Shown here: piece after piece, positions 1-64,000 of the stretch | Position numbering within the stretch: position 1 is the stretch's first letter | Layout of the letters: every line of letters begins with the position of its first letter | Origin: Paenibacillus lutimineralis | GTDB taxonomy: Bacteria; Bacillota; Bacilli; Paenibacillales; Paenibacillaceae | Reading direction: 5' to 3' | Assembly: GCF_003991425.1 (NCBI RefSeq) | Contig: NZ_CP034346.1 | Span: forward strand, 3,695,501 to 3,759,500 | DNA: 64,000 bases | The notes under the pieces: generated by a model | Databases searched by the model: none | What the model was told of the DNA's origin: nothing | What the model saw: the letters and a program-made list of their open reading frames with translations, nothing else | Translations under genes and position numbers: made by a program

Positions 1-42
1 CGTATCATCTAAGTCAAAAATTATATGTTTGTATTTGTTCAT
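1..42 (-). CDS. HAD-superfamily hydrolase, N-terminal 14 codons only
   Basis: Reading the minus strand from position 42 to the window edge gives Met-Asn-Lys-Tyr-Lys-His followed by IIFDLDDT, the HAD motif I with the nucleophile Asp and the acid/base Asp two residues on. A ribosome site (AAGGGG, around 52-57) lies about ten bases before the ATG, so this is a true gene start rather than a chance match. The opening resembles YjjG-type noncanonical pyrimidine nucleotidases, but the rest of the gene lies outside the window, so only the superfamily can be called. Confidence 0.7.
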   Translation of the reverse strand, partial: MNKYKHIIFDLDDT

Positions 43-151
43 GATCTATACACCCCTTGGTAGTAATATATCCAAATTAAGAGAGAATCGCCCATCCATA
101 ACTTACCTGCCCTATTCTCCTTCCAGACATGTTAGAATGAAATTGCGAAAA

Positions 152-167
152 GTTACAACATTGTAAC
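152..167. promoter_or_regulatory. Perfect 7-bp inverted repeat upstream of the CAP gene
   Basis: GTTACAA, two bases, then TTGTAAC lies about 65 bases before the CAP-domain gene and after the divergent HAD gene start. A perfect dyad in the short region between two divergent genes is a reasonable operator candidate. No regulator is identified. Confidence 0.4.
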
Positions 168-229
168 CGGGATGTCATTTTTGAATTCCGTCGCGAACTC
201 AATACGATAACTTGGAGGGAATCAAGAAT

Positions 230-1057
230 ATGACCCATAAGAATCTGAAAACTCTATTCACAGGAAGTATGGCAGTAGCTGTTATTGCTGCTGGAGTAAT
301 TTTACCACAAGGAGGAAAAGCGGAAGCAGCCTCTGCTTCTAATATAGATTGCAATCAACCAACACAGCAGGTTCAAAAGGTTCAGCAAAAATGGGTGCAA
401 TTGAACTGGAATGGTAACTTGGACGATTTGAAATCTCTACTATCTCAGCTTCCTAATCTTGATCTGTCTAACCTGCCGGAGATTCAAAAACCAACAACTC
501 CGAGCGAGAAACCAAGTAACCCAGAACAAAAGCCATCGACAGGATCGGACTCATCTAATAACAATAATAACGAAACGCCAACAAAACCGACTACACCTAC
601 AACACCAACAAAGCCGACAACGCCAACAACACCTACAAAACCAACAGCACCAAGCGATAATAACAATGGCACATCCGGTCAAACGGACAATGCTTCCTTC
701 GCACAGCAAGTGGTGAATCTGGTCAATCAGGAGCGCAGCAAAGCCGGTCTTAAGCCGCTTACAGTTCAAGATAATCTGACTAAAGTAGCTGCAGCGAAAG
801 CAGCGGATATGCGCCAGAACAATTATTTTGACCACCAATCGCCAACCTACGGTTCTCCATTCGATATGATGAAGCAGTTTGGAGTAAGCTATAGCTACGC
901 AGGTGAGAATATCGCGAAAGGTCAACGTACCCCTGCTGAAGTCATGAACGCTTGGATGAACAGTGAAGGCCACCGTCAAAATATTATGAGTCCAAACTTC
1001 ACCAAGATTGGTGTGGCTTATGATAACGGCTACTGGGTTCAAGAATTTATCGGCTAG
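230..1057 (+). CDS. Secreted CAP-domain (SCP/PR1, YkwD-like) protein
   Basis: The start is the ATG at 230, nine bases after GGAGGGA (214-220); a TTG at 212 would sit on that ribosome site. The 275-residue product has a signal peptide (Lys/Arg-rich start, hydrophobic stretch, cleavage expected near AEA-AS, residue about 34), then a low-complexity linker (about residues 85-150) rich in Pro and Thr with repeated TPTKPTTP units and Asn runs. The C-terminal 120 residues are a CAP domain: NLVNQERSKAGLKPL, GENIAKG, WMNSEGHRQNIM and the closing KIGVAY strand. Bacillales proteins of this type (YkwD) are exported and of poorly defined function. The linker suggests a domain held away from the cell wall. 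Transcription is probably monocistronic. Confidence 0.9.
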   Translation: MTHKNLKTLFTGSMAVAVIAAGVILPQGGKAEAASASNIDCNQPTQQVQKVQQKWVQLNWNGNLDDLKSLLSQLPNLDLSNLPEIQKPTTPSEKPSNPEQKPSTGSDSSNNNNNETPTKPTTPTTPTKPTTPTTPTKPTAPSDNNNGTSGQTDNASFAQQVVNLVNQERSKAGLKPLTVQDNLTKVAAAKAADMRQNNYFDHQSPTYGSPFDMMKQFGVSYSYAGENIAKGQRTPAEVMNAWMNSEGHRQNIMSPNFTKIGVAYDNGYWVQEFIG

Positions 1058-1058
1058 T

Positions 1059-1300
1059 AAAGGTAATTCAAAAAGTCCGCTTTTGATCACGAAGTGAATC
1101 AAGAAGTGGCATCGGCATCGAATCTTGAATTCAGCCGGGTCTAAGCAGATGCTTACGAAGTTATGTTTCCTACGGAAACATCTCAGGTGCTCACGTACAA
1201 ACTACGTACGCTCTGCTCCTCAGACCCTAGCTTCATCCAACTGAAGCGTTTCGAAGAAACGCACATCGGAAGCATAAGCTTCGGTTCTGAAAACCGGAGT
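1059..1300. repeat. String of short perfect hairpins, repeat-like intergenic element
   Basis: The gap after the CAP gene has no open frame worth calling. It holds consecutive short inverted repeats: TGTTTCC/GGAAACA (1164-1180), CGTAC/GTACG (1194-1210), GCTTCA/TGAAGC (1230-1247), GCGTTTC/GAAACGC (1246-1262), GAAGC/GCTTC (1269-1282) and CGGTT/AACCG (1282-1296). Its opening, AAAGGTAATTCAAAAAGTCC, resembles AAAGGTTATTCAAAAAAGCT at about 44551-44570, so it may be one member of a dispersed family. Confidence 0.5.
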
Positions 1301-1350
1301 TTTGAATCTACTAATGATAAAAAGCTACACGCATAAATTCAGAAATACTA

Positions 1351-1385
1351 CAAATCCTAGGTACCAAGAAGGTGCCTAGGATTTG
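1351..1385. terminator. Bidirectional terminator between CAP gene and sensor kinase gene
   Basis: A 15-bp stem (1351-1365 with 1371-1385, one mismatch) around a five-base loop is built on CCTAGG. It lies between the convergent ends of the CAP gene and the kinase gene. Confidence 0.75.
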
Positions 1386-1392
1386 TATTTAT

Positions 1393-2460
1393 CTACTCCT
1401 CTTGTTGTTCTGAGCTTGTATACATCGACCTCTTCATCTCAATACAGAATCGGTAATCTCCTTGCTGATGATCCAGCCAAATCCGGCCACCATGCAGTTC
1501 GACAATATTTCTCGCGATCGATAAGCCTAGTCCATAGCCGGGTGGCATATACATATCATTCTGCTTAGGCTCCATCCTGTAGAACCGTTGAAATAGCAGT
1601 TCTTCCTGCTCTTTAGTAATCGGTTGACCTTGATTCTCTACCGATAGCTGTACATACTTCTCACCTGTAACCAGGCTGATCTTCACTTCGCCAGGCACCA
1701 GTGAGAACTTCGTGGCATTCATTAGCAGATTATCTATGGCTCGGACCATTTGCTCGACATCCATACTCATTATGACTGGATCGGGGCTTAGCTCCTGAAT
1801 CAAAGTAATTCCTTGTTCTCTCGCAACCGGTTCAAATTCCGAGACCATTTGCTCAATTAGACTATGAAAGTCTACCTCCTGGAGATTCAACTGAACATCG
1901 CCATGGGATAGACGTGTATATTCAAACAGATCATCAATCAACTTCTTGAGCTGCTGGGTTTTGTTGAACGCATTGTTAATATAGCGCGCCTCTTCCTGCT
2001 CATCCTGAAACGCCTGCTTCTTGAGCAAATCCAGATATCCAATAATACTAGTCAACGGAGTTCTCAAATCATGCGATACACTTGTAATTAAATCCATCCG
2101 TGAGATCTCCAGCTGCCGTTCACGTTCTACTTGCTCTTGTAATTGCTGAGCCATATGATTTACGTTCTGGGAGACGATTCCCAATTCATCCTGCCTCGAT
2201 ACGGGAAGCCTGTAATTCAAATCCCCGCTTGCTATGACCATCAATCCATTCGCGACTTGCCAGATGGATCTAACGATAGAACGAGTGAGGATAGTAAAGC
2301 AAACGATAAATATAACTATAAATAATATAAGACTTGTTAAGGTATTCGGGAATAGGGATATCACAAATGTTGTGACAATGAAGCTCAGAAAAATCGCCCA
2401 AATCAATTGGGTACGAATACTTTTCTTACCGCTGACAACCACCCAAATTTTATTTATCAA
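1393..2460 (-). CDS. Sensor histidine kinase, short-loop membrane type
   Basis: A TTG at 2460 preceded by GGGGAGTGGGG is the likely start (355 residues) and overlaps the end of the response regulator gene by 11 bases. Longer in-frame extensions merely read through that gene. Two adjacent membrane helices (about residues 15-37 and 40-62) leave almost no outside loop, so the signal is probably sensed in or at the membrane. A HAMP segment follows, then the HisKA box SHDLRTPLTSIIGY with the phospho-accepting His near residue 130, and an HATPase domain with N box NLLMNATKFS and G box GYGLGLSIARN. It should phosphorylate the regulator encoded just upstream. The stimulus is unknown. The cotranscribed lipid-type enzymes suggest an envelope signal, which is inference. 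Confidence 0.88.
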   Translation of the reverse strand: MINKIWVVVSGKKSIRTQLIWAIFLSFIVTTFVISLFPNTLTSLILFIVIFIVCFTILTRSIVRSIWQVANGLMVIASGDLNYRLPVSRQDELGIVSQNVNHMAQQLQEQVERERQLEISRMDLITSVSHDLRTPLTSIIGYLDLLKKQAFQDEQEEARYINNAFNKTQQLKKLIDDLFEYTRLSHGDVQLNLQEVDFHSLIEQMVSEFEPVAREQGITLIQELSPDPVIMSMDVEQMVRAIDNLLMNATKFSLVPGEVKISLVTGEKYVQLSVENQGQPITKEQEELLFQRFYRMEPKQNDMYMPPGYGLGLSIARNIVELHGGRIWLDHQQGDYRFCIEMKRSMYTSSEQQEE

Positions 2461-3148
2461 TACGATACCCCACTCCCCATACCGTTTTAATATATTGAGG
2501 ATTTCTTGGGTTGGCTTCAATCTTCTCGCGAAGGTTGCGGATATGGACCATAACTGTATTTTGGGAGTAATACGCGTGTTGCTCTTTCCACACCTTCTGA
2601 TAAATCTTATCGATGTTAAACACTTGCCCGCGATGGCTAGCGAGCAGTTCCAGGATCGCGAACTCAATCGGCGTTAGGGATATCTCTCTGCCTTTGACCG
2701 TAACGCGATAATAATCCTTGTTGATCACGAGGTCATCAATACAAATCTCGCCCTCATCAACTGCCTGGTTAGACACAGCGATATAATTTTGCCGCCTTAA
2801 CTGCACTTTGATTCTAGCTATTAACTCCAAAGGATTGAATGGCTTGGTCATGTAATCATCCCCGCCCATGGAGAGGCCGGTGATTTTGTCAAGGTCCTCT
2901 CCTTTTGCGGATAGCATAATAATAGGAACTCCCGAGCTCTCCCTAATTTTCAAGCAAGCCGAAATGCCATCCAAATTTGGCATCATAATATCCAGAATAA
3001 TCAAATGAATCTGCTCTTGCTGCAAGAGCTCCAATGCCTTCTTCCCATCTTCAGCCTGAACTACATGGTAACCTTCATTGCGGAGATAAATATGCAAAAT
3101 ATCGCGAATCTCCGGATCATCGTCAACAACTAAAATATTTACACTCAT
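2450..3148 (-). CDS. OmpR-family response regulator
   Basis: This is a 232-residue two-domain regulator. The receiver opens with NILVVDDDPEIRDI, has the phosphorylated Asp in IILDIMMPN and the Lys of YMTKPF. The DNA-binding half is the OmpR/PhoB winged helix, ending in NTVMVHIRNLREKIEAN and VWGVGYRI. The second of two tandem ATGs (3148) was chosen because it lies six bases after GGGGGG (3155-3160); the ATG at 3151 is only three bases away. It is followed without a gap by its kinase and preceded, 90 bases away, by a PAP2 phosphatase gene on the same strand. The direct repeats at 4550-4566 ahead of the operon are candidate sites for it. Confidence 0.92.
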   Translation of the reverse strand: MSVNILVVDDDPEIRDILHIYLRNEGYHVVQAEDGKKALELLQQEQIHLIILDIMMPNLDGISACLKIRESSGVPIIMLSAKGEDLDKITGLSMGGDDYMTKPFNPLELIARIKVQLRRQNYIAVSNQAVDEGEICIDDLVINKDYYRVTVKGREISLTPIEFAILELLASHRGQVFNIDKIYQKVWKEQHAYYSQNTVMVHIRNLREKIEANPRNPQYIKTVWGVGYRIDK

Positions 3149-3238
3149 CATAGACCCCCCAAGGGTTACTTCAAGCCGTTGCATCATAGATGACAACGTC
3201 AGTTTATTATTCTATCCAGAATTCAGCAAGCACCGATT

Positions 3239-3898
3239 TTATGGATTAGTCTGCTTGTTTATGACTTTTCCCGATTTCAAGCTAACCTCCAAGCATTTTC
3301 CTGTAATGAAATAGAGTACTTCCGCAATGAAAATTGCCGCTGCAATATCTAATACATAGTGCTGTTTAACAAACAAGGTTGAAAGTACGATAGCCACAAA
3401 CATGAAACTGGTAAAGAGGCGCATGAGTTTAGATAAGCCATTGCAATCCAGTGCTCCCCTCCAAATCAAGTAAGTCGTCAACACATGGATACTGGGAAAG
3501 CAATTAAAAGGATTATCTGTGAGATAAGTAAATCGCACCAGTGAATATAAAATCCCCTGCTCCGTAATCGGCGGACGAGGCACTGTCGTCTGGTAAAAGT
3601 AATATATGATATAGCAGACTATAAGTCCAAGACATAAGGCAATTAAAGTCCGATAATATGTCTTCCTGTTGTTCACTAAGATAACAATTAACATGATAAT
3701 GATAAATGGGTACCAGGACAGATAAGGAATAATAAACGCAGGAACAAACGGAATCTGTGCATCAAGATCGGTCATCAGATTATTTACACGCGTACCGTCA
3801 TGGTTTAAGACCATATAAAAGATGTTCAATATGGGAATTAACAGAATCCATAATAGAGGACGATACTTTATAAATTTGGAGGAAAAGGCTGGTGACAT
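3239..3898 (-). CDS. PAP2-superfamily membrane phosphatase
   Basis: About 219 residues with roughly six hydrophobic segments. The three-part phosphatase signature is visible: TTVPRPP, CFPSIHV (PSxH in place of PSGH) and STLFVKQHYVLD with the catalytic His and following Asp. Proteins of this family remove phosphate from lipid phosphates or transfer head groups, and this form resembles the inositolphosphotransferase-like branch. The gene starts at the end of the methyltransferase gene: the stop TGA and the tandem ATGs at 3901 and 3898 overlap, so the two are translationally coupled. The ATG at 3898 has the better spacing from GGGGGGG (3905-3911). The substrate cannot be told from sequence. Confidence 0.82.
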   Translation of the reverse strand: MSPAFSSKFIKYRPLLWILLIPILNIFYMVLNHDGTRVNNLMTDLDAQIPFVPAFIIPYLSWYPFIIIMLIVILVNNRKTYYRTLIALCLGLIVCYIIYYFYQTTVPRPPITEQGILYSLVRFTYLTDNPFNCFPSIHVLTTYLIWRGALDCNGLSKLMRLFTSFMFVAIVLSTLFVKQHYVLDIAAAIFIAEVLYFITGKCLEVSLKSGKVINKQTNP

Positions 3899-4482
3899 CA
3901 TTGTCCCCCCCTTTTTCTGCATACATAGACAAAAGCCGGCGGAACATTAAGAGGGACAAACTTGATCTCTTCAATATCGAATCGCCCAGCCAGCTGCTTC
4001 TTCATTTGGCGAGAATATTGAAAAGCGATGAACAGTCCCCCATCCTTGAGAGAAGCTATAATCTCATCAAGCAGATGGTCCCGCGTGGTCTGTGGAAAGT
4101 TAAAAAAGGGCAGCCCGCTGATGACGCAATCAAGCTGTTCTATCTTCTCCTGATTCATGACGTATTGTAACCGACAGGCGTCCCTGTAACATCCGTATTG
4201 TGCATATTGAAATCTTAGTTCTCTGTATAGAACGGGGTCCTTCTCAAATAGCAGCACACGTGTGTCCGCTTTCACCACCGTTCGAATATACTTCGTTATA
4301 GCACCTGTTCCAGCTCCAAGTTCAGCCACACTGTTAACTTCATCCCAGGAAACCGGCTCAACCATGGCTCTAGCCAGAAATTTTGAGCTAGGCGTCACAC
4401 TGCCAATCTGTCCAGGTGATCGTAGAAATTTATAGAAAAACAACGCTTTTTCTTGAATTAATTCACCAACACTTGAAATCAT
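3898..4482 (-). CDS. Class I SAM-dependent methyltransferase, phospholipid-methyltransferase-like
   Basis: This 194-residue protein opens with IGSVTPSSKFLARAM, followed by the SAM-binding motif I AELGAGTGAIT. The layout is typical of the KsgA/PmtA-like group, often annotated either as rRNA adenine methyltransferase-like or as phosphatidylethanolamine N-methyltransferase-like. The short length, the SVTPSS opening and the coupled PAP2 phosphatase favour a lipid substrate, but no catalytic residue proves it. A good ribosome site (GAAGGGGAGACG) precedes the ATG. It is the first gene of a four-gene minus-strand operon: methyltransferase, PAP2 phosphatase, response regulator, kinase. Confidence 0.75.
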   Translation of the reverse strand: MISSVGELIQEKALFFYKFLRSPGQIGSVTPSSKFLARAMVEPVSWDEVNSVAELGAGTGAITKYIRTVVKADTRVLLFEKDPVLYRELRFQYAQYGCYRDACRLQYVMNQEKIEQLDCVISGLPFFNFPQTTRDHLLDEIIASLKDGGLFIAFQYSRQMKKQLAGRFDIEEIKFVPLNVPPAFVYVCRKRGGQ

Positions 4483-4511
4483 TTATCGTCTCCCCTTCAC
4501 CATTTTTCATC

Positions 4512-4566
4512 ATCATAACGAAAACTTCTTCAGATCAAGCTAGGAAAAATCTGAATTAATTCTGAA
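4512..4566 (-). promoter_or_regulatory. Promoter and direct repeats before the methyltransferase-PAP2-two-component operon
   Basis: On the minus strand a -10-like TATGAT (4512-4517) lies downstream of two TTCAGA repeats whose starts are 11 bases apart (plus-strand TCTGAA at 4550 and 4561). Direct repeats with 11-base period just above a promoter are usual for OmpR-family regulators, and one is encoded in this operon. No good -35 box is present, as expected for an activated promoter. Autoregulation is inferred. Confidence 0.35.
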
Positions 4567-4633
4567 GATGTGGAAGGTAAGGCGGTGGCCTGCCTGCTAA
4601 GTGTACGGAACGTGAACAGAAACAGAAACAGAA

Positions 4634-4662
4634 AGAACCCGAAGATCGGAATCTCGGGTTCT
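4634..4662 (-). terminator. Terminator after the phosphoesterase-GH8 gene
   Basis: AGAACCCGA pairs with TCGGGTTCT (4634-4642 with 4654-4662), with AGAT/ATCT continuing the stem inside. It lies 17 bases beyond the stop of the minus-strand gene. The following minus-strand sequence is T-rich but interrupted, so the terminator is probable rather than certain. Confidence 0.55.
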
Positions 4663-4679
4663 GTTCATATAAGCTATTA

Positions 4680-7600
4680 CTATCTTGTATAGATACGATG
4701 GATCATAACTGCAACCTCTGCTCTAGTTGCCGACTCTAGCGGATGAATCGCTCGGCCGTCACCTAGAATAATACCTGCCTTGGCCAGTGAGGCCACACTC
4801 TCTACTGCATACTCAGTGAGCTTGGAGCTATCCCTGAATTTACTCAGATCAGCAGCGCTGCCTGCTTCGTTCATTTTACCGACCAGTTTGAGCGCTCTTG
4901 CCGTCAGCACCATCATATCCTGTCTCGATATTACCGCCTTCGGTTCGAACTTATTCCCGCCAATTCCCGTAGCAATTCCGAGCTGCTTGGCGATTCCGAG
5001 CGCCTCGTAATAATATGCGCCTGAAGCAACATCCGTGAAGTTAGCGTCGAAGTCGGCCTCCAGTCCAAGAGCTCGAACTAACAGTACTATAAAGTCTGCT
5101 CGCGAAATGTACTTACCCGGCTCAAAGGTGAACTCCGTCGTTCCCTTAATGATACCAGCACCAGCAAGTTCTTCAATCGCGTCCTTCGCCCACGAATATT
5201 TCTTCCCTACATCGCTGAAGCTCTTCTTCGCCGGTGCCGGGGTCTCAGGTTTCTTATCCGGTTCTGGCGTTACATCCGTGCCCGACCCTGGGGCTGTTGT
5301 CTTCGGCGGAGAGATCGTACCGCCGTCGTTGTTTCCTCCCGTGCTGCCACTAGGGCCTCCGCCCGACGATTGCAGCGTCATAACATATCTGATATTGCTC
5401 ATCTTCGACAAATTGCCTGCGGCATCAAAAGCAACGACAAAGTATTTATAGGTTGTGCCCGCAGATAGGCCCGTGTCTCTATATTCCGTCTTTGTTGTCG
5501 TGCTTATGACTTGATCATTACGGTATACTTTGTAGCCTGTTACTCCTAAGTTATCGCTGGATGGTGTCCATTTCAAATCCACCACCGTACTGGACACCGC
5601 CTCCGCTCTTTCGATCGTCGGCTCCGTAGGTGCTTCGGTATCTACAATGGTCGGTGTCCACCAATTGCCGGATACTACTATCATGCTAAGCAAGCGCAGA
5701 TTGTTGCCGAAATAGACGTCATCTTCGGTCCGCACCGCCGCATTATGATCCCACAGCTTATTTAGCCATTCCTGGTTGGAGGAATCGATCATCGCACTAA
5801 CCATAAGCGGAGCAGAGAATGTGATATCTCCATATTCCTCAAGTGCCTGGGAACCATCCAGTTTGTAACCGGCCAGGATCTGATCAGGATCGCCGTTTGT
5901 CACTCCACGAATCCAACGGTTAAGTGTGTTAAGCTGGTCCTTTGCCCGCGCATCTCCTGTTACAAGATAATCGGTGCCAATCCGCCACGGCGTACGTGAA
6001 GAATTATAGCTATAATCTCCATCGTATTCCGATTCGAGGAAGTTCGGCTCTGCAGGAACGAACTTACCGTCGGATTTCAATACAAAATCAGGAAGCAAGC
6101 CAGCATCTGGACTATAGCCAGAATACAATTCATTAATCATTCCATATGTCGTATCTACGACACGATCCCATTTGCTATCGCCCGTTACATTACGGTAATC
6201 CTTCATATGCTGCAGCATGAAATCGGAAGGACGTGTGGCGGCAGCCCACTTCCCACTCGTAGCCCAATCTGCAATTCTGAGCATCCAGTCGGTCTGGTTC
6301 ACTTCGTAGTCCATAATGGCGTTGATCACTTTTTTGGCCTCGACCAAGTAATTGATCTCTCCTGAACTGCCCCATTGGCTATCAGCCAGCAATAACGCAT
6401 AGGCAATATCCATATCGCCATCCGTTGCCGAATCAACACCATCGACATCAACGATCGCTGTCCCCGTATCGCCTTGTTTCCAAGCCATCAGATTCGGGTT
6501 TATTTCGCTCGGATGCGCTTTGAAGTAGCGGAACAAGCCGTCGAAGTACTTCTTCGCATCCGGATCATGCCCGCCCATCAGAGCGGTGATCAGCATTCCG
6601 TAGCCATGCGCTTCCGATACCGTGGTAGCCATATAGTTCACGCCGAGCTCCTCGTCGTACTCCTCCTCAAACCAATCCCCGTCGGCATACCATACATAAT
6701 ATTGAGCAGGATCAGATTTTTGGAGATAAGGATGCTTTTTCAAATATTTGGCCTTCCATTCGTCATACAAGCGCTCTACCGTCTGATCCATCTGCCCTTG
6801 TGTCACATGATTCGGCTTGATCGAGCCTTGCACATAACTCGTATGCTGCGGGAAGGCTTTGTGAGGTCCCTCCCCTTCTGAAGCTTGCTTCGTCTTTACA
6901 ACGATCTCATTGCTGGCCAGCGATTCAATGCCTTCGGCGTTAAAGGCCTTAACGATATAACGATAAGACGTGTCCGCCTTAAGGCCTATATCGTTATAGG
7001 ATGTCGCTTCCGTCGTTCCCGCGAGCGATCCATCGCGATAGATATGGTAGCCCAACGGACTAACTGTGCCTGGAGAAGCATTCCACGTCAGATTAATCTG
7101 GAACGCCGATGCTCCTGTGCCTTCCAAACTGCTTGGCGCGGAAGGCGGCTCCTGCTCGACTGGCCCTCCTAGCGTGCTGACCTCGACTGGAGCAGAATTA
7201 TCCCTTCTGCCTACGGATTTGATGATAAAATCATAATTTTTCCCCGGATTAATGCCTTCTACTGTGTAACTGTAGTCCGTCTGTCCCTCTTTAATCGTTA
7301 TATACTTGCTCCAATACGTCTTGATTTTATCGTTCTTCTCGTAGATTCTGAATCCTCTAACGGGTTCCTTGCTGTTCTTAGGAGCTGTCCAGGTAAGCAC
7401 TGCGTTGTTCCCCTTCAATGTAACCTTGGCTGCTTCCACCTGGTTCGGTTTGCTATCTGTCCTCTTGATCCCGTAGTGGTCGTAATCGATTAATCCGTTT
7501 CCGACGGCTTCAGCTTTCCCTTCATCTTCCACCGCTGCCGTATATGCTGTAAATTTCATCACCTGATCGGAAATCGAGACATCGGTGAACATTTTCTTCT

Positions 7601-9968
7601 CCGGCTGTTCGTCGACCGCGGCAAAATAATCATCATACCAGATCGGATCCCCGTTCTCATCATAGATTAACTGCGGTTCCCAATTCTCATCTAACTCGTA
7701 CTGATAATTTTTATAATAGAATTTATTCCCGAAGGCATTCGACATGAGATAGACCGTGCCCTGCGGGTTGATGACATTGCCTTCCCCGTCCTTATCGAGG
7801 CTGGTCGGATCAATAATCTGATCGCCGTACATTTGGAAGGACCGCATGTACATATGATCATGTGCTTCGAACACCATATCGATGCCCAGTTCATCAAAGA
7901 CCGGGATCAAATTTTTCTTGTAAAATTCAATGCGCTCGCCTTCCCATTGGGCTGAATTATCGCCTGCCGCATAAGGGGATTTATGGAAAGTAACGAACTT
8001 CCACTTCTTATCCGACTTCGCGACCGTATTTCTCATCCAGTCTACTTGGTTCCAGAACTGCTCATGCTGGTCGTCGTCCCAATTCACTGATCCATCATCA
8101 TTAAGCTTGCCATCAAATTGCGAATTATAGACCATATAGAGCGCATCCCCATATTCGAAGGCATAGACAGAACCGTCATGCGTCGCTGCGACCACTTTCC
8201 GCGGCAGATTGAAATGATTGTAGAAGTTATTGTTAGGTGTCGTCTCATCCCCATCATAGTCCTGAATCTCATGACCACCGAGAACCGGTACGAACGGCAC
8301 ATTCAGCAGTTCATCCTGAGCTACGCCGAGCATCCACTGCCACTGTTCCTCGAGGTCGCCGTTATCGACCAAATCCCCCGCATTAATCAGAAATTTCGGA
8401 TCCCCGATTAAGTCACGGGCCTTTTTGAACGTATCCGCCCATGGCTCGAAATCTTCCTTACTGGAAGCCTGCGAATCCGACCCAACGATGAAGCGGTAAG
8501 GCTGATGCTGTTCCGTATCGGTCGTGAAGGACCCAATTCCACTCCATTCCTGCCCGTTACCGACACGGAAGCGATACTTGGTACCCGGCTTCAAGTGATT
8601 AGCGGCTGCTTTGTGGCTGATGAACTTCGCTTTATGTCCTGTCGAGCGGTCGGCCTTGGACATAAATGTCTCGATCTCTTCCCCGGTACCTGTGAACTCC
8701 ATCGCCTCTTGTTCTGGAAATACTCCCCCCGTCATCCTGGAAGCTTCAACGACCTGTACTTTCGTATCCGTCATGATATCTGTGTACCATGCAAAAGCGA
8801 TTCCCGTCCTCGGATCAGTATTAAAGGTCATATTGATCAACTTCGGAATAAGTGGAGAATCCTGTGTCGTGAAGCTCCAGGATATATCTCTAACGAGAGG
8901 GACTCCATCTTCGGCAATGATCACTTGTCTCGGAATGGACACGGTATATGTAGCCCCATAGGTGAATTCCGGATGGTTAATGTGCAGCGTATTACCGCCG
9001 ACTGCAGCTGTCGCTTCAATTCTAATGCCATTCCCGTCGATAATACTTACGGACGACTCGCTGCGGATTGAAATATTCTTATTAAACTTGACGGTTAATG
9101 GCGCATCCGCTGCAACGCTCTCTTCACCATGCTTAGGGAGGTGTGAGAGATCAATCGTAGGAATGACCGGAGTCTTCCCTGCGATCGGATCGCCAGTTAC
9201 GTAAATATTTCGGATTCTACTAGAGCCTCCACCACCGATGCCTGAAGGATTATCCACCGTATTCGTTGGCAGGTTAGAATTGACAATCCAGCGGATGTAT
9301 AGCAATTCTTTATCGTCCGCGCCAGCAAGCGGGAGATCCTTCAACTTGCAGGTATCATTCGGACAGTTGTAGCTGGAGCTTGTATTCATCTGGATGATGC
9401 CGTTCTCCACATCTGTCCATGTTGCTTGATCCGTACTCATCTGCAGCTTGAAATCATTAGGTCCAGAACCAGATGAGTTCTGCTCAGATGATACAGCGAT
9501 ATTTTCAAATCCAGCAGTAGACAACGTCAGTAGCCAATACTTCTTGCCATTGCCCTGATCCCAACCCTGGTAGCTGATCTCCTGCTTACTGCCACTATAG
9601 TTCTCGAATACACCGCCAACATGGGTCAGAATGGAGGCCGACTGATACTTCCCGCCTGTAGCAACAAACGTGCCGTTATCCCCTTCATTCTGAAAGACCC
9701 ACTGCGCAATAACCTCCTGGCCGAGAGACTGGGCAACATATACAGCATCAGTCGCATTCGGTACGGAATCCAGTATTGGGACTGCGGTGACTTCACCTAT
9801 TAACTCCCCAGTGTTGTCCACGATATATCCCGGTGCGACTCCCTGTGCATGGTCTACTGGCGGCCCGTCAGCAGATACGATCCCTGCCATCTGGAACAGC
9901 AGCATAAAGATTAGTAATAGAGATAGGGACCGTCGCCATTTTGGCTTGACTAGGTTCTTCATTAGCAA
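4680..9968 (-). CDS. Giant surface protein: metallophosphoesterase, FN3 modules, GH8 glycosidase and SLH anchor in one chain
   Basis: The 1762 residues run without interruption. In order: signal peptide (1-33); a discoidin-like beta domain (about 40-265); a Big_5-type Ig domain (about 270-370); a purple-acid-phosphatase N-terminal FN3-like domain (about 375-480); a calcineurin-like phosphoesterase (about 489-800) with VGSDSQ, AGDLVDNG, LGGHE, FHKSP and EAHDHMY; FN3 domains (about 839-930 and 939-1025); a GH8 catalytic domain (about 1036-1440) with the acid Glu in TVSEAHGYGM and the ATDGDMDIAYALLL block; FN3 (about 1445-1530); a Gly/Ser/Pro linker; and three SLH repeats (1581-1762). It should be exported and held to cell-wall polymer. 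GH8 members cut beta-1,4-glucan, chitosan or xylan. The start is TTG, seven bases after GTGAGG; an ATG two codons later is possible. The divergent AraC gene is its likely regulator. Confidence 0.85.
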   Translation of the reverse strand: MLMKNLVKPKWRRSLSLLLIFMLLFQMAGIVSADGPPVDHAQGVAPGYIVDNTGELIGEVTAVPILDSVPNATDAVYVAQSLGQEVIAQWVFQNEGDNGTFVATGGKYQSASILTHVGGVFENYSGSKQEISYQGWDQGNGKKYWLLTLSTAGFENIAVSSEQNSSGSGPNDFKLQMSTDQATWTDVENGIIQMNTSSSYNCPNDTCKLKDLPLAGADDKELLYIRWIVNSNLPTNTVDNPSGIGGGGSSRIRNIYVTGDPIAGKTPVIPTIDLSHLPKHGEESVAADAPLTVKFNKNISIRSESSVSIIDGNGIRIEATAAVGGNTLHINHPEFTYGATYTVSIPRQVIIAEDGVPLVRDISWSFTTQDSPLIPKLINMTFNTDPRTGIAFAWYTDIMTDTKVQVVEASRMTGGVFPEQEAMEFTGTGEEIETFMSKADRSTGHKAKFISHKAAANHLKPGTKYRFRVGNGQEWSGIGSFTTDTEQHQPYRFIVGSDSQASSKEDFEPWADTFKKARDLIGDPKFLINAGDLVDNGDLEEQWQWMLGVAQDELLNVPFVPVLGGHEIQDYDGDETTPNNNFYNHFNLPRKVVAATHDGSVYAFEYGDALYMVYNSQFDGKLNDDGSVNWDDDQHEQFWNQVDWMRNTVAKSDKKWKFVTFHKSPYAAGDNSAQWEGERIEFYKKNLIPVFDELGIDMVFEAHDHMYMRSFQMYGDQIIDPTSLDKDGEGNVINPQGTVYLMSNAFGNKFYYKNYQYELDENWEPQLIYDENGDPIWYDDYFAAVDEQPEKKMFTDVSISDQVMKFTAYTAAVEDEGKAEAVGNGLIDYDHYGIKRTDSKPNQVEAAKVTLKGNNAVLTWTAPKNSKEPVRGFRIYEKNDKIKTYWSKYITIKEGQTDYSYTVEGINPGKNYDFIIKSVGRRDNSAPVEVSTLGGPVEQEPPSAPSSLEGTGASAFQINLTWNASPGTVSPLGYHIYRDGSLAGTTEATSYNDIGLKADTSYRYIVKAFNAEGIESLASNEIVVKTKQASEGEGPHKAFPQHTSYVQGSIKPNHVTQGQMDQTVERLYDEWKAKYLKKHPYLQKSDPAQYYVWYADGDWFEEEYDEELGVNYMATTVSEAHGYGMLITALMGGHDPDAKKYFDGLFRYFKAHPSEINPNLMAWKQGDTGTAIVDVDGVDSATDGDMDIAYALLLADSQWGSSGEINYLVEAKKVINAIMDYEVNQTDWMLRIADWATSGKWAAATRPSDFMLQHMKDYRNVTGDSKWDRVVDTTYGMINELYSGYSPDAGLLPDFVLKSDGKFVPAEPNFLESEYDGDYSYNSSRTPWRIGTDYLVTGDARAKDQLNTLNRWIRGVTNGDPDQILAGYKLDGSQALEEYGDITFSAPLMVSAMIDSSNQEWLNKLWDHNAAVRTEDDVYFGNNLRLLSMIVVSGNWWTPTIVDTEAPTEPTIERAEAVSSTVVDLKWTPSSDNLGVTGYKVYRNDQVISTTTKTEYRDTGLSAGTTYKYFVVAFDAAGNLSKMSNIRYVMTLQSSGGGPSGSTGGNNDGGTISPPKTTAPGSGTDVTPEPDKKPETPAPAKKSFSDVGKKYSWAKDAIEELAGAGIIKGTTEFTFEPGKYISRADFIVLLVRALGLEADFDANFTDVASGAYYYEALGIAKQLGIATGIGGNKFEPKAVISRQDMMVLTARALKLVGKMNEAGSAADLSKFRDSSKLTEYAVESVASLAKAGIILGDGRAIHPLESATRAEVAVMIHRIYTR

Positions 9969-9992
9969 CTCATTACCTCACTCTCCTAAAAA

Positions 9993-10006
9993 TTAAAGCG
10001 CTTTAA
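9993..10006. promoter_or_regulatory. 14-bp perfect palindrome before the surface-enzyme gene
   Basis: TTAAAGCGCTTTAA is a perfect dyad 25 bases before the start of the phosphoesterase-GH8 gene. Its AAAGCGCTTT core is like a cre or other LacI-family operator. A second related motif, GTAAGCGCTCAC, lies near 10141-10152. The roughly 390-base divergent gap holds no gene. Catabolite repression is inferred. Confidence 0.5.
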
Positions 10007-10320
10007 CTTTTGGGGCAGAAAGTATTCTTCTGATTGTGCGACTACGAGAAAACCTGCCCTTCTATTGCCCTGCCTCCCCCCTTCATCAGACATTCGCAAG
10101 TCGGCCATCGCTTATTCGCCGGATCTTGAGTTTACTATAGCGTAAGCGCTCACAAACATTCTCTACGTATTTTCTCAAAAACTTCGGTTTTCAACGTTTT
10201 CTGCTAAAATCATGAACCGCTTGCGATCTCTTATTATCCATCATGAATGTAAGCTCAAGATCATTGGCAAGTAAAATTGTGTAAAGGTTATTCAAACCAG
10301 ACTCTGGCATGCTATGATCA

Positions 10321-10335
10321 ATGTAAGCGCATTCC
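10321..10335. promoter_or_regulatory. cre-like site before the AraC regulator gene
   Basis: ATGTAAGCGCATTCC matches the degenerate cre consensus WTGNAANCGNWNNCW at all but the last base. It lies 27 bases before the AraC start codon, where CcpA binding would interfere with transcription. Confidence 0.45.
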
Positions 10336-10362
10336 GTCTTTAGACATATGGAGGGATTGGAA

Positions 10363-11214
10363 ATGGAAATAAACTTTTACGAATCAGAACTATTCTACAT
10401 TAGCCGTGAAAAAAAGATCCATTCCAGCATTCCTTCCCATCATTATCATGATGCTTATGAAATTTTGTATATCATTTCTGGTGAGCTGTATTATTTCATC
10501 GGGGACCGTACCTATCAGGTTGTTAGTGGGGTCCTTCTATTGATCAATATGAATGAGGTGCATCGATTAATCAATTCCAACGGGGCCGAGTATGAGAGGG
10601 TCACCTTATTGTTCAAGAAAGAAGCTCTTCAGTCTCTGTTGCCGGAAGCGGAAGACCTTGATCTGTTTAACTACTTCCGCTCTGACTCGAATGCAGTGAA
10701 GCTACGGGGTCATGAGCAAAATTTTGTTGAAGATCTATTTGATAAAATAATCCGCGAAGATACGAGTAACTCCACGAATAAGTCTGCTTCATCAGAGCTC
10801 TATGTGAGACTAATGCTGATGGAACTGCTGATCTTCATTCAACGGAAATTCGTTAACGGGCATAACGACTATTTTATCGAATCCAACCGCACCTATCGGC
10901 AAATCTCGCAAATTATTCATCATATTCATGAAAACTATAATCAGCGCCTGACATTAGAGGATATTTCAAAAAAGTTCTACCTAAGCCTGTCCCATTTAAG
11001 TCGTACCTTCAAGGAATCAACCGGTTTCACCTTTATTGAATACGTCAACAATGTCCGGGTGAAGGAAGCCTGCACCCTGCTGAAAAGTAGCAAACTCACT
11101 GTCTCAGAAATCGCCGAGCTTGTCGGCTTCGAAAGCCAAACTCACTTCGGTCGCATCTTCAAGTCCATCGTAGGTGTTCCACCGTTAAAGTATCGGAAGA
11201 TGAACTATAGTTAA
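10363..11214 (+). CDS. AraC-family transcriptional regulator with N-terminal cupin domain
   Basis: The ATG at 10363 lies seven bases after GGAGGG (10350-10355), giving 283 residues; the ATG at 10348 precedes the ribosome site. The N-terminal part is an AraC-binding cupin (SIPSHHYHDAYEILYI, then the ELYYFIGDRTYQ turns), expected to bind a small ligand. The last 100 residues hold two helix-turn-helix motifs: LTLEDISKKFYLSLSHLSR, and LTVSEIAELVGFESQTHFGR followed by FKSIVGVPPLKYRK. The gene is divergent from the phosphoesterase-GH8 surface protein, so it probably senses a sugar or polysaccharide breakdown product and activates that gene. This role is inference from position. Confidence 0.88.
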   Translation: MEINFYESELFYISREKKIHSSIPSHHYHDAYEILYIISGELYYFIGDRTYQVVSGVLLLINMNEVHRLINSNGAEYERVTLLFKKEALQSLLPEAEDLDLFNYFRSDSNAVKLRGHEQNFVEDLFDKIIREDTSNSTNKSASSELYVRLMLMELLIFIQRKFVNGHNDYFIESNRTYRQISQIIHHIHENYNQRLTLEDISKKFYLSLSHLSRTFKESTGFTFIEYVNNVRVKEACTLLKSSKLTVSEIAELVGFESQTHFGRIFKSIVGVPPLKYRKMNYS

Positions 11215-11225
11215 TAAATCTTAAA

Positions 11226-11263
11226 GAAGTAGACCGCCCCTATTAAGGTGTGCGATCTACTTC
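11226..11263. terminator. Terminator between AraC gene and esterase-like gene
   Basis: A 12-bp stem with one mismatch (11226-11237 with 11252-11263, GAAGTAGA/TCTACTTC) lies between two convergent genes. It could serve both directions. Confidence 0.6.
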
Positions 11264-11293
11264 ATTATTTGCCAGCTTGCGGCTGAACAATTC

Positions 11294-12724
11294 TTATTTA
11301 TTCCCACGCATATATTGCGGCGGATGAACATCATCGATCAAGAGCAGACCGTCATATTGATCTCTAGCGACAAGACTCTCTGGAATCCGACCCCAGCTGT
11401 AGGTGTACCTTGGTTCGAACATCCATGAATTGCCGCGCTCATTATTGCGATACTTAAGATCAATAAATGTATAAGGTGATTGGCTGGCTTTGGACACGAT
11501 CGATTCGATAGAGCCCTCTTCCAATGGAAGAACATCGTGGATCGCACCTGTATTATCTGCCGTCCGTCCGCTCACGGGATACAAGCCCAGAACATAGCTG
11601 TATTTCTTCCACTCTTCAGGCAGAAGTTCCCCCATCTGTTTCACTGGATAATAGGTTCCCATCACTTCACTATGTGCCTTCTGAATATGATCGTTATGCC
11701 CCCATACGATAAATTTCTCGTTCGGATACACTTCGGTCGCAAGCCAGATCAAGTTATCCAACATCGCTTGATCCCGCCATTCCATCGACTTCAGCAGATG
11801 TTCGGCGTAACCAGCATAATCTCCTTCTTCTAAGCTGCGATTCGATTTAATAGATATTTCTATATATTCATCGGCTACTCGAATGCGGTCCTGAAGGCTC
11901 CGCTCCAGCTGCTTCATGAGCATGGGATTAGACGGATAGAAAGCTTTGATGTGCTCCTCAGTACCTTTCGCCTTAAGTATACGAAGAGCTCCATTGTAGA
12001 CGCCCATCAAGTGGTTTTTATCTTTCTGATACGCTTCCAGATCAGTTCCTCCCGCATAGGCAGCAAGCTTCTCTTCCGTCTGCTTCAATCGTTCAGCCTG
12101 TTTCGCATCTGTAAGCCACTTACCATCCATGAGCGGAAATTGTGTCTGAATATCAAAGCCTGTCAGCATAAGCGGATTCTCGCTCGTCTGCGTATCTTTT
12201 AAATAGTCAAACAATGGGAGAATCTCCTTGCTCCACCACACGCCGAAGATTGAATCCTTCATCGTCCGTTCTGCGCTCTGACTACCTGCGTTCCCGTAAG
12301 CAATAGAAGCATTGTTCAATCCACTCTCGAAGGCTAGCACATTATAACCCATTTCTTCATGAAGATACTGAATCAGTCTTGTCTTGGCCTGATTAAACTC
12401 TGCTACGCCATGCGAGCTCTCGCCGAGGAATACAATCCGCTTATCGTGAAGAAGCGGCTTAAGCATCTCAAGATCCTTGAAGCTTCCTGGCTCGATCTTT
12501 CCTTCCACCGGCTTGATTGTCTCCAAGCGATAAACATGGTCCTTGGTCCAAGCTTCCCAATCAGCCAGCGTCTCCTGGTTAGTCCGTGCTACCTGCTGCG
12601 ACACGGCCTCACCCACAGGGTTCGTCTCTTGTGCATACACCGGAACTGCGCTTGCCCATAATTGTGTGCTTAATACAGTCGCTGCAATAACCCCTGCTAC
12701 CTTACGTTTATTCATCTGTATCAT
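11294..12724 (-). CDS. Exported erythromycin-esterase-family protein
   Basis: The ATG at 12724 is nine bases after AAGGGG, giving 476 residues; the ATG at 12733 abuts that site. There is a signal peptide (MNKRKVAGVIAATVLSTQLW, cut near VYAQE). The mature part has the EreA/EreB-type fold with FLGESSHGVAEFNQAK near the start, AFESGLNN, and VWGHNDH, which carry the catalytic His and Glu of the family. Family members include macrolide esterases, succinoglycan-biosynthesis-like proteins and many of unknown substrate. A signal peptide is not typical of the resistance enzymes, so macrolide resistance should not be assumed. The gene stands alone, convergent with the AraC gene. Confidence 0.8.
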   Translation of the reverse strand: MIQMNKRKVAGVIAATVLSTQLWASAVPVYAQETNPVGEAVSQQVARTNQETLADWEAWTKDHVYRLETIKPVEGKIEPGSFKDLEMLKPLLHDKRIVFLGESSHGVAEFNQAKTRLIQYLHEEMGYNVLAFESGLNNASIAYGNAGSQSAERTMKDSIFGVWWSKEILPLFDYLKDTQTSENPLMLTGFDIQTQFPLMDGKWLTDAKQAERLKQTEEKLAAYAGGTDLEAYQKDKNHLMGVYNGALRILKAKGTEEHIKAFYPSNPMLMKQLERSLQDRIRVADEYIEISIKSNRSLEEGDYAGYAEHLLKSMEWRDQAMLDNLIWLATEVYPNEKFIVWGHNDHIQKAHSEVMGTYYPVKQMGELLPEEWKKYSYVLGLYPVSGRTADNTGAIHDVLPLEEGSIESIVSKASQSPYTFIDLKYRNNERGNSWMFEPRYTYSWGRIPESLVARDQYDGLLLIDDVHPPQYMRGNK

Positions 12725-12933
12725 ATGAATCATCCCCTTGCGTTTATGTAATGTCCTCTGTACTTCTGTTTCTCCATTACCGTAGATCCTCTTTGCTCTT
12801 AGAAAGCACTATTTTCCATACTCGTTAGTTACATAGCCAGTTAGTCACTCCATTCTCGCCAGTCACCTAATCACTCTAGTTGCAACAGTTACGCCAGAAA
12901 ATATCCTAGAAGCATTGCTCTTAACTCAGCAAA

Positions 12934-13128
12934 CTACCCTTCCCAAAAAAGATCGTCCAGTGTACGCCCTAGTGCTTTGCATATAGAAACACAAAGGCTT
13001 AGAGATGGATTATATTTGCCAAGCTCTATCAGCCCTATCGTCTGTCTCGACACACCCACAATCTGCGCTAGTTCATCTTGGGACAGATCCTTCTCGACTC
13101 GCGCCATTTTCATTTTTAAATTTTTCAT
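12934..13128 (-). CDS. Small Xre-family regulator (64 residues)
   Basis: A single Cro/C1-type helix-turn-helix protein: DLSQDELAQIVGVSRQTIGL is followed by IELGKYNPSLSLCVSICKAL. A GAAGGAC site lies just before the ATG. It follows the DUF6773-type membrane protein gene by 20 bases on the same strand. Pairs of a compact Xre repressor and a small membrane protein are common in Bacillales and often autoregulated. The palindrome inside the promoter at 13720-13729 is a candidate operator. Confidence 0.88.
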   Translation of the reverse strand: MKNLKMKMARVEKDLSQDELAQIVGVSRQTIGLIELGKYNPSLSLCVSICKALGRTLDDLFWEG

Positions 13129-13148
13129 GGTGTCTGTCCTTCACGCCC

Positions 13149-13688
13149 CTATTCAATAAGATCGCTATCATCAAGATCGTTGGCTGAACGGCGCTTACTC
13201 AGCTTATTCATCACAAGATGGCTAACCGCTGTCAGCATGACAAAGAAAGGAATATACATGATCAGACTGGCGGCAAAGACACTAAGGAAGTATTTCACTT
13301 GGAGCGCGCCATCTCCATCCGCAAAAAGATATGCACTGCGGAATCCAAAGAACAAAGCTAGAAATAAGCCTGAAGCAAGGCCGGTCACGAGCTGCTTCTT
13401 GGTCACGGAGAAACGATGCGTCTGATCATGTACCTCTACCTCATCAGAGTATACCCCTGAGCTGACACTCCGTATCATAGAGTAGAGCCCCGTTACGATA
13501 AGAATGGCAAGTTCCACCCATACCGACTGTTTCTCCATGAAGAAGAACGTCTTCACAATCACCGATATACTGCAGATAATCAACGTCAGTATCCATGCTT
13601 CCTTCGCAATCTGATTTTTCAGATTCACAATCCGCTCATCCTGCACGGACTTCCGCTTAAACCAACTCATATCCCATACCACCCTCAT
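13149..13688 (-). CDS. DUF6773-type membrane protein
   Basis: About 179 residues (or 173 if the internal ATG at 13670 is used; both have a plausible ribosome site, GAGGAAA and GGTGG). The start MSWFKRK with DERIVNLKN nearby is typical of this uncharacterised family. Four hydrophobic helices are visible, in two pairs (LTLIICSISVIVKTFFF and VELAILIVTGLYSMI; VTGLASGLFLALFFGF and FFVMLTAVSHLVM). The C-terminus is charged and cytoplasmic (NDLDDSDLIE). It is cotranscribed with the downstream Xre regulator. Function unknown. Confidence 0.75.
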   Translation of the reverse strand: MRVVWDMSWFKRKSVQDERIVNLKNQIAKEAWILTLIICSISVIVKTFFFMEKQSVWVELAILIVTGLYSMIRSVSSGVYSDEVEVHDQTHRFSVTKKQLVTGLASGLFLALFFGFRSAYLFADGDGALQVKYFLSVFAASLIMYIPFFVMLTAVSHLVMNKLSKRRSANDLDDSDLIE

Positions 13689-13712
13689 AATAATTTCCTC
13701 TTTCTGATTTTG

Positions 13713-13741
13713 ATTATAACGATATATCGGACATTTTGCAA
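13713..13741 (-). promoter_or_regulatory. Sigma-A promoter with palindrome in the spacer
   Basis: On the minus strand TTGCAA (13736-13741) and TATAAT (13713-13718) are exactly 17 bases apart, directly ahead of the membrane protein and Xre genes. The spacer holds the perfect palindrome CGATATATCG (13720-13729). A repressor bound there would block polymerase. The Xre protein of the same operon is the obvious candidate, by inference. Confidence 0.7.
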
Positions 13742-13860
13742 TATATATATGTCATTTGGTTTTATATATTATTCTTAATGACATATTATATGTGCGTTGA
13801 GCTATTGCGTAGGGAAATATGATGAGGGCGAAATAGATGATGGAAAACTATGGAAACATA

Positions 13861-13953
13861 TCATTCAAACATGGCGATCGACCGATCAACGACCACCGCT
13901 ACATTTCGAAATCCCAGCCGCGTGGCTTCGTCTAGTTCCGCTTTCCTCGCCAT
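13861..13953 (-). other. Possible 30-codon open frame or gene remnant
   Basis: An ATG-to-TGA frame of 30 codons reads like ordinary protein (MARKAELDEATRLGF, then NVAVVVDRSIAMFE). It has no ribosome site and matches nothing I recognise. It may be a remnant or chance. The rest of the 670-base gap holds the hairpin at 13977-14018 and the repeat element at 14089-14275. Confidence 0.2.
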
Positions 13954-13976
13954 GATAGAACACAAGTGAATCAAAG

Positions 13977-14018
13977 AGAGTCCTCCTTATCTTTAAAAAA
14001 AAGATAAAGAAAGACTCT
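13977..14018. terminator. Terminator-like nested hairpin
   Basis: AGAGTC pairs with GACTCT (13977-13982 with 14013-14018) and an inner TTATCTT/AAGATAA pair surrounds an A-run. TTTTCGGG follows on the plus strand. No gene obviously ends here. Confidence 0.4.
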
Positions 14019-14088
14019 TTTCGGGTTTGTCATATTCGCGATGGTTAAGCTTTGTTCATACATGACCCCTGACAGCGTCGCTAACAAT

Positions 14089-14275
14089 TCTAACGAAACG
14101 TGGTATCGCTATTTGCACCAAAAAAGCCTACTAAAAACTCTAACGAAACAGGGTATCGTTATTTGGCCAAATTGGCGACTTTAAGCCCGCATTTAACCCG
14201 AATAGCGATATGTAGTTTCGTTAGAATTTATTTACCTCAAAATGTAGGGCAATAGCGTTATGTAGTTTCGTTAGA
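14089..14275. repeat. Four-unit palindromic repeat element, copy 1
   Basis: Two forward units of the pattern TCTAACGAAAC, three bases, GTATCG-N-TATTT (14089-14114 and 14139-14164) are followed by two reverse-complement units (14201-14225 and 14251-14275). Starts of same-direction units are exactly 50 bases apart, and the spacers are also related (both forward spacers carry A-runs then GCCT). The whole can fold into one long interrupted stem. Two more copies lie at 62113-62332 and 63244-63462. Confidence 0.85.
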
Positions 14276-14359
14276 GCTAAGCTATAAAGCTTGCATCAGC
14301 GGTTTTCTGCACTGCGGACGAAAAGATGCTTTTTTGTACCTTCTTATAACAGTAGGATG

Positions 14360-14917
14360 TTATTGAATTACAATCCCCCCCAGAATTCCCGTCAGAACCA
14401 TGAGAAGAACCGGGTTCATCTTCCATTTTCTTAATACATACAAAGATACCGCAAAAAAAGCTACGGCAATCCAATCCACTTTGGCAGCCATGCTTATTTC
14501 TGAAATCCCAAGTAACGTTAATAGCAATATTGTTGTAGCAGCAGAAATAATAAGCCCCAGCGAGACTGCTCTCAAGACATTTAAGGTTTCAAATACATAG
14601 ACAGATTTATTGTATCTTTGGATAAAGCGATACAGCAAAATAGAAATACCGACACCTGAAATCACGCAACCGAAAGTTGCAATCATTGCGCCAGGTATCC
14701 CTGCTATCCGTAGCCCTACAAACGTAGAAGTGTTTACAGCTAATGGACCAGGTGTCATCTGCGAAATGGTAATGATATCGGTGAAAACTTGCTGCGATAT
14801 CCAGGCATATTTTTCAACCGCCAGTTCCTGAATGAAAGGAATGATTACGTAGCCACCCCCGATGCTGAACAAACCGATCTGTAAAAAGGCCAGTAACAGC
14901 TGCCATAATTCCCCCAT
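14360..14917 (-). CDS. chrA: Chromate transporter family protein, one half (CHR domain)
   Basis: A 185-residue single CHR-domain protein: FSIGGGYVIIPFIQE near the start and SQMTPGPLAVNTSTFVGLR are the family's conserved blocks, with five or six membrane helices following. Full-length ChrA exporters have two such domains; short ones work as a pair encoded in tandem, and the other half is immediately upstream, sharing one base (TAATG). An AAAGGCGG site precedes the ATG. The likely function is export or transport of chromate or a similar oxyanion. The true substrate of short CHR pairs is often unproven. Confidence 0.88.
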   Translation of the reverse strand: MGELWQLLLAFLQIGLFSIGGGYVIIPFIQELAVEKYAWISQQVFTDIITISQMTPGPLAVNTSTFVGLRIAGIPGAMIATFGCVISGVGISILLYRFIQRYNKSVYVFETLNVLRAVSLGLIISAATTILLLTLLGISEISMAAKVDWIAVAFFAVSLYVLRKWKMNPVLLMVLTGILGGIVIQ

Positions 14918-15483
14918 TATTTCTGCCGCCTTTCGTTAAGCCACACTCGTACAAAGCATAAGAAGCAGCTCGCTATAAGAATAATAGCCACATTGATCTC
15001 AAAGATGAAATTTGCCAAAAATGCAGTCGGGATCAACAAAGTAAGGAATAAAGAACGTTCCTTGATCAACAACATGCTCATATCAACAACGAAATCAACG
15101 ATAAGGGCGGCTACACCTGCCTGCATTCCTCTCAATACTGAAATGACTAATGGATTCGCCGAAAAATCAGCATAGAACATAGAGATGAATATCAATATGA
15201 CGAAGGATGGTAGGACAGCAGCAATACAACTGATTACAGCTCCAGCCATTCCCGCTAACCGAAATCCTACGAGAGTTGACAAGTTGATTGCGATAGCCCC
15301 TGGTGAAGACTGTGCAATTGCAGCCATATCGACAAGCTCAGCTTCGCTGAACAGTTTTTTTCTAGATACAAAATACTTCCTTATCATTGGAACAACAACA
15401 TACCCGCCTCCAAATGTAAATGTGCTGATAAACAAATTGATGCCTAGAAGCCAGATATATAGTTTGGTTCTTTGGCTTATCAT
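14917..15483 (-). CDS. chrA: Chromate transporter family protein, other half (CHR domain)
   Basis: The ATG at 15483 follows GGAGGTGGTCAG; the upstream ATG at 15501 precedes the ribosome site and was not used. The 188 residues carry STFTFGGGYVVVPMIRK and AQSSPGAIAINLSTLVGFR, the CHR signatures, with the usual helix pattern. Stop and start codons of the two halves share a base, so they are probably made in equal amount. A LysR-family regulator is divergent from this gene, an arrangement that suggests it controls the pair. Confidence 0.88.
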   Translation of the reverse strand: MISQRTKLYIWLLGINLFISTFTFGGGYVVVPMIRKYFVSRKKLFSEAELVDMAAIAQSSPGAIAINLSTLVGFRLAGMAGAVISCIAAVLPSFVILIFISMFYADFSANPLVISVLRGMQAGVAALIVDFVVDMSMLLIKERSLFLTLLIPTAFLANFIFEINVAIILIASCFLCFVRVWLNERRQK

Positions 15484-15521
15484 CTGACCACCTCCTGTCA
15501 TCCTGCTATTATGGAGGTTGT

Positions 15522-15565
15522 TAATCGATTAGTAAAATGATAATATTTTGCGATAACGATTAGTT
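15522..15565. promoter_or_regulatory. Divergent operator region, chrA pair / LysR gene
   Basis: TAATCGATTA (15522-15531) is a perfect palindrome, and a related half, CGATAACGATTAG, lies about 28 bases on. Two related sites between a LysR gene and its divergent neighbour fit the recognition/activation-site pattern of that family. The contacts are inferred. Confidence 0.45.
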
Positions 15566-15589
15566 TAACTCATGAGAGGAGAAGCAGCT

Positions 15590-16486
15590 ATGATGACGCT
15601 TCGACATTTTGAAATCTTGCGGACAGTAGCGGAAACGGGAAACTTTACAAGGGCTGCGGAAAAGCTATATATCACGCAATCAGCGGTTTCCCATGCCATA
15701 CGAGAGTTGGAAGATAAGACAGGTACAGCCTTATTTGACCGACTATCTAAAAGCGTGCAGCTTACAAGAAGCGGCGGACTTTTGCTGGAGGAAATCATTC
15801 CGATCCTATCTTCGTGCGAGGCTCTAGAATCACGTATCAACGGTCTGGAACATCGAGCACCCCTTCACATTGTTTCCAGTATTACAATTGCAGCATTCTG
15901 GTTACCCAAAATATTGACAGCCTTTCAAAAAGATTGGCCTGATATACCAATCCATGTTGATGTGGTTAGTGCGGCAAATGCGATTGAAATCTTGCGGAAC
16001 GGCAAAGCTGACATTGCTTTGGTTGAAGGTACGGCTCCCCAAGGGCCTTTTAAATGTACACCTCTTGCTTCCTATCCATTAAATATTGTGTGCGCTCCTG
16101 ACTATCCCAGCACGAACAAGGAGTTGACTCTGCAAGAATTTTGCTCTGAAAAACTATTACTGCGTGAAAAAGGTAGTGCGATCCGCGATACTTTAGACAG
16201 CGTTCTCTATTTGTCCGGGCATACTGTACAACCCGTCTGGACAAGCGTAAATTCCCTAGCATTAATAGAAGCTGCCAAGGCCGGATTAGGCATAACGATT
16301 TTGCCGGATGTTCTTGTAAGTGAGTCTCTATCACAGGGGAAATTGATTTCAATTTCTGTTCAAGAGCTTGTGTTGAATAATGAATTGATTGCAGTTCACC
16401 ATCGAGATAAATATCTGACATCTCCGTTGAGGACCCTTCTTTCGTATATAGAATCAACAATGTCTTTAGGGGCTCAAAACGCATGA
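15590..16486 (+). CDS. LysR-family transcriptional regulator
   Basis: The start is the ATG at 15590 (or the adjacent one at 15593), eight bases after AGGAG; 298 residues. The N-terminal winged helix is clear: MTLRHFEILRTVAETGNFTR, AAEKLYITQSAVSHAIRELE. The effector domain follows (HIVSSITIAAFWLPKILTAF through GLGITILPDVLV). It is divergent from the chrA pair and probably regulates it, with an unknown co-inducer. Confidence 0.9.
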   Translation: MMTLRHFEILRTVAETGNFTRAAEKLYITQSAVSHAIRELEDKTGTALFDRLSKSVQLTRSGGLLLEEIIPILSSCEALESRINGLEHRAPLHIVSSITIAAFWLPKILTAFQKDWPDIPIHVDVVSAANAIEILRNGKADIALVEGTAPQGPFKCTPLASYPLNIVCAPDYPSTNKELTLQEFCSEKLLLREKGSAIRDTLDSVLYLSGHTVQPVWTSVNSLALIEAAKAGLGITILPDVLVSESLSQGKLISISVQELVLNNELIAVHHRDKYLTSPLRTLLSYIESTMSLGAQNA

Positions 16487-16600
16487 GATACTAATTTGGA
16501 ATTACCCGTTTTAATTACACCAGATCACGATTTCGCAATGCTATCAACTTTCATAAGATGCCTCTAGTGTAACTGCCTCGTGCCCAGCCAAAAAACAGAA

Positions 16601-16628
16601 AAACCCACGTCACATAGACGTGAGTTTC
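16601..16628 (-). terminator. Terminator of the siderophore-binding protein gene
   Basis: An 11-bp stem with one mismatch (16601-16611 with 16618-16628, CCCACGTC/GACGTGAG) is followed on the minus strand by TTTTTCTGTTTTTT. The LysR gene also ends nearby and could share it. Confidence 0.8.
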
Positions 16629-16638
16629 TCTCTGTTAT

Positions 16639-17610
16639 TTACTCCCCAAGAAAGCTCTTGATGAAGAAGTCCAGTTGGTACTCCATGCTGAGCGGGTCGT
16701 TGAAGTAGAACGCTTTGGCGTCGGCTTCATAGACGTGGTTGTTCTTGACTGCTGGGAGGTTCTTATAGGTTTCTGTGTTTTGGAATGAGTTGTCCTCATC
16801 CGAGTTTTTGCTGAAAATAACGTAGTCGCCAAGATAGTCCTTGAGCACTTCCGTCGAGAGGGCCAAGTAACCATCCTTCTCTGTAGCTTCCTTGACCTTC
16901 TCTGTCATAGAGAGACCAAACGCTTGATAGAGGATCTCTGTACCGCGGCCAAAGTTATCGCCATAGACATAGAGCTGCTTATTGAATGTCTCTATGACTG
17001 ACACAGTTGCATTCTCGCCGATCTTGGCTTTGATCTCTTCGCCGGCCTTCTTCGTCCGAGCTTGGAAATCATCGACCCATGCTTGGGCTTCCTTCTCCTT
17101 GTTCAACAGCTTACCCATTTCAAGCTCCTGGGCAAGATAATCCAGCTTGCCGTAAGTATAAGTCACCGTTGGTGCGATTTGCTTCAATTTATCAATATTC
17201 TGAATATTAGACTCCCCGATGATCAGATCCGGATTCAGTTCAATAATTTTCTCCAGGCTCTCATCGCTAACCGTCTCTACATCCTTCAACTTATCTTTAA
17301 AATTCGGGTTCTCTTTGGACATTTCATCCACACCAACCAGAGGTACGCCGAGCAACATCACATTGCCTGTTAGAAGTCTTGTGATCACGACGACCCGCTG
17401 CGGATTCTTCGGAACCTCGACAGGGCCATTTTCAGATTGGTAAGTAAATGTGCCGGATTCTCCGCTCGCTTCATTCGCACCATTCGTTGCATTCGTAGCT
17501 GGTGTCTCCGCTTGATTTCCTTTATTGCCGGTATCGTTCGCCTGCTTCCCGCCACAAGCGCTAAGTGCAAGGACCAGCACAAGGGCAATCGGAATAAACA
17601 GCTTCTTCAT
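16639..17610 (-). CDS. Iron-siderophore ABC transporter substrate-binding lipoprotein
   Basis: This 323-residue protein has a lipoprotein signal peptide (MKKLFIPIALVLVLALSACG, lipobox LSAC) and a Ser/Asn/Thr-rich spacer. The FecB/FeuA-type binding fold follows: NPQRVVVITRL, IELNPDLIIGES, APTVTYTYG, and an LPAVKNNHVYEAD block near the end. It should bind a ferric siderophore outside the membrane and deliver it to a permease. No permease or ATPase gene is adjacent, so it must share a transporter encoded elsewhere. A Fur-like box lies upstream, and the next gene upstream on the strand is a Btr-like regulator with its own binding-protein domain. Confidence 0.9.
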   Translation of the reverse strand: MKKLFIPIALVLVLALSACGGKQANDTGNKGNQAETPATNATNGANEASGESGTFTYQSENGPVEVPKNPQRVVVITRLLTGNVMLLGVPLVGVDEMSKENPNFKDKLKDVETVSDESLEKIIELNPDLIIGESNIQNIDKLKQIAPTVTYTYGKLDYLAQELEMGKLLNKEKEAQAWVDDFQARTKKAGEEIKAKIGENATVSVIETFNKQLYVYGDNFGRGTEILYQAFGLSMTEKVKEATEKDGYLALSTEVLKDYLGDYVIFSKNSDEDNSFQNTETYKNLPAVKNNHVYEADAKAFYFNDPLSMEYQLDFFIKSFLGE

Positions 17611-17661
17611 ATGATGACTCTCCCCTTTAATGAATACTATGTGATGAATGATTCAATCTAT

Positions 17662-17680
17662 GATTATGAAAATCATTCTC
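17662..17680. promoter_or_regulatory. Fur box before the siderophore-binding protein gene
   Basis: GATTATGAAAATCATTCTC matches the 19-base Fur consensus (GATAATGATAATCATTATC) at 16 positions. It lies 51 bases before the start codon, so iron repression is expected. Confidence 0.75.
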
Positions 17681-17751
17681 AATTACATAGGTTTATTATA
17701 TGGAGACGTCCACCGTCGAACCATGCCTTTTTGTTGGAAAAGTAGCTTGCA

Positions 17752-19464
17752 CTATTGATAGCTTGTCAATAAATCGACCGCACGTTGAAGTTGAAGACGC
17801 ACCGATACCGGGTTGTATGGTACCCAATCATCCACATTGAGTACGTCCACTCTCTTCTGCTTAACGGCAGGCAGGCTGCTCCAGTAGGAAGACTCAAAGA
17901 TCCGCTCAGAATGGACGGTGTTCCCCTTCTCATCAGGATACACAATGACCAGAATACGCGAACCCGAACCCGCATATAGTTCCAATTCAGATAGTTCAAC
18001 GGGAATGGAGTGAAATTGATCTCCATGCTTGCGAATCTCCGCTTCAATAAGCGCCGGTGGCCGTAAGTCTAATGATCGATAGAAGACGTAACCGACATTA
18101 CGCGCACCATAGACGAACACTCCTTCAGGTTTAATAACAAAGATCGAAATGATCTCTTCACCAGCTGAGCCGTTCTTGATTTGCTCCCTCGCTAACTGCT
18201 CCTCCTGCTCGAACTCGGCAAGCCACTGCTCTGCCCGTTCGCTTCGCTGAACCGCCCTGGCAATCAATCGGAAATGCTCCTTCCATCCCATCTCCATCCA
18301 GGCTATCTCAACAACTGGGGCAACCACACGCAATTGCTCAGCGTTAAGCCCATACTCCCGAAGATGCTCCGTTGCTGCAATGATCAGCTCAACATGGTGG
18401 CTTATTAACACCGTCTTCATCTGCTCGGCAGAACTACGAATATCAATGAAGTTCATCATCTGTGGATGTAATTCAACAGTATGGACATATTCACTAGTCT
18501 CCGTAATCGTCACGGTCGGCGCAAGTCCCAGCAGCAACAAATGGCTGGCATATGGAGCGAGCAGCACAGCAACCTGTTGAACTCCGCCCTTAGTAAAATC
18601 GGAAGGCGAAATGCCCGTATGCTGCTTAAAGCGACGGCTAAGGTAGAATTCATCTTTATAGCCTACCTTAAGTGCGATTTCCCGGAGTGTACTAGATCCG
18701 TTGATTAACAACTCCTTCGCCCGGTGCACACGCAGTCGCGACAAATACTCACTCGGTGAGAAGCCTGTGTGCTGCTTGAACAGAACCGAAAAATGAGAGG
18801 TGCTAACACCCGCCGCCTTGGCCAGTTGTTCTCGCTTTATTTTCTCCGTAAAGTGGTGTTCGAGATAAACAATGCTCCGCTCCATCGATGGTTGCTCGTC
18901 GTTCTCCAGCCCAGCATTCTGACGCTCTAATAACCGATGAATTAATTGATGGAAAATAATCTGATTCTGCACATGACGTATCTCACTTACGGGCAGACGA
19001 TGCGTGTACAGTTCTTCTAAGTCAGCAACGATGCCCGGTTCATCCTCATAGATATGTACAGCCGTATTGGAAGCAATCTCGCTGTTTCGCATCATTGCTA
19101 CTGCAGCCGAACCCGAATTCTGCTTGATTCCTCGAATCGCCAGCTTGTATGCATGGAGCGGGTGCGGCAGCTCTGCAACGAGAACAGCATCAGAGTGCGC
19201 TGGCAGGAGAATAATACTTCCTTCCTCCAGCTTATACGCCTGATCATCGATGCACAGCGTCCCCTTCCCTGCCGCAATAGCAACCAGCACGGTCAGCTCA
19301 TCAACGATCTTATGCTCCGACAGATTTGAAGTGCAATATAGCGAATGAATACTGCTGACAGCATATAATGGGAAGCGGGACTCTACCCACTCTGGAACTA
19401 CTTTATCCACTCCAAGGCCTCCATTATGATAAAAATACAACGACATCAGATTAGATTCATCCAT
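17752..19464 (-). CDS. Btr-like AraC regulator fused to a siderophore-binding domain
   Basis: The ATG at 19464 shares its A with the stop codon TGA of the upstream HxlR gene; an ATG at 19485 is also possible but lacks a better site. About 570 residues: an N-terminal cupin-like region, two AraC helix-turn-helix motifs (EQLAKAAGVSTSHFSVLFKQ, TLREIALKVGYKDEFYLSR), then from about residue 290 a FecB/FeuA-type binding domain (LAPYASHLLLLGLAP to LPAVKQKRVDVLNVDDW). In B. subtilis, Btr (YbbB) has this plan: it binds bacillibactin and activates the feu uptake genes. Here the next gene downstream is a FeuA-like lipoprotein, so the same role is likely. Confidence 0.88.
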   Translation of the reverse strand: MDESNLMSLYFYHNGGLGVDKVVPEWVESRFPLYAVSSIHSLYCTSNLSEHKIVDELTVLVAIAAGKGTLCIDDQAYKLEEGSIILLPAHSDAVLVAELPHPLHAYKLAIRGIKQNSGSAAVAMMRNSEIASNTAVHIYEDEPGIVADLEELYTHRLPVSEIRHVQNQIIFHQLIHRLLERQNAGLENDEQPSMERSIVYLEHHFTEKIKREQLAKAAGVSTSHFSVLFKQHTGFSPSEYLSRLRVHRAKELLINGSSTLREIALKVGYKDEFYLSRRFKQHTGISPSDFTKGGVQQVAVLLAPYASHLLLLGLAPTVTITETSEYVHTVELHPQMMNFIDIRSSAEQMKTVLISHHVELIIAATEHLREYGLNAEQLRVVAPVVEIAWMEMGWKEHFRLIARAVQRSERAEQWLAEFEQEEQLAREQIKNGSAGEEIISIFVIKPEGVFVYGARNVGYVFYRSLDLRPPALIEAEIRKHGDQFHSIPVELSELELYAGSGSRILVIVYPDEKGNTVHSERIFESSYWSSLPAVKQKRVDVLNVDDWVPYNPVSVRLQLQRAVDLLTSYQ

Positions 19465-19820
19465 CAGGTCCAGCGAGCTGCCCATAACTTCATCTCATGG
19501 CAAATCACATGAAGATCTTGTCCCTTCGGAGTCAACGAATATTCTACAGTCACGGGAACCGTCGGATAGACTTTCCGTTCCAGGACTCCCTGCTCCTCCA
19601 AATGCCGCAATGTACTGGTCAATGCCCGCGGGCTGACACTTGGAATCTTACGCTGTAGCTCGCCGAATCGAAGAGTACCACAGAACAGCTCACGAATAAC
19701 AAGGAAGGCCCATTTCCCCCCTAACACATCCAATGTTTTTTCGATATTGCACTCGATATGCTCCGGTGTCTTTGGAATATAGCTGCTTGCTTTTTTGGCC
19801 GTGCTTTTTGTTGTGGTCAC
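19464..19820 (-). CDS. HxlR-family regulator
   Basis: A GTG start preceded by GGAAGGTGAG gives 118 residues. The HxlR signature is plain: C near residue 24 (EHIECNIEKTL), LGGKWAFLVIRELFCGTLRF, then SPRALTSTLRHLEEQGVLER and EYSLTPKGQDL. HxlR proteins often sense electrophiles or thiol stress through a Cys at this position. The gene is divergent from an aldo/keto reductase gene, its likely target, and its stop codon overlaps the start of the Btr-like gene, so the two may be partly cotranscribed. Confidence 0.9.
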   Translation of the reverse strand: MTTTKSTAKKASSYIPKTPEHIECNIEKTLDVLGGKWAFLVIRELFCGTLRFGELQRKIPSVSPRALTSTLRHLEEQGVLERKVYPTVPVTVEYSLTPKGQDLHVICHEMKLWAARWT

Positions 19821-19879
19821 CGTCTCACCTTCCTAATATATTAACTATACATTTTATAGTATCTATAGCTGATATAATT

Positions 19880-19899
19880 AAGTGAAAAACATTTCACTT
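19880..19899. promoter_or_regulatory. 20-bp dyad between HxlR and aldo/keto reductase genes
   Basis: AAGTGAAA and TTTCACTT form a perfect 8-bp inverted repeat with a four-base centre, next to a -10-like TATAAT (19873-19878). It is a good operator candidate for the divergently encoded HxlR protein, which is inference. Confidence 0.5.
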
Positions 19900-19984
19900 C
19901 TTCAAATTGTATATGAAATTCTATAGAATGAGAAGTGTTGGAATATTTACTAAAAATGAGTGTTTAAAAAAGGAGGCCTTTGCA

Positions 19985-20923
19985 ATGAAATACAGAAGAT
20001 TAGGTGGAACTGGTCTGAAAGTCAGTGAGATCAGCTTGGGAAGTTGGCTTACATATGGCGGTTATGTTGAACGCGAAAATGCGGTGAACTCTATTAAAAC
20101 AGCATACGATCTCGGCATAAACTTCTTTGATACGGCCAATGTATACGAGAGAGGCGCTGCCGAAGAACTCGTTGGGAAAGCGCTTAAAGAGTATCCTCGC
20201 GAATCTTATGTTCTGGCTACCAAGGCTTTCTGGCCTATGGGCGACGGACCAAATGACCGAGGCTTGTCCCGCAAGCATGTGATCGAGCAGGCAAATGCCA
20301 GCTTGAAACGGCTCGGCCATGATTATGTCGATATTTTCTATTGCCATCGTCATGATCCGGAAACACCACTGTATGAGACTCTTCGTGCCATCGACGATCT
20401 TGTCCGTCAGGGCAAAGTGCTGTATGTCGGCGTAAGTGAATGGCAGGCTTCGCAAATTGCTGAGGCGCTTGGCGTAGCAGACCAACACTTGCTAGATCGC
20501 ATCGTTGTAAACCAACCGATCTACAATATGTTCGAGCGCTATATAGAGAAAGAGATTATCCCGCTCAGTGAACGTCATGGTATCGGTCAGGTCGTATTCT
20601 CGCCGCTGGCACAAGGCCTGCTGACTGGTAAATATACATCGGCTTCCGACATTCCTGAAGACAGCCGTGCAGCTAAGCTCGATTGGGTTCGCAAGGGCAT
20701 CACCGAAGAGAAGATCGCCAAGGTGAAGCAGCTTGAAGGCATCGCTGCAGAGCTAGGCATCTCCGTAGGCAACCTTGCGCTGGCTTGGATTCTGCGTCAG
20801 AGCAATGTAGCAAGCGCGCTTGTCGGTGCAAGCCGTCCTGAGCAAGTAACCGAGAATGCCAAAGCATCCGGTATCGAGCTGAGTGAAGACGTTCTGAACC
20901 GCATTGAAGAGATCTTGAAGTAA
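19985..20923 (+). CDS. Aldo/keto reductase (potassium-channel beta-subunit-like branch)
   Basis: The ATG at 19985 has AAAGGAGG nine or ten bases before it, giving 312 residues; earlier in-frame ATGs lack a site. The family's catalytic set is visible: Asp in NFFDTANVYERG with the Tyr, Lys in VLATKAFWPMG, and His in DIFYCHRHDP, with NADPH-binding residues in VGASRPEQVTENAKA. These enzymes reduce aldehydes and ketones with NADPH. Divergence from an HxlR regulator suggests detoxification of reactive carbonyls. A truncated epimerase gene follows 24 bases downstream. Confidence 0.92.
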   Translation: MKYRRLGGTGLKVSEISLGSWLTYGGYVERENAVNSIKTAYDLGINFFDTANVYERGAAEELVGKALKEYPRESYVLATKAFWPMGDGPNDRGLSRKHVIEQANASLKRLGHDYVDIFYCHRHDPETPLYETLRAIDDLVRQGKVLYVGVSEWQASQIAEALGVADQHLLDRIVVNQPIYNMFERYIEKEIIPLSERHGIGQVVFSPLAQGLLTGKYTSASDIPEDSRAAKLDWVRKGITEEKIAKVKQLEGIAAELGISVGNLALAWILRQSNVASALVGASRPEQVTENAKASGIELSEDVLNRIEEILK

Positions 20924-20947
20924 TCCTCTTACAAGGAGAATTCATAT

Positions 20948-21258
20948 ATGAAAAAGGTAGTCGTTACAGGCGGAAGCGGCATGCTCGGACGCTGGGTTGT
21001 ACGTCATTTCGTGGAGCAAGGATATGAGGTATTGAACGTCGACACACGTCCTCCGGAGGAAGCACTGTGCCCGACGCTCACCGCCGATCTGGAGAATCTC
21101 GGCGAGATCTATAGTGTGCTGAACGGCGCCGATGCGGTCGTTCATCTGGCCGCGACCCGGCAATGAATATTCGTACGCCAGATGTTACATTCCGCAACAA
21201 CGTCATGTCGACTTATAACGTGCTGGAGGCTGCTGCTGAACGACTTATCGAGTCATAA
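20948..21258 (+). pseudogene. Remnant of an NAD-dependent epimerase/dehydratase
   Basis: A good ribosome site (AAGGAG) and ATG open an extended-SDR protein: VVVTGGSGMLGRWVV (Rossmann Gly motif) to DAVVHLAA. The frame then stops at 21166. A different frame continues the homology as NIRTPDVTFRNNVMSTYNVL and ends at 21258, so there is a frameshift near 21160. Even repaired, it has about 100 residues against the usual 300, ending just after the NVMSTYNVLEAA block. It has lost its active-site Tyr-Lys and C-terminal half. Confidence 0.8.
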
Positions 21259-21260
21259 TC

Positions 21261-21304
21261 AAAGCCGCCCCCGAAGCAAGCTAATTGCTTAAGGGGGCGG
21301 CTTT
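21261..21304. terminator. Strong terminator
   Basis: A 12-bp perfect GC-rich stem (AAAGCCGCCCCC with GGGGGCGGCTTT) closes a loop that itself contains AAGCAA/TTGCTT. It separates the epimerase remnant from the convergent acetyltransferase gene and can act both ways. Confidence 0.85.
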
Positions 21305-21336
21305 TCTCTGTATATGAAAGGGACCCTCTAGCGTTA

Positions 21337-21762
21337 CTAGATAAAATCCATTCTGATTAATTCCTCTATACTCGAAGGATGGTACAGGGCCATGCCCGTC
21401 TTCATTCTTCGGAAGCCCTGCTGTTCGTACCATGATACCGTATTCGGATGCGTGTAGAGCACGACATTGCAGCTAGAGGTTTCCTCCAAAATCAGCGAGA
21501 TAATCTTCTTGCCCAGCCCTTGATGATGATAGGATTCCTCCACAGCAATATTGTATATCGCTGCCTGGGAGATACCGTCAGACAACGCTCTGCCGCAGCC
21601 GACCACCTTGCTTCCGTCCAGGATGAATACGTTCACCGCACTGTTCTCGAACGCGGTTCGAGTCTGTTCTGGTGTGAAATCCGTCAGACCGAAGCCGTTC
21701 AAAATATTCGTTACTTGTACCCAGTCTATATTTTCTCGGTTCTTCTGAAAAGTATATGCCAT
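21337..21762 (-). CDS. GNAT-family N-acetyltransferase
   Basis: 141 residues with the GNAT core: IYNIAVEESYHHQGLGKKII gives motif A with the Q/RxxGxG/A acetyl-CoA loop (HHQGLG), and WYEQQGFRRM gives motif B. A GAGAGGG site precedes the ATG. It is the last gene of a seven-gene minus-strand operon, 14 bases after the ABC ATPase. Related sulfur operons of B. subtilis (ytm, yxe) include acetyltransferases acting on cysteine derivatives. The exact substrate here is unknown. Confidence 0.85.
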   Translation of the reverse strand: MAYTFQKNRENIDWVQVTNILNGFGLTDFTPEQTRTAFENSAVNVFILDGSKVVGCGRALSDGISQAAIYNIAVEESYHHQGLGKKIISLILEETSSCNVVLYTHPNTVSWYEQQGFRRMKTGMALYHPSSIEELIRMDFI

Positions 21763-21776
21763 AGGAACCCTCTCTT

Positions 21777-22535
21777 TTATATCGCAAATTCTGGCTCTTG
21801 ATCCCGGTAATAGTTCGCCAGGAATTGCTTTGTCCTCTCCGATTTCGGGTGGGAGAATACCTCCTGCGGCGTACCGTCCTCTACGATCAAGCCTTGATCG
21901 AGGAACAGCACCCGTGTAGCGACCTTGCGCACAAAGTTCATCTCGTGAGATACGATCAGCATCGTGTTCCCTTCTTCCGCCGCCTGCTTGATCGTATCAA
22001 GAACTTCTCCGACCAGCTCAGGATCAAGCGCCGAGGTCGGTTCATCGAACAGTAGAATCTTCGGCTGCATCGCCAGAGCCCTGGCGATAGCTACACGCTG
22101 CTGCTGGCCGCCGGAGAGCTGTTTAGGATAATGATGAACTCTCTCGGTCAAGCCAACCTTAGCCAACTGAGACTCCGCTTTTTTTCGCGCTTCCTCCTTC
22201 GCTATCTTCTTGACGACAATAAGGCCTTCCATCACATTCTCCAGAGCCGTCTTCTGACGGAACAGATTGAACTGCTGGAACACCATCGCCGTGCTCTTCC
22301 GTAGTTCCAGTACTTCCTTCTTCGTCTTCCTAGCTGTATCTACGCGAAGTTCATCAATCTTGATCGTCCCCGCGTCGGGCGTCTCAAGCAGATTAATCGA
22401 TCTCAGCAGGGTGGATTTCCCCGCGCCAGAAGAACCTATGACCGCAACGACATCGCCTCTCTGAATCGTCAGATCGATCTGATCTAGGACGGTATTTCCA
22501 TGAAAAGACTTCGTTAATCCACGGATCTCAATCAA
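21777..22535 (-). CDS. Polar/sulfur amino-acid ABC transporter ATPase
   Basis: 252 residues with Walker [11 protein letters not shown]-loop MVFQQFNLF, signature [16 protein letters not shown], Walker [13 protein letters not shown] and the switch His in [10 protein letters not shown]. It is the PAAT type (GlnQ/TcyC/TcyN). It overlaps the permease gene by 8 bases and forms a complete importer with the two genes upstream. The surrounding enzymes point to cystine or a cysteine conjugate rather than a common amino acid, by inference. Confidence 0.93.
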
Positions 22536-23268
22536 GGATGACCTCTCCCTTCCGCTTCCTCAAACTCTTGAAATCGATATCCAGCCGTCTCTCCAGAAGC
22601 GCGATCGCCCGTTCGATCAGAATCGTCATGCCCCAATAGATTAAGGCCAGGGCACAGTAGGATTCGAAGAATCTCAAGTTATTCCCGGCTAGAATTCTGG
22701 ACTGCGCGGTGATCTCCACAACGGAGCAGACAAATGCCAGAGAAGTACCCTTCATCAGGCCAATCAACGCGTTACCGAGTGTCGGAAGCGCCACGATAAA
22801 GGCTTCAGGTAGAATGATCCGCCTCAATACCTGGCCATAGGTCATCCCTAAGGAGTGGGCCGCTTCGATCTGCCCTTTGTCTACCGATAGCAGCGCAGCA
22901 CGGATAATTTCTGAATTATATGCAGCTTCATTTAAGGATAAGGCCAGCAGCACATAGAAGATCGAAGGAATCGAATTCACGTTATAGCTCGTGTCATGAT
23001 AGAAATTATAATATTTCAGCAGCAGCGGAATCCCCGCATACGACAAGTATAATTGCACCAGAATCGGCGTCCCGCGGATAAAAGAGATAAATACGACGCT
23101 TATCTGGTACAGTACCGGAATCTTCTTGATTCGGATAATGGCCAGCAGGAGTCCAAGCAGGAGTCCTGCTAGCATTGCTATCGCGGTCAACTCGATCGTA
23201 ACCGGCAAATACTTCAGCAGCTTGGGGATGAGCGTAAATACTAGCTCAACGTCAAATATGTTCGGCAT
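22528..23268 (-). CDS. Polar/sulfur amino-acid ABC transporter permease
   Basis: 246 residues, His/Glu/Gln-type permease (HisM/TcyL/TcyM family) with about five helices and the cytoplasmic EAA loop EAAHSLGMTYGQVLRRIILP that docks the ATPase. The opening FTLIPKLLKYLPVTIELT and SFIRGTPILVQLYLSY are family landmarks. A single permease gene suggests a homodimeric channel. It starts 14 bases after the binding-protein gene. Confidence 0.93.
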   Translation of the reverse strand: MPNIFDVELVFTLIPKLLKYLPVTIELTAIAMLAGLLLGLLLAIIRIKKIPVLYQISVVFISFIRGTPILVQLYLSYAGIPLLLKYYNFYHDTSYNVNSIPSIFYVLLALSLNEAAYNSEIIRAALLSVDKGQIEAAHSLGMTYGQVLRRIILPEAFIVALPTLGNALIGLMKGTSLAFVCSVVEITAQSRILAGNNLRFFESYCALALIYWGMTILIERAIALLERRLDIDFKSLRKRKGEVILD

Positions 23269-23282
23269 AAGGCAAGCATCCC

Positions 23283-24140
23283 CTATTGTACATCTGGTGC
23301 AAAGTCACCGTTCAGGTATTTTTCACTAATTTTCGAAATCGTTCCATCTTGAATCAAGGCCTTGATCCGCTCGTTGACATCCTTCGTTAATTGCTCGCTG
23401 TTCTTCCCTTTGCTTAGAATCAGGTAACTGTATGGCACACCGATTCGGTCTGAGTCCTCCTGCGAGAGCGGAATAGCCTTCAGCTTCAAGCCATATTCCT
23501 TAATATAGAGCTGCAGCATGGCGGCATCTATCAAGTTGAAATCATCCGCCCCGCTCTCCGCGTTCTGCAAGACAGTGACCAGCTCAGCTTCAGAATAATT
23601 CAGGATCACCGGTGTTTTTGCATGATCCTTGTTATAATTTTCTAGGGCGACGGTGTAATTCACGCTTGGGCTTACCGTCGTCTTCTTACCCTCCAGATCC
23701 GCGAAGGTCTTAATATCATCACGGTTCTCCGCAACAGCGATCACGAATTGATTTTTGAAGATCGGATCGGAATAAATGTATTTCTCTTTCCTTTCTGCAT
23801 TGCTGGCGAAGTTATTGGCGCCAATTTGATAGCGGTCCGAGTCCAGTCCCGCGAAGATCGACGGGAACTCCGTCTTCTCAATGTTAATTTTGTACTGCGG
23901 CAAGCCTTCGAAGATCGCTTTGACAATCTGAATATCGTACCCATCAATCTCATTGTTGTCATTTACATAAGAGAACGGTCTTGGTGAACCGCCTGTCGCA
24001 ATATTTACAGTAATTTGATCTTTACCGGCAGCATTGCTCCCCCCATCATTGGAGGATGAGTTCCCTTTGCCGCAAGCTACGAGCCCCAAGAGTAGAACTA
24101 TCGCCGCCAAACTTAATCCCCATTTTCTCCATGTCGCCAT
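23283..24140 (-). CDS. Amino-acid ABC transporter substrate-binding lipoprotein
   Basis: 285 residues: lipoprotein signal (MATWRKWGLSLAAIVLLLGL, lipobox LVAC), Ser/Asn/Gly spacer, then an SBP family 3 domain with IDGYDIQIVKAIFEGL, FAGLDSDRYQIGANN, and LEGKKTTVSPSVNYTVALE. It resembles cystine-binding TcyJ/TcyK. GGGGGAAACG precedes the ATG. It sits between the two glutathione-transferase-like genes and the permease in the same operon. Confidence 0.9.
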   Translation of the reverse strand: MATWRKWGLSLAAIVLLLGLVACGKGNSSSNDGGSNAAGKDQITVNIATGGSPRPFSYVNDNNEIDGYDIQIVKAIFEGLPQYKINIEKTEFPSIFAGLDSDRYQIGANNFASNAERKEKYIYSDPIFKNQFVIAVAENRDDIKTFADLEGKKTTVSPSVNYTVALENYNKDHAKTPVILNYSEAELVTVLQNAESGADDFNLIDAAMLQLYIKEYGLKLKAIPLSQEDSDRIGVPYSYLILSKGKNSEQLTKDVNERIKALIQDGTISKISEKYLNGDFAPDVQ

Positions 24141-24161
24141 CTACGTTTCCCCCTATTTGCC

Positions 24162-25169
24162 CTAAACAATTTTGAATTTGTTCTCCGGATCGGAGCTTTT
24201 TTCTTTGCGGTTATGCGGCTGTGACCAGAGCCCTTCATAGTCAATCTGATTCCAGAACCGCGTATTATAATCGATAAAGATCGTATCTTTATTGCCATTT
24301 GATTTGGCTAAATCCCGTAGATAAGTATTATTCTTGAAAGCAGGAATCTCGTATAAATCACGTGCATACCCCCAAATATTGTTGAAATCTACGATTCGAT
24401 TACGAATTGGGCCAAGATTCTTGAAATAATAGGTATCGAAGCGAGCCAGAGTTACAAAGAGCCGCACATCGGAATCCGTCACATAATCTCCGAACAGGAA
24501 GCGATTCGTCTCCAGCCGTTCCTCAATAGAATCAAGGGCTGCGTAGAGATGCTCGAATGCGTCATTATAGGCTTCTATCGATTGACCAAACATCGCTTTG
24601 TACACACCGTTGTTGACGTTATCGAACAAGAAGTCATTGTACTTGTCGATCTCCGCCCTAAGCAGAGCGGGATACAAATCAGGAGCGCCTTCTTTGTGAA
24701 AAGGAGCGAATTCATTCTCCAAATAATTCGTCAGCCAGACGTAATCATTATTCACGACTTGCTTGGTGGTAATATCGATGACTGCAGGTACAGTTGGACG
24801 GCCTTGGTAATTCGGGTCGCTGTTCGCATACAATTCGCTCAGAAACTGCACACCTAGCACGGGGTCTGTATTGTTCTCGTCATAGATAAATTCCCAGCCC
24901 AGATTCTGCTCATGCTGCCCGCGGCCAACCAGATTAATGCTAATGGCTTCCTCCAGTCCTAACAGCTCCCTAACGATCGAGGCCCGGTTGGACCAATGGC
25001 AGCCCTTCGCCCAGATCAGCCGATAACGCCCGGCTTCAACAGGCAGCCTCCCTTCCCCGTCTCCAAACGGCGTCGTAAATCGATTCTTCTGCCGTACAAA
25101 ATAACCCTTTTCATCGATTTCATGTTCGGTCTCTTTAGGTCTGACTCGTACATCTGCTCCTTGGCTCAT
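24162..25169 (-). CDS. Xi-class glutathione transferase-like protein (paralog 1)
   Basis: The ATG at 25169 follows GGAGGGAGAACAA; 335 residues. The family pattern of glutathionyl-hydroquinone reductases (YqjG/ECM4) is clear: YRLIWAKGCHWSNRA, RPTVPAVIDITTKQVVNNDY, NNGVYKAMFGQS, and RFLFGDYVTDSDVRLFVTLA. The active-site segment reads GCHWS rather than the usual CPWA, but keeps the Cys. The adjacent paralog has the standard form. These enzymes remove glutathione from conjugates. Paenibacilli generally lack glutathione, so the natural thiol may be different, which is inference. Confidence 0.85.
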   Translation of the reverse strand: MSQGADVRVRPKETEHEIDEKGYFVRQKNRFTTPFGDGEGRLPVEAGRYRLIWAKGCHWSNRASIVRELLGLEEAISINLVGRGQHEQNLGWEFIYDENNTDPVLGVQFLSELYANSDPNYQGRPTVPAVIDITTKQVVNNDYVWLTNYLENEFAPFHKEGAPDLYPALLRAEIDKYNDFLFDNVNNGVYKAMFGQSIEAYNDAFEHLYAALDSIEERLETNRFLFGDYVTDSDVRLFVTLARFDTYYFKNLGPIRNRIVDFNNIWGYARDLYEIPAFKNNTYLRDLAKSNGNKDTIFIDYNTRFWNQIDYEGLWSQPHNRKEKSSDPENKFKIV

Positions 25170-25202
25170 TTGTTCTCCCTCCAAATCTATTATTTGCTCG
25201 TC

Positions 25203-26180
25203 TTATTTGAACTTCTCTGCTCTGTCATGAGCCTTGTTCCAGACCGATAAATCCGGGCCTTTGGCCAGAATCTGATAAGGATTGTCTGCATGATTGCCAA
25301 GCTGGTAGCCTCTCTTGATCGCATCAAAATCCGTTGTGTCCCCGAAGCCCGGCGTTTGGTATAAATCCTTGGCATAGTTCCATATGTTCGGAAAATCGAT
25401 AATCCGATTGCGATTGGTTCTGAATACGGAATAATAGGCGGCATCAAATCGAACTAGAGTGACATAAAAACGGACATCGGAATCCGTAATCCGATCACCA
25501 AATAAATATCTGCTCCTCGACAATCTGTCCTCCAATTGGTCTAATCTAGCGAATAACGCATCATAGGCTTGCTCATAAGCCGCCTGCGACTGTGCAAATC
25601 CTGCTTTGTAGACCCCGTTGTTCACGTCGTGAAATAATATGTCGTTAAATTCGTCGATCTCTGCTCTTAATTCGGCTGGATATAGATCCAGAGCACCTTC
25701 TTTATGGAACGGCTTAAATGCTGTCTCAAAATAGTTCGTCAGCCGGAAATAATCATTGTTGACTACCTTTCTCGTCGTCACATCCACGACTGTCGGAACG
25801 GTTGCTCTTCCCGTATATTCCGGATCAGTCTCGGCATAGATCTCAGGCAAATAGCGAATTCCCAGTACCGGATCAACTCCACCTTCGTCCAGAGAGAATT
25901 CCCAACCGTTCTTAGTCCGAACCGGACTTGTTGTACCAAGGCTAATTACATCCTGCAAGCCTAGCAATTCTCGTACAATGACGGCACGGTGCGCCCAGGG
26001 GCAAATTCTTGCCCACAGCAGACGATAGCGTCCCACTTCCACTGGCAGTTCCCCCGGCTGACTGCCAAAAGTTGTAGTGAAGCGGTTATTTTGGCGATTG
26101 AAAGCACCCTCCTTAGTAATTTCGTTGGCGATTTCATGATTGGCAATGCGTGTGTCTAGTGCTGTAGTCTTCTCTGACAT
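25203..26180 (-). CDS. Xi-class glutathione transferase-like protein (paralog 2)
   Basis: 325 residues, co-linear with the following paralog. It has the canonical active-site ARICPWAHRAVIVRELLG, the RATVPTVVDVTTRKVVNNDY block, NNGVYKAGFAQS and RYLFGDRITDSDVRFYVTLV. GGAGATCC precedes the ATG. The two genes lie head-to-tail 33 bases apart and clearly arose by duplication. Position before an amino-acid importer suggests that they process an imported thiol conjugate, or protect against quinones. Neither is proved by sequence. Confidence 0.88.
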   Translation of the reverse strand: MSEKTTALDTRIANHEIANEITKEGAFNRQNNRFTTTFGSQPGELPVEVGRYRLLWARICPWAHRAVIVRELLGLQDVISLGTTSPVRTKNGWEFSLDEGGVDPVLGIRYLPEIYAETDPEYTGRATVPTVVDVTTRKVVNNDYFRLTNYFETAFKPFHKEGALDLYPAELRAEIDEFNDILFHDVNNGVYKAGFAQSQAAYEQAYDALFARLDQLEDRLSRSRYLFGDRITDSDVRFYVTLVRFDAAYYSVFRTNRNRIIDFPNIWNYAKDLYQTPGFGDTTDFDAIKRGYQLGNHADNPYQILAKGPDLSVWNKAHDRAEKFK

Positions 26181-26195
26181 ATGGATCTCCTCTTT

Positions 26196-26630
26196 TCAAT
26201 CAAATTGTTTGTCGGTGTAGACGATCGGGATCGTAGACTCCAACTTAATTTCAGGTCTAGCAATATAGCCCAAGCTTTCATAGAACCCCACCGCTTGTTG
26301 CTGACTTGTAATCACGATTTTGCTAAATCCAAGCTCTCTGATCCAATTCTCAGCCGCTTCAATCACGAGCCTTCCATAACCTTTATTCTGAAATTCCGGG
26401 ATGACGGCGACTCTTTCGATCTTGGCGTAGTCAGCGTGATTCGTATTAATGCGGGCCGTAGCAACAGCTGTGTGGTCCTGCTCAAGCAAAATATAACAGT
26501 ACGCCTGACCATACGTTTCATCGAATTCGAGTTCTTTAGGTATTCCTTGCCCGTTCACGAAAGTCTTCGTTCGTACTTCATAGACTCCGGCGAGCTGCCA
26601 CACTGTATCCACTCTGTAGATCTCTGCCAT
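26196..26630 (-). CDS. GNAT-family N-acetyltransferase, first gene of the sulfur-type operon
   Basis: 144 residues with IERVAVIPEFQNKGYGRLVI (motif A, QNKGYG loop) and FYESLGYIA (motif B). AAAGGGGGTAAAAG precedes the ATG. It resembles the ElaA/YjcF-type branch. It opens an operon of acetyltransferase, two Xi-type transferases, ABC importer (three genes) and a second acetyltransferase. In B. subtilis, N-acetylation of S-modified cysteines is a step in their breakdown, which would suit this set. Confidence 0.85.
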   Translation of the reverse strand: MAEIYRVDTVWQLAGVYEVRTKTFVNGQGIPKELEFDETYGQAYCYILLEQDHTAVATARINTNHADYAKIERVAVIPEFQNKGYGRLVIEAAENWIRELGFSKIVITSQQQAVGFYESLGYIARPEIKLESTIPIVYTDKQFD

Positions 26631-26702
26631 CTTTTACCCCCTTTCTTTGCCGCCAATTCTTCAGTCATTTACATCCAGTATTTTTATATAATTTATATTT
26701 CT

Positions 26703-26761
26703 TATCCGATTACTCGGATATGTATTTTCATCATATTATCTGCATTGTAATTTGTTGTCAA
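26703..26761 (-). promoter_or_regulatory. Strong promoter with adjoining palindromic operator, sulfur-type operon
   Basis: On the minus strand TTGACA (26756-26761) and TAATAT (26733-26738) are 17 bases apart. Immediately downstream, at the expected transcript start, is a perfect dyad TATCCGA-N4-TCGGATA (26703-26720). A repressor bound there would block initiation. The site's position and sequence are in the spirit of CymR (sulfur) operators, but I cannot assign it. Confidence 0.7.
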
Positions 26762-26792
26762 CAATATTTTTTGAAGTCTAGACGCAAAAAAA

Positions 26793-26829
26793 CGACCGTC
26801 CCACAGCTCTATAAGCTTGCAGACGGTCG
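26793..26829 (-). terminator. Terminator-like hairpin with T-run on the minus strand
   Basis: CGACCGTC pairs with GACGGTCG (26793-26800 with 26822-26829), and the minus strand continues with eight Ts. No gene is visible on that strand between here and 27084, so it could end a small RNA or transcript entering from the divergent side. Nothing else is seen in this gap. Confidence 0.55.
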
Positions 26830-27099
26830 ATTATGTTTTATTTCTAAATATTTTCAGGTATATCATGAATGTCAGAGCTGCTTCCCTTCATTGTCTTGCT
26901 CTTCCTATGCTTCGGCCGCGGCTATGTCACTGGCTTTCTATATCCGGAAAAGCGATTCGATTAAACCTATCTTCGATTCTCCCGTGTAGTTATTTGTCAT
27001 GTACAGGCAATGAAAGCGGGGAATGACAAGGTCTTCCGTAACTAAGCTCAGTCTGGTATAGTAATAAGAACATACATTCGAATAGTGAGGTATGCCGCA

Positions 27100-27693
27100 A
27101 TGCCAATTTCTTGGAATACAACAACGATATTAACCGCTGCGATCCTCGCTTTGCTCTTTATTCTGATCGTCATTCGTCTGGTCAGTAACAGGCGACGTCG
27201 TATCCGCCGTGAAGCCAATCCGCGTAAAATTACGCTTAAGGACATTGATCTTATGGCCGACGGATCGGAATTTGAGCTATACCTATTCCATTTGTTCCAC
27301 GAGCTTGGCTATGATGAAGTTTATCAGACGACAGGCAGCCGTGATTTCGGAGCTGACCTAGTATTCAGAGGACTTGACGGAAGAAGGAACGTACTGCAAG
27401 CCAAGCGTTATGGGCAGAGTAATCCGGTTGGACTGGGTGCCGTTCAAGAGATCTATGCTTCTATGCGGTATTACGAGGCGGATCGAGCCCTAGTGCTGAC
27501 ATCAGGTCGCTATACCGAGGGTTCCCGTACTCTTGCCGCAGTGAACGGTGTCAAGCTGCTGGACAGAGAGGACCTTGAGGATATCATTCATTTATTCAAA
27601 AGCCGCCGGTTTGATGAGGCGATCGCAATCATTGAGGAGCCTGCCGAACTACAGGAGTCTCCTTGGAAGCCAAAAGTGAAGAAAGCTACATAA
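27100..27693 (+). CDS. Membrane-anchored Mrr-type restriction endonuclease-like protein
   Basis: The ATG at 27100 lies nine bases after GTGAGG; 197 residues. One membrane helix (TTTILTAAILALLFILIVIR, about residues 7-26) is followed by a basic stretch (RRRRIRREA) and a PD-(D/E)XK nuclease domain of the Mrr_cat type: GSEFELYLFHLFHELGYDEV, SRDFGADLVF with the metal-binding Asp, and NVLQAKRYG with the Q-x-K that replaces ExK in this family. The C-terminal half has the usual AVQEIYASMRYYEADRALVLTSG. Such proteins cut modified DNA or act in DNA quality control; the membrane anchor suggests a target at the membrane. It stands alone. Confidence 0.88.
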   Translation: MPISWNTTTILTAAILALLFILIVIRLVSNRRRRIRREANPRKITLKDIDLMADGSEFELYLFHLFHELGYDEVYQTTGSRDFGADLVFRGLDGRRNVLQAKRYGQSNPVGLGAVQEIYASMRYYEADRALVLTSGRYTEGSRTLAAVNGVKLLDREDLEDIIHLFKSRRFDEAIAIIEEPAELQESPWKPKVKKAT

Positions 27694-27930
27694 ACACCGG
27701 GGCGATCGGCTGTAACGGACAACGTTCATAGCAACGGACATAAATGACCACTAACGTAATAAAATCCTCTGTTGACGATCGTTGTCAGCCTCTAAGAGAT
27801 AGTGTCCATTAAAAGGGGGAACATCGTGTTTTCTGCTCTAAAGGTCAATAACGTGAAACAACTCAAAACACCTTCAAGAGAATCAAACCATGTCGTAAGA
27901 TATGGAGATAACCTTGGAGGTGTTTTTGCG

Positions 27931-28158
27931 TTGGCAACTAGAGTGAGTTATCCAATAGAAATAAAGATGAAAGCCATAGAAATGAGACTGGCAGTAGTTC
28001 CGGTCAGAGAAGTTATGGAACATCTGGGAATATGGAATATGACACAGCTAAAGACATGGATGAGATGGTATCGGAAGGGCGAAGTACACCGTTTGGAGCA
28101 GCCCGTGGGTAAACAATACAGCTATGGAAAAGGTCCAGAATACTCTTCGGAGCTCTAA
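27931..28158 (+). pseudogene. IS3-family orfA remnant
   Basis: Starting at a TTG with GGAGG upstream, the frame gives ATRVSYPIEIKMKAIEMRLA then VREVMEHLGI, a transposase helix-turn-helix. It stops at 28158. The expected coiled-coil continuation (KAENRFLRQQLELLKKYKEL) is in another frame from 28161, so the gene is frameshifted and not functional. Confidence 0.75.
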
Positions 28159-28257
28159 AGGTAAAAGCAGAAAACCGATTTCTGAGACAGCAATTGGAAT
28201 TGCTAAAAAAGTACAAGGAATTGGGAAAGAGGTGGAGCCAAAGGTCGTCATTGCCTA

Positions 28258-28942
28258 GATCGAGTCCAATCGAGAAGAAGTAACGGTATCTAAGGCTTGT
28301 GCGTGGCTTGGGATCGCAAGAGCTACCTATTATCGCTGGAAAGCAGTCGTGAAGGAAGAATATACAGATATAACCGTGGAGAAAATCCGAGAGCTTTGCG
28401 TCCGTCATAAATTCCGTTATGGTTACCGAAAAATTACTGCACTCCTTCGGGCAGAGGAGAACTTGAATCACAAACGAGTTCAGCGGATTATGCAACGTGA
28501 AGGGCTGCAATGCCGCGTGAGGACGAAAAAACGAAAGAGCATCGGACAACCTGCACATTCAGCAGACAACTTGCTTCAGCGGCAATTCCATACAGAGGCG
28601 CCCTTGCAAAAGCTAATCACGGACATCACTTATTTACCGTTTGGAGGCAAAATGTTATATCTCTCAAGTATTCTGGATCTGTATAATGGTGAAATTGTAG
28701 CTTACAGTATAGCGGACAAGCAAGATACGTCTTTAGTTTTGAATACACTGAATCAACTTCCAGATCAGGCAAATATGTTGCTTCACAGCGACCAAGGGAG
28801 CGTATACACGTCTCAGGCTTATCAGGCTGCAATAAAAGGAAAAGGCATTACCATGAGCATGTCCCGTAAAGGAACGCCCGGTGATAATGCCCCCATTGAA
28901 TCGTTTCATTCCACGCTAAAGTCTGAAACGTTTTATCTCGAA
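28258..28942 (+). pseudogene. IS3-family orfB (rve integrase) remnant
   Basis: The frame reads IESNREEVTVSKACAWLGIA, then the HTH_21 block FRYGYRKITALLR and the DDE core: ITDITYLPFGG (first Asp), LHSDQGSVYTS (second Asp) and GTPGDNAPIESFHSTLKSE (Glu). A TAG lies just upstream in frame. The C-terminus after SETFYLE is replaced by non-homologous sequence reading into the EI gene. Core residues are intact, but the element is dead. Confidence 0.8.
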
Positions 28943-30696
28943 GGTCCCTGGGTGTTGAGAAATTCCTCCAGCGCCTGGCGAACGGCTTGAGGTGTATCGA
29001 GGCACAAAATGCGCTTTGCCAGCTCACGGCATTCCTGACGATCCAGGCTAGCGAGTCTTTCCTTCATCCCGCCGAGACGGCTTGCCTCCAAACTCCACTC
29101 GTCAAGCCCCAGACCGAGCAAGAGCGGTGCAGCCAAGGGGTCACCTGCCATACTGCCGCACATGCCAGTCCATTTGCCGACTGCGTGGGAAGCCTCAATA
29201 ACCCTATGGATCAAGTGCAGCACGGCCGGATGGAAATAATCGTACAGATGCGCGACGTGCTCATTCATTCGGTCTGCTGCAACCGTGTACTGAACGAGAT
29301 CGTTGGTGCCGATGCTGAAGAAATCGACCTCGCTCGCAAACATTTCTGCCAACACAGCGGTGGATGGAATCTCCACCATGATGCCAACCTCCATATTCTT
29401 GTCATACGACACGCCATCCTGGCTCAGCTCAGCCTGCACTTCCGTAAGGATGGCTTTAGCCTGCCTCCATTCTTGCAGGCCAGAGATCATCGGGAACATC
29501 ACCTTCACCGTTCCGAAGGCGCTGGCCCGCAGTACCGCCCTCAGTTGGGTACGCAGGAGCTCCTGGCGATCAAGCCCTATCCGTATCGCTCGATAACCCA
29601 GAAAGGGGTTCATTTCCTTTGGCAGCTGCAGATACGGAAGCTCCTTGTCACCGCCGATGTCCATCGTGCGGATGATCACAGAGCGGCCCCCCATGCTCCG
29701 GGCCGCCTCCCGGTACGCACGGAACTGTTCCTCCTCGCCCGGCATCGCCTGGGCGTTCATGAACAGGAACTCCGTGCGGAACAACCCCACGCCGTCCGCG
29801 CCCTGCCGGACGGCGTTCTCGGCCTCCGCGGCGCTGCCGATGTTCGCCGCGAGCTCCACACGCGTGCCGTCAGCCGTCACGGCTGGGCGTGCCGCGTACT
29901 CCTCGAGCGAGCGATTGCGCTCGAGTTCCTGCCGCATGCGGAGCCGGTAACGCTCCGCTTCCGGTTCTTCCGGCCGGACGATGCAGAGTCCGGCTGCCCC
30001 GTCGAGGACGAGTGTATCACCGTCCTCAATCCCGCCTACGCCGTCACCGGCACCGACGACAGCGGCAATACCGAGTGAACGCGCAAGAATGGCGGTATGC
30101 GAGGTAGCTCCTCCGGTACGGGTGATAAAGCCGATAACAAGGGCAGGGTCCAACTGCACCGTATCCGACGGCGCCAGATCATCCGCAACCAGTATCACCG
30201 GACCTTCGATTTCGGCCAGTCCCCCGGTTTGCCCGGGTGACAGACAGGCAAGAAGACGACTGCCGATATCGCGAATATCCGCCGCGCGCTCCTTCATGTA
30301 ATTATTATTTATGCCTTCCAGCATGGAAACAACCTGGCGAACTATTTCGGCAACGGCCCGCGGCGCAGGCTCCAACTGCTCTCTGACCCTGGCTTCCATC
30401 TTCGGATAAAAGGCGGGATCATCCAGAAGTTTCCGTTGTCCCGCCAGAATGCCGGCTTGCTCTTCGCCTACGGCTTCCTTAGCTTTCTTGATCAGCTTTC
30501 CCAATTGCTCCACGCAGTCGGTTTTAGCCTTCCGAAGCTTATGAAGCTCGGCTTCAACAGCAGAAGGATTGTCCGGGATACAATCTTCCGAGCGCACGCC
30601 CTCGCCTATAACTGCCTGTACAGGCTTGTAAATGTGTGCCTTTGCGATGCGGATTCCCTCCGAAACACCGAGTCCTTGTATGTGCAGTCTCTTCAT
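28933..30696 (-). CDS. ptsI: PTS enzyme I (phosphoenolpyruvate-protein phosphotransferase)
   Basis: The ATG at 30696 shares its A with the stop TGA of the HPr gene; 587 residues. The phospho-His is in TGGATSHTAILARS, the PEP-binding signature is DGVGLFRTEFLFMN, and the catalytic region includes MFPMISGLQEW, GIMVEIPSTAVLA, FFSIGTNDLVQY and GMCGSMAGDPLAAP. It moves phosphate from PEP to HPr. It is the last gene of a sugar-type PTS operon, so this EI is probably a second, dedicated copy. The central region (about 29600-30100) is much richer in GC than its surroundings. The last codons meet the IS3 remnant: the stop TAA and the last residue or two may derive from the element. Confidence 0.92.
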   Translation of the reverse strand: MKRLHIQGLGVSEGIRIAKAHIYKPVQAVIGEGVRSEDCIPDNPSAVEAELHKLRKAKTDCVEQLGKLIKKAKEAVGEEQAGILAGQRKLLDDPAFYPKMEARVREQLEPAPRAVAEIVRQVVSMLEGINNNYMKERAADIRDIGSRLLACLSPGQTGGLAEIEGPVILVADDLAPSDTVQLDPALVIGFITRTGGATSHTAILARSLGIAAVVGAGDGVGGIEDGDTLVLDGAAGLCIVRPEEPEAERYRLRMRQELERNRSLEEYAARPAVTADGTRVELAANIGSAAEAENAVRQGADGVGLFRTEFLFMNAQAMPGEEEQFRAYREAARSMGGRSVIIRTMDIGGDKELPYLQLPKEMNPFLGYRAIRIGLDRQELLRTQLRAVLRASAFGTVKVMFPMISGLQEWRQAKAILTEVQAELSQDGVSYDKNMEVGIMVEIPSTAVLAEMFASEVDFFSIGTNDLVQYTVAADRMNEHVAHLYDYFHPAVLHLIHRVIEASHAVGKWTGMCGSMAGDPLAAPLLLGLGLDEWSLEASRLGGMKERLASLDRQECRELAKRILCLDTPQAVRQALEEFLNTQGPSR

Positions 30697-30965
30697 CACC
30701 CTTCACCGAACTTGCTTTCGATAAGCTGCACCAAAGCCTTGACAACTTCTTGTTCCCCATCCCCGCTGGCTTCGATGGTCACGACGGCCCCTTGTTCAAT
30801 GCCGAGTGTCATCAGCTCCAGCATGCTTTTGCAATCCACCGCGCATCCTTCGCCTGTCTTTAGACGCACCTCTGCTTCAAACGCTCCTGCTTTTTCTGAG
30901 AAGAGCTGAGCCGGACGAACATGAAAGCCCTGCTCATTCTGTATGGTAACGGTTTGTGCGAACAT
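30696..30965 (-). CDS. ptsH: HPr-family phosphocarrier
   Basis: The ATG at 30965 lies after AGGAGGAAAGAC; 89 residues. The active His is residue 15 in NEQGFHVRPAQLF, and a Ser equivalent to regulatory Ser46 is in DCKSMLELMTLGIEQG (residue 47), so HPr kinase could still act on it. It should take phosphate from the EI made by the overlapping next gene and pass it to EIIA of the same operon. A main ptsHI pair is expected elsewhere on the chromosome. Confidence 0.92.
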   Translation of the reverse strand: MFAQTVTIQNEQGFHVRPAQLFSEKAGAFEAEVRLKTGEGCAVDCKSMLELMTLGIEQGAVVTIEASGDGEQEVVKALVQLIESKFGEG

Positions 30966-31175
30966 GTCTTTCCTCCTCATCCTGTTACCGCCCCGGCGGA
31001 GAATAAGATCACTTGCAGCTTGCAGCAATCATAAAATCTCAAGGCTTCTCGCTGCAGCTTTCCTCCCGGATGTCATCCATCCTTGCCAGGCCGGCTTCTT
31101 TTATTTATTGTTGGAGATCATGCTCCATAATCATTCGGATATCATTAACGGATTGTTACCCGCCGCAAATTCTGA

Positions 31176-31913
31176 TCAGGCCAATAAAGCAATCCGTTCT
31201 TTATAAGCATCAATTAATGCCTGGTTGTGTTTATCGGAGCCATCGATGTTGCCGCTAAGAAACACGGGAGGATTGAAGCCTTGCTCAATCATCATCTCAA
31301 TGGATTCCGCGAACAGAGCATTTAAAATCAGGGCGCCGATAACCGTTGAGCTGGGTGTGAACGGCACCTGGAGGTCCGGATGGCTCAATACTGCATCTCC
31401 TTTGACCGAGAAGTTATCGATGACCAAATCAACGGCATCTGCCAGATGTTTGCCGCTGCTGTGCCGGGACGGTTGACTCCTTGAATATTCCAGGGAGGTA
31501 ATCCCTATTGTGAAGGCTCCCTTCTCCTTCGCCATCAGAGCAACATCCACTGGAACGGGATTGCGACCCGAGGTGGATAGAACAAATACGACCTCGCCCT
31601 TGCGGATATCCTGCTGCTTCATAAATTCGGCAGCGAGGTTGTTCTGTCTTTCCAGTTCAGACGAGCGCACCGCACCTTCATGAAGCATCAGCTTCTCTAT
31701 AAGAATCGGGCGAATCGGCACAAGTCCGCCTGCACGATAGAAGACTTCTTCGGTCAATATATGCGAATGCCCGCAGCCGAACAAATGGATGATACCGCCC
31801 TGCTGAATGCAGGCTGCTACTTTCTCTGCCGCTTCACGAATCGACTCGGCTTGCTCGTTTCGGACTTTTTCAAACAATCCGTCAATAACATCAAAATAGG
31901 TATTCATCATCAT
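31176..31913 (-). CDS. SIS-domain protein of the UPF0309 family
   Basis: The ATG at 31913 is six bases after GAGGTG; 245 residues (an ATG at 31907 is also possible). A sugar-isomerase (SIS) fold is clear: IIHLFGCGHSHILTEEVFYR, VFVLSTSGRNPVPVDVALMA with the phosphate-binding SxS/T loop, and GITSLEYSRSQPSRH. UPF0309 proteins of Bacillus are usually found beside PTS and phosphotriesterase-like genes, as here. They should bind a phosphosugar and isomerise it or sense it. There is no separate DNA-binding domain, so enzyme is more likely than regulator. Confidence 0.85.
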   Translation of the reverse strand: MMMNTYFDVIDGLFEKVRNEQAESIREAAEKVAACIQQGGIIHLFGCGHSHILTEEVFYRAGGLVPIRPILIEKLMLHEGAVRSSELERQNNLAAEFMKQQDIRKGEVVFVLSTSGRNPVPVDVALMAKEKGAFTIGITSLEYSRSQPSRHSSGKHLADAVDLVIDNFSVKGDAVLSHPDLQVPFTPSSTVIGALILNALFAESIEMMIEQGFNPPVFLSGNIDGSDKHNQALIDAYKERIALLA

Positions 31914-31976
31914 TTCTTTCACCTCGTTGTTCTTGAGTAGACTTTCCAATCCGTTATTTTCCGGCCGAGTGCATAG

Positions 31977-32708
31977 TTATAATGAGCTTTTCGCCCGAAG
32001 AACGATCTCGGACATAACCTCCAGGCTTCGTTCGATTATAGTCTCCCCCTTCTCCCTCGTGGCCAGCGTTGCATTCCCGAGTACGGCGGAAGATGTCATT
32101 TCCTCCCACGGCGTAGGTGTGAAATCGGCTTCGATCGGGATCTGCGGAGCACCATCAATCGCCTTGGTCATATCCACATATTCGTCCGCAAGGTAGAGCA
32201 TATAGGATGTCTCGATTTCATCGGCGTGCATGTAGGTGCTGTGAGCAGCCGAAGCTTCCCGTACCTGCGCGGTGATTTCCTTAGTACCCGGATAAAAGAA
32301 ATAAAACACCTTCAGCTCGGGTACCCGTTCGTATAGCATTCTTGCAACTTCCTTCAGCGCAACCGCATTGCCCAGATGGCCGTTCAGCATGATGAAAATG
32401 CGAAATCCCTGCTGATACAAACTTTCGCCGATATCGGCAAGCAGCCGGATGAGCGCTTCGTTGGAGACGTTGATGCTGCCCGGAAAATTGCGCAGGCTCC
32501 ATACCTGACCGTATGAGAAGGGCGGCAGCACGAAACTTTCCGTCCGCTCCGCCAATTTATCTGCCAACCGGGTTGCAAGCAGATTATCCGTGCCCAGCGG
32601 AAGATGAGGACCATGCGCTTCAACGGCCCCAATAGGAAGTATGGCAGCGCGGAAGCTGCGGATTTTATCCTTCACCTCAACCGAATTTTCAAGCTCGAAT
32701 TTCATCAT
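31977..32708 (-). CDS. Creatininase-family amidohydrolase-like metalloenzyme
   Basis: 243 residues with the creatininase signature: LPIGAVEAHGPHLPLGTD (metal ligands around Glu30, His32, His35, Asp41), LNGHLGNAVAL and HADEIETSYML. AAGGGGTGTATGC precedes the ATG. Characterised relatives open cyclic amides (creatinine), deformylate pterins or trim peptides; none is a known sugar enzyme. Its place between SIS-domain and lactonase-like genes in a PTS operon suggests that it opens a ring or cuts an amide in the imported compound, which is inference. Confidence 0.88.
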   Translation of the reverse strand: MMKFELENSVEVKDKIRSFRAAILPIGAVEAHGPHLPLGTDNLLATRLADKLAERTESFVLPPFSYGQVWSLRNFPGSINVSNEALIRLLADIGESLYQQGFRIFIMLNGHLGNAVALKEVARMLYERVPELKVFYFFYPGTKEITAQVREASAAHSTYMHADEIETSYMLYLADEYVDMTKAIDGAPQIPIEADFTPTPWEEMTSSAVLGNATLATREKGETIIERSLEVMSEIVLRAKSSL

Positions 32709-32719
32709 GCATACACCCC

Positions 32720-33712
32720 TTACTTCTTAAATGAGAAACAGTTGGCCGGATTGTTTACAAAAAACTTCTCCACCAGCTTCCGTCCGTCATAGCCGCTGCG
32801 GTTCGCTTCATCCTCAAAGCGCGGGACCCATTTGGATATAATGTACTCCAGCCCCAGGCCGTGATCGTAATGCTTATAATAGGTTTTCCGAGCTGTATCT
32901 CCACTGATCAGGATTTGGTCTTCATACCCTTTGCCGACAAGCTCCAGAATAAGCGAGATGCGGGTACTCTCCGGTGCATACTTGATTTTGCCGATGCCGT
33001 CAAAGCTCAGGTAGGCTCCCGTGGCTGCAATCTGTTCATGGTAGTACGGATCGGGATTCCGGTCCATATGACCCAAACTCAAATAGGACAGGTCTACCCC
33101 TTCGCTTCTCAGTAGCTCAATTTGCTCCAGCGCCATCGTGCCAACCTCGGTGTGGGAATGGATGGGAGCTTTTGTCTCGTGATGGGCGCGGGCAACTGCA
33201 CGCAGCGTCTTCTCCTCCAGGGGCGTAATGCGGTTATAGCCTGTCCCGAATTTAACCTGGCCCGCTTTGAAAGGCGTGCCCTCCAGTCCTTCTTCCACCT
33301 CCCGGATGACAAAATCCGCCAGCTCGTTAATGCTTTTCGCTTCGATCCACTGCATATAGCTTCCATAATCGCCAATCAGCGGCTTAAGCTCCTCCTTTAT
33401 TGGGGCATCCCACAGAAAGCTTTTATTAAAACCCGCTGTCCCAATGATGTGAATCCCGGTTTCTACCGCGATCTCCTGAACCGCTTGAACATCCCGTCCG
33501 TAATCAACAGCTGTGGCATCCACGATTGTGCGCCCGCCGTGCTGCTTGAAATCAAGAACGTCCTGCTTGGATTTCGCTTTGTCGTCCAGCAGTAAATCGT
33601 CCACTCCCCGTTCCTGCCAATACGCCGGGCGGCATACGATATGCTCGTGGGAATACGTAAAACCCAGATCCTCTTTGCTGATATCTCCATGTAAAGTACG
33701 GATAAAACCCAT
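32720..33712 (-). CDS. Phosphotriesterase-family protein, probable sugar-phosphate lactonase
   Basis: The ATG at 33712 follows GGAGGGAGAAACGAT; 330 residues. All metal ligands of the family are seen: His22 and His24 (YSHEH), Lys154 for the carboxylated lysine (GQVKFGTGYN), His187 (IHSHTE), His215 (LGHMDRN) and Asp272 (ISGDTA). Despite the family name, the cog1735 branch found beside ascorbate-type PTS genes in Listeria, Bacillus halodurans and Mycoplasma hydrolyses 1,4-lactone-5-phosphates of pentonic acids. This gene has the same neighbours, so that activity is the best guess. It is 11 bases from the creatininase-like gene. Confidence 0.88.
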   Translation of the reverse strand: MGFIRTLHGDISKEDLGFTYSHEHIVCRPAYWQERGVDDLLLDDKAKSKQDVLDFKQHGGRTIVDATAVDYGRDVQAVQEIAVETGIHIIGTAGFNKSFLWDAPIKEELKPLIGDYGSYMQWIEAKSINELADFVIREVEEGLEGTPFKAGQVKFGTGYNRITPLEEKTLRAVARAHHETKAPIHSHTEVGTMALEQIELLRSEGVDLSYLSLGHMDRNPDPYYHEQIAATGAYLSFDGIGKIKYAPESTRISLILELVGKGYEDQILISGDTARKTYYKHYDHGLGLEYIISKWVPRFEDEANRSGYDGRKLVEKFFVNNPANCFSFKK

Positions 33713-33873
33713 ATCGTTTCTCCCTCCACTCATTGTTAGACAAGCAACCGAAGGAATTGACAGCGTTTAGCGAAAATTGATCTTGCGGCTGCAATTCCTC
33801 CAGCTCCTTTGTATCTGTAATCTTCAGACAAACAAATCGATAAGGCCTCCCATTGGATTTTGCAATAAGATGG

Positions 33874-35169
33874 TCAAAAGAACAGTTTGGCCAGGAAGTG
33901 CAGAATCGGCCCAATGATGAACATATCGGAATCGGCGGCCCACATGGCCGTATCCGGCACTGTGGAGGCGATAAAGAACCGGACCATCAGAAACTGTCCC
34001 CAGGCAACAATCGTCGAAGTGATGAAACCGCCGATGACGGCCCCGCGAACACCGCCTGTCGAATTCCCGAATACCCCTGCTGTCGCTCCGTGGAAGAATA
34101 ATACAATCATCGTTGGCACAAAAATGTAAGCAACGGTGTTGCCAAGCACTAGCAGCCAGATAATCGCACCCGCAAAAGCTCCCAAGAAACCGAGAACAAC
34201 CGCATTTGGCGCATAAGGATAAACAACCGGCGCATCCAGTGCCGGTTTGGCACCTGGTACTAGCTTGGTAGCTATACCGTTAAAGGCCGGCACCAGTTCG
34301 CCTACGAACATCCGGACTCCCATCAGAACGATTGCGATTCCGCCTGCGAAAGTGAACGATTGGATGATGGAGTAAATTATAAAGTTCTGGTCACCGGATT
34401 GTTGCATCAGTGCCGCAGCGGCTGGCGTGCCCTTCATCGATAAAATAATGGCCCCGATGAGGAATAAAACTCCCATGCTGAGCGCAGTGATGACGTTGGA
34501 ATCGCGAAGAAATTCGAGGCCTTTCGGCACTTTGATTTTCTCGGAATCGTTGTTTTTGTTGCCAAACCATTTGCCGAACAAAGCTGCCAACAGTGCAACC
34601 GAGGCTGAGGTGTGACCCAGCGCAATACTATCGTTGCCCGTAATTTTACGTAGGAACGGCTGAACAAGCGCCGGCTGGAACGTCCAGTACACGCCAAGGA
34701 CAACAGCGATCATCAGAACCAGCTTCCAGATGGATATACCGCTGGCGGCATGAACGACAACGCCGGCAAAGATGGTCGACGTCCAGAACATCATGTGCCC
34801 GGTAAGATAAATGAATTTAAACCGGGTGAAGCGTGCCAGCAAGACATTGATCAGAAAGCCGATAAGCATCGCAAGCGTAACCGCGCTGCCGAATTTGGCA
34901 TTGAACGCTTCCTGCCCTATGAAGGTGCCCAGGGTGCCGCTCTCCAAGCCGAACACTTCTTTCCACATCGGCTCGAATACGTTCAAGGCTTTCACGATGA
35001 CATCAGAACCGGCCCCGATGATGAGGAAACCGATAATCGCTTTAAAGGTACCGCTTACAAGCTGGCTCGTTGATTTCTTCTGGAGCAGCAGCCCGATCAG
35101 AACGATAAATCCGAGCAGAATGGCAGGCGTTCCAAAAATGTTGGTGGCAATCCAAAAGAGTACGTCCAT
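33874..35169 (-). CDS. PTS ascorbate-type transporter, EIIC (UlaA/SgaT family)
   Basis: 431 residues with about eleven membrane helices. Family landmarks are FGTPAILLGFIVLIGLLLQK near the start, GFLIIGAGSDVI, TGHMMFWTS and GATAGVFGNSTGGVRGAVIG. AAGGGAGAGG precedes the ATG. EIIC of this family takes in L-ascorbate or related sugar acids or lactones with phosphorylation through its EIIB. The lactonase-like gene 161 bases downstream suggests a lactone substrate. A roughly 160-base gap before that gene holds nothing I recognise. Confidence 0.92.
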   Translation of the reverse strand: MDVLFWIATNIFGTPAILLGFIVLIGLLLQKKSTSQLVSGTFKAIIGFLIIGAGSDVIVKALNVFEPMWKEVFGLESGTLGTFIGQEAFNAKFGSAVTLAMLIGFLINVLLARFTRFKFIYLTGHMMFWTSTIFAGVVVHAASGISIWKLVLMIAVVLGVYWTFQPALVQPFLRKITGNDSIALGHTSASVALLAALFGKWFGNKNNDSEKIKVPKGLEFLRDSNVITALSMGVLFLIGAIILSMKGTPAAAALMQQSGDQNFIIYSIIQSFTFAGGIAIVLMGVRMFVGELVPAFNGIATKLVPGAKPALDAPVVYPYAPNAVVLGFLGAFAGAIIWLLVLGNTVAYIFVPTMIVLFFHGATAGVFGNSTGGVRGAVIGGFITSTIVAWGQFLMVRFFIASTVPDTAMWAADSDMFIIGPILHFLAKLFF

Positions 35170-35192
35170 AAGCCCTCTCCCTTTCTAATGGT

Positions 35193-35456
35193 TTACAGCA
35201 ATTCTTCCAATTTCCGTTTGATTTCGTCATTGTCGAAATAGTTGTTGACAATAAAGATCTTGGCTGCATGCCCTTGAAGCCCTTGCGCCAATTCATTGCT
35301 TGTCAGGATATAGTCGGCAGCGGTTCCCGATGCTGTTGAGACGTCCGTATGCTCAACATCGGCATGAATTCCCATGCCCCTCAGCACATTCTCTACATTC
35401 ATTCTCAGAATCAAACTTGTTCCTTGTCCCAGACCGCACACGCATAAAATTTTCAT
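35193..35456 (-). CDS. PTS EIIB component (lactose/ascorbate type)
   Basis: 87 residues; the phosphorylated Cys is Cys7 in CVCGLGQGTSLIL, followed by the typical alternating beta/alpha pattern (ADVEHTDVST, ADYILTSNELA, KIFIVNNYF). It takes phosphate from EIIA and passes it to the sugar at EIIC. Its ATG overlaps the EIIA stop codon (ATGA), so the two are coupled. Confidence 0.92.
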   Translation of the reverse strand: MKILCVCGLGQGTSLILRMNVENVLRGMGIHADVEHTDVSTASGTAADYILTSNELAQGLQGHAAKIFIVNNYFDNDEIKRKLEELL

Positions 35457-35896
35457 GATTCGCTCCTCCTAATTAGTTGTTGGATCGTTTCCACATCAGC
35501 TGCATGCTTGAATTGTTCAACATTATCCGGACTGCTAAGCAAAGTCGTCAGCTTGCGCAGCATGGCGATATGCTCCGAACTTGAGGAGCCGCCGAGCGCG
35601 AAGACAAGCTGTACCGGATCGTTGGCGGCATGGCCAAAAACAACGGGCTTCCTCAAGCGAAGCAGCGAGACCGACGCTTCCTTCACCCCGTCCTCCGCGC
35701 GGGCATGCGGAAGCGCGATATGTGGTGCAAGCACAAAGTACGGACCTTTGTCACGGTAAGATTCCACCATGGCATCGGCATAACGTTCTTCCGCTGCTCC
35801 CGCTTTCGCCAGCAGCCCGCCTGCCAAGCGGATCGCTTCCTCGGCCGTTTCGGCCTCAACATCCAAGGCAATGAGTGACGGTTCCAAAAATTTCAT
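35453..35896 (-). CDS. PTS EIIA component (mannitol/fructose/ascorbate type)
   Basis: The ATG at 35896 is six bases after GGGAGAG; 147 residues. The phospho-His is His64 in APHIALPHARAEDGV, with VSLLRLRKPVVFG and VQLVFALGGSSSSEHIAMLRKL completing the PTS_EIIA_2 domain. It accepts phosphate from HPr. It is the first structural gene, 26 bases after the regulator. Confidence 0.92.
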   Translation of the reverse strand: MKFLEPSLIALDVEAETAEEAIRLAGGLLAKAGAAEERYADAMVESYRDKGPYFVLAPHIALPHARAEDGVKEASVSLLRLRKPVVFGHAANDPVQLVFALGGSSSSEHIAMLRKLTTLLSSPDNVEQFKHAADVETIQQLIRRSES

Positions 35897-35921
35897 TCTC
35901 ATCTCTCCCGAATCCGGTATT

Positions 35922-38018
35922 CTAATTGGTGCTATGACCGGTTTGTATTTGTTTCAGTATCTGTTCTGTGGTCTTGGCCTCTTGCAATCGGATCAAATTC
36001 TTCTCCACTCTGAGCAGGCCCGTCAGCTCCGCCAGTGCTTTCAGGTGGGATTCGCCATCAATCGCCGCCAGTACCAGAACGACCCGGACCTGGTGGCGGG
36101 CTTCCCCCGAGAAAGCAACGGGGCGTTCCAGCCGCAGCAGGCTGATGCCCAGCCGTTTGACCCCATCCTGCGGCTTTCCATGCGCAATCGCAATGCCTGG
36201 AGCAATGACGATGTAGGGACCCAGTGCCTCCACTTTAGAGACCATTGCATCGATGTAAGTTTCATCGATGTACCCGTCTTTCAGCAGCGGATCAGAGGCT
36301 TCACGTATGGCGCTCCGCCAGTCCTCCGTTTCTTGTCTCAAAGTGATCATCCGCTCTGTGAGCAGGTCTGATAGAGCGGGTTTGCGCGCTTCGCTAAGCC
36401 ATGTTTTCCCTGCGGACAAGTAGTGGCTTAGCTCCTCTGCAAGCCCCGATTCATCCTTCACATCAGCGTATTTATGGACAATGTCCAGCAGCGCTTGTAC
36501 CGTGTGGACCTGAGTCCTGGATTTACTGCCGGAAACCATGTTGATCCGGTTCAGCAGATGCTCCTTATCCTTATCGCTAAGAATCGGATTCACCAAGAGA
36601 ACCGGCACTTTGCTGTCCGGCAGTGGTACCGTTGAGAAAATAAAATCCACATCTTCCTCGGAGAACGATTCGAATTGTCGCAGCGACATAACCGCCGTGA
36701 TATCCACTGACGAGAACAGGTTCTCCAATTGCGATTCCAGCATCCGCGAGGCGGAAATACCGTTAACGCAGACGATGGCTGCTTGCCGCCTTACGGCCGG
36801 CTTCGTATTCTCTCTGCGCAGCCAGCCGCCGAAATGCATGGCGAGGTAGCCGATTTCGTTATCGTCAAGCTTTCGTCCCACCAGCTGCTCGAACGGTGCC
36901 GCTGATCGGCGGGTCAGCTCGAATACTTCTCTGTACTTGGACAGAATATTTTGAACAAGCGGATTCTCCAGGCCAAGCCCGTACAAGATCCGATAATAAG
37001 CCGGTTTCAAATGGACAAGCAGATTCTCCTCCATCACTTCCCGATTCGGTAAAAACACGCAGGCATACCGTTGGAAATCATCCGTCATCTGCCTAGTTAC
37101 GTTCCGAAGCTGCTTCAGCACTTCTTCGGAGCCGGTCAACTGGTCCATCCGATTGACCCTTGCTCCGAGCAGATGCATCGTAAAGTAGCAGACTTCCTCA
37201 TCCGGAATCGAAACGCCGAACATTTGGCCGAGCGCTTCTGCCATATGGACAGCTGCTTCATACTCAGGCGTCCTCCGAAGCACGCTTCGTTCATCCTCGT
37301 CTATCGAAATCAACTGCTGGGTCTGAATCCGCCGGATATACAACAGGAAGCGTGCCGTCAAATGCAGCAGCATCTCGTCCGTCAAATCAGCTCCGAGCGT
37401 TGTCTCGCTATCGGAGATCAAGAGATAGACCCGCTTCAGATATCCGGCTTTCATTGGCGGAAACAGGATCGGGACAAGATCAGGGCTCCCTGATTCCTGG
37501 TTCAGGCTAAACGACTGCTCCCAGTCAGCATTATCGAACATTTGCCCGAAGTGATAACCCAAGCTCTTCCGCTTGTCCCGCTCTGCCCCGTGAATGCCAT
37601 ATCCCCGCTTGCGGTCATAGGTTACCTCGAGTTTCGCAGCATGCATCTCCGATCGGACCCTGTTCAAATCCTTCAGTGCGGTTCCTCGGCTCACCTGCAA
37701 CAAATCGGTCAGATGATGAACGAAGATCGGTCCCTCTGCAGCCAACAGATATAGCGATGTCCAGGCCAGTCTTTCTCGCGGGGACAAATAGTACTGCTGC
37801 GCTTGGGGTTTAGCCGTCAGCTGCGGAAGATCGGCCCGACTTTCATCAGGCAAATAGTAGCCTGCTGTCCTGACATATTTGACAGGTGGAAGATGAACCG
37901 CTTTCAACCAATCGTTTATTTTTTCCATATCATAGTAAACGGTTCGCCTGGAAATACCGAGCTTCTGCATCAGTTCTTCCAGCGATACATAATCGGCTGC
38001 CTCATGAAGCAGTGTCAA
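35922..38018 (-). CDS. MtlR/ManR-type PTS regulator (HTH, PRD, EIIB and EIIA domains)
   Basis: At least 698 residues. In order: a helix-turn-helix (VSLEELMQKLGISRRTVYYD), a second HTH near residue 90, PRD1 (with ICYF-like EEVCYFTMHLLGARVN), PRD2 (LDDNEIGYLAMHFGGWLRR), an EIIB-like domain (AAIVCVNGISASRMLESQLE, Cys-Val-Asn-Gly) and a C-terminal EIIA domain (APGIAIAHGKPQDGVKRLGI). Such regulators are activated by HPr-His-P and silenced by their own EIIB, linking transcription to transport. It should activate the operon that follows. The start is uncertain: TTG at 38018 has no ribosome site, while AAAGGAG and an ATG at 38052 lie in another frame that stops after 16 codons. Confidence 0.85.
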   Translation of the reverse strand: MTLLHEAADYVSLEELMQKLGISRRTVYYDMEKINDWLKAVHLPPVKYVRTAGYYLPDESRADLPQLTAKPQAQQYYLSPRERLAWTSLYLLAAEGPIFVHHLTDLLQVSRGTALKDLNRVRSEMHAAKLEVTYDRKRGYGIHGAERDKRKSLGYHFGQMFDNADWEQSFSLNQESGSPDLVPILFPPMKAGYLKRVYLLISDSETTLGADLTDEMLLHLTARFLLYIRRIQTQQLISIDEDERSVLRRTPEYEAAVHMAEALGQMFGVSIPDEEVCYFTMHLLGARVNRMDQLTGSEEVLKQLRNVTRQMTDDFQRYACVFLPNREVMEENLLVHLKPAYYRILYGLGLENPLVQNILSKYREVFELTRRSAAPFEQLVGRKLDDNEIGYLAMHFGGWLRRENTKPAVRRQAAIVCVNGISASRMLESQLENLFSSVDITAVMSLRQFESFSEEDVDFIFSTVPLPDSKVPVLLVNPILSDKDKEHLLNRINMVSGSKSRTQVHTVQALLDIVHKYADVKDESGLAEELSHYLSAGKTWLSEARKPALSDLLTERMITLRQETEDWRSAIREASDPLLKDGYIDETYIDAMVSKVEALGPYIVIAPGIAIAHGKPQDGVKRLGISLLRLERPVAFSGEARHQVRVVLVLAAIDGESHLKALAELTGLLRVEKNLIRLQEAKTTEQILKQIQTGHSTN

Positions 38019-38247
38019 AATCTTGGTGCTGCGTTCGTCCAGAATACGGCATCAACTCCTTTGCCGTTTAGTGTCGTGCTTATTGCAACTTGATTATACC
38101 TAGAGGCAATGAAGGAAGGACAGTTCAATTGATGGAGACCCTTTTGTGCAAAAGTGGACGCAAGTGTTTAATACTCCCCAGTAACAGCACTCTTGGCCTT
38201 GGCAGGATTCTTGGCTGCCATCCTTGGGAATGTCGAGCTGCGACTGA

Positions 38248-38850
38248 AGACGGTCGCTTGGTCATCAGAAACTTTTAGGCATAGTTGAAAGCGACGAAAC
38301 ATTTTTCTTGGAGAGTGATAAAGGTAAGAAGAACCTTACTCACCGAAAACCTCGCAAAAGAGGAGGTTCTGCCTCTAAAAGAGGCATATCTAAAGAACAA
38401 GTATGTGTGGTCGTCGCCCACGATAGAAACGGTCAAATCCTTTCAGAAGTTGCTGGTAAAGGGCGTATAACTGCACTTGATATAGATGCTGTACTAGGAG
38501 ATTATTTAGATGATTCTGCTTTGCTGTGTACAGATACGGCAACTAACTATAAAAAGTTTGCGGCTATGAAAGGATTAAAACACGAAGCTATTAATGCACG
38601 TAAAAAGGAATATGTTCGACAAAAAATTTATCACGTTCAGCACGTTAATAGTTATCATCGACGATTAAAAGATTGGATGGAACGATTTAACGGTGTAGCA
38701 ACTAAATATCTAAACGGTTATTTGATTTGGCATCGCTTCTTAGAATTACATAAAAAACTTGCCTCTAAAGAAAATACGAGCGAAATGTTATTGAACGCCT
38801 GCAAAAAAGCAAATTTCACAACAGTAATCGATATTAGAAATTTTAACTGA
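38248..38850 (+). pseudogene. IS1595-family transposase remnant
   Basis: From 38248 the frame reads RRSLGHQKLLGIVESDETFF and continues through RKPRKRGGSASKRG, VVVAHDRNGQILSEVAGKG, CTDTATNYKKFA and HVNSYHRRLKDWMERFNGVA, the ISXO2-like DDE domain. An in-frame TGA lies just upstream at 38245 and the usual zinc-ribbon N-terminus (about 100 residues) is gone. The rest up to the natural C-terminus is intact. AT content rises sharply here compared with the PTS operon. No inverted repeats were found. The region 38053-38247 has nothing else recognisable. Confidence 0.8.
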
Positions 38851-38990
38851 TGTATTTTACTTATATGGATTATTTCACTATCGGTGCAGTTTAGTTCAAG
38901 AGCTTTATGGTGGTATTGCATTCAAATTAAGATAATATTGATTTGAAAGGCGGTAGAATTAGTAGTATACATAATAAGGGGTGCAAAGCA

Positions 38991-39500
38991 GTGAATGAAT
39001 TTTATAATGCGTTAACATATGTAAATAAAATGTTTTATGAACCCAATCACTTAACCATAAAAGCTGTCCGAGAAGAAGCTCAAAATTCAGATTATGGGGC
39101 TGGTATATTTCAGCTAAATTCAAAATCGATTAGATTTAGAGTCGCAAAAATAACGCCTACCAAGATAGGACAGTTTGTTGCTTTTTGGGAAAAAGATGGG
39201 GATAATAAAAACCAAGCCTTTTCATATGAAAAAGCTACTGATTTATTGGTTATCAATACTTTTACTAGAAATAATAATTTTGGACAATTCGTTTTTCCAA
39301 AGGAAGTGCTTGTAAAACAAAATATCCTTAAAACAGCCACTACAAAAGGAAAAATGGCAATTAGAGTTTACCCTAGCTGGGAAAATCCCACTAGCAAACA
39401 AGCTATCGAAACACAGAAATGGCAGTTGGAATATTTTGTTAGGATGGACAATACAAATAGTTTACCAATACAAGAACTGTTAAAGCTATACTCTAACTAA
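38991..39500 (+). CDS. mepB: MepB-family protein
   Basis: A GTG start eight bases after AAGGGGTG gives 169 residues; an upstream in-frame start lacks a site. The sequence matches the MepB family in layout: QNSDYGAGIFQLNSKSIRFR, VAKITPTKIGQFVAFWEKD, FGQFVFPKEVLVKQNIL, and KMAIRVYPSW. In Staphylococcus mepB lies with the mepRA efflux genes, but its function is unknown. Here it is alone, next to an IS1595 remnant, and is markedly AT-rich against its neighbours, which suggests transfer. Confidence 0.88.
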   Translation: MNEFYNALTYVNKMFYEPNHLTIKAVREEAQNSDYGAGIFQLNSKSIRFRVAKITPTKIGQFVAFWEKDGDNKNQAFSYEKATDLLVINTFTRNNNFGQFVFPKEVLVKQNILKTATTKGKMAIRVYPSWENPTSKQAIETQKWQLEYFVRMDNTNSLPIQELLKLYSN

Positions 39501-39575
39501 AATTGGATAGCCCTAAGCTGGCAAATAGTTGTGAAATTATACACTTGATCTATCAGATGCATTAGTAAAATAGAG

Positions 39576-39599
39576 GAGACAGCAAAACAAGGTTGTCTC
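39576..39599 (+). terminator. Terminator of mepB
   Basis: GAGACA pairs with TGTCTC (39576-39581 with 39594-39599) and TCATTTATT follows. It lies 76 bases beyond the mepB stop. Confidence 0.6.
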
Positions 39600-39643
39600 T
39601 CATTTATTAAACTGTTAGCACCAATGTTTACGAACAGAGCCTT

Positions 39644-39910
39644 TTAATAAGACCAAGAGCGAATTATTTTCTGTGTTCCTTGAATTACTTCTTGGACATA
39701 GGTAAACCATAGGACTCCATACTGTAAACGTGGCACAATTCTCACAAGAAGACGATTGACGGACCTGCCATAATTGTTGACATGGCTCCCCGCGAAAGAC
39801 TCATATCTTGGCGACGCAGATGTGTTAATTATCTTTCGTAAATAGCCAAACACCACAGGCGTACAATATCTGTCAGATTGAAAATATGGAACCATAAGAA
39901 GCCACTTCAA
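39644..39910 (-). other. Unassigned open frame in the mepB-DUF4309 gap
   Basis: An 88-codon frame opens with TTG and no ribosome site. It reads VPYFQSDRYCTPVVFGYLRK in part and matches no family I recognise. It may be a fragment of a lost gene. The 540-base gap otherwise holds only the mepB terminator and the promoter of the next gene. Confidence 0.2.
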
Positions 39911-39994
39911 GGCTCATATGTCAAAAATGACATCTCAATTTTAGAGAAAAGTAACACAATTGTTCGCCAATGTGACTATGATGTAGACTATGAA

Positions 39995-40023
39995 TTGACA
40001 TAAAAATACATGTATCTTACATG
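39995..40023 (+). promoter_or_regulatory. Promoter of the DUF4309 gene
   Basis: TTGACA (39995-40000) is followed after 17 bases by TACATG (40018-40023), a weak -10. The start codon is 21 bases beyond. Confidence 0.4.
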
Positions 40024-40043
40024 GCTTAAGGAGTGGATCTACA

Positions 40044-40640
40044 ATGAACTTGAATTTTTCAGCAAAAAAAGCATGGGCCTCTATCGCTATCGCAGGTGTT
40101 ATCGGCATAGGTACTACTATGGTAAGTGGCCTGGTTCCTCCAGTACATGTGGCACATGCCGCTGCGGCGGCAAGTCATAACAATGAAGATGCTGCTCAAG
40201 CCCTCAAAGCATTGAACAGCTTCTATAAGCCTGCCTTGAAAGGCCAATTCCCCGGATCTGTAAGCGATCTGACGGTGGGCAAGAGCACGCGGAAAGATGT
40301 TATTAAAGCGATCGGTGAGCCTTCGGAAGAGCGCAAAAATGCCAGCGGCTATGACATTTACAGTGCGGAAATGGGACACCCCGGTTATGCCTTCTCCTAT
40401 AAATCCGATAAAATCCGCGAGATCCGTTATTTTGGTACCAACGTAGAGCGGCAAACAAATATCGGCGGCATTACAATGAGCATGCTCAAAAAGAATTGGT
40501 TCGCCCCTAATTCCACGACGACCATCAAGAATGGCAAGACGAAGCAAACGAAGCTCACTTATATCCGTGGCGAATACAAATTGGAATTTATTTTTAACAG
40601 CAGCACTGATTTGGATCACATCAATCTATTGGCCAAGTGA
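40044..40640 (+). CDS. Exported DUF4309 (YjgB-like) protein
   Basis: AAGGAGTGG precedes the ATG; 198 residues. A signal peptide ends at about AHAAA (residue 40). The rest is the DUF4309 domain of B. subtilis YjgB: LNSFYKPALKGQFPGSVSDL, GKSTRKDVIKAIGEPSEE, FSYKSDKIREIRYFG, and a C-terminal EYKLEFIF strand. The fold resembles BLIP/SmpA-like two-repeat domains. The function is unknown; the location is outside the membrane. Confidence 0.85.
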   Translation: MNLNFSAKKAWASIAIAGVIGIGTTMVSGLVPPVHVAHAAAAASHNNEDAAQALKALNSFYKPALKGQFPGSVSDLTVGKSTRKDVIKAIGEPSEERKNASGYDIYSAEMGHPGYAFSYKSDKIREIRYFGTNVERQTNIGGITMSMLKKNWFAPNSTTTIKNGKTKQTKLTYIRGEYKLEFIFNSSTDLDHINLLAK

Positions 40641-40741
40641 GCGATCCTATAGGCAAAATGTATTTCGACCCTGAATAAGTGCTATAATATAGGCGTTCAA
40701 GATAACTTCCAAATTTCACTACCGGGAAAGGAGAGGTATTC

Positions 40742-41629
40742 ATGAATACCAAACAATTTGAGAGAGTTCATTCCGGGAAAGGCTTCATTGCAGCCTTGGA
40801 TCAGAGCGGCGGCAGCACGCCCAAGGCCCTTCTGCAGTACGGAGTTCAGGAAGATAGCTATTCCAATGAGGAAGAAATGTTCGTGTTAGTTCACGAGATG
40901 AGAACACGGATCATTAAGAGCCCTGCCTTCAGCTCAGAGCATATTCTAGGTGCTATTCTGTTCGAAAATACGATGGATCGTACGATAGACGGGATGCACA
41001 CAGCTGACTATCTCTGGGAGAAGAAAGGCATTGTACCTTTTCTGAAGATCGATAAAGGACTGGCTGAGCAAGAGAACGGCGTTCAGCTTATGAAACCGAT
41101 GCCTGAGCTGGACGAACTGCTGAAGCGGGCGGTTCAACGCAACATCTTCGGGACGAAGATGCGCTCTGTAATTCAAGAAGCTAATGCTGGCGGAATCAAG
41201 AAGGTAGTAGAGCAACAATTCGCCGTTGGCAAACAGATTATTAAGGCGGGATTAGTACCTATTATCGAACCGGAAGTGGATATCCATAGCAAGGATAAGG
41301 AATTGTCTGAACAAATATTGAAGGAAGAGATCTTGACGCAATTGTCCAAGCTCGATCCTGATGACAAGATTATGCTGAAGCTCTCTATTCCAACGCAAAA
41401 TAATTTCTACAGCGACTTAATGTCCGATCCGCATGTCGTAAGAGTCGTTGCCCTATCCGGCGGCTATTCCCAAGCTGAGGCTAACGACAAGCTGGCCCAT
41501 AACCATGGACTGATCGCCAGCTTCTCCCGCGCCCTGTCCCAGGGGTTGACTGCACAGCAGAGCGATGATGAATTCAATGCTATGCTAGCCAAATCGGTTC
41601 AGGACATTTACGATGCTTCTATTCAATAA
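40742..41629 (+). CDS. fda: Fructose-bisphosphate aldolase, class I
   Basis: 295 residues, the small class I aldolase of Gram-positive bacteria (staphylococcal Fda type). [17 protein letters not shown] opens the barrel, [15 protein letters not shown] and [10 protein letters not shown] follow with active-site Lys, [13 protein letters not shown] carries the Glu pair and IMLKLSIPT the Schiff-base Lys. [10 protein letters not shown] is the phosphate site. GAGAGG precedes the ATG. It splits fructose-1,6-bisphosphate in glycolysis. Many relatives also have a class II enzyme. It is monocistronic with its own terminator. Confidence 0.95.
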
Positions 41630-41667
41630 ATGACACCTATCGAAAATACTATCATATAGCCTCAATC

Positions 41668-41708
41668 CAAAGGCCCGGTACACCTCTTATAGGTGCACCG
41701 GGCCTTTG
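41668..41708 (+). terminator. Terminator of fda
   Basis: A stem of about 17 bp (CAAAGGCCCGGT...CACCT with AGGTG...ACCGGGCCTTTG) around a short loop, 39 bases after the stop codon. Confidence 0.85.
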
Positions 41709-41909
41709 CTCGTCTGTAGGCTCTATTCGGTTGATTAGTAACCTAGAATACTCGCATGAATACCTAGGGTCTATATACAATACCCATTTTAGTAATAAAT
41801 CAAGCCCTGTTTGGCATACTACATGGGAAAATCAATATGACTACGCGAGAGGTCAGTACAACAATAGATTGAACCACCTAAATTGATAATAAAATGGGGT
41901 TAGCATCTA

Positions 41910-42938
41910 GTGAACAGCAAAATTATGAACTTCATCAATAATAATGCGGTTGTATGGAAAATGCCTATTGCTGCAGCTTTATCATGGGAATTAGCGAAAT
42001 GGGTAGGATCTACTCATCCTTATCTGGCTCCGCTTACGGTTATATTGTCTATGCAAATGACGGTCAGTAAATCGATGAAATTTGCTTGGCAGCGTGTCCT
42101 TGGTACGATTGCTGGTGTCCTTTTTACTGTTACTATTGCACCCTATCTTGGCTTAAGTGGTTGGAGTATTGGGCTGCTGCTCTTTATGGGGGCCGTCGTT
42201 GTCCAACGTCTGAAATTGGATCATGAGATTATGGTCCAGGTTGCGCTTAGTATTTTATTGGTTATGTACTTTCAAAGCAAGATGCCCAGCTATCCGTTTG
42301 ACCGCCTTCGCGATACGGTGATCGGAGCTGTCGTTGCAGTACTAATCCAGACGCTGGTATTCCCTCCGGACTCCATCAATACCGCCAAGACAAAAATGGT
42401 TCATTTCGCTGATCATTTTATTAAGCATTTAGTTAACACTGCTCAATGGATAGAACGTGGCTGCTCATCAAGTGAAGCTCAAAGGATGTCCTCACAATTA
42501 CAGACTTTATTTCAGGAGCTTCATCAAGCGACAACCGAATTGGACAAGGCGAACCAAAGCTTGAATTACAACCCGCTCGCTCAAAAGAAACGCCATGCTC
42601 TCAACCAGTTGAATAGGCAAATGGAGCAGCTCAGGTCAGGGTTCGCGAACTTATCTGACATGTTGCGAGTTTTCACAGCGTGGTCTGAAAGTGGCAATTT
42701 CGTTATAGAAGATAGGCGGATTTGGACCGATCACTTGAATAAAATAGCGTTGCTAGTAACGGAGTGGAAAAAAACACTGGAGGCCCCGGCGCCATCCCTT
42801 AATCCAAATGCTGTTGCCCTGCAAATCGATGCGCCCTCTCACTTGCAGCACTACCAGTATCCGCTAGCAATATATATGAATGCCGGGCAAATCCTTCAAG
42901 ATTTCAAGATGCCAGTCTTGGCCAATAAAAATCTGTAA
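41910..42938 (+). CDS. FUSC / aromatic-acid-exporter-type membrane protein
   Basis: A GTG start after GGGGTTAG gives 342 residues. Five or six membrane helices occupy the first 165 residues, with HPYLAPLTVILSMQMTVSKS, AWQRVLGTIAGVLFTV and PFDRLRDTVIGAVVAVLIQ, the FUSC/ArAE signature. The C-terminal half is soluble and helical, with predicted coiled coil (about 180-260). Members export aromatic acids or stabilise membranes. Its 3' end overlaps that of the convergent pucB-like gene by 43 bases, so the two transcripts are antisense to each other there. Confidence 0.8.
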   Translation: MNSKIMNFINNNAVVWKMPIAAALSWELAKWVGSTHPYLAPLTVILSMQMTVSKSMKFAWQRVLGTIAGVLFTVTIAPYLGLSGWSIGLLLFMGAVVVQRLKLDHEIMVQVALSILLVMYFQSKMPSYPFDRLRDTVIGAVVAVLIQTLVFPPDSINTAKTKMVHFADHFIKHLVNTAQWIERGCSSSEAQRMSSQLQTLFQELHQATTELDKANQSLNYNPLAQKKRHALNQLNRQMEQLRSGFANLSDMLRVFTAWSESGNFVIEDRRIWTDHLNKIALLVTEWKKTLEAPAPSLNPNAVALQIDAPSHLQHYQYPLAIYMNAGQILQDFKMPVLANKNL

Positions 42939-43537
42939 TCTTCTTCTGTATCTACATCCATGAATAAGTCCGGGTCATCGAACTCGAGGCAAATCCCTTG
43001 AATGCCCTGTCGAATCAAATATCTTGCTCCTTGATCACCTTGTAACCTTAATAGATCTGGATACATCCGCTGCCCAAAGATTACCGGGGGCCTAGGAAGA
43101 CCATCGGAGGCCGATGCCACGTAATTAACGCTACGATCGTATGCCGATTCCTTATCATAGCGTTGAAGCAGTTCATTGATCATTTCGCTAGTGACTAAAG
43201 GCTGATCCGCCAAAAAGATCATTACGGCTGCAGTTTCCATAGAAATTGCAGCCTCTATACCACAACGGAGTGAGTAAGCCTGCCCCTTACTGGCTTCAGG
43301 ACAGTAAATAGCCGACCATTTACGCTTCATCGGTTCTTCAAAAAATGAGCTATCTATCCAATCTGCCCCAGCATCGCCCGCTATGACCCACACATAATCT
43401 AAATTGGAATTTATGGCCGCATGCAAAGCATAACTTCCCAAACTCATATCCCCCAACCTAAGCTTGAGTTTATTCACTCCCATCCGAGAACTTTGGCCAG
43501 CCGCTAAATAGATCCCATGGACTCTGTTATGTAGCAT
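42896..43537 (-). CDS. pucB: Molybdenum-cofactor cytidylyltransferase-like protein (PucB/MocA)
   Basis: 213 residues with the MobA/MocA nucleotidyltransferase opening GIYLAAGQSSRMGVNKLKL (nucleotide loop), then VIAGDAGAD, KGQAYSLRCGIEAA and MIFLADQPLVTSEMI (metal-binding Asp). GLPRPPVIFGQ and a late DVDTEEDY complete the family. It probably attaches CMP to molybdopterin for the xanthine dehydrogenase encoded upstream. It overlaps pucA by 11 bases and is the last gene of the puc operon. Confidence 0.9.
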   Translation of the reverse strand: MLHNRVHGIYLAAGQSSRMGVNKLKLRLGDMSLGSYALHAAINSNLDYVWVIAGDAGADWIDSSFFEEPMKRKWSAIYCPEASKGQAYSLRCGIEAAISMETAAVMIFLADQPLVTSEMINELLQRYDKESAYDRSVNYVASASDGLPRPPVIFGQRMYPDLLRLQGDQGARYLIRQGIQGICLEFDDPDLFMDVDTEEDYRFLLAKTGILKS

Positions 43538-44528
43538 AGTTGATTGTTGTCCGCCTCCTATTCTTACGATAAGTATCTATTAACTCTGCAAGGATACTCA
43601 CTGCGATTTCTACAGGTCCTTCAGCACCAATCGCGATTCCTATGGGAGAGCGTAAATTCGTCTGAGCTGGATCGCCGTTCAGCAATCGTTCCATTCTATG
43701 CTTCGGCCCCAGGACACCAAGATAGCTTAGTTTCCGCTCAGAAAGCATACGAATCAGCTGTTGATCTCTCCTGAAATTATGGGTCATTATGACCGCGTAA
43801 TCATTAGATGTTGACTGAATCTTATCCAATGTTTCCTCTGGAAAGCCGACAAGAAGAGCATCTACATCCGGGAAATAGCTGCGATTGCACAATGCAGGTC
43901 TCCAATCGGAAACAGTGACGGAGAAATCGGTAGCAGCAGCGAATGCGGCAAGTGGCCTGGCATCCGGCCCCGCCCCAAAGATCATTAAACGCGGTTTGGG
44001 ATAATAGGTATGGACAAAATATCCCTCGGACACCGCCAACTCCATCAAATTTTGCGGAAATCCTCCCCGCCAATCTCCGAAGAAACGCTCCCTTTCGGCC
44101 ACAAAAGCATAATCGGATACTGATCGGTCCGGGCCGATTTTTTTGATAATCATGACCTCTGTATGTTGATCCAGACAATCCTTGAGAGTACGCAGATGTT
44201 CCAAAAGCACGCCATTTACTGGTTCCATCGTGACATGAATAACGCCTCCGCAGCCTGTCTCCTCCCCCCACGATAGCTGATCCGATGACTGCATGTCGAA
44301 AACAAAACCGCAAGAAACGCCCGCCGCCAAAATTTCCGGCACACGAGCCGCCAGATCCGTCTCGAGGCAACCAGCGCTTAGCACTCCTATTTGTGAACCA
44401 TCTTCAAAAACCAGCATAGACGCCCCTGCTTTACGATAAGCACTTCCTTCTACATGAGTAATCGTCGCTAGTACGCTTCGTTGGCCGCTATCCTGGATGG
44501 CTTCCAGAATACGATGGAGATCTTCCAA
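43527..44528 (-). CDS. pucA: XdhC-family molybdenum-cofactor insertion protein (PucA)
   Basis: The TTG at 44528, seven bases after GGAGGG, is preferred to the ATG at 44552, which lies before the ribosome site; about 333 residues. The XdhC N-terminal domain has LATITHVEGSAYRKAGASML, SAGCLETDLAARV and EETGCGGVIHVTMEP. The C-terminal Rossmann domain has LMIFGAGPDARPLAAFA and YAVIMTHNFRRD, ending with SPIGIAIGAEGPVEIAVSIL. XdhC binds and matures molybdenum cofactor and inserts it into the large subunit. It follows pucE by 53 bases. Confidence 0.92.
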   Translation of the reverse strand: MEDLHRILEAIQDSGQRSVLATITHVEGSAYRKAGASMLVFEDGSQIGVLSAGCLETDLAARVPEILAAGVSCGFVFDMQSSDQLSWGEETGCGGVIHVTMEPVNGVLLEHLRTLKDCLDQHTEVMIIKKIGPDRSVSDYAFVAERERFFGDWRGGFPQNLMELAVSEGYFVHTYYPKPRLMIFGAGPDARPLAAFAAATDFSVTVSDWRPALCNRSYFPDVDALLVGFPEETLDKIQSTSNDYAVIMTHNFRRDQQLIRMLSERKLSYLGVLGPKHRMERLLNGDPAQTNLRSPIGIAIGAEGPVEIAVSILAELIDTYRKNRRRTTINYAT

Positions 44529-44581
44529 GTCTATACCCTCCTTCATTTTCATAAAGGTTATTCAAAAAAGCTCGCTTCTTA

Positions 44582-45079
44582 TCATGAGGCTCCATCAGCG
44601 CTATGCGCCGCAAAAACAGACTTCACCGCTTCACGAATTTCTTCATAGGACGTGCACCTGCAAATATTGGATTCCAGCCATATTCGGATCGTCTCCTCAT
44701 TCGCATCGGGGTGAATATTTAATAAACCGTGACAGTTAACGATAAATCCGGGAGTACAATAGCCGCATTGGAAGGCTTGTTTTTCAGCAAAGGTCTGCAG
44801 CACCGGCGAATTAGCTAACCCTTCAATCGTTGTTATCTGCTGTCCATCCGCCTCTACCGCCAACATGATGCATGATTTGATAGGCAGCCCGTTAACCAAA
44901 ATCGTACAAGTTCCGCAATCACCGTTATCACAACCGGATTTGCTCCCCGTTAACCCTAAACCTTCCCGTAGAGCATCTAAGAGCGTATCCGCTGCCCTGA
45001 CCCTGACTTTCCTCCATTCGCTGTTAACCTGGAATTGTATAGAATAAGTGGCGGAATCGAAGAGTTCAATAGGTGGCAT
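44582..45079 (-). CDS. pucE: Xanthine dehydrogenase iron-sulfur subunit (PucE)
   Basis: 165 residues, with both 2Fe-2S clusters: GCDNGDCGTCTILVNG with the fourth Cys in KSCIM (plant-type), and FQCGYCTPGFIV with CRCTSYEEI (all-helical). It carries electrons from the molybdenum site to FAD. The start MPPIELFD lies close to the pucC stop (3 bases apart). In B. subtilis PucE plays this role with PucC and PucD. Confidence 0.95.
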   Translation of the reverse strand: MPPIELFDSATYSIQFQVNSEWRKVRVRAADTLLDALREGLGLTGSKSGCDNGDCGTCTILVNGLPIKSCIMLAVEADGQQITTIEGLANSPVLQTFAEKQAFQCGYCTPGFIVNCHGLLNIHPDANEETIRIWLESNICRCTSYEEIREAVKSVFAAHSADGAS

Positions 45080-45082
45080 GCC

Positions 45083-45913
45083 TCACCCTCCTAACTTGCT
45101 TAATGCTTCGAATATCGTTTGCTTGAGCACAAATTTCCGATAACCAGCGGAGCCTTCCGTATCATTTAGAACCGGAGCCGGAAGTTTATCGATGGCCTGT
45201 TCAGCTCTTTCCGTTGGAGTTAGCGCCTTGTCATTTAATACTTGCTCGATTTCTAGGGACCTGAAAGGGAATGCACAAACGCCGCTGAACGCTGCACGAA
45301 CCTGGTTATCTTTCTTAAGCGCAGCCAGCGTTACGAGCGGATAGCCGACGTTGCCGATTTGCCGTCTCTTAAAATGAACGAATGGCAATGATAAATATTC
45401 ACGATCTGTAATAACCTGTACAATAAATTCCCCCTCCGCCAATCTCATCTGCTCTAAGAAAACATCATGAACCGGAACCCCCCTGATCCCCTGCTGCCCA
45501 GCTATAACCATCCGGCTATCAGCCAATAACAGAGGGAGAACAGCCTCCCTAAAATGGATTCTGCCGCAAATGTTCCCTCCCAGCGTAATTTTGTTCCGGG
45601 CCGTTTGATCTGCGGCTCCTGTCGCGGATTCGCTAAGCAACGGAAATGGATTGACCATGGATAAAGCTGATAATGTAACGCAAGATCCTATTACCAGGGT
45701 GTTCTCTGCGAAATCCATAACGTTGCACTCTGGAATGAGCTTTATGTCGATAACGGCACCAGGATGAATGGCATTCGTCCGTGCCCATGTGATGATTTCC
45801 GTTCCACCGGCATAGTACATCGGGTTCTTCTTGCGTTTATTCAAATACTGAAAGGATTCTACAGCTTCTGAAATAGAGGCAGGCCGGTAATATTCAAAGT
45901 CAATCGGAATCAT
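45083..45913 (-). CDS. pucC: Xanthine dehydrogenase FAD-binding subunit (PucC)
   Basis: 276 residues. GGAGGACCATCC precedes the ATG, which lies 14 bases inside the end of pucD. FAD_binding_5 landmarks are YRPASISEAVESF, YYAGGTEIITW and TARNKITLGGNICGRIHFRE, with the CO_deh_flav_C domain at the end (RAAFSGVCAFPFR). It passes electrons to NAD or another acceptor. Confidence 0.93.
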   Translation of the reverse strand: MIPIDFEYYRPASISEAVESFQYLNKRKKNPMYYAGGTEIITWARTNAIHPGAVIDIKLIPECNVMDFAENTLVIGSCVTLSALSMVNPFPLLSESATGAADQTARNKITLGGNICGRIHFREAVLPLLLADSRMVIAGQQGIRGVPVHDVFLEQMRLAEGEFIVQVITDREYLSLPFVHFKRRQIGNVGYPLVTLAALKKDNQVRAAFSGVCAFPFRSLEIEQVLNDKALTPTERAEQAIDKLPAPVLNDTEGSAGYRKFVLKQTIFEALSKLGG

Positions 45914-48230
45914 GGATGGTCCTCCAGATCATTTCCGGCGTCAAAGGCAGATGATTTAGAGCATGACCGATAGCGGTCGACAAGCTGTTCGCTAATGCTG
46001 CCGGCATGCCAATCAATCCATGCTCACCGATCCCACGTAAACCGTAAGGAGCTTCCAGGTCGGGTGTCTCGATGAAATCAACTAGGTACTCCGGCTGCTC
46101 CCCATACCGGATCAATTTATAGGTTCGAAATTGTGGATTTAATATTTTACCTTCATGATCGAACTGAAATATCTCTCGGCTCGCAAGACTCAAGCCCATA
46201 CTCATGCCGCCCGTAATTTGGCTGCGAGCCATTTGCGGATTAATCACCCGGCCGGCATCAATTACCGACGCTGCTTGAATGATTTTGTACGTATAATCGT
46301 TCGTATTCAGCTCCACTTCAACCGCCTGTGCGCCTACCAGCCATTCTGGTCCGGTTGTACCGCGACCCGTTTCGTAATCCAGCAAGGTTAAATCGCGCAT
46401 TGTGTAACTACCGCGCCCGATCACTTGACTTCCGACCGTATTTCCGTTCGGATATCTATAACCACTAGCAATACGTTCCACACCTATGCCGATATCAGGC
46501 CTTTTGCGGAAATAAACTCTTTCGCCCCCAACCTCCAGCTCGGCAGGCGGATATCCCAGTACAATTGACGCTGTAATCTTGAGCTGCTCGATAGCATCAT
46601 CGGCAGCCCTCAGAACCGCATTGCCGACTAAAAAAGTGCTACGGCTCGCCACGGTTTTCCAATGCTGTGGATCCTTTTCCGTATTCACGTCCGTAGAGAT
46701 ATGGATCCTGTGGACATCCATACGTAACCGTTCAGCCAGCAATTGGGTCAGTGCCGTCCTGGTTCCTTGCCCGATCTCGACTGCACCACAGAGCAAATTA
46801 ACGCTGCCATCGGGATTATATATGACAACAGCTCCAGCCCCAGCGTTTGTTGGTGTATTCGAATTTTTCCAGAAGCAGCAGACTCCCTTTGCTCTGATAA
46901 GATGGTCATCGATTTCTATAGAGGATGGGTTGCTTCCCCAGTTTATTAATGTTCGCAGCCTGGCGATGCATGTGGGCAAATCGCCTATATTGCTTCGATT
47001 CAGTGGTGTTTGCGTCGGAGACGTATCCCCAGGCCCAATCGCATTATAGTACCGGAACTCCAAGGGATCCATTTGCACTTCATTGGCTAATAAATCGATT
47101 GCTCTTTCAATGGCAAAGGTCAATTCCGGATGGCCGAATCCCCGATATGAAGTAGAGTAAGGATGATTTGTATACATGCATAATGAATCACAATGAACAT
47201 GATCGATCCGGTAAGGACCGGTGCAATCGGTAGCTCCTGCCCGACTCATAACTACCCCTCGATCCGAATAGGCTCCGCCATCGAATAAATGCAGAATTTC
47301 CACAGCTGTAATTTTTCCCTCACGGGTACAGCCGAGTTTGATGGTAGCATCTAACCCGATATGAACCGGAGAGGAGATCATATCATGTTCCCTGGAATTA
47401 ACAAATGTTACAGCCCTCCCACCAACGGCCCTGGAAGCCAGTAAAGCAAGAAATTCCGGTTGAATCGCGGATTTTCCGCCAAAGCTGCCTCCAACAAGAG
47501 GGGTATGAACGATAATTTGATGAAGCGGAATTTGAAAAGCGTCACTGATAGCCAGACGGATAACAAAGGGGGATTGCGAAGCGGAATGGATGATCACATT
47601 GCCGTCGGGCAAGATCTCCGCTTTACTGCACCTTAATTCTATCGCCGCATGATCCGACTGAGGCAGAGTAACACGGACATCAATGATATGATCGCTATTA
47701 CCCCATCCTTCCTCCATATTCCCTTTACGTATTTTAGTCCGGTTAGCGATGTTTGTTCCCGGTTCCGGATAAACCTCCTCATGCCGCTTGTATTCAGCGA
47801 GATGTTCGTGAATGATCGGGGCATTTGACTGATAGGCCTCTATAGGAGAATGGACAACGGGTAAGCGTTCATATTCCACCTTAATCCGGAGAGCCGCCCT
47901 CTCTGCAATATATTCTTGATCCGCAACAACAAGGGCGACGGGTTCACCGTAATATCTCACCTTATCAATGGCAATCGGAGGCCGATCAGCTAGTGGAGAA
48001 CCAGTTAACACCGGAAAATCTTGTCCAGTGACCACCGCTTTTACCCCAGGTATGCTCCAAGCTTCTGACGAATCAATCGAAATGATCCTGGCATGAGCAT
48101 GCGGACTTACAGCTAGCTTGGCATACAGCATTCCCGATCTAGAGGAATCATCCACATATTTGGCAGCGCCAGTTACTTTCTCCCAAGTCTCATTCCTTGG
48201 CACGCTTTTACCTACCGCTACACCGCTCAT
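45900..48230 (-). CDS. pucD: Xanthine dehydrogenase molybdopterin subunit (PucD)
   Basis: The ATG at 48230 follows AAAAAAGGAGGAACC; 776 residues. The N-terminal a/b hammerhead begins VGKSVPRNETWEKVTGAAKY. Cofactor-binding blocks are VGGSFGGKSAIQPEFLALLA, SYRGFGHPELTFAIE (Arg for substrate), EIGQGTRTALTQLLA, and the catalytic Glu in RGIGEHGLIGMPAAL. The carbon-monoxide-dehydrogenase AYRCSFR loop is absent, so a purine hydroxylase is expected. With PucC and PucE it forms the enzyme that oxidises hypoxanthine and xanthine to urate. It is the first gene of pucDCEAB. No PucR or transporter gene is nearby. Confidence 0.93.
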   Translation of the reverse strand: MSGVAVGKSVPRNETWEKVTGAAKYVDDSSRSGMLYAKLAVSPHAHARIISIDSSEAWSIPGVKAVVTGQDFPVLTGSPLADRPPIAIDKVRYYGEPVALVVADQEYIAERAALRIKVEYERLPVVHSPIEAYQSNAPIIHEHLAEYKRHEEVYPEPGTNIANRTKIRKGNMEEGWGNSDHIIDVRVTLPQSDHAAIELRCSKAEILPDGNVIIHSASQSPFVIRLAISDAFQIPLHQIIVHTPLVGGSFGGKSAIQPEFLALLASRAVGGRAVTFVNSREHDMISSPVHIGLDATIKLGCTREGKITAVEILHLFDGGAYSDRGVVMSRAGATDCTGPYRIDHVHCDSLCMYTNHPYSTSYRGFGHPELTFAIERAIDLLANEVQMDPLEFRYYNAIGPGDTSPTQTPLNRSNIGDLPTCIARLRTLINWGSNPSSIEIDDHLIRAKGVCCFWKNSNTPTNAGAGAVVIYNPDGSVNLLCGAVEIGQGTRTALTQLLAERLRMDVHRIHISTDVNTEKDPQHWKTVASRSTFLVGNAVLRAADDAIEQLKITASIVLGYPPAELEVGGERVYFRKRPDIGIGVERIASGYRYPNGNTVGSQVIGRGSYTMRDLTLLDYETGRGTTGPEWLVGAQAVEVELNTNDYTYKIIQAASVIDAGRVINPQMARSQITGGMSMGLSLASREIFQFDHEGKILNPQFRTYKLIRYGEQPEYLVDFIETPDLEAPYGLRGIGEHGLIGMPAALANSLSTAIGHALNHLPLTPEMIWRTIHDSD

Positions 48231-48339
48231 GGTTCCTCCTTTTTTGTTCGAACAGTTCTTCGGCATTTTATACCTATATATATCCGGTACTTTTTGTCCT
48301 TTATTATCAAAAATATATGGCTATAAGTAATAAGAAAAA

Positions 48340-48359
48340 CCCGAGTCTGAAGACTCGGG
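48340..48359. terminator. Terminator after the GH16 gene
   Basis: CCCGAGTCT pairs with AGACTCGGG across two bases (48340-48359), followed on the minus strand by TTTTTCTTA. It ends the glucanase transcript before the puc operon on the same strand. Confidence 0.85.
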
Positions 48360-48413
48360 CCTTTCTGGTGCTCTAAGCGGATATTCATCTATGAATTAAT
48401 TTGCTTAGCCTGT

Positions 48414-49649
48414 TTAATTTACCTTAGTAAATGCCCATTTCTGCGCATCCGTTCCATTATCGGTCCATTGTTGAACGGCAGCTCCATCAGCAGTTGAGGA
48501 TCCCGATACGTCCATAACAAGCCCGCTAGCCTTGGACACTAGCTTGTAATAGCCTCCGCCGACATCAACCAGCTTCCACCGCTGTGCACTAGTGCCGTTA
48601 TCATTCCATTGCTGTAGCTGCACGCCGCTTGCGTTGCTTGAATTAGGCACATCTAACACCTTGCCGCTATGGACTGCCGTGAGTTTATAATAACCATCCC
48701 CTGTGCTCTCCACCTTGAAGCGTTGGTTGCTGGCGCTATAATTCGTCCATTGCTGCATTTTTGCACCATCAGCCAGGGAGACATCGGTTACGTCTAGTAC
48801 CTTGCCGCTTGCTTTAGAAGCGAGAGTATAAATACCGCCGCTTATAATGTTCGATGAATTCGCCACTTGATATACCCTTACATAATCAACGAGCATCTGT
48901 GACGGGAAAGGCGTCGAACCATTCGGACTGCCTGGCCAGTTGCCGCCGACTGCCATATTCAACAGAATGAAGAACGGTTTCTGAAATTCCTCTGTATTTC
49001 CCGTTCCGTTCTGAATATAAATTTCGTTATACTTGTTACCATCTACAAACCAACGGATGTAGTTGGCATCCCATTCTATGCTGTACGTATGAAATTGCGA
49101 GAAGTCCAGATTGCCTGAAATATTCCCGTAACTTGCATAGCCGTTCGCATCCCAGTGTACAGTTCCGTTCACATAAGGATTGTTGTTAACCCGCTCCATG
49201 ATATCGATCTCACCGCTTGCCGGCCAGCCGACAGAAGTAATGTTCGAGCCAAGCATCCAAAAGGCGGGCCATAACCCTTGACCGGAAGGAAGCTTGATTC
49301 GCGCCTCCACCTTGCCATACTTAAAATTCTGCAGGCCTTGCGTTTTGATTCTTGCAGAGGTATAGTTCATCCCTCCATACGATTCCTTCTGCGCAGTAAT
49401 AACTAGATTACCACCCGTTACCTGCAAATTTTGCGGCCGGCTTGTATAATACTGCAGCTCATTATTTCCCCAACCACCACTGCCGGTTCCAATTTCAGCC
49501 GTCCAGTTGGCAGAATTCAAGGATGAGCCGTTAAATTCATCGCTCCAAACCAGGTTCCAATCAGCTGCACTTGTCTTCATCGTAGGCACAAAAGCAATCA
49601 GGAGAGTAAACACCAGAAATAAACACAGTTTTTTCCCATGTCTTAACAT
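48414..49649 (-). CDS. Secreted GH16 beta-glucanase with ricin-type lectin module
   Basis: 411 residues: signal peptide (1-28, cut near TSAADW); GH16 domain (about 30-265) with NWTAEIGTGSGGWGNNELQY, LWPAFWMLG and the catalytic GEIDIMERV, as in laminarinases (endo-beta-1,3-glucanases); then a ricin-type trefoil lectin (about 270-411) with three repeats of the LDVxxxSxxDGxxxQQW kind (VLDVTDVSLADGAKMQQWT and so on). It should be exported and cut beta-1,3- or mixed beta-glucan, with the lectin holding it on substrate. The palindromic site at 49746-49757 suggests catabolite or LacI-type control. Confidence 0.92.
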   Translation of the reverse strand: MLRHGKKLCLFLVFTLLIAFVPTMKTSAADWNLVWSDEFNGSSLNSANWTAEIGTGSGGWGNNELQYYTSRPQNLQVTGGNLVITAQKESYGGMNYTSARIKTQGLQNFKYGKVEARIKLPSGQGLWPAFWMLGSNITSVGWPASGEIDIMERVNNNPYVNGTVHWDANGYASYGNISGNLDFSQFHTYSIEWDANYIRWFVDGNKYNEIYIQNGTGNTEEFQKPFFILLNMAVGGNWPGSPNGSTPFPSQMLVDYVRVYQVANSSNIISGGIYTLASKASGKVLDVTDVSLADGAKMQQWTNYSASNQRFKVESTGDGYYKLTAVHSGKVLDVPNSSNASGVQLQQWNDNGTSAQRWKLVDVGGGYYKLVSKASGLVMDVSGSSTADGAAVQQWTDNGTDAQKWAFTKVN

Positions 49650-49745
49650 TCACACTCGCTCCTTTATTTGGAAGATTGCCTTGCTCTTCTACACACGCCC
49701 GCGCAGCGTGCTTTGGATCTAAACCGGTTTCGAATTATGCTAAAT

Positions 49746-49757
49746 GATAGCGCTATC
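49746..49757. promoter_or_regulatory. Palindromic cre/LacI-like operator before the GH16 gene
   Basis: GATAGCGCTATC is a perfect 12-bp dyad about 97 bases before the glucanase start. Read as TGATAGCGCTATCT, it differs from the cre consensus at one position. The 340-base gap otherwise holds the promoter of the MFS gene. Confidence 0.5.
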
Positions 49758-49907
49758 TTTTTTGTTATTACCATTATAAGGGTATCTCCAATGTTATTTC
49801 AACTTATTTTTTATATTTTCTACCAAAATTGAGAAAATTAAAGACGGAAATCCACCTCATTTTCTTTGTATTCTATTTTTCAAATTACCATAGGTTTCAA
49901 CGGAGTC

Positions 49908-49972
49908 TTGACTGCCCTTAATTAAAGATGTAAAATTTGTTTCGGAAACTTATTATACTAAAAAAGTTTCCG
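49908..49972 (+). promoter_or_regulatory. Promoter and TetR-type operator of the MFS/TetR pair
   Basis: TTGACT (49908-49913), 17 bases, TAAAAT (49931-49936) form a good sigma-A promoter. Right after it is a perfect 9-bp dyad CGGAAACTT-N12-AAGTTTCCG (49943-49972), covering the transcript start. The cotranscribed TetR protein is the likely ligand of this operator, by inference. Confidence 0.75.
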
Positions 49973-49993
49973 CATTTCCCTGGAGGGTTGAAC

Positions 49994-51184
49994 ATGAAAA
50001 ACGTCAAGTCAGTCTCTGCTATGCTGCCGGTTGTTATGCTCAGTCTTGCATTAGCTCTTCGGCAAATGTCCATGACTATCGTAATGCCTTTTATTTCTAC
50101 GTACTGTAAAGATCTTGTTGGATACACACCTTTATTGGCCGGACTTGCCGTCGGAATCTTCGGACTAACACAAGCTATATTTCAAATTCCCTATGGAGTA
50201 CTTAGCGATAAATACGGGAACAAGCGAATGATCCTGATTGGGCTGGTGCTTGTCGTCATTGGGCTTGTCCTCGCTTTTTTCTCTAACAGTATAGCTCTGT
50301 TGATCGTTTCACGTGCATTACAGGGCAGCGGTGCTATCATTGGGGTTGCCTATTCTTGGAGTATTGGCATGGTGAACGAAAAAGATAGAACGAAAGCGAT
50401 GAGTATTCTTGGAGCCTTTATTTCCGTTGCAGCGGCTCTCGCCTTCGCGGTCGGTCCATTACTGCGCGAGATCATGTCCGTAAGATGGATGTTTATGACC
50501 TGTGCCATACTGCTTACCCTGAACTTACTCTATATATTGTTTTTCTTGAAGGACAGCAAGCAGCAGACTAAGGCACAAGCTGCTCCGAAAGGAACTTTTC
50601 GGCTCTTGCTTCAAAACAGGACTTTTGTAACACTGAATCTGGCAGCCTTCCTCAACAACTTCATGATGGTCTCCGTATTCTATGCACTGCCTCTCGATTT
50701 GAGTAAAATAACAGGAGAAACCGGAATGTGGAAAATTTTCGTACCAGCTATTATTGCAGCTGTAATATTTATGAAAGCCGCAGTCACTTGGGCTGAGAAG
50801 AGTATTAACAACAATTATTATGTTCTGATTGCTTCCTTCGTGATTTCAGCCGTGAGCATTATTTTTTATTTTAATAAGACGTCATTCGTTTCCTTGCTTG
50901 CTGGTACAACTTTATTTATGTGTGCGTACATTTCCCTGACCACCCTTGTGGCGGCCAATGTGAACAACATCGCAGAGGACAGTTATCGGGGGACAGCGAA
51001 TGGAATTTTTAATTCTTTCCAATTCATAGGTAATTTTATCGGTGCCCTGATCACCGGATTTCTGTGGGGAATTTCAGAGAGCCTAACCTGGCTAACGATG
51101 ATTGTCATAGGAATGGCAGGGATTATTTTGATTGCTTTCGGAGGAATTCCGAGAGAACATCGTACTAGGAGGATTCGTATATGA
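49994..51184 (+). CDS. MFS transporter, drug-efflux type
   Basis: The ATG at 49994 follows TGGAGGG; 396 residues, about twelve helices. The DHA1-type loop motif is GVLSDKYGNKRMILIG between helices 2 and 3, with SRALQGSGAIIGVAYSW marking motif C. It should export a drug or metabolite by proton antiport. It ends with an ATGA overlap into the TetR gene, which is unusual as the regulator comes second. The promoter carries a palindromic operator. Confidence 0.88.
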   Translation: MKNVKSVSAMLPVVMLSLALALRQMSMTIVMPFISTYCKDLVGYTPLLAGLAVGIFGLTQAIFQIPYGVLSDKYGNKRMILIGLVLVVIGLVLAFFSNSIALLIVSRALQGSGAIIGVAYSWSIGMVNEKDRTKAMSILGAFISVAAALAFAVGPLLREIMSVRWMFMTCAILLTLNLLYILFFLKDSKQQTKAQAAPKGTFRLLLQNRTFVTLNLAAFLNNFMMVSVFYALPLDLSKITGETGMWKIFVPAIIAAVIFMKAAVTWAEKSINNNYYVLIASFVISAVSIIFYFNKTSFVSLLAGTTLFMCAYISLTTLVAANVNNIAEDSYRGTANGIFNSFQFIGNFIGALITGFLWGISESLTWLTMIVIGMAGIILIAFGGIPREHRTRRIRI

Positions 51185-51729
51185 AGAAGAATATCGTTAG
51201 TGTCGCTGCTGGACTCATTGAAAAATATGGACTTAGGAAGTTCACGATCGATGAAATTGCAAAGGACTTAAAAATCAGCAAAAAAACAATTTATCAACAC
51301 TTTCACAGTAAAGATGAAATTATCCGGGAGTTCTTTATTACAACACTGGACAGCGATCGAAACAGCGTGATTAGCGCACTCAACAGCGACCTGAACTTTT
51401 GGGATAAAATCCATTCGATCATTTATTCCAACCACACATACAGAATTCCCCTCGCCCTCTTAACTGAAGCTAAACAGTTTTATCCTGAAGAATGGTCCAG
51501 AATCGAGGAATTAAAGCACTTCAAGACACGCTCTATACAAAAATTGCTGGAGCAAGCTCAGGCGGATGGCATCCTCAAGTCGGAGGTTCATTTCGGGGTT
51601 TTATCCAAAATGCTGGAGGAAATCAGCGATATCTTTATCGACTACGATTTTCTACTGGAGAACAAGTTGACAACGTCCGAAGCCATCGATGAAGCATTGA
51701 AGATTGTGATTCAAGGAGTTATGAAATAG
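51181..51729 (+). CDS. TetR-family regulator
   Basis: 182 residues. The TetR DNA-binding domain is plain: VAAGLIEKYGLRKFTIDEIA, KDLKISKKTIYQHFHSKDEI. The rest is a helical ligand domain without recognised signature. GGAGGATTCGT precedes the ATG. It is translationally coupled to the MFS transporter and probably represses both through the dyad at 49943-49972, releasing on binding the exported compound. Confidence 0.9.
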   Translation: MKKNIVSVAAGLIEKYGLRKFTIDEIAKDLKISKKTIYQHFHSKDEIIREFFITTLDSDRNSVISALNSDLNFWDKIHSIIYSNHTYRIPLALLTEAKQFYPEEWSRIEELKHFKTRSIQKLLEQAQADGILKSEVHFGVLSKMLEEISDIFIDYDFLLENKLTTSEAIDEALKIVIQGVMK

Positions 51730-51849
51730 CGCTGACAGTTCATCGGTCGCGACGCATCATACTACCTTCAGCAGAATAGCTAACGTATAATAAACATCCA
51801 TCCAATCATACTAAACCATAGAAATTCCTGCAAAAAGGATGTGGATGAT

Positions 51850-52545
51850 GTGAACGGATTTATACAATTCAATTTTTGGGAAATGATTTTAAGGACGACT
51901 ATCACTTTCTTCGCCCTTCTCACACTTGCCAGGCTCCTAGGCGAAAAACAGCTCGGACACCTTACCTTTTTCGATTATGTTACCGGGATTACGATCGGCT
52001 CTATAGCAGCGGAAATTGTCGTTAGAAGAGATACTCCTTTTTTTAACGGCATAATAAGCTTAATATGGTGGGCAATCCTGGCGATTCTGATAAGCTATCT
52101 AAGCTTAAAATCAAGTAAAGCCCGAATTATGATGGATGGGCAACCCAAGATTATTATTAAACAAGGGAAGATTATGAGGGAAACATTAAAATCGACCCGT
52201 TTAAACTTGGATGATTTATGTATGATGCTGCGGGAAAAGGATATATTCAGTATACAGGACGTTCACTATGCAATCCTGGAACCCGATGGGAAAATAAGCG
52301 TGCTTAGAAAGGAATTCAAACAACCCGCCACTAAAGGAGACTTACATATTCCTACTCCCATTTTCACTTATTTACCGTCCGAGATCATTTCGGATGGGAA
52401 AATAGTCAAAAAGAACTTAAAGGAATTAAACCTGGATGAAACTTGGCTGCATCAAGAGTTACAGAAAAAAGGAATCCATTCTGCCGATGAAGTATTCTAT
52501 GCTGAAGTGCAGAGTGATGGATCCCTATTTATTGATAAATATTAA
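51850..52545 (+). CDS. DUF421 membrane protein (YetF family)
   Basis: A GTG at 51850 is chosen (about nine bases after AAAGGAT), giving 231 residues; a GTG at 51841 is possible. Three membrane helices occupy the first 85 residues, with RLLGEKQLGHLTFFDYVTGI, the family signature, and GSIAAEIVVRRDTPF. The cytoplasmic domain contains LNLDDLCMMLREKDIFSIQD and VHYAILEPDGKISVL. B. subtilis YetF-type proteins occur in spore-former membranes; some relatives are involved in germination or stress. Function here is unknown. Confidence 0.88.
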   Translation: MNGFIQFNFWEMILRTTITFFALLTLARLLGEKQLGHLTFFDYVTGITIGSIAAEIVVRRDTPFFNGIISLIWWAILAILISYLSLKSSKARIMMDGQPKIIIKQGKIMRETLKSTRLNLDDLCMMLREKDIFSIQDVHYAILEPDGKISVLRKEFKQPATKGDLHIPTPIFTYLPSEIISDGKIVKKNLKELNLDETWLHQELQKKGIHSADEVFYAEVQSDGSLFIDKY

Positions 52546-52610
52546 GAATCCTCTTTACTTTCGCCATTTCCAGTGTATAATGCGTGTATCAAGTTCAATA
52601 TTACATTTTA

Positions 52611-52646
52611 GGGACGTCGTTTACGATAATTCGTAGACAACGTCCC
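52611..52646 (+). terminator. Terminator of the DUF421 gene
   Basis: GGGACGT pairs with ACGTCCC (52611-52617 with 52640-52646); the inner part also pairs partly (TTTACGA/TCGTAGA). TTTATTTTG follows. Confidence 0.7.
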
Positions 52647-52675
52647 TTTATTTTGTGTATGGAGGTGTAACAATA

Positions 52676-53578
52676 GTGGGACATCCAAGGCTTATGCCTA
52701 ATGATCGAGCTATTATTATCAACGCAGACGACTTTGGAATAACACATAGTGCAAATCAAGCCATAGTAGAATTGTTCGAGAACGATTCGATCACATCCTC
52801 TTCGCTCATGGTACCGTGTACCGCAGCAATAGAGGTACCTAAATTATGTTCCATGAATCATAAGATCAAAGTCGGAATACATTTGACGCTAACAAGTACA
52901 GAGAACTATTCATTGAAACCTGTATTTCAGGAGTATGATCTGGGTAGTCTGGTTACTGATGAAGGCTTCTTTCCTAAAGACCTTACATTTGTTGAGATGA
53001 ATGCAGATCCCTCTCAGGTAAAAGCGGAATTGGAAGCGCAAATAATATGGGCGCTCTCGCATGGAATCGATGTTACGCATTTGGATAGCCATGCCGGCTC
53101 AGTGATGGGTCTAGCGACCGGCCGCGATTTTCTTGAAATCGTATTCGATTTATGCGAGAAGTATGAATTACCCTTTAATTTACCTTTACGGATTATAGAT
53201 CAGTCTTTCTTTAGTAGAAGCCAAAAAAGTCTTTTTGAACAAAGAATTGTTTCTGCTAAGCGTCGTGGAATCAAGTTAATTGATGATCTGATATCGCTCC
53301 CCTATCATCTTGAACCCGGAGAGAATTACGATCAGATGAGAGACAGGCTGATTCAGCAGATTGAATGCTGCAAACCAGGTATTACACAAATTGTCGCCCA
53401 CCCAGCTAAGGTGACGAGAGAGCTTCAATCTCTTACCCCGCACTTCGAAAAAAGGGGGCTTGAATTTCTGCTATTCAATGATCCGTTAATCAAGCACACG
53501 CTTCAAAATAATCACATAAAACTAATATCATGGGAATATTTACGCTCCCTGCAACAATCCAAGAAGTCGCCGTATTGA
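52676..53578 (+). CDS. ChbG/YdjC-type carbohydrate deacetylase
   Basis: A GTG eight bases after GGAGGTG gives 300 residues; the frame opens earlier, but over the ribosome site. YdjC-family landmarks: INADDFGITHSANQAI (metal-binding Asp and nearby His), VGIHLTLTST, and VTHLDSHAGSVMG (two His ligands), with a late QIVAHPAKV. Members remove acetyl groups from chito-oligosaccharides. No other chitin gene is adjacent, so the substrate is open. An asparaginase gene follows 73 bases later. Confidence 0.88.
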   Translation: MGHPRLMPNDRAIIINADDFGITHSANQAIVELFENDSITSSSLMVPCTAAIEVPKLCSMNHKIKVGIHLTLTSTENYSLKPVFQEYDLGSLVTDEGFFPKDLTFVEMNADPSQVKAELEAQIIWALSHGIDVTHLDSHAGSVMGLATGRDFLEIVFDLCEKYELPFNLPLRIIDQSFFSRSQKSLFEQRIVSAKRRGIKLIDDLISLPYHLEPGENYDQMRDRLIQQIECCKPGITQIVAHPAKVTRELQSLTPHFEKRGLEFLLFNDPLIKHTLQNNHIKLISWEYLRSLQQSKKSPY

Positions 53579-53651
53579 CTTATTGGCAAATATACGTTAA
53601 TTTTCTGACTAAGCAGCACTGAATAGATCGCAACTGGAAAGGAACTCGTAC

Positions 53652-54689
53652 ATGATAATACCTGATTATTCCGTAAAGTTTGAAGCTTTGCCCTCTTATA
53701 ATCCTAAGCTAAAAAATGTTGTCGTTCTAGCTACCGGCGGGACGATTGCCGGCAGTGGAGAAGCGCATAAAACATTGAACTACGAGCCAGGTTCACTACC
53801 TATAGAACATCTTCTGGATAGTGTGCCGCATTTGAATGAGATCGCGAATTGCAGCGGCTTACAGATTAGCAATCTGTGCAGCGCTGACATTACTGGCTCA
53901 CACTGGTTGACCTTGGCCACCATCATCAATGATCTGGCCCAAAGAGAAGATGTTCACGGCTTTGTCATCACTCACGGGACAGATACGCTTGATGAGACAT
54001 CCTATTTCCTGAACCTTGTCGTCAAGACTGACAAACCTGTCATTATTACCGGTTCCATGCGCCCGGCTACGGCAATTAGCGCAGACGGCCCGCTGAACCT
54101 GTTCCAGTCCATTGCACTGGCTGCGAATCCAGAGGCGATCGGGCAAGGCGTAATGGTCGTATTTGCAGAAGGGATCTACAGTGGCAGAGATGTGCAAAAG
54201 GTGAACACCTTCAAGGCCAATGCCTTTGACGAACGGGACTTCGGCTGCCTTGGTTATATGCGGGACCATCAAGCTTTCTTCTATACCCGCTCACTGAAGA
54301 AGCATACAACGGATGCCCAATTTGATATTTCGCAAATATCTGAACTGCCAACAGTCTCTGTCGCTTATTTCCATGTCGATGCTGACCCCGGGATTCTAGA
54401 TTATCTGGCTACAATCTCCAAAGGGATCGTCATCGCTGGCGCTGGCGGAGGCATTTATAGCAAACCGTGGATCGACCGGGTTCGGGCACTCAAGAACAAC
54501 AATATTCCGGTAGTACGCTGCTCGCGCATTTCAAGTGGCATTACACTCAAGGATGCTTATATTGACTTGTCAGCCAATTCCATTCCTTGCAATAGTCTTG
54601 TCCCACAGAAAGCCCGGATCCTTCTCTCTCTTGCGTTGACACAGACGACAGAGTATCACGAAATTGCAGCCATGTTTGATGAATATTAA
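53652..54689 (+). CDS. L-asparaginase
   Basis: 345 residues without a signal peptide. VLATGGTIAGSG carries the nucleophilic Thr (residue 31) and THGTDTLDETSYFL the second catalytic Thr-Asp, with ITGSMRPATAISADGPLNL following. GGAAAGGAAC precedes the ATG. The layout resembles AnsB/type II enzymes, which are normally exported, but no leader is present, so a cytoplasmic enzyme is inferred. It splits asparagine to aspartate and ammonia. Confidence 0.92.
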   Translation: MIIPDYSVKFEALPSYNPKLKNVVVLATGGTIAGSGEAHKTLNYEPGSLPIEHLLDSVPHLNEIANCSGLQISNLCSADITGSHWLTLATIINDLAQREDVHGFVITHGTDTLDETSYFLNLVVKTDKPVIITGSMRPATAISADGPLNLFQSIALAANPEAIGQGVMVVFAEGIYSGRDVQKVNTFKANAFDERDFGCLGYMRDHQAFFYTRSLKKHTTDAQFDISQISELPTVSVAYFHVDADPGILDYLATISKGIVIAGAGGGIYSKPWIDRVRALKNNNIPVVRCSRISSGITLKDAYIDLSANSIPCNSLVPQKARILLSLALTQTTEYHEIAAMFDEY

Positions 54690-54714
54690 TTGGGATATCA
54701 TCAACAAAATGTAC

Positions 54715-54745
54715 AAAGACAGCCCTGATTCGTCAGGCTGTCTTT
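54715..54745 (+). terminator. Terminator of the asparaginase gene
   Basis: AAAGACAGC...CTGA pairs with TCAG...GCTGTCTTT, with one bulged C and a TTCG loop, 25 bases after the stop codon. Confidence 0.8.
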
Positions 54746-54750
54746 ATTCA

Positions 54751-54809
54751 TTTACATAAACTGTTAATTGCGAAAACACTCTCTTAACGTAAGTCTCCTA
54801 CTATTAACT
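54751..54809 (+). promoter_or_regulatory. Possible PhoP-type TTAACA-like repeats before the alkaline phosphatase gene
   Basis: TTTACA (54751), GTTAAT (54763), TTAACG (54784) and TTAACT (54804) lie at spacings near multiples of 10-11 bases. They resemble the TTHAYA direct repeats bound by PhoP in Bacillus. The fit is loose, but the gene's function makes phosphate control likely. Confidence 0.3.
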
Positions 54810-54836
54810 TGTAGAACATAACTTAGGAGGGAAAAT

Positions 54837-56102
54837 ATGAAGCCACGTAAGACCAAATTGAAACAAACCATTGTAGCGACTGCCGCTGCAGCTATTCTCG
54901 TCTCCGGTGCGATCTCCACGCAAATCGCAAGTCATGCAGATGCCGCATCCCCGCTTACGAAGAATGTAATTCTATTCGTTGGAGATGGAATGGGCACGGC
55001 GCAGCGCAATGCTATCCGACTAGCAACCGTTGGCCTTGAGGGTAAGCTGGCAATGGATGATATGCCTTATACTGGTCTGGTTCATACGAGCTCCACCGTT
55101 CCGGTAACAGATTCTGCTGCAGCCGCAACCGCCTATGCTAGCGGCGTTAAGACATACAATGGCGCGATCGGCATGAATGCGGACAAGAAGAAAGTCAAGA
55201 CGATTATGGAATATGCCAAAGAATCCGGTAAATCTACTGGCGTCGTGACAACCAGTCAAGTGACGGACGCAACAGGCGCTGCCTTTGGCGCACATGTGGA
55301 GGACCGCTCCAAGCAGAGCGATATCGCACTGCAGTTCATAACCGAGAGCAAGATCGACGTCATCCTCGGTGGCGGCGAGGACTTCTGGTACCCTGCCGGA
55401 GATCCAGGTAAGTTCGAGGATGAGCCTGCTGAAGATCCTTCTGAGAAGAGCAAGGGAACTCAAGGCAACCTTGTTAATAAAGCTAAGCAATTAGGTTATA
55501 CTTATGTTTCTAGCAAAGAGGAACTGCAAAAAGCGAAGAGCGGTAAGCTGCTCGGCTTGTTCGCCAATGAGGAAATGTTCCAGCAAAATCCGGAAGGCGA
55601 AGGCGATATTTACAATCCGGTCGTCTCCCTGCCTGATATGACGAAGAAAGCGCTCGATACACTCTCCACCAACAAGAAGGGATTCTTCCTGATGGTCGAA
55701 GAGGAAGGCACGGATGAATTTGCCCACGCAAATAATGCAAAAATGACGATTAAATCTGGCCAAGAGCTAGATAAAGCCGTTAAGGTCGCTAAAGATTTCG
55801 CTAAGAAAAATCCAGATACGCTCGTATTAGTGCTGGCCGACCATGAGACTGGCGGCTTCTCGATCGAAGCGGTGGACAATGAAGACGAATCAGGAGATGG
55901 CATTTCTCAAGAGGACGGACCGTTCGCTATCGCTAAATCGAAGCATAACTTCGTTGTGGACTGGACGACATCCGGACATACGGCTGTAGATATTCCATTA
56001 ACGGCAACAGGTAAAAATGCCGAACTATTCTCTGGGATCTACGAGAATACAGAAGTATTCAGCAAGCTGATGCAGGCTCTCGGACTGAAAGTGAAGAAAT
56101 AA
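54837..56102 (+). CDS. Secreted alkaline phosphatase
   Basis: TAGGAGGG precedes the ATG; 421 residues with a signal peptide cut near ADAAS (residue 37). Active-site elements of the PhoA family are all visible: LFVGDGMGTAQ (metal-binding Asp50), VTDSAAAATAYASG (Ser93 nucleophile), MVEEEGTDEFAHANN and VLADHETGGFS (metal ligands), and a late TSGHTAVDIPL His. It should free phosphate from esters outside the cell. The length is that of Bacillus PhoA/PhoB. It has its own terminator. Confidence 0.95.
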   Translation: MKPRKTKLKQTIVATAAAAILVSGAISTQIASHADAASPLTKNVILFVGDGMGTAQRNAIRLATVGLEGKLAMDDMPYTGLVHTSSTVPVTDSAAAATAYASGVKTYNGAIGMNADKKKVKTIMEYAKESGKSTGVVTTSQVTDATGAAFGAHVEDRSKQSDIALQFITESKIDVILGGGEDFWYPAGDPGKFEDEPAEDPSEKSKGTQGNLVNKAKQLGYTYVSSKEELQKAKSGKLLGLFANEEMFQQNPEGEGDIYNPVVSLPDMTKKALDTLSTNKKGFFLMVEEEGTDEFAHANNAKMTIKSGQELDKAVKVAKDFAKKNPDTLVLVLADHETGGFSIEAVDNEDESGDGISQEDGPFAIAKSKHNFVVDWTTSGHTAVDIPLTATGKNAELFSGIYENTEVFSKLMQALGLKVKK

Positions 56103-56123
56103 CTTTTATTAGACCCTATGACA

Positions 56124-56166
56124 AACAGCCCTTTCGTCACTTGAATGACGCTAAGGGCTGTTTTTT
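56124..56166 (+). terminator. Terminator of the alkaline phosphatase gene
   Basis: AACAGCCCTT pairs with AAGGGCTGTT (56124-56133 with 56153-56162), and an inner CGTCA/TGACG extends the stem. A run of six Ts follows. Confidence 0.9.
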
Positions 56167-56226
56167 ATGTTTATTTAGGCCATAATGTTATATGTACATA
56201 CATATTATCCAAAGGATGAACACGCC

Positions 56227-57189
56227 ATGAAACTCACATCACTGCCAGCCTCCCTTGCAGAACTGAAGCTAAGAAGCTGTCTGATTAGTAAGCAGGGGCA
56301 GCTTATATTCGAATATTACAAAGACACGAACACCCCGGTCCAAATCGCCAAGATCAATTCCTGCACCAAGAGCATTCTATCCGCTCTAGTCTGCATCGCC
56401 ATGGACCAAGGGGCTGTTCCTCCTCCAGAAACTGCAATCTCGAAATACTTCCCGGAGCTTGTCGTCAAGGCGAAGTATGACGGCATCCAGACGGACGAGC
56501 AATCCGCCGCCGGCAAAATATCGGATGCTCGTAAGCTCGATATCACGATCGATCATCTATTAACGATGTCTGCCGGATTTGATTGGACAGAGTTTGGCGG
56601 GCAAAATTCTTTTCCGAAAATGACCAGGACGCCGGATTGGATCGATTTCGTGCTGAATCAATCTCTCTCTGATCTGCCTGGGGCAAGAATGGAGTATAAT
56701 TCCGGAGTCTCACATCTACTGTCCGCTATTCTAGTACAAGCGACCGGCTTGTCCGTTGCCGAATTTGCTGATAAGCATCTATTCGGTCCGCTTGGGATTG
56801 AGTCCTATAAATGGGAGACCGACCCGCAGGGCTTCCACACCGGCGGCTTCGGATTATGGCTTCGACCTGCTGATATGTTAAAGTTCGGTCAACTCTATTT
56901 GCAGCAGGGAATCTGGGAGAATCAGCAGATCATCTCGTCGGAGCTTATCGCCCGATCCGTCAAGCCTGCTCTTTCCGCCGAAGCGCCGCGTCGTGGATTT
57001 TATGGCTGGCACTGGTGGGTGGATTCATTGTCTTCGATCGATTACTTCTATGCACGCGGCTTCGGCGGGCAATTCATCCATATCATTCCCAGCCTTGAGA
57101 CAGTGGTTGTGCAGACGCATGATAATCGCAAGGAAAAAGAACAGCCGGATATTTTTCGTGAATATATCTTACCGTTGTTCATCGAATAA
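56227..57189 (+). CDS. Serine hydrolase of the beta-lactamase (class C-like) family
   Basis: The ATG at 56227 follows AAAGGATG; 320 residues, without signal peptide. Active-site elements: SCTKS (Ser-x-x-Lys), MEYNSGVSH (Tyr-x-Asn) and HTGGFG in the third position. The overall plan is that of EstB/penicillin-binding-like esterases, so a cytoplasmic esterase or peptidase rather than antibiotic resistance. Its stop codon is only six bases from that of the convergent plsY-like gene, with no terminator between. Confidence 0.88.
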   Translation: MKLTSLPASLAELKLRSCLISKQGQLIFEYYKDTNTPVQIAKINSCTKSILSALVCIAMDQGAVPPPETAISKYFPELVVKAKYDGIQTDEQSAAGKISDARKLDITIDHLLTMSAGFDWTEFGGQNSFPKMTRTPDWIDFVLNQSLSDLPGARMEYNSGVSHLLSAILVQATGLSVAEFADKHLFGPLGIESYKWETDPQGFHTGGFGLWLRPADMLKFGQLYLQQGIWENQQIISSELIARSVKPALSAEAPRRGFYGWHWWVDSLSSIDYFYARGFGGQFIHIIPSLETVVVQTHDNRKEKEQPDIFREYILPLFIE

Positions 57190-57195
57190 CAATTC

Positions 57196-57840
57196 CTACT
57201 GATCACCCTTGTGCCCCTGATTACGCGTAGTTCGATGATAGGAGTTGCTCTTGAGAAAGGATATCCAGGCTTTCCGGTTCGTATAGAGTAAAATACCAAA
57301 GTTAATCACCCAGATATATAACAAGGGCATTGAGAAATGGATTAGCCCAATATAGATCGGTAATATAAGAAATCCAGCAACCACCTGGAAACCATCTGCG
57401 TCCCTTGGATCTGTTCTGCGGCTCGGTAGCCATCTAAAGCAGAGCTTCATTAAAGCCAATACGAGTGCATAAGCCAGAGCTCCCTCAAACCTGGTCAGTG
57501 CACTCCACACCCCAAAGGTCACGGCTATCGCTTTGCCACCCTTGAATTTCATAAATGGTGAGAATACATGCCCCAAAATAAAAGCAGGAGCGACATAGAC
57601 CGGTTCATAGCCTTGAATGAACCCGGACTGCAGCATCAAGAGTAACGGAATATACCCTTTGGCAAAATCGAGCACAATGCCCAACATCCCGAGTCTATAA
57701 CCCGCCGCTTGCCATAAATTGAAGGCACCCGGATTGCCGTCCCCTTCTCTTCGTATATCTTTGCTGGCTACCCTCCCTAGCCAATAAGAGAACATCAGCG
57801 AGCCGGACAGAAATGCCGTAACGGTCAACAAGATGATCAT
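57196..57840 (-). CDS. PlsY-family glycerol-3-phosphate acyltransferase
   Basis: The ATG at 57840 lies two bases after the stop of the glycosyltransferase gene; 214 residues and about six helices. PlsY motifs are present: SGSLMFSYWLGR, GDGNPGAFNLWQAAG and KFKGGKAIAVTFGVW. PlsY puts an acyl group from acyl-phosphate on glycerol-3-phosphate. Because it is coupled to a glycosyltransferase and its motif 2 region is divergent (GNPGAFN rather than GSGNxGATN), it may be a second copy with another acceptor, which is inference. Confidence 0.85.
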   Translation of the reverse strand: MIILLTVTAFLSGSLMFSYWLGRVASKDIRREGDGNPGAFNLWQAAGYRLGMLGIVLDFAKGYIPLLLMLQSGFIQGYEPVYVAPAFILGHVFSPFMKFKGGKAIAVTFGVWSALTRFEGALAYALVLALMKLCFRWLPSRRTDPRDADGFQVVAGFLILPIYIGLIHFSMPLLYIWVINFGILLYTNRKAWISFLKSNSYHRTTRNQGHKGDQ

Positions 57841-57842
57841 TG

Positions 57843-58940
57843 CTAGGACCTGCCCCTCACCTGGATTGCCCTTCCTTTCCACGACACAGCACCAATAAAT
57901 ACGACCTGATAGGCGGAATACAGGAGCACAATCAGAAAGAACAATGTTGATAAAATATGAACCAGCGGCATAAGCTTACCGAACTTCCCTACGTACTGAA
58001 TAAAGTAAAAAATTTGAAGCGTATATATTATATATCCGGCCAGTGCAGCAAAAAACCACGATTCGTTACCCCAGAGAAATAAGAAGCTCTCTGATACGAT
58101 GAGCCCAACGAGCCATAACGCAACCAATACGGTGGTTGGTGCAGCCAAATTGGCGGTGCTGAGAACAGCCCCTTTTCCAAAACCCTGTAACTCACTTTTG
58201 ATCCCGCCCGGATACATTCTGGAGGAGACAAGGTCATGCCCCAGGAAATTGGTCACCGGAATTCCTGCTGCCCGATACCTTGCCCCTAAATTAAGATCGT
58301 CTAAAATCTCCGACTTGATTCCATCATGTCCCTGAACCTCTTCATAGTCCACTCTGGTCGTAATGATACAGGAACCGTATAGCCCTGTTTGTTTACTTTT
58401 GCGTTCAAAAGGTGAGGTGAAGGCGAACACGCCGAGAACATTCGTGATCATTGCTAGTCGTTCGTAGAATTTCTCCGTATAGTGATACGGAATGACGGAG
58501 ATAACTCCGCCAAATTTGCGGCGTATTCCAAGCAGCTTCTCAAGCGCCTGGGGAACCAGCCGGACATCCGCATCCAGAAAAACAATCAATTCACCGGAAC
58601 TATGCAGGAAGCCGTTCCATACGGCCCAGGTCTTCCCCGTCCACCCCACAGGCAGCTCCGGATTATCGACCACCTTCACGCCGAAACTAACTGCAAGTTC
58701 TCGAGTTCGGTCCTCCGAACCATCATCCACAACAATAATCTCATCCGGTTGATAGCTCTGTTGCAGTAAGGAGCTGAGAATATGCGGCAAGTTCGCTTCC
58801 TCATTTCTGGCCGGGATAATGACGGAAATCCGTTCATCTCGTATATAGGTTTCTGTACTTTCCGGTACTGTGTTTTTTCGAAACAGCACAAACCCTGAAA
58901 TACACCCCAAGACGGCAACAACACAAACTGCTATCACCAA
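57843..58940 (-). CDS. Membrane GT2 glycosyltransferase (CrtQ-like)
   Basis: A TTG (58940) or GTG (58937) start follows GGGGGG; 365 residues. A membrane helix at the N-terminus, then a GT-A domain with ISVIIPARNEEANLP, IIVVDDGSEDRT, and VFLDADVRLV (DxD), then three C-terminal helices. SRMYPGGIKSELQGFGKGAV resembles the region of glycosyl-4,4-diaponeurosporenoate-type enzymes (CrtQ). No carotenoid crtM/crtN genes are near. It probably transfers a sugar to a lipid, with the coupled PlsY-type enzyme adding or supplying an acyl chain. Confidence 0.82.
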   Translation of the reverse strand: MVIAVCVVAVLGCISGFVLFRKNTVPESTETYIRDERISVIIPARNEEANLPHILSSLLQQSYQPDEIIVVDDGSEDRTRELAVSFGVKVVDNPELPVGWTGKTWAVWNGFLHSSGELIVFLDADVRLVPQALEKLLGIRRKFGGVISVIPYHYTEKFYERLAMITNVLGVFAFTSPFERKSKQTGLYGSCIITTRVDYEEVQGHDGIKSEILDDLNLGARYRAAGIPVTNFLGHDLVSSRMYPGGIKSELQGFGKGAVLSTANLAAPTTVLVALWLVGLIVSESFLFLWGNESWFFAALAGYIIYTLQIFYFIQYVGKFGKLMPLVHILSTLFFLIVLLYSAYQVVFIGAVSWKGRAIQVRGRS

Positions 58941-59116
58941 ATCGATCCCCCCAATCAGAAAGGAACTACTTACTGCTTGAACAAGATTATTTATGTATAC
59001 GCGACATAACAGTTATCGATGCTAGAAGTATCTATACAGCAAATAAGCCACGAACCCCCCACCTGTAAAATATAGTGAGCTGCTTCATGGCTTATCGTCT
59101 ACAATCATATTAAAAA

Positions 59117-59743
59117 CTAAGTCGTTGCCTCTTTATAGGGTACTACAGCACCGCAGAAATCGCACTTTACCGACCGATCCGGTGGAACTGTAGCTACGGC
59201 TCCGCATCCCGGACACTCGACGGATACAGGTACTTTAGGAGCCCCACCTGCTACTGAAGAAGCATCTCCCGGAAAAGCATTAACTGCATTGTCATTCTCC
59301 GACGATGAAGTATATACATAACTGGTGGTAACGGTTCTAACCCCCTGATTGCCTGCCTGTTTGATCTGCTCCTGTACATAATCATTGACCGACCTGGCAT
59401 CGAGCGGGTCAAAACCTCTATTAACTGTTCCCTTCGCAGAGGGGCCCGGTTGGTTTGAATTAGGGATTCCATACGGTCCACCATTCGGTATTCCATTATA
59501 ATTACCAGGATTTGCTGACCTACCTTGAGGATAGCCTGCCATATTAATCGGGAGCTGCTTCTTGGCATCAACCATCCTGATACTCATAATCAACAACAGA
59601 ATGCCTGGTACAATTAATAGAATAAGAGCAAATATGCTAATCGCCACTTCAGAAGCGGCCAAACCTCCAAAAAAACCGACGATTCCAATAAGCAGCAAAC
59701 CTATTGATAAAATCATAAGCAAGACACCGGATAATTTCTTCAC
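59117..59743 (-). CDS. Membrane protein with C-terminal zinc ribbon
   Basis: 208 residues: two membrane helices (LSGVLLMILSIGLLLIGIVG and VAISIFALILLIVPGILLLI), a Gly/Asn/Pro-rich linker, and a single zinc ribbon (VECPGCGAVATVPPD with VKCDFCGAVVPY). It is the third gene of a minus-strand operon after an SPFH/zinc-ribbon protein and a four-helix membrane protein. The set resembles in content the YdjG-YdjH-YdjI membrane-stress genes of B. subtilis. Individual function unknown. Confidence 0.75.
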   Translation of the reverse strand: MKKLSGVLLMILSIGLLLIGIVGFFGGLAASEVAISIFALILLIVPGILLLIMSIRMVDAKKQLPINMAGYPQGRSANPGNYNGIPNGGPYGIPNSNQPGPSAKGTVNRGFDPLDARSVNDYVQEQIKQAGNQGVRTVTTSYVYTSSSENDNAVNAFPGDASSVAGGAPKVPVSVECPGCGAVATVPPDRSVKCDFCGAVVPYKEATT

Positions 59744-59774
59744 TTCCTAACCTCCTAAACCTGAACATTAAAGA

Positions 59775-60521
59775 CTATTTCGATATGAGTAGCTGGCTGT
59801 TACGTCTGGCAAGTGTACTAGAGAATTCATTTAAGCTTTGCAGAATAACCTCAAATGATAACTCTTGGTCGCCAGAAAACATCAGCGTTACCTGCTCTAT
59901 CAGTGAATGAATCTGATGATACAATGATTGATCCATGTATGTAAGTGACTGTGGTGTAACCGGATCGCTGTAATGAACCTTGTCGATCAGTTTGGTCATA
60001 ACGGACTCAATCTCATGACTGTACGGGCTATCTACGGAACGAATTTTTTCGTGTAATTCCTTTAACGCCATTTCAATAGCATGCAAGTTGATAACGCCTG
60101 TGCTCGTCTCCTCTTCGCGATCGATAGCTGATCTTAGGAACAAGATAAGTAGCCCGCCAAGAATAACCGCCATGGCAAAGGTCAACACATGCAAGAGGAT
60201 GAACCAACGTAGAGCTAGATCAGCGAATCCGGTAAAAAAGGAAAAAATAAGTACTGCCACGAAATAAGCAACAATAACGGTACCAAGAGCCAGATATCCG
60301 GGAATCATTCTTTTAATGGTATCGACATTACCGAACCAATAATCCGCATAACGCCACAGGACGGTTTCCGCCAATAGAACAGAGATCAGCGAAATCCAGA
60401 AGGAAATCGTCATCACAAAGCCCGTATATAGTGCCAAAAAAGAGATTAGCGTTGAAAAGACTGCTACCAGATATAGACCAAATAATACGATCTTTCCTAA
60501 AGGTAACCGATTGGTTGCCAC
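59775..60521 (-). CDS. Four-helix membrane protein with cytoplasmic helical tail
   Basis: A GTG at 60521, after GGAAGGGGG, shares one base with the SPFH gene stop (TAGTG); 248 residues. Four membrane helices occupy about residues 10-140 (KIVLFGLYLVAVFSTLISFL, FWISLISVLLAETVLWRYA and two more). A charged cytoplasmic tail follows, with helices rich in His, Glu and Ser (LHAIEMALKELHEKIRS). No known domain. The tight coupling on both sides suggests a complex with the SPFH protein. Confidence 0.75.
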   Translation of the reverse strand: MATNRLPLGKIVLFGLYLVAVFSTLISFLALYTGFVMTISFWISLISVLLAETVLWRYADYWFGNVDTIKRMIPGYLALGTVIVAYFVAVLIFSFFTGFADLALRWFILLHVLTFAMAVILGGLLILFLRSAIDREEETSTGVINLHAIEMALKELHEKIRSVDSPYSHEIESVMTKLIDKVHYSDPVTPQSLTYMDQSLYHQIHSLIEQVTLMFSGDQELSFEVILQSLNEFSSTLARRNSQLLISK

Positions 60522-61855
60522 TAATCGTTGCCCCCTTCCAACAGGCTGGCCCCGCATTCCAAACAGAATTTTTGATTTGGACCAACTTCATGCCCGCAGC
60601 TATTGCATTTTAGAACAACTTCCGTACCACAATTACCGCAGAATTTACTGCTACCCGGCACTAATTCGCTGCACTTGGGACAATGACGAGGTAACGGCTC
60701 CTTACATTTTACACATTCCAGGCTATTCTCAGGATTATCCGTACCGCACCTTGGACAGGCAAAATATTTATCACCACAGTTCGGACAAAACTTGGAATCC
60801 TTCTGAATCGGAGAGCCGCAAACGTTGCAGGTTGCGACGGTTTCCTTGGCCGCGGCTTGTTGTATACTCTCCGCTAACGGCTGGCCGCAGCTGCTGCAAA
60901 AAGCCGAATTCTCCTCGTTAGCATGCTGGCAGTTCGAACAAATACGGTAGGCGGCTTGCTTGTTTGTCACTTTTGTATTCATAGCTCCTGCAAGCTCGGA
61001 CATCGCACTTCCTATCGGGCCGCCAATGCCTGATCCCATTCCAAAGCCAAGTCCGGTCCCCATAATTCCGGCCTGCATGCTTCCTTCATTTTTGGCGGCT
61101 CCCTCTAACGTATCAAAGGTACGCTCCTGCTGATAATTGTATCCGAGGATGTCCATCTCCGCTTTGCGTGCCAGCGCATCTCTCAAGCGCTTGACGGAAG
61201 GATCCGACTCTGGAAGGTTCACGCTCTGAACGTATAGGTTTAAGACATTAATCCCGTACTCTTCCATAGCAGTAGCTACAGAACTTTTGAAATGATCTGA
61301 CATTTCACTAGTAAATGCGTTGATCTCCAGCACGCTGATCTTTTTATGTACAAGGTACGAAGTAATTAGCGAGTTAATGTTCATTCCTATTAAGCCGCGG
61401 AAGTACTCGACCAACGTATTCTGGGTAAATCCGCGTAGTGTTCCTACCAATTTGGTCAGGAATTTGCGTGAATCCTCAATTTCAATACCCAACTGTCCAA
61501 AAGCCCTAACAGGAACAATAATATTATACTTAGGATCCTGTAATTGAATCGGGCTGGACGTTCCCCACTTCACATCCAACGAACTTACCTTGTTAATATA
61601 CCAAACTTCAGCCGAAAACGGAGATTTTCCTCCAAACGGCAAATTGATGATATTGTTCAATATCGGTATGTTTGCTGTACTTAACGTATGACGACCAGGG
61701 CCGTATAAATCAAGCGCTCTGCCATCCTTGAACAGAATCGCCTCCTGGGATTGATTTACAATTAGTTGAGTCCATGTCCCTAATTCTGTCTCGGGATGCT
61801 TCCATACGAGAACGTCCGGGGAGCCATCATACTTGATTACATCAATTAGTGCCAT
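60521..61855 (-). CDS. SPFH-domain protein (YdjI-like) with five zinc ribbons
   Basis: The ATG at 61855 follows GTGGGGAAAGAG; 444 residues. The SPFH (flotillin/band-7, virion-core-like) domain covers about residues 1-270: MALIDVIKYDGSPDVLVWK, AILFKDGRALDLYGPGRHTL, and the helical RLRDALARKAEMDILGYNYQ, then a Gly-rich hinge. From about residue 315 come five Cys-x2-Cys ... Cys-x2-Cys ribbons in a row (ICSNCQ...FCSSC, TCNVCG...FCPNC, ACPRCG...ECVKC, HCPKCS...FCGNC, KCNSCG...FCLEC). In B. subtilis YdjI is membrane-recruited and works with PspA under envelope stress. No pspA is next to this operon. Confidence 0.88.
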   Translation of the reverse strand: MALIDVIKYDGSPDVLVWKHPETELGTWTQLIVNQSQEAILFKDGRALDLYGPGRHTLSTANIPILNNIINLPFGGKSPFSAEVWYINKVSSLDVKWGTSSPIQLQDPKYNIIVPVRAFGQLGIEIEDSRKFLTKLVGTLRGFTQNTLVEYFRGLIGMNINSLITSYLVHKKISVLEINAFTSEMSDHFKSSVATAMEEYGINVLNLYVQSVNLPESDPSVKRLRDALARKAEMDILGYNYQQERTFDTLEGAAKNEGSMQAGIMGTGLGFGMGSGIGGPIGSAMSELAGAMNTKVTNKQAAYRICSNCQHANEENSAFCSSCGQPLAESIQQAAAKETVATCNVCGSPIQKDSKFCPNCGDKYFACPRCGTDNPENSLECVKCKEPLPRHCPKCSELVPGSSKFCGNCGTEVVLKCNSCGHEVGPNQKFCLECGASLLEGGND

Positions 61856-62059
61856 TTCTCTTTCCCCACTTATCAATATATTTATTTAAATATGTATTCT
61901 ACCAGATGCCACCTATTTCCTCCTGCCATAAAACAAAAGGACTAATCTAAAAGTCACTGCCAAGTTGATCTGTCGCACCCTATTGAGATATATCATAGCA
62001 AAAGTTGCAAAACTCATAATAGCGAGTTACAATTATGTAAATTGGCCATAAGGTAGATG

Positions 62060-62093
62060 CCGCTTCGATATTGATGATCGAGGCGGTTTTTTT
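62060..62093 (+). terminator. Hairpin with T-run, copy 1
   Basis: CCGCTTCGAT pairs with ATCGAGGCGG (62060-62069 with 62077-62086, one wobble), followed by seven Ts. The preceding TTGGCCATAAGGTAGATG resembles the bases before the second copy at 62521. No plus-strand gene ends here, so it may be a duplicated leader or terminator element. Confidence 0.55.
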
Positions 62094-62112
62094 GTCTTTT
62101 AGATCTGTAGCT

Positions 62113-62332
62113 GAACAACAGGTGTGGCATAAGCCTCTCCCTATTCTCTAACGAAACTACGTATCGTTATTTAAGCAAAAAAAGGCCTCACAAAATTCTA
62201 ACGAAACTGGGTATCGCTATTTAGTGAAAAAGACAGGATTACTCCTCATTTTCGCTCAAATAACGATATGGTGTTTCGTTAGATTTGAAAAGGCATCAAT
62301 TTTGCCTAAATAGCGTGTCACAGTTTCGTTAG
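62113..62332. repeat. Four-unit palindromic repeat element, copy 2 (upstream flank)
   Basis: After GAACAACAGGTGTGGCA (62113-62129) come two forward units (62147-62172, 62197-62222) and two reverse units (62258-62283, 62308-62332). Spacing of like units is again 50 bases. The spacer AAGCAAAAAAAGGCCTCACA and on to 62196 is identical in copy 3. The element is in the same orientation as copy 3, offset by about 1130 bases, with the nuclease-like gene between. Confidence 0.9.
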
Positions 62333-62520
62333 CGGGGTTGTGGCGACTAATGTTGCCAAGTTTTGTTCAATTAGGTTCTTGGAGCTCAATGGCAACTTAT
62401 TCTTAGTGACGGCGCTCCGGTTGCACTAGTGGCATTGCAGTCAACCAACGACACTATCTAAATAGTTGTCAAATTCTAGGATGGAGGTTAAACTTATCCT
62501 AATGTGGTCGTAAAGCATAC

Positions 62521-62556
62521 GCCGCTTCGGTACTTATGTATCGAGGCGGCTTTTTT
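62521..62556 (+). terminator. Hairpin with T-run, copy 2, just before the nuclease-like gene
   Basis: GCCGCTTCGGTA pairs with TATCGAGGCGGC (62521-62532 with 62539-62550, wobbles), followed by six Ts. It lies 34 bases before the TTG start of the next gene, so transcription from upstream would be reduced. Between 62333 and 62520 no gene is seen. Confidence 0.6.
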
Positions 62557-62589
62557 GTTATTAAAATTTCAAATCGGTGGTGAAGCAGA

Positions 62590-63240
62590 TTGTCAACATT
62601 CGAGCAGATATATGAGGAATGGCTGGAGAAAAATATTGCTCAGGAAGAAAATCAAAGAAGACGTGAATTATTAGTAAAAGGACTGGGACATGGAACAATT
62701 GAATTTCTACGCACCATTTGGTATCCCGCCGTTCAACATTTCGATCACTTATATCCTGAATGGGAAGTACGCGATTTTCATAACGGGTATCGTTACATCG
62801 ATCTTGCCTATCTTCCTGGAACAATGAAAGGTGCCATCGAAATTCAAGGCTACGGCCCCCATGCTAGGGATCTTGACGTTAGACGGTTTAAGGACCTTTG
62901 CTGGCGGCATAGCTTGTTAGCACTGGATCATTGGATCATTTTGCCGATTGCTTACCTTTCAATTAAAGATGAGCCGCAGCGATGTCAACAGCTTATCCTA
63001 TCATTCATTGGCAGGTTTATGGCTGTTGATGCGCCGCCCGAGCTAGATTATCTTGAAGCGGAAACCGTACGTTTTGCACTACGACAGTTCCATTCTTTTA
63101 GTCCGGCAGAGCTTGCAAATCACCTGAGCATTTCAGACCAATACGCACGGCGTATTTTACATAAGCTGGTATCTGCGAATCATTTGGAGGTAGCCACCGG
63201 AAGTAAGAGATATCGCAAATACCGTCTAAGAAACCTATGA
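62590..63240 (+). CDS. PD-(D/E)XK-like nuclease with C-terminal winged helix, bracketed by repeats
   Basis: A TTG after GGTGG gives 216 residues. The middle resembles the Vsr/DUF559-type PD-(D/E)XK fold: Glu38 (TIEFLRTIW), Asp71 (YRYIDLAYLP), Glu84-x-Gln86 (AIEIQGYGPHARD, with Gln in the Lys position), His91, Asp94 and R99-F100 with Arg106 in the following helix, then the strand WIILPIAYLSI. From about residue 165 a winged helix follows (SPAELANHLSISDQYARRIL and HKLVSANHL, then a basic KRYRKYRL end). Nuclease activity is not proven, and a transcription regulator is the alternative. It is bracketed by repeat copies 2 and 3. Confidence 0.6.
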   Translation: MSTFEQIYEEWLEKNIAQEENQRRRELLVKGLGHGTIEFLRTIWYPAVQHFDHLYPEWEVRDFHNGYRYIDLAYLPGTMKGAIEIQGYGPHARDLDVRRFKDLCWRHSLLALDHWIILPIAYLSIKDEPQRCQQLILSFIGRFMAVDAPPELDYLEAETVRFALRQFHSFSPAELANHLSISDQYARRILHKLVSANHLEVATGSKRYRKYRLRNL

Positions 63241-63243
63241 GCC

Positions 63244-63462
63244 GAACAACAGGTGTGGCAAATACTCACCTTATTCTCTAACGAAACTACATATCGTTAT
63301 TTAAGCAAAAAAAGGCCTCACAAAATTCTAACGAAACTGGGTATCGCTATTTAGTGAAAAAGACAGGATTACTCCCCATTTTCGACCAAATAGCGATATG
63401 GTGTTTCGTTAGAACTCTCGAGGCCTCAAATTTACCTAAATAGCGTGTCACAGTTTCGTTAG
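63244..63462. repeat. Four-unit palindromic repeat element, copy 3 (downstream flank)
   Basis: GAACAACAGGTGTGGCA (63244-63260) starts four bases after the stop codon of the nuclease-like gene. Forward units are 63277-63302 and 63327-63352; reverse units 63388-63413 and 63438-63462. It is nearly identical to copy 2. From 63463 to 63574 nothing is recognised. Confidence 0.9.
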
Positions 63463-63574
63463 CGGGAGGTGTCCGGTGGCATAACGCCGCGATCCGGCCT
63501 TACCCGCAAGCAGCCAAGCATTTCCGCTGAGTGTGACTCATGAGCCGCTGCAGAAGAGCTTGCAAAATGCTCAA

Positions 63575-64000
63575 TTACTTTACTTCAACCGATTGTAGAT
63601 CCTGGTTTGAGCCTTTTTTTAAAGTTAACATCACAATGAAGGAAACGCAGTATAAGGCAGCCAAGTAGATCATTACGACCGTCATGTCATACCTTTGAAG
63701 AATATAGCCAACAAAAATTGGTGAAAATCCTCCTATAGCTCTACCGAAGTTAAAAATCGTATTTGTCGCCGTACTTCGAATTTGTACAGGATAAAAATTA
63801 CCAATTAAAGCTCCATACCCGGCGAACATGCCATTCGAGAAAAAGCCGACAATCGCGCCACCGAGTAAAATGGCGATACTTCCAGTTGCGTAAGAGTATA
63901 AAAACACAGCACATGCTGATGCAATCAAAAATATACCAAAAGCCCGCTTTGCGCCAAATCGATCCATAAATCGGCCAAACGCAAGCATCCCAATAATCAT
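63575..64000 (-). CDS. MFS transporter, C-terminal 141 residues
   Basis: The frame is open to the window edge, so the first part is outside. Four or more helices are visible. GRFMDRFGAKRAFGIFLIA is the loop motif before the second half, and PVQIRSTATNTIFNFGRAIG with FSPIFVGYIL is typical of the metabolite:H+ symporter branch (sugar acid, aromatic acid or sialate type). The C-terminus ends with a short polar tail. The substrate cannot be assigned. Confidence 0.85.
   Translation of the reverse strand: MIIGMLAFGRFMDRFGAKRAFGIFLIASACAVFLYSYATGSIAILLGGAIVGFFSNGMFAGYGALIGNFYPVQIRSTATNTIFNFGRAIGGFSPIFVGYILQRYDMTVVMIYLAALYCVSFIVMLTLKKGSNQDLQSVEVK

Follow-up and report, generated by a model that had tools for sequence, protein, structure and literature searches.

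The 64,000 nucleotides of Paenibacillus lutimineralis analyzed here (the whole stretch, referred to below as the window) contain a gene for a predicted PD-(D/E)XK endonuclease together with copies of a short repeat that is dispersed through the genome, and the findings as a whole are on balance best explained by a two-part system, comprising a nuclease that would be kept by the host and a genome-wide population of intergenic elements that would be its cognate partner. Each element in this scheme would be about 185 bp long and would consist of four units in the order ++--, spaced at about 50/60/50. We also consider it likely that Bacillales independently evolved the logic of REP sequences and their RAYT enzymes with an unrelated enzyme: self-cognate nucleases, often several per genome, with private four-unit populations that co-evolve with the recognition helix (Arg184 with G, Gln184 with A or C) and do not cross within one chromosome. 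The enzyme, the architecture of the element, and the expected chemistry all differ from those of REP/RAYT; it is the logic that is the same.

The gene lies between two of the elements, and a third copy is found elsewhere in the window. The features are as follows (window coordinates).

14090..14274, no strand: third element, a dispersed copy within the window (unit-pattern matches)
62038..62129, plus strand: left part of duplicated copy 1, a terminator-like hairpin and then the post-stop sequence of copy 2, the gene between them being absent (repeats and alignment)
62148..62332, no strand: element 1, four units ++-- (direct repeats and unit-pattern matches)
62148..62172, plus strand: element 1, unit 1 (unit-pattern match)
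62198..62222, plus strand: element 1, unit 2 (unit-pattern match)
62258..62282, minus strand: element 1, unit 3 (unit-pattern match)
62308..62332, minus strand: element 1, unit 4 (unit-pattern match)
62500..62567, plus strand: terminator-like hairpin, copy 2, just 5' of the gene (repeats and alignment)
62590..63240, plus strand: gene, 216 amino acids, TTG start, stop included (ORF list, models, fold matches, homologs)
62590..63027, plus strand: predicted N-terminal PD-(D/E)XK nuclease domain, residues 1-146, with E57, E59, D71, E84, and H91 invariant in 26 aligned rows
63037..63237, plus strand: predicted C-terminal winged helix, about residues 150-216 (model, fold matches, co-variation), with the predicted recognition helix at residues 183-195 and the wing between strands 199-203 and 210-213
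63139-63141, plus strand: codon of Q184
63278..63462, no strand: element 2, four units ++--, directly 3' of the gene, with plus units starting at 63278 and 63328 and minus units at 63388 and 63438

The first-pass annotation described two near-identical elements in the same orientation, offset by about 1130 bases and enclosing one gene, and the direct repeats bear this out, 62135-62336 and 63265-63466 being 92% identical across 202 nt at an offset of 1130. An extra left flank of 21 nt is common to both repeats (62109-62129 and 63240-63260, 95% identity), and only with the duplicated left flank does the element reach the length of about 220 bases originally given; its proper length is 185 bp. 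Over the longer range, 62038-62104 is similar to 62500-62567, the terminator-like hairpin, and 62109-62336 is similar to 63240-63466. The stretch found after the gene's stop in copy 2 comes, in copy 1, nearly immediately after the hairpin. The bracket is best read as an old tandem duplication of hairpin, gene, and element with subsequent loss of the first gene copy, which would explain why elements stand on both sides. Since elements also flank the gene on both sides in genome G030, the bracketed arrangement is probably older than that split. Both terminator-like hairpins have T runs, one standing before element 1 and the other directly before the gene; the latter could be an attenuator.

The two forward and two reverse units noted at first sight are indeed present, but the unit is 25 rather than 26 nt long, and the supposedly exact 50-base period is interrupted in the middle, the unit starts being spaced 50/60/50. 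The description of the repeats as palindromic is accurate for the four-unit element, which is strongly palindromic and folded strongly in 7 of 7 cases tested (z from -3.3 to -9.0), but a unit on its own is no more than imperfectly palindromic, with a mean of 5.3 paired positions versus 4.7 after shuffling (384 units). The window contains 12 unit matches with up to three mismatches, versus 0.04 expected, a number that 0 of 100 dinucleotide shuffles reached; four of the 12 make up the third element. The whole genome (G000) contains 278 units with up to two mismatches, versus 1 for the reversed pattern, which at four units each corresponds to roughly 70 dispersed elements. Among 49 canonical elements drawn from 1.68 Mb of three species, the consensus ends CTAACGAAAC...GTTTCGTTAG and conservation stops abruptly outside it; no conserved tag, GTAG or CGTC, lies beyond the consensus ends of these 49. 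None of the 49 overlaps an open reading frame, versus 4750 of 6000 random windows (ORFs of at least 200 amino acids, overlap above 20%). A search of the window against Rfam gave no match at gathering thresholds. A second repeat population in G000 resembles the unit of a distant paralog, L064 (59 matches, control 9). Unit arrays unlike the ++-- element, with a 51-base period and a single orientation, were observed at G267:C1:2234600-2234879 and G098:C36:10792-10867.

The product of the window gene is predicted to combine a Vsr/DUF559-type PD-(D/E)XK nuclease domain with a winged helix, as had been proposed from the letters alone. Models and fold matches place it in the Vsr/DUF559/EDxHD branch of PD-(D/E)XK nucleases; that named nuclease families are missing from the fold tables was not counted as evidence. 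Residues E57, E59, D71, E84, and H91, which include the Asp71 and Glu84 of the core first recognized, are invariant in 26 members with identities down to 28% in a sequence alignment, and the Lys of the classical motif is replaced by Gln, His, or Asp in 23 of these 26. The gene is under purifying selection, with dN/dS values of 0.08 and 0.11 against two orthologs. Searches of the window protein against Pfam, NCBIfam, PADLOC, and PHROGs gave weak matches only, nearly all to winged-helix parts, and a PDB sequence search with it returned mostly winged-helix proteins at weak E-values; NCBIfam gave no specific match for 79 members of the family. Two degraded homologs, with split frames or an internal stop, occur in G000 at G000:C1:5841522-5842107 and G000:C1:4505849-4506451.

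Computation shows the pairing of this gene with a four-unit element to be general in Paenibacillaceae and several other Bacillales. A pattern-free search required only that four units resemble one another and stand in ++-- order with spacings of 49-52/58-62/49-52; its score threshold was 80, and an element was counted as beside the gene within 600 bp. With duplicates included, 99 of 123 loci have such an element downstream and 23 of 130 have one upstream. None of 123 mononucleotide shuffles yielded an element, the best of them scoring 71, and among 68 distant regions there was one. With identical genes removed, 96 of 112 distinct homologs adjoin a four-unit element, mostly downstream, and in a further gene set 50 of 54 do so, a count in which the element of L327, probably a false G+C-rich match, was kept. 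A pattern-guided score, applied to an overlapping set of loci, found a downstream element in 73 of 120 loci, 0 of 120 shuffled sequences, and 1 of 68 distant regions. Homologs are repeatedly flanked by such elements, a point that the first-pass annotation had proposed to check, but two-sided bracketing like that in the window is the exception. Of the 112 genes, 16 lack an element. Four of these (L085, L120, L074, and L130) have a contig end no more than about 260 bp away, and two others (L118 and L060) fall just short of the threshold of 80, each with a score of 78. The same four-unit geometry, in quite different unit letters, recurs at the distant paralogs L057, L058, L059, L064, and L069. 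Unit letters supply the stop codon of the gene at L034, L061, L084, and L128, where the reading frame runs into unit 1 of the downstream element and ends there.

The unit letters differ between gene lineages, and between paralogs of one genome, and they follow the gene. Distances between proteins and distances between their units are correlated (Spearman 0.52, n = 96), the largest value in 2000 permutations being 0.22. The unit distances are 0.20-0.58 for 13 listed pairs of paralogs from the same genome and 0.01-0.15 for close orthologs from elsewhere (protein distance up to 0.14). L062 is a paralog of the window gene in G000, and the two are 0.43 apart in protein and 0.24 in unit; compared with their respective orthologs in G031, their unit distances are 0.05 and 0.08. 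For L064 and L051, paralogs that have no close relative in the set, the best-match unit distances are 0.50 and 0.37. Dispersal of cognate units was examined in eight genomes, and in the cases tested it is the unit adjoining the gene that is dispersed in the genome concerned. The unit CGGACATNTNTTCCNYTATT has 352 matches in Rossellomorea marisflavi (L155), 151 in Salibacterium aidingense (L156), and 80 in Aquibacillus koreensis (L094), with only 6 in Pontibacillus (L150) and 0 or 1 in G000, G031, and the genomes of L111 and L114. The unit CGGANNCTNATTCCGYTATT has 63 matches in Virgibacillus litoralis (L111), 9 or 10 each in the L114, L156, and L094 genomes, and 0 or 1 in G000, G031, and the L150 genome; its 65 matches in the L155 genome are, among the matches listed, the other unit with one mismatch.

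Among the columns of the protein alignment, residue 184 ranks first for association with the unit letters. It stands second in the recognition helix of the winged-helix domain, predicted at residues 183-195, and the base in question is base 3 of the unit, the first base after NCG. In the first set, with a readable register in 83 of 96 loci, Arg184 goes with G in 58 of 58 cases and Gln184 with A in 13 of 16 or C in 3 of 16; the 13 unreadable loci, at least five of which encode Arg184 (L064, L069, L097, L114, and L138), stand outside these counts. In further loci, read after the prediction had been noted and with a readable register in 41 of 44 genes, Arg184 goes with G in 27 of 27 and Gln184 with A in 2 of 2. 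For readable units in both sets together, the counts are 85 of 85 for Arg184 with G and 18 of 18 for Gln184 with A or C, figures in which shared ancestry remains, as the further loci are related to the first set (L161-L188 were fetched, unexamined, before the prediction). Other residues at 184 obey no clear rule, Asn occurring with G in 10 cases and A in 1 and His with G in 2 and A in 1. Arg-G and Gln-A are textbook contacts. Position 13 of the unit, which is the mirror position within the opposite half-site, likewise has residue 184 as its top-ranked column. Position 5 has residue 188 and position 0 has wing residue 208, and the columns ranked highest for positions 4 and 7 lie outside the recognition helix. 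This pattern is broadly what would be expected if a dimer read both halves of the palindrome.

On a tree built without these columns, the base switches three times and residue 184 four times, and all differing pairs agree in direction. An independent-contrast sign test has two pairs on well-supported branches and four on all branches and cannot reach 0.05; these pairs being too few, the prediction was tested on the further loci instead. One of the two further Gln184 proteins, L176, looks like an additional independent switch, since in its closest relatives residue 184 is Asn or His and the unit carries G. Considered jointly, the pairing of gene and element, the unit letters that follow the gene, and the match of residue 184 to base 3 make binding of the protein to its own repeats very probable.

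The same observations make it highly improbable that the association is due to chance or is passive, with the gene lying beside repeats that a RAYT or some other transposase has moved. Such repeats are common in the intergenic DNA of these genomes and some Y1_Tnp match occurs in 20 of 39 genomes of the genus, but the three genomes richest in the unit (G000, G030, and G031) have no match to Y1_Tnp (PF01797), so that a RAYT is not the agent there, and G038 has 20 Y1_Tnp matches and two units. A passive association would also have to accommodate the difference between 99 of 123 downstream regions and 1 of 68 far controls, the lineage-specific co-variation, a residue-base match that holds in unseen loci, and the fact that no neighbor gene is common to more than 15 of 80 loci. 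The early remark that the layout recalls REP sequences and RAYTs while the protein belongs to a different family is consistent with these results and with the predicted PD-(D/E)XK and winged-helix domains. Its companion suggestion was a transcription regulator caught between repeats. Insofar as this implies an accident, the finding that unit letters co-vary with the protein contradicts it; a regulator that binds the repeats purposely is not contradicted and is taken up below.

Repeat number, which the first-pass annotation had proposed to compare with presence of the gene, does track it, with exceptions. Over 295 genomes, the median number of units is 33 in the 157 with a close homolog, 2 in the 87 with only a distant one, and 1 in the 51 with none; 10 units or more are present in 109 of 157, 19 of 87, and 10 of 51 of these genomes, respectively. 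The Fisher p value for the association, 3e-17, treats related genomes as independent and so overstates the case. In 26 of the 157 genomes with a close homolog, the searched pattern has at most two matches. Nine of the 10 genomes that are unit rich (10 units or more) and gene-less belong to one genus, and a search for gene remnants in the 10, run without a positive control, found none. The nine genomes of this genus, g7 (G045, G137, G165, G172, G178, G208, G226, G258, and G262), have 13-35 units and no detected gene; their unit populations are candidate relics left after gene loss. The greater number of repeats where the gene is present speaks against a nuclease that resolves or trims cruciforms extruded by the palindromes and keeps the harm from repeats in check instead of spreading the repeats. 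This is an improbable reading on a second count as well, because a structure-specific enzyme needs no sequence-specific read-out by a winged helix.

Comparisons among genomes point to element turnover that is real but mostly old. In 44 of 63 element/genome comparisons among three species the element is at the same place, so that most copies are old. No clean empty site with a target duplication was seen in the 11 that were aligned out of 19 element-less sites, where parts of units were kept or alignment was impossible, and no target duplication was obvious in the flanks of 49 elements, the orthologous sites having diverged. In G031:C10, positions 162296-163080 of the joined stretch hold four complete elements at a 200-bp period where two relatives have one, and positions 565009-566280 hold five elements at about 270 bp; these tandem runs point to local amplification. 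Unit counts differ strongly among close relatives, at 278, 195, and 631.

It is conceivable, although we regard it as rather unlikely, that the protein binds the elements purposely as a regulator or chromosome organizer, its nuclease fold having been kept for another role, and that the elements spread in another way or by replication slippage. All 49 elements examined are intergenic, the element folds strongly, and element positions are mostly common to the species, as might be expected of such a role; moreover, Vsr-like folds with other roles exist, and one of these, FASTKD4, is a fold match of the window protein. Set against this are the five residues named above, from E57 to H91, invariant in 26 members down to 28% identity, and the unlike copy numbers of close relatives, with tandem growth in one of them. 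In the two-part reading, which we prefer, it is the nuclease that would spread the elements, an agency that we infer from the linkage, the specificity, and the conserved residues. The C-terminal winged helix would recognize the half-sites of the imperfectly palindromic 25-bp unit, dimers of the protein would bind each unit, and several dimers may bridge an element. The nuclease would then cut or nick at the element, which might be copied, amplified, or maintained in trans, as RAYT enzymes serve REPINs, by other chemistry.

The closest parallel is with the REPtron, the pairing of REP/REPIN sequences with RAYT/TnpA-REP. The definitions given in two sources (PMC8049555, PMC8266576) describe dispersed intergenic inverted palindromes and cognate repeats beside a host-kept gene, the enzyme tied to REP-like repeats being an HUH-type RAYT. 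Measured against those definitions, the window system is alike in its dispersed intergenic palindromes in inverted order, imperfect stems, and tandem forms, in a host-kept gene with its cognate repeats adjoining, and in the presence of more repeats where the gene is present. It differs in that its enzyme is a predicted PD-(D/E)XK nuclease with a winged helix rather than a Y1 HUH transposase, in that its element has four units at about 50/60/50 where a REPIN has one inverted pair, in the lack of a GTAG tag at the ends, in that several genes per genome are common while the RAYT is mostly single copy, and in its occurrence in Bacillales.

Among the other closest known systems is the homing endonuclease I-Bth0305I, whose catalytic domain (PDB 3r3p) belongs to the EDxHD/Vsr-like group; in contrast to it, the window gene has no intron or intein visible beside it, shows, as far as seen, no self-copying into empty sites, and would take its read-out from the winged helix. 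DUF559 (PF04480) and NGO0050 (PDB 3hrl) are likewise close, although the window protein has no PF04480 match, and we know of no repeat partner of DUF559. TnsA of Tn7 (PDB 1f1z) differs in that the window gene has no conserved partner or transposase gene within 3 kb (80 loci). MITEs are moved by the transposase that a related insertion sequence encodes, while the gene linked to the window elements is a predicted nuclease. In being short and without coding capacity these elements resemble bacterial MITEs and bcr1 of Bacillus cereus, the latter as described in PMC3733652. We found no description of this nuclease-repeat pairing in the open-access literature. REP-like repeats are widespread among bacterial dispersed repeats, and if the two-part reading is true, a second, unrelated enzyme in the same partnership would make host-kept repeat populations a general outcome rather than the quirk of one transposase family and would provide an independent system for asking what repeat populations do for the host. 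The residue-to-base match offers an experimental handle: with one residue changed, the preferred repeat should change.

Of the 40 genomes of the genus, 31 have homologs, as do 244 of the 295 in the family; a single genome has up to 11, and some homologs are broken. At the class level, 61 of 250 genomes have some match and, outside the family, 12 have one at E < 1e-40; the weaker class-level matches, among those listed, cover the winged-helix part. At least 551 relatives were confirmed, those named including members of Virgibacillus, Oceanobacillus, Evansella, Rossellomorea, and Cohnella; the best 80 of them were kept, a sample therefore biased toward close relatives. A phage origin was considered and rejected, as 87 viral stretches matched a peptide pattern and none encoded a relative. 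The gene occupies the same place in three species. Within 3 kb of the gene, no neighbor is conserved across the 80 loci, and the largest neighbor cluster, common to 15 of them, looks like ABC transporters.
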